The notes under the pieces were generated by a model, which saw only the letters and a program-made list of their open reading frames with translations, was not told the DNA's origin and made no database searches. This document shows positions 1-10,500 of a stretch of DNA of 10,500 nucleotides, in pieces. The DNA lies in assembly GCA_010028615.1 (NCBI GenBank), contig RHAS01000018.1, positions 1 through 10,500 of the forward strand. Direction: 5' to 3'. Within the stretch, counting starts at the first letter, position 1; every line of letters begins with the position of its first letter. The position numbers and the translations under genes are program-made. Source of the stretch: Actinomycetota bacterium (lineage in GTDB: Bacteria; Actinomycetota; Actinomycetes; Actinomycetales; Microbacteriaceae).

Positions 1-522
1 AATTTCAATGAGCTTTAGGGCAACTTCTGGAAGTAAGTATTCTTTGCCGACTTGAAAATTCAGAGCTGGGTATTTATCTAGACCAAGAATTACTGGCTGA
101 AGAGCTGCCCTGATTGAGGAAACTACAAAAAAAGGCTGCTTAGTTTGTTTTAGTTCAGCTAGCCTGTGCAGGGTTGCTAAGCGCTTACCTACGGTTTCAG
201 GAGATGGGCTTAGTCGCTCGTGCGGCAGTGTCTCCCAGGAGACAAATTCGAGAACTTCCATTTCTGGAGCAACCAGAGCCAAAAAATCCGATAACTCCTG
301 TGCTTCTTTTCCACTACTGACCACAACCAAATACTGGTTATTTAGCTTTTCCTGGCTGCGCATTTCCTTGATTGCAGCCAGCACCCAGTTCTGCGAACCG
401 GATGGAGCGACTATTTCAAGTTTTTTACTTGTAAGTTGCCTTTTTAGCTCTGCAAAACCATCGGATTCCCCCAAACGTGCAGCAAGGCGCGAGCACCCCT
501 CAGATCCGTCGTGCACGTTCAT
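1..522 (-). CDS. mfd: Transcription-repair coupling factor Mfd, N-terminal part (runs off window)
   Basis: Mfd is an ATP-dependent DNA translocase that removes RNA polymerase stalled at lesions and recruits UvrA. The first 174 codons are present and the rest lies beyond base 1. The diagnostic stretch is SWETLPHERLSPSPETVGKR at residues 95-114, which matches the WETLP-hE-lSP...T---RL signature of the UvrB-like domain 1. The helicase motifs and RNA-polymerase-interacting domain are outside the window. I place the start at the ATG at 522 because an in-frame TAG lies four codons upstream, and the only other nearby start is the GTG at 516. No convincing ribosome binding site precedes either. The start lies inside the 3' end of pth (23-bp overlap), so translation is probably coupled to pth. 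The leader before the conserved region is short and does not resemble the usual mfd N-terminus, so the exact start is the least certain part. Confidence 0.92.
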   Translation of the reverse strand, partial: MNVHDGSEGCSRLAARLGESDGFAELKRQLTSKKLEIVAPSGSQNWVLAAIKEMRSQEKLNNQYLVVVSSGKEAQELSDFLALVAPEMEVLEFVSWETLPHERLSPSPETVGKRLATLHRLAELKQTKQPFFVVSSIRAALQPVILGLDKYPALNFQVGKEYLLPEVALKLIEI

Positions 523-1111
523 GTGATAAGTCTAAAGCGGAACTATCTGCTGTGGTACTTAGTGCAGAAAGTAGTCCATCACTGGCAATACTCTGCACCA
601 TATCTGCTGCCAGTTCTAATAAGACAGGTAATTCTTTTCTTTCGGTAGTAGAAAAGTTCTTCAAAACAAAATCTGCTGGATCTTGGCTACCCGGTGGTCT
701 GCCAATACCAAAGCGTAATCTGATGTATTCAGTTCCTACGGCAGAACTAATGCTTCTGAGCCCATTGTGACCTGCGTGCCCGCCGGAGAACTTTATTTTT
801 AGTTGACCAAAATCAATATCTAATTCATCGTGAATGACTATCAGATTTTCTGGTTGTAGATCATAAAACTTCATTAGCGCCGCAGTTGGAGCTCCAGAAT
901 TATTCATAAAGCCGTTTGATTTAGCAAGAATCAATTTTGATCCGGCTATTTTGCCTTCGGCTACCTGCGCTCCTGCTTTATGCGATTTGAACTTTGATGA
1001 AATGCGCGAAGCGAGCACCTCTAGGACCATTTGCCCGACATTGTGCCGATTGTGAGAGTAGTCGGGCCCAGGATTACCGAGCCCGACTACTAAGAAAGTA
1101 TTACTGTTCAA
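500..1111 (-). CDS. pth: Peptidyl-tRNA hydrolase
   Basis: Pth cleaves peptidyl-tRNA released from stalled ribosomes and recycles the tRNA in the cytoplasm. The 203-residue product has all family landmarks: VVGLGNPGPDY (8-18) with the tRNA-binding Asn13, catalytic His23 in HNRHNVG, FMNNSG (69-73) with Asn70, HDELD (94-98) with Asp95, GGHAGHNGL (110-118) with Asn116, and RFGIGRPPG (133-141). The start is TTG at 1111. It is nearly forced: the TAA stop of rplY lies immediately upstream in the same frame, and the next Met (28) is past the catalytic His. The rplY stop codon and the pth start codon are directly adjacent, so reinitiation after rplY is likely. The last ~20 residues (after SDGL) diverge from the usual short C-terminus and extend it; this tail overlaps the mfd start. 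rplY-pth-mfd is a familiar actinobacterial order. Confidence 0.98.
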   Translation of the reverse strand: MNSNTFLVVGLGNPGPDYSHNRHNVGQMVLEVLASRISSKFKSHKAGAQVAEGKIAGSKLILAKSNGFMNNSGAPTAALMKFYDLQPENLIVIHDELDIDFGQLKIKFSGGHAGHNGLRSISSAVGTEYIRLRFGIGRPPGSQDPADFVLKNFSTTERKELPVLLELAADMVQSIASDGLLSALSTTADSSALDLSHERARRI

Positions 1112-1711
1112 TTACTCAGCTTTGGCAGCCTCAGCTGGTGCAGCTGGAGCAGCCTCGGCCTCTTCGCTTGCACCGGCTCCGGTACCAACTACAGAAGCTA
1201 CTAGCTCGTGAGAATCAAGATCCAGCTTCACGCCAGCTGGAAGCTTGATGTCTCCCGCAGTTACGTGGAAGCCAAGACCTTCTTTGTTGAAGACAACCTC
1301 TAGATACTCAGGGATTGCAGTTGCATCGGCTTCAATCTTTAGCGTCTTGTGCTCTAGATCGATCACGGTACCTGACTGTGATTCACCAACTACGTGAACT
1401 GGAACCTCAACGTGAACTCGCTCACCCTTGACGATTTCGACTAGGTCGATGTGCTCAATTACCTGAGTGACAACATCCTTTGAGGCTGACTTGACCAGAA
1501 CGGTTTCAGTCTTACCATTTAGGGTTAGCTCGATGATGGCGTTCTTGTATCGAAGCACAAGAGCAACCTCGTGAGCTGGCAGGGTGATGTGGCGTGGCTC
1601 TGAGCCGTGACCGTAGATAACAGCAGGAGTTCTTCCAGCTGCACGGGCCTTACGAGCTGCACCTTTACCGAAGCTGGTGCGCATCTCGCCGACAAGTTTA
1701 TTTACTGACAT
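1112..1711 (-). CDS. rplY: Large ribosomal subunit protein bL25, CTC type
   Basis: Binds 5S rRNA in the large ribosomal subunit. The 199-residue product is the long CTC/TL5 form rather than the ~95-residue E. coli L25. Residues ~5-91 are the L25 5S-binding domain, with RKARAAGRTPAVIYGHG at 20-36 typical of the family. Residues ~92-178 are the beta-rich TL5 C-terminal domain (HVEVPVHVVGE, then AGDIKLPAGVKLD). The last ~22 residues are an Ala/Glu-rich low-complexity tail, common in actinobacteria. The ATG at 1711 is preceded by AAGGA (1719-1723) at 7-nt spacing, a good ribosome binding site. It has a 104-bp leader, the longest gap between protein genes here, so it may have its own promoter. It is followed immediately by pth with no spacer. 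The CTC form is linked to general stress in Bacillus; nothing here tests that. Confidence 0.97.
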   Translation of the reverse strand: MSVNKLVGEMRTSFGKGAARKARAAGRTPAVIYGHGSEPRHITLPAHEVALVLRYKNAIIELTLNGKTETVLVKSASKDVVTQVIEHIDLVEIVKGERVHVEVPVHVVGESQSGTVIDLEHKTLKIEADATAIPEYLEVVFNKEGLGFHVTAGDIKLPAGVKLDLDSHELVASVVGTGAGASEEAEAAPAAPAEAAKAE

Positions 1712-1815
1712 TTTTCTATCCTTTTATATTCGTTCAACTCAAGCTCGTCGCGAGGAACTAAAACTACCCCGTCGATTACGGTTTTCTAACCCTCGCCGTT
1801 GTTACTAAGGCAAGT
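1712..1815 (-). promoter_or_regulatory. Leader of rplY, possible weak promoter
   Basis: This 104-bp gap separates the permease stop from rplY and is the only sizeable spacer between protein genes in the window. Two weak sigma70-like arrangements can be read on the minus strand: TTGCCT (1813-1808) with TTAGAA 18 nt later (1789-1784), and a lone TATAAA (1728-1723) that overlaps the ribosome binding site. A short GGTT-AGAA-AACC inverted repeat (1780s-1790s) has no T-tract, so it is not a terminator. A promoter is inferred mainly from the gap, not from a strong match. Confidence 0.3.
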
Positions 1816-3042
1816 CTAGTTGCGACTAACCAGCTTCTGCAAGGCGAATCTGGCTATTACCGCTACAAACAAAATGCCAAGGCTAATTGACACTGCGGGC
1901 CCCGGCACATTTATCAGCAATAGAAGGCACAGCATCAAACCAAATATGGCAACAACAATGGGCTGTTTACGCTCAAAGCTGGAAAAGCCAATTATCCAGG
2001 CGGTGTATTGGTTGGTTTCAATTAGCACAATGGCACCGACAGCGATAAGTATTTCAGCTAGCCAAGGTGCACCAAAACGATTGCGTTTTTCAAAAACTTT
2101 AGGTAGTTCACGATCCTCGGCCATAGTTGCCGCTGTTCTAGAAACGCCTGCTAGCAGCGCCAAAATAGATCCCAGGCTGGCAGCTAGAACTACCGCATCA
2201 ATCACAACCGGGTTAAACCATGGTGCGCTTCGGTACAGAACTGCCTCAAAGGTAGCTAGGGGCATGGGTTCGTTTTCAGAGCCGATCACTCCAGATACGA
2301 CTATGGCTAATAGGAAGTAGAGCAAAATTACTATTCCAAGTGAAATAACAATCGCCCGCGGGATGTTCTTTTTGGGGTCTTTCACTTCATCACCTAAGGT
2401 GGCAACGCGTGCGTAACCGGCAAAGGCGAAAAAGATTATCGCTGCTGCCGCTAGTGTTCCATGGTTAAGGTTTGGTTGAAGCTGAAAATTAGTTATTACC
2501 TGACTATCAAAGCCGTTATTTAATCCAACAACTACAGAAAAGATAAGAAAACTCAGTGTTACAGTTGCCAAAATCGCAGCGACAAGTGCCGTCCGATTTA
2601 TGCCCAGCAGATTCAATGAAGTCATTAGCAACACTGCCAAAGATGCAACGTGAAGTTCATTCAAAAGAGTTGGCGGAACTGGGTTTAGCACCGTTCCCTG
2701 CGGCACAACATAGAGCTGAATGATTAGCGCGATTGCTGCAATCGATGCGATCTTGCCAAAAACAAAGGAAAAGCCAGCGACAAAACTAACGCTCTTTGGT
2801 AGATACACCCTGGAGTATGCATAAACACCTCCAGCCCTAGAGATACCGCTAGCTAATTGATAAACCGAAGCGGCATTTAGTGAGGCCACCAGAGCGGCTA
2901 GTAGCAGTGCAAAAAAGAATGAGCCTTTAGCAGATTGGTAGGCAGCACTCCAAACAAAGAAAACACCGGCACCTAGCATCGAGGCAACCCCAATGGCGAT
3001 AGCTCCTAGAAGAGATAGCTGCTGCTTTTTAGACGTGGCCAT
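1816..3042 (-). CDS. APC-superfamily amino acid permease, apparently lacking most of TM10
   Basis: Integral membrane amino acid/polyamine transporter of the APC fold; the substrate cannot be read from sequence. Family landmarks are the TM1 unwound segment ASMLGAGVF (20-28), the TM6 and following loop FAFAGYARVATLGDE (205-219) then VKDPKKNIPRAI, and the TM8-9 loop SRTAATMAEDRELPKVF (from ~301). Eleven hydrophobic helices are clear. The family's twelve-helix order is kept until IIGFSSF (350-356), where relatives continue with the rest of TM10. Here a charged ERKQP follows at once, then TM11 and TM12, so roughly 14-18 residues seem to be missing in frame. I choose ATG at 3042 (408 aa) over TTG at 3045; both lie within the 3' end of prs (14-bp overlap for the ATG), and no strong ribosome binding site is visible. 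It is an unrelated function sandwiched between prs and rplY. With TM10 broken the protein may be non-functional or misoriented. Confidence 0.88.
   Translation of the reverse strand: MATSKKQQLSLLGAIAIGVASMLGAGVFFVWSAAYQSAKGSFFFALLLAALVASLNAASVYQLASGISRAGGVYAYSRVYLPKSVSFVAGFSFVFGKIASIAAIALIIQLYVVPQGTVLNPVPPTLLNELHVASLAVLLMTSLNLLGINRTALVAAILATVTLSFLIFSVVVGLNNGFDSQVITNFQLQPNLNHGTLAAAAIIFFAFAGYARVATLGDEVKDPKKNIPRAIVISLGIVILLYFLLAIVVSGVIGSENEPMPLATFEAVLYRSAPWFNPVVIDAVVLAASLGSILALLAGVSRTAATMAEDRELPKVFEKRNRFGAPWLAEILIAVGAIVLIETNQYTAWIIGFSSFERKQPIVVAIFGLMLCLLLLINVPGPAVSISLGILFVAVIARFALQKLVSRN
1972..1977 (-). other. Probable in-frame deletion point in the APC permease (TM10)
   Basis: The Phe codon (1977-1975) ends IIGFSSF, the first half of TM10. 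The Glu codon (1974-1972) begins the charged linker ERKQP that normally comes after TM10. Adjacent placement implies roughly 14-18 codons are absent with the frame kept. The exact extent depends on comparison with a close homologue. Confidence 0.55.
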
Positions 3043-4003
3043 CAAAGAGGATGGTCACGCTGTCATCGTTGAATACCGATGAGATTGCCCTTGCCACAAG
3101 TGGTGCAATCGATAGCACGGTTAGCTTTTCAAATTGCTTCTCGGCAGGAATTGGTAGCGTATTGGTGACAATCACGTTATCAACCTCAGGTCCAGAAAGT
3201 CTCTCCACTGCTGGATCGCTAAAGACCGCGTGAGTTGCAGCTACGATGATTCTTCCTGCACCGTTATCACGTAGGGCTTTAGCAGCTGCAACGATGGTTC
3301 CGGCGGTGTCAATCATGTCATCGACAAGAACACAGACTCGTCCTTCAACCTCACCAACCAACTCATTAACCTGCACTTGGTTTGGCTTGGTCGGGTCACG
3401 ACGCTTGTGAATAATCGCAAGTGGTGCGCCTAGCCGATCTGCCCAGATATCAGCAACTCTTACTCGACCTGAATCTGGCGAAACTACGGTTAGGTTATCC
3501 GCACCAAAGGTTTGCTTTACGTGATCGGCAAGAAGAGGTAATGCCCAGAGGTGATCTACCGGTCCATCAAAGAAACCTTGTATCTGTGGTGAATGCAAAT
3601 CAACTGACATCAAACGATCAGCACCTGCGGCTTTATAGAGATCTGCAATCAGTCTTGCCGAAATAGGTTCACGTCCCTTGTGCTTTTTATCTTGTCTGGC
3701 GTAAGGGAAGAAGGGTGAGACTACGGTAATTCTCTTTGCGCTAGCTCGCTTTAGTGCATCGATCATAATCAGCTGTTCCATGAGTTGATCATTTATCGGT
3801 GCGCAGTGCGATTGCAGCACAAAGGCATCTACTCCACGAACCGACTCATCGAAACGTACGAAGAGTTCACCGTTAGCGAAGCTATAGGAAGTTGTTGGCA
3901 CGAGCTCGGTACCAAGCAGGGTTGCTATTTCTTGAGCAAGTTCGGGGTGTGCCCTACCGCTAGCTAAAACCAATCGTTTCTGTCCCGATGTTTTTATCTG
4001 CAC
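3029..4003 (-). CDS. prs: Ribose-phosphate pyrophosphokinase (PRPP synthetase)
   Basis: Transfers pyrophosphate from ATP to ribose 5-phosphate to make PRPP for purine, pyrimidine, His, Trp and NAD synthesis in the cytoplasm. The 324-residue product is full length. Visible are YARQDKKHKGREPISA (101-116), the metal/ATP-site DLHSPQIQGFFD (135-146) with His137, PDSGRVRVADIWADRL (176-191), the catalytic flexible loop KRRD (200-203), and the ribose-phosphate loop VLVDDMIDTAGTI (225-237). The start is GTG at 4003, giving the usual N-terminus that leads into GQKRLVLASGRAHPELA; AAAGGA lies about 10 nt upstream. The gap from the glmU stop is 14 bp, so glmU and prs are almost certainly co-transcribed, as in many bacteria. 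The downstream permease begins inside its last codons. Confidence 0.98.
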   Translation of the reverse strand: MQIKTSGQKRLVLASGRAHPELAQEIATLLGTELVPTTSYSFANGELFVRFDESVRGVDAFVLQSHCAPINDQLMEQLIMIDALKRASAKRITVVSPFFPYARQDKKHKGREPISARLIADLYKAAGADRLMSVDLHSPQIQGFFDGPVDHLWALPLLADHVKQTFGADNLTVVSPDSGRVRVADIWADRLGAPLAIIHKRRDPTKPNQVQVNELVGEVEGRVCVLVDDMIDTAGTIVAAAKALRDNGAGRIIVAATHAVFSDPAVERLSGPEVDNVIVTNTLPIPAEKQFEKLTVLSIAPLVARAISSVFNDDSVTILFDGHV

Positions 4004-4017
4004 TTGCCCGATTTCCT

Positions 4018-5442
4018 TTACTCTTTGGCTTTCTTGGCGGCCTCAGCTGAACTGGTTTCTGCACGTTTAGCAAGCACCCAATTGGCAATACTACGCTGTG
4101 GGGCAACGTTCATGGCTAGATCTCCTGGTGCAACATCCTTACGAACCACCGTACCAGCGGCAGTGTATGCGCCATCGGCTATCTCGACAGGTGCAACGAA
4201 TACGTTATGCGAACCGGTTCGGACGTAAGAACCAATAGTGGTGTGATGCTTTTCCACCCCATCGTAATTGGCGAAGATTGTGCCCGCCCCGATATTGCTG
4301 TGCTCGCCGATAGTGGCATCGCCGACATAGCTTAGGTGTGGGATTTTTGAACCAGCACCAATCTTGGCATTTTTGGTCTCCACGAAAGTGCCGATCTTGC
4401 CGGCAGCACCAAGATGAGTCCCTGGCCTGATGTAGCTAAATGGTCCTACGGTTGCATCGGCCTCAATAACCGCTCCGTTGATTTCGGATTTTCTAATCGT
4501 GACATTCTCACCAATTTCCGAATCATGAATGGAGACCTCTGGGCCAATCACGCTACCGCCGCCAATTTTGGTGATGCCCTTGAGATAGGTGCCAGGAAGC
4601 AGGGTCACGTCTTCGCCAAGAACGGCGGTGATGTCGATAAATGTAGTATCTGGGTCCATGATGGAAACCCCAGCTAACATCCAGCCTTGGCAGATCCTTC
4701 TGTTTAGCTCGCTCGCAACCTGCTGCAGTTGCACACGAGTATTTATTCCAGCGACCAGCCAGTTATCTCTAACAGCTAGCGCTTGAACTTTACTTCCGGC
4801 CTTTGCAATTTCGGTAACCGCATCAGTTAGGTATTTCTCGCCGGCAGCATTCTGGGCTGCAATTTTGCTAAGTGCATCTTTGATTAGCTCATAATCAAAT
4901 ACATAAACTCCGGCGTTGACTTCTTTGATTTCTAGTTCTTCTTCGGTGGCATCGCGGTGCTCAACAATTGAACTAAATGCTCCAGAGTCAGTTCTAATAA
5001 TTCGTCCATAGCCGTTAGGGTCTTCAAACATTGCGGTTAGTAATGTTGCACCTGCACCACTGGCCAGGTGAACTTCAAGCATCGATTCGATGGTTTGAAC
5101 ATCTAGTAGCGGAACGTCAGCGCTGGTGACCACTACAGCTCCGTTGAAACCATCTGGCAAAACATTCAGCGCGCATTCCAATGCTCGGCCAGTACCGGGA
5201 ATTTCATCTTGGTGGGCGATGTGAACCTGAGGATAAAAGGTGTGAATGTACGTCTGGAGCGCATCTTTTTGATGGCGAATCACAGGAATCACGTATTTTG
5301 CCCCAAGCGAGGTGGCAGTTGCTAGAGAGTGTCCTAGTAGCGGAAGGCCAGCAATTTCATGCATAACCTTTGGAGTCGCGGAGCGCATCCTTACGCCCTC
5401 ACCGGCGGCTAAAACCACTACGGCCAAGTGATCTTCGCTCAT
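4018..5442 (-). CDS. glmU: Bifunctional UDP-GlcNAc pyrophosphorylase / glucosamine-1-phosphate acetyltransferase
   Basis: Makes UDP-GlcNAc for peptidoglycan: the C-terminal domain acetylates glucosamine-1-phosphate and the N-terminal domain transfers UMP to it. The 474 residues hold both. The pyrophosphorylase domain (1-~240) has LAAGEGVRMR (11-20), Lys25, GTGRALE (83-89), SADVPLLD (107-114) with metal ligand Asp109, EVNAGVY (174-180) and GINTRVQL (232-239) with Asn234. The left-handed beta-helix domain (~260-450) has hexapeptide repeats, YIRPGTHL (337-344) and the catalytic His369 in PHLSYVGD. The tail is Ala/Lys/Glu-rich. The ATG at 5442 has a strong GGAGG (5447-5451) but only 4 nt of spacing. 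It lies 26 bp downstream of tRNA-Gln with no terminator between, and 14 bp upstream of prs. Confidence 0.98.
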   Translation of the reverse strand: MSEDHLAVVVLAAGEGVRMRSATPKVMHEIAGLPLLGHSLATATSLGAKYVIPVIRHQKDALQTYIHTFYPQVHIAHQDEIPGTGRALECALNVLPDGFNGAVVVTSADVPLLDVQTIESMLEVHLASGAGATLLTAMFEDPNGYGRIIRTDSGAFSSIVEHRDATEEELEIKEVNAGVYVFDYELIKDALSKIAAQNAAGEKYLTDAVTEIAKAGSKVQALAVRDNWLVAGINTRVQLQQVASELNRRICQGWMLAGVSIMDPDTTFIDITAVLGEDVTLLPGTYLKGITKIGGGSVIGPEVSIHDSEIGENVTIRKSEINGAVIEADATVGPFSYIRPGTHLGAAGKIGTFVETKNAKIGAGSKIPHLSYVGDATIGEHSNIGAGTIFANYDGVEKHHTTIGSYVRTGSHNVFVAPVEIADGAYTAAGTVVRKDVAPGDLAMNVAPQRSIANWVLAKRAETSSAEAAKKAKE

Positions 5443-5446
5443 TTAA

Positions 5447-5451
5447 CCTCC
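5447..5451 (-). promoter_or_regulatory. glmU: Ribosome binding site of glmU
   Basis: GGAGG on the minus strand, 4 nt before the ATG at 5442. It is the strongest Shine-Dalgarno match in the window and fixes the glmU start, fitting a gene that follows a tRNA rather than an overlapping coding sequence. Confidence 0.8.
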
Positions 5452-5468
5452 AGGTTATTTGTCTTGCG

Positions 5469-5540
5469 CTGCTCCCCCAGGATTCGAACCTGGACCGAAC
5501 ACCTCCAAAGGGTGCCGTGCTGCCGTTACACTAGGGAGCA
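5469..5540 (-). tRNA. tRNA-Gln (anticodon UUG)
   Basis: A 72-nt cloverleaf read on the minus strand. The acceptor stem is TGCTCCC/GGGAGCA (7 perfect pairs) with discriminator G. The D stem is GTGT/GCAC with a 7-nt loop containing GG. The anticodon stem GCACC/GGTGT encloses the loop CTTTGGA, giving anticodon TTG preceded by T33 and followed by G37. The variable loop is 5 nt (TCGGT) and the T arm is CCAGG-TTCGAAT-CCTGG. CCA is not encoded. It sits 26 bp upstream of glmU and 39 bp downstream of ispE, with no terminator on its 3' side, so it may be processed from a transcript that continues into glmU. A tRNA-Gln beside glmU is, as I recall, common in actinobacteria. Confidence 0.97.
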
Positions 5541-5579
5541 ATTTGCTACTTGCTTGGCACACTAATTCTGCCAGATGTT
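5541..5579 (-). other. Spacer upstream of tRNA-Gln
   Basis: The 39 bases between the ispE stop and the tRNA 5' end are where a tRNA promoter would be expected. I see no convincing -35/-10 pair and no terminator hairpin with a T-tract. The tRNA may be read from the upstream operon and released by RNase P, or the promoter may lie within the ispE 3' end. Confidence 0.3.
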
Positions 5580-6488
5580 TCAGCTTTCCAGCCTTGTTCC
5601 AAGGTAACTAGGTAGCGCTGGTATGCCGATCAGGCCCAGTTCTGCGAGGGTTTCGGCTGCCTTTTTGGCAAGGTCTGCATCATCAAATAGTCCAATTACC
5701 GTTGGCCCACTTCCAGTCACCATTGCCTTGAGTGCACCAGAGAGCTTTAGCACATCGATGGTATTGCTGATGCTCGGAAGCAAGGTTATTGCCGCTGGTT
5801 CTAAGTCGTTCCCCATCATGCTTGCTAGCTGTTGGATATCGGTTAGCGGTATGGCTAGGTCACTAAATGGACTGCTCTGACCGATTTCATCAAAGCGAGC
5901 AAAAACTTGCGGGGTGGATAGCCCCTCATGGCTAATAGCGATGACAAAGTGGCAAGCAAAGCCAAAAGGTTCTAATTGCCGCAGTTTCTCTCCGCGGTTG
6001 GTGCCGATGGCAAGCCCACCGAGCAAACTAAACGGGACATCGCTACCAAACTGCTTTGCCAACTCGATTAGCTCTTCGTTGGATAAAAGCTTTTTACCAT
6101 GCACCTGGTTTAGATAATGATTGCAGCCAACCAGCATGGCAGCGGCATCGGCTGAGCCACCAGCCATACCGCCGGCGACGGGTATCTTCTTATCGATCAA
6201 GATGTCAAAACCAGCTAACTTGACACCTTGCGCGCTGAACATTTTTTCAGCAACTAGATAAACCAGATTGTTTTGATCGGTTGGCACAGCGTTCACGTGT
6301 CTTGCCGGTAGCGTAGCTGAGCTAACCGAAATACCAACTGCTTGATTTTCAACTGTTGGGACTAACCTCAAGCGGTCCCTAAGATCTAGTTCTAGATAAA
6401 GCGAATTAACCGGGTGATAACCATCATTAGCTAATTCGGCGACTTGGAAAACAAGATTGATTTTTGCTGGAGCGGATACCGTAATCAT
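5580..6488 (-). CDS. ispE: 4-diphosphocytidyl-2-C-methyl-D-erythritol kinase
   Basis: GHMP-superfamily kinase that phosphorylates CDP-methylerythritol with ATP, the fourth step of the MEP isoprenoid pathway. The 302-residue product has APAKINL (6-12) with catalytic Lys9, the glycine-rich ATP loop PVAGGMAGGSADAAA (103-117; Met replaces the more usual Leu), FGSDVPF (147-153) with catalytic Asp150, and the third GHMP motif VTGSGPTVIGLF (257-268). I choose ATG at 6488 rather than the TTG at 6530. It gives the canonical short N-terminus MITVSAPAKINL, is preceded by a GCAGGT ribosome binding site, and forms a classic ATGA overlap with the stop of the preceding SRPBCC-like gene. The longer form would add 14 unconserved residues inside the upstream gene. 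Expression is probably translationally coupled to the upstream rsmA unit. Confidence 0.97.
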   Translation of the reverse strand: MITVSAPAKINLVFQVAELANDGYHPVNSLYLELDLRDRLRLVPTVENQAVGISVSSATLPARHVNAVPTDQNNLVYLVAEKMFSAQGVKLAGFDILIDKKIPVAGGMAGGSADAAAMLVGCNHYLNQVHGKKLLSNEELIELAKQFGSDVPFSLLGGLAIGTNRGEKLRQLEPFGFACHFVIAISHEGLSTPQVFARFDEIGQSSPFSDLAIPLTDIQQLASMMGNDLEPAAITLLPSISNTIDVLKLSGALKAMVTGSGPTVIGLFDDADLAKKAAETLAELGLIGIPALPSYLGTRLES

Positions 6489-7132
6489 CTTTTTACCTGC
6501 TCGGTGATCTGCAGAATCAATGCTTGCCAATACTTATTCGCCTCACGTCTTTTCGCAGCGTCATTTAGAAACTCATGCTCGATGAGAAGATTGCAGTTAG
6601 CACCTGCAGCTTCAAAAATCAGGGTTGCTCGGGTTTGGTTAGTAAAACCAATAATGATTTTTTCGTCCTGTTGCAGCTTTAGGAATCGATTGAAGTTATC
6701 GCCATAAAGAGATGAAGCAGTGAAGATGTTGTAACTAAGCGCTGCCGTGGTCGGTATCTCCGCGGTTATTCGAAGTAGAAGCTCGTCAGCAGCTGTTGAT
6801 TTTGATTGAGCCCGCCATTTCAAATACATCAGTGCAATTGAATTAGCCCACCACTTTTGCACTCGGTAATCATTCTGCAGAAAATTAGCTATTTGGGTCT
6901 GCTTAGCTTCTCTTAGATCGCTTGCAAAAATCAGTTCTAGCCAGGTTTCCCGCTGCTTACCGGTATTGGCCAAAAGCAGATCGGCTGCTGGATTATCGGT
7001 ATAGGGTCTATCTGGGATTAGCATCGCGCGCTTTCCCGATTTACGGGTCTGACGGTCTTTTATCTCTGTATCAACAGGTGCAACGGGTAAATCTTGGAAA
7101 ATATCTGTCAATTTCTTCTTGCGACCAATCAT
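6485..7132 (-). CDS. Uncharacterised protein, probable SRPBCC/AHSA1-like with helical N-terminus
   Basis: No gene name can be given. The 215-residue product has a basic, probably disordered N-terminus (1-~48). A helical segment follows, with TGKQRETWLELI (57-68) and an IANFLQ...WWANSIALMY block (81-103). This resembles the DUF4287-like helical domain found before SRPBCC folds in actinobacterial proteins. The remainder (~115-212) looks like a shortened SRPBCC (Bet v1-like) domain: strands KIIIGF (148-153) and LLIEHEFL (172-179), then a C-terminal helix with NKYWQALILQI, the usual place and pattern for that fold. SRPBCC domains bind hydrophobic ligands or act as chaperone cofactors; no ligand can be deduced. 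There is no signal peptide or membrane helix. The ATG at 7132 overlaps the rsmA stop (TAATG) and its TGA overlaps the ispE start (ATGA), so it is coupled on both sides. The family call is tentative; the gene call is firm. Confidence 0.8.
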   Translation of the reverse strand: MIGRKKKLTDIFQDLPVAPVDTEIKDRQTRKSGKRAMLIPDRPYTDNPAADLLLANTGKQRETWLELIFASDLREAKQTQIANFLQNDYRVQKWWANSIALMYLKWRAQSKSTAADELLLRITAEIPTTAALSYNIFTASSLYGDNFNRFLKLQQDEKIIIGFTNQTRATLIFEAAGANCNLLIEHEFLNDAAKRREANKYWQALILQITEQVKR

Positions 7133-7968
7133 TAGCCAGCCGCCTTTGCTATCTGCATAAACTCAAAGATGCTTAGCTCCTCGCCGCGTTGACTCGGTGA
7201 CACACCGGCAGCCACCAGAAGCGATTCCGCCCGCTCTGCAGATCCAGCAAATTTAGCCAGCGCTTGACGAAGAGTCTTACGGCGCTGCGCGAAAGCCTCA
7301 TCGATAACCTCAAAGGTTTTTAGTCTTAGCGCTTCATCGCCAAGTGGCTTTGGCCTTTTTTCAAAGTAAACCAAGGCCGAATCGACATTCGGAATTGGCC
7401 AGAAGACGCTTCTACCGACGTTGCCAGCCAGATTACTAAGTGCATACCAAGCTAATTTTGCGCTCGGCACACCATAGACTTTTGAGCCCGGAGTTGCTGC
7501 TAGCCGGTGCGCAACTTCAGCCTGGACTAAGACCACTCCCTTAGAAATGCTTGGAAAAGCTTCTAAAAAATGCAGGAGCACTGGAACCGAAATGTTGTAG
7601 GGAAGATTGGCAACTAGTGCATCTGGTGCAAAAGGCAACTCAGCAACTTTCATTGCATCCTGATGAATCAGTTTGAAATTTTTACCCGGAGCTTTGCGAG
7701 CAACCGTTTCGATAATCCCAGAGGCCATTCGGGAATCAACTTCGACCGCCACAAGATCATCTATCGCTTCAAGTAGTCCAAGGGTTAGCGAACCTAGTCC
7801 AGGCCCAATTTCAACAACTTTTTCATTACTCTTCAGTTTGGCAACCGCAACGATTTTTCTAATCGTGTTCGGATCAATAACAAAGTTTTGCCCAAGTTTC
7901 TTAGTTGGTACTACGCCAAAATTCTGCGCAAGTAATCTAATCTCTGCAGCACCGAGTAATTCGTTCAT
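7132..7968 (-). CDS. rsmA: 16S rRNA (adenine1518-N6/adenine1519-N6)-dimethyltransferase
   Basis: RsmA (KsgA) dimethylates the two adjacent adenines in helix 45 of 16S rRNA late in small-subunit assembly, using S-adenosylmethionine. The 278-residue product has KKLGQNFVID (23-32), motif I EIGPGLGSLT (53-62), the acidic SAM-ribose position Glu76 in AVEVD, Asp104 in HQDAM, the catalytic NLPYNIS (121-127), and the family FWPIPNVDSA (179-188). The C-terminal helical domain contains FAQRRKTLRQAL, also typical. The ATG at 7968 overlaps the tatD stop as TAATG, and its own stop overlaps the next start in the same way. tatD and rsmA are direct neighbours here, whereas Mycobacterium carries rpfB between them. 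Confidence 0.98.
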   Translation of the reverse strand: MNELLGAAEIRLLAQNFGVVPTKKLGQNFVIDPNTIRKIVAVAKLKSNEKVVEIGPGLGSLTLGLLEAIDDLVAVEVDSRMASGIIETVARKAPGKNFKLIHQDAMKVAELPFAPDALVANLPYNISVPVLLHFLEAFPSISKGVVLVQAEVAHRLAATPGSKVYGVPSAKLAWYALSNLAGNVGRSVFWPIPNVDSALVYFEKRPKPLGDEALRLKTFEVIDEAFAQRRKTLRQALAKFAGSAERAESLLVAAGVSPSQRGEELSIFEFMQIAKAAG

Positions 7969-8879
7969 TAGATATCTGCCGACCAGGATCCATAGACAGC
8001 TTCGGTATTTTTGGTAATCTGCTCAGCCATTTCGTCTTCACTAATTTCACGAACCTCGGCCATTTTTCTGACCGTGATTGGAATCAAATAGGGCGAGTTA
8101 GGTCTACCACGATAGGGCTCAGGTGTTAAAAACGGCGCATCTGTCTCAACCAGAATCAGTTCTTTAGGAAGCAGCGCTAAAGCATCTCGCAAACTCTGGT
8201 TCTTCTTGAAAGTTACCGTACCGGCAAATGATGCATACCAACCGTGCTCTTTGAGGATGGTTGCTAGCTCAACATCTCCACTAAAACAGTGAAATACCGT
8301 GCGCTCTGGTGCCCCTACTCTGAGTAGGGTTGCCACCACATCCTCGTGGGCATCACGATCGTGAATCTGCAGAGCGATGTTGTTTTCTTTGGCAATCTGG
8401 ATATGCTCTTCGAAACTGTGCTGCTGGAGGAAAGTTCGCTCTGCTTCGGTGCGGAAGTAATCAAGCCCGGTCTCACCGACTGCTCTAACCCTAGGTTGGC
8501 TTGCTAGTTTGGCAATCTCGGCTATGGCAGCATCTAATTCAGCAAGGCTTTCATACTCAGCAGCAACATTTGGATGCAGTGCCACTGCAGCTACCAGCCT
8601 TGGTTCAATCGCGGCTATTTCGGCAGACCATTTCGAGGTCTCTACCGAGCCTCCGACTTGAACTCCTCCTAGGATTCCTGCTTGGTTGGCTAGTTCCAGA
8701 TGCTCGCGGTAGTCCATTGGATTTTCACCATCGGCGATCTCCAAGTGGGTGTGGTTATCGTAAGTACCAACTCTTAGCGGTTCTGGCAGATCTGGATAAC
8801 TAAGGTCTCGCTTTGAGCCGTCTTCTGCCTTTCGGTCGCGTACCCTGATGTAGTTTTCGCTAGGCAGATCTTTACTCAT
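7968..8879 (-). CDS. tatD: TatD-family metal-dependent hydrolase / DNase
   Basis: TatD proteins are cytoplasmic TIM-barrel metallohydrolases with 3'-5' exonuclease activity. Numbered from the ATG at 8879 (303 aa), the metal ligands are all present: YDNHTH (40-45, His43 and His45), VGETGLDY (134-141, Glu136), QIHDRD (171-176, His173), FHCFSGD (196-202, His197) and VETDAPFLTP (244-253, Asp247). A charged ~38-residue N-terminal extension precedes the barrel, as in related actinobacterial TatD proteins. I choose ATG 8879, an 8-bp overlap with the metG stop (ATGAGTAA), over the ATG at 8909, which would overlap metG by 38 bp and add ten unconserved residues. No strong ribosome binding site is visible, so coupling to metG translation is likely. 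If metG is really broken, note that the intact downstream metG frame still terminates here, but few ribosomes would reach it. Confidence 0.96.
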   Translation of the reverse strand: MSKDLPSENYIRVRDRKAEDGSKRDLSYPDLPEPLRVGTYDNHTHLEIADGENPMDYREHLELANQAGILGGVQVGGSVETSKWSAEIAAIEPRLVAAVALHPNVAAEYESLAELDAAIAEIAKLASQPRVRAVGETGLDYFRTEAERTFLQQHSFEEHIQIAKENNIALQIHDRDAHEDVVATLLRVGAPERTVFHCFSGDVELATILKEHGWYASFAGTVTFKKNQSLRDALALLPKELILVETDAPFLTPEPYRGRPNSPYLIPITVRKMAEVREISEDEMAEQITKNTEAVYGSWSADI

Positions 8880-10315
8880 CTTTACTTTCGATGCGTGGGA
8901 AAAGCGCATCTAAATCGCCAACTGTTGAATTGCCGAGTTGACCCCAATTGCCCGCCTCAGAAATATTCTGGTCGGCTAAATCCCCCAAGCTATTTGCTGT
9001 GAGCGCTGACCATAACTTGCCGGTCGCTTTAGGCATTACTGGTGAAAGCAAAATAGTAGGTGCCCTTAGTCCCTCACAAGCGCAGTAAAGCACAGTTGCT
9101 AATCTTTCACGATTTGCCTCGTCTTTAGCTAGCTGCCAAGGCTCTTCAATGGTTATGTAGTTGTTGAGTTCATCCACTAGTGTCCAGACACTAATAATTG
9201 CCTCAGTTATAGCGGTGCGGTCGATTGCTTCATTTGCGGATATTGCCGCGGACTCGGCAAGAGCAATAAGTTTCTTATCGGAAGCGGAATATTCAGCGGG
9301 ACTAGGTATCACGCCGTCAAAATATCTTTTGACCATCGCAATTGTTCTTGAAGCCAAATTACCAAAACCGTTTGCCAGCTCTGCTTGATATCTAGCTGAC
9401 AGATCTTCCCAACCCGTGGCCGAAAATTTGACCAGGGATAGGTAATCCGGCGGCCATCAGCATGGCAGGCCAAATCACGGCGTGAAAACGCAAGATGTCC
9501 TTGCCCACCACTTGAACGTTAGCTGGCCAGTAGTTTCTGAATTTAGATTCGTCTTCGCCGTATCCGATTGCGGTCACATAATTTAGTAGAGCGTCGAACC
9601 AGACATAGGTGATGTGTGTATCATCCCAGGGAATATCTATTCCCCAGTCGAATTTCTCTTTCGATCTGGATATCGAGAGATCATCAAGGCCTCGAGAGAC
9701 AAAGGAAACTACTTCGTTTCTGGCCGATTCCGGAGCGATGAATTCTGTATTTTGGTTGTAGTGATCCAACAGTGGTTGCTGGAACTGGCTGAGTCTAAAA
9801 AAATAATTAGTTTCTTCTAGCTCTTCAACCGGCTTTGAGTGAATAGCGCAAACTTCTTGGCCCTGGTACTCCCCACTGCCTTCAACTAAATCTGACTTGT
9901 TCTTATACTCTTCACAGCCAACGCAGTATGCGCCTTTGAATGCCCCCTGATAAATAAACCCCTCATCATAGAGTTTTTGCATGAATCGCTGAACGTTACG
10001 CTTATGCCTGTCCTCAGTGGTTCTAATGAAGTCTTGGTTATCAATATCTATGGTCTCCAAAAGTGGTAGCCAGGCATCATGCACCAATCGGTCTGTCCAT
10101 GCCTGAGGAGTTGAGTTATTGGCTTGGGCGGTGCGCAACACTTTTTCACCGTGCTCGTCGGTACCCAGTAGAAGAAAAGAATCCTCGCCCCTAGCCCGAT
10201 GCCAGCGAGCTAGAACATCGGCGGCTACCTCGGTATAGGCGTGACCGATGTGTGGCGCATCGTTTACATAAAAGATGGGCGTAGTGATATAAAAAGTGTT
10301 CTTTTCGGCGGTCAT
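8872..10315 (-). pseudogene. metG: Methionyl-tRNA synthetase, broken by internal deletion with frameshift (KMSKS lost)
   Basis: MetRS charges tRNA-Met. The 5' part (10315-9413, 301 codons) carries the class I HIGH motif (22-25), zinc ligands Cys131, Cys134, Cys156 and His159, YVWFDALLNY (247-256), GKDILRFHA (271-279) and IFGHG (297-301). Relatives continue with WLL..GEKMSKS. Here the next recognisable sequence is WEDLSARYQAELANGFGNLA, in another frame from 9411, running through the anticodon-binding domain to a normal end LFPRIESKDE (179 codons). About 48 residues are missing, including KMSKS. The missing length must be 3n+2 bases, about 143. As written, the 5' part ends after six off-frame codons at TAG (9392-9394). 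Both parts are otherwise clean and together with the gap add up to a normal ~528 residues, so the loss is recent or an assembly error. The start ATG has AGGA ~10 nt upstream. rsmI precedes it by 11 bp. Confidence 0.9.
9409..9416 (-). other. metG: Deletion junction inside metG
   Basis: On the minus strand, the His-Gly codons CAC GGG (9418-9413) belong to the 5' frame. They are followed by a single T (9412), and then TGG (9411-9409) opens the 3' frame Trp-Glu-Asp-Leu. In family members a Trp codon follows His-Gly, so the extra T could be the remnant of that TGG, the break falling between 9412 and 9411. Confidence 0.75.
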
Positions 10316-10326
10316 CAGAGTTAATC

Positions 10327-10500
10327 CTATTCGGCTCGAGCCGCTATTGTCTGGTCATAAAGTTCGCTTTTGGAAACCCCTGCCAATTTGGCAACAACTC
10401 CAACCGCATCTTTTAGTGATTTACCAGAGCCTTTCAAAGCCTCGACAATCTCGATGAGATCTTTTAGATCTGGCTGTAATTTCTCGGTTTGGCCAGCGAT
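10327..10500 (-). CDS. rsmI: 16S rRNA (cytidine1402-2'-O)-methyltransferase, C-terminal end (runs in from outside window)
   Basis: RsmI methylates the 2'-OH of C1402 in 16S rRNA. Only the last 57 residues are present, ending in TAG at 10327-10329. They match the C-terminal helical (HTH-like) tail of the family: LKDLIEIVEALKGSGKSLKD, then AVGVVAKLAGVSKSELYDQ, ending in ARAE. The pattern G-slKdAv--va---GvskselY is characteristic. The SAM-binding TP-methylase domain lies to the right of the window. The gap to metG is only 11 bp, so it heads, or belongs to, the same transcript. The assignment rests on the tail motif and on the frequent rsmI-metG neighbourhood. Confidence 0.85.
   Translation of the reverse strand: MAGQTEKLQPDLKDLIEIVEALKGSGKSLKDAVGVVAKLAGVSKSELYDQTIAARAE

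Follow-up and report, generated by a model that had tools for sequence, protein, structure and literature searches.

The window, by which we mean the whole stretch of DNA analysed, is contig C80 in its entirety (10,500 nt), one of the 316 contigs (1,211,570 bases) that make up the draft genome G000, with a listed completeness of 80.29% and a listed contamination of 2.74%. Its minus strand carries pth, rplY (L25/Ctc), an APC permease gene, prs, glmU, ispE, a 215-aa ORF, ksgA, a TatD-family DNase gene (tatD) and metG, the gene for methionyl-tRNA synthetase (MetRS). The 215-aa ORF (6485-7132, minus strand), located between ksgA and ispE, received no NCBIfam name, and its one Pfam match, to DUF4287, is weak and under the cut-off; a 174-aa ORF at 1-522, likewise given no name by NCBIfam, runs past the contig edge. 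The closest relative of the metG locus among those fetched is a metagenome-assembled genome (MAG) of Rhodoluna sp., represented by locus L036. The end of metG overlaps the start of tatD by 38 nt (8872-8909, minus strand), and an equal overlap follows for L036 from where the matches lie in it (6550, and 6584 plus the stop). Among the loci that carry a name, those most similar in metG come from MAGs designated Rhodoluna, Aquiluna, Microbacteriaceae or Micrococcales, names that point to a small aquatic actinobacterium as the host. The features at issue are the following.

9413..10315, minus strand: metG 5' piece, the catalytic domain with the HIGH motif, 301 aa, reading up to GQIFGHG (Pfam, TIGR00398)
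8872..9411, minus strand: metG 3' piece, the anticodon-binding domain, 179 aa plus stop, in another frame and starting with WEDLSARY (Pfam, TIGR00398)
9411..9415, minus strand: metG join, lacking 143 nt that L036 has, KMSKS and its surroundings (blastn)
1816..3045, minus strand: APC permease gene with an internal loss of 19 residues (57 nt, in frame) at 1974/1975 (protein alignment)

The original prediction, that metG is split into a clean MetRS up to IFGHG and a clean MetRS from WEDLSARY onward, was borne out: the two pieces, 10315-9413 and 9411-8872, lie in different frames and are separated by the single base 9412, with Pfam placing the catalytic domain (PF09334, profile positions 1-319 of 391) in the 5' piece and the anticodon-binding domains in the 3' piece. 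In the TIGR00398 profile search, the pieces covered positions 1-319 and 367-506 of 530 and scored 319.7 and 93 bits, each below the curated cut-off of 336.35. A functional MetRS would be expected to occupy one open frame scoring above this cut-off and to contain the KMSKS motif; the window offers neither, the motif being absent at the join. The blastn alignment to L036 passes from positions 987/988 of the queried strand to L036 positions 5902/6046, that is, 143 nt are absent from the metG of the window and, this number not being a multiple of three, the frame is broken. The missing length had been put at about 48 codons, not a multiple of three and including KMSKS, and the relatives agree: a stretch of 48 residues separates the points matching the two piece ends in all 120 of the best MetRS relatives listed (of 7,999 scored), and all 120 carry KMSKS. 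A copy of the missing 143-nt stretch was searched for elsewhere in the bin and not found.

L036 provides the sister sequence that had been named as the refuting comparison, with about 143 extra bases, a single frame and KMSKS, but its nucleotide identity to the window is 82% and 77% on the two sides of the join, which marks it as a different species; it therefore illustrates a normal metG rather than the state of the strain in the window. No intact metG of the same species was recognisable among the 120 listed proteins (the best being 92.7 and 86.6% identical to the pieces); because the protein database was clustered at 90% identity, such a gene could hide within a cluster, and the locus search may omit records very near the genome of the window. 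The junction string, allowing at most 3 mismatches, was present in 1 of 36 genomes of the genus, G000 alone, so that the loss is not common to the relatives. A MetRS above the curated cut-off was identified in 54 of the 59 genomes searched (G000 counted), and a single intact gene is thus the expected state. Besides G000, the genomes lacking one were G015 and G022, in which the MetRS matches stop at most 12 bases from a contig end, G023, in which there are two pieces on two contigs, and G020, for which the search gave no convincing match.

The original remark that neither part of metG shows further damage holds for the two pieces, which are otherwise clean, but not for the contig, because the APC permease gene has lost the 19 residues listed above. 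These residues are present in all seven aligned relatives (the closest full-length ones among 119 other listed proteins), one of which is 98% identical to the permease of the window elsewhere.

To place these losses in the context of the draft genome, frame breaks were counted by blastx against those ORFs of a single reference, the one-contig relative G006, that are 100 aa or longer. The G000 sample consisted of 69 contigs (the window and 68 others, with C1 and C2 included to base 20,000 only), 16 of which read N throughout and were excluded from this count, leaving 53 readable contigs (273,178 nt, the window among them). As controls, 60 loci of other assemblies (548,369 nt), all from the metG neighbourhood, were taken through the identical procedure, three distant loci (L094-L096) of 63 having been omitted. 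Losses of the metG kind occur in several core genes of G000 and far less in the controls: G000 showed eight frame-breaking internal losses in 243 gene matches that span 207,831 aligned nt, and the controls one, with only 2 residues missing, in 459 gene matches that span 461,403 aligned nt (conditional binomial P = 0.0006). In each of the eight, one gene lies in two frames, with 11 to 67 G006 residues absent between the aligned pieces; affected are lepA, smc (in two places), atpA, metG, a trpE-like gene and genes of 515 and 745 aa. The weakest event is that in the 745-aa gene, with 86 nt between the pieces and about 52% identity; when this event (on L103) and the single control event are dropped, the count becomes 7 versus 0 (P = 0.0003).

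In-frame gaps of at least 12 residues numbered 18 in 208 kb of G000 and 25 in 461 kb of the controls, with no clear overall excess, and many of them are natural length differences. No weight was given to gaps in the variable N-terminal region of rho. In-frame losses between conserved flanks were nevertheless observed, judged against G006 as the only reference, in rpoA (22 residues), which is found in one place in the bin, and in ctaD (14 residues). In the case of atpA, the bin contains solely two pieces on one contig, plus a weak match (E = 7.8e-6) to another gene. Among the 36 genomes of the genus (G000 counted), 25 have atpA above the cut-off, and G000 is the sole one listing it as two complementary pieces of one contig; the ten other genomes without atpA above the cut-off have no match, a weak match or, in the case of G002 and G008, a fragment that lies at the end of a contig. 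The pattern that would identify an assembly artefact, namely, damage of one kind that recurs in further core genes of the genome and not in its relatives, is thus present, with eight events set against one small one and atpA split.

The contigs of G000 also bear the mark of an unusual pipeline, in the form of a 30-nt grid: the lengths of 43 of the 69 contigs, the 16 all-N contigs included, are divisible by 30 or fall one short of such a number, where 4.6 would be expected by chance, compared to 5 of 63 contigs of other assemblies (L094-L096 included). The idea that the losses themselves lie on this grid was rejected, since by our own arithmetic the positions of both joins in the window and the sizes of the losses are off it.

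Taken together, these observations make it very probable that the broken metG reflects sequence lost in the making of the draft genome rather than biology, and the cells themselves most likely possess a single normal, unbroken metG. It is the like losses in several other vital genes of the same genome that turn the break in metG into an almost certain error of the assembled sequence. Losses with clean flanks in MetRS, ATP synthase, RNA polymerase and cytochrome oxidase of one genome are not credible as biology and are what would be expected of joins made during assembly or amplification. We infer that the losing step was technical. Under the proposed mechanism, short stretches, from tens of bases to about 200, would have been lost at joins between two pieces of true sequence, and one such join in metG would have dropped 143 nt, removing KMSKS and breaking the frame. 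Candidate steps include the closing or stripping of scaffold gaps, wrong merging of contigs in thin coverage, and chimeric DNA from whole-genome amplification. Repeat-driven collapse was considered and rejected: no long repeat was seen at the join in the blastn comparison to L036, so that plain repeat collapse fails to explain the loss.

The same clean sides and absence of a long repeat are what a short-homology deletion leaves, and a genuine deletion carried by some of the population, in a rare or dying lineage, could have been assembled instead of the intact allele. This reading is improbable, because such deletions would have to recur in atpA, smc (twice), lepA, rpoA, ctaD and the permease gene of one bin, and the junction string is confined to G000 among the 36 genomes of the genus. 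Considerably less probable still is that metG is a true recent pseudogene in a cell that relies on a different MetRS, its gene lying in the portion of the genome absent from the bin. With the bin listed as 80% complete, there is room for an unseen second gene, and the original prediction had held that the cell must have another MetRS or that the sequence is incomplete or wrong. The latter option is well supported by the like losses in core genes and the second loss in the contig; the proposed search of the rest of the genome by family detected no second MetRS in the bin, from which about 20% of the genome is missing. Moreover, 54 of the 59 genomes have a MetRS above the cut-off, and other single-copy core genes are broken too. 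We assign the same very low probability to rapid genome decay, in which the short deletions in metG, atpA, rpoA, ctaD and others would be real and the functions supplied from outside or by replacement genes absent from the bin. Chimeric joins are a known type of assembly error, and the two sides of the metG join could in principle come from two different species; however, each of the two pieces finds its nearest locus in L036 (93 and 88% aa identity), and so do tatD (94%), ksgA (91%), ispE (73%) and glmU (91% over 296 aa), while the runner-up locus, L037, reaches 86 and 70% to the two pieces. A two-species chimera was accordingly rejected as next to impossible, given that both sides share the same nearest locus at matching identity.

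Loss of sequence during the making of the draft genome, the explanation that we favour, has a practical consequence: a claim based on G000 that a motif is missing, an enzyme split or an essential gene lost should not be trusted without the reads. The problem came to light from sequence alone, through a count of core genes with broken frames relative to a close complete genome.

Among the literature matches listed, the titles and the beginnings of the abstracts contained nothing on a MetRS pseudogene without KMSKS. With respect to the bacterial methionyl-tRNA synthetases of the TIGR00398 (metG) family, both pieces in the window are ordinary MetRS sequence, as judged by their identity to L036, whereas the contig that joins them lacks the KMSKS stretch and breaks the frame. 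According to PMC11017572, assembly errors account for many of the supposed pseudogenes in publicly deposited bacterial genomes. Going by its abstract, the spurious pseudogenes described there resemble the genes of G000 in being frame-broken within otherwise intact sequence and in their excess over related assemblies, but differ in that they arise through frameshifts and internal stops, whereas in G000 tens to about 200 nt are missing.
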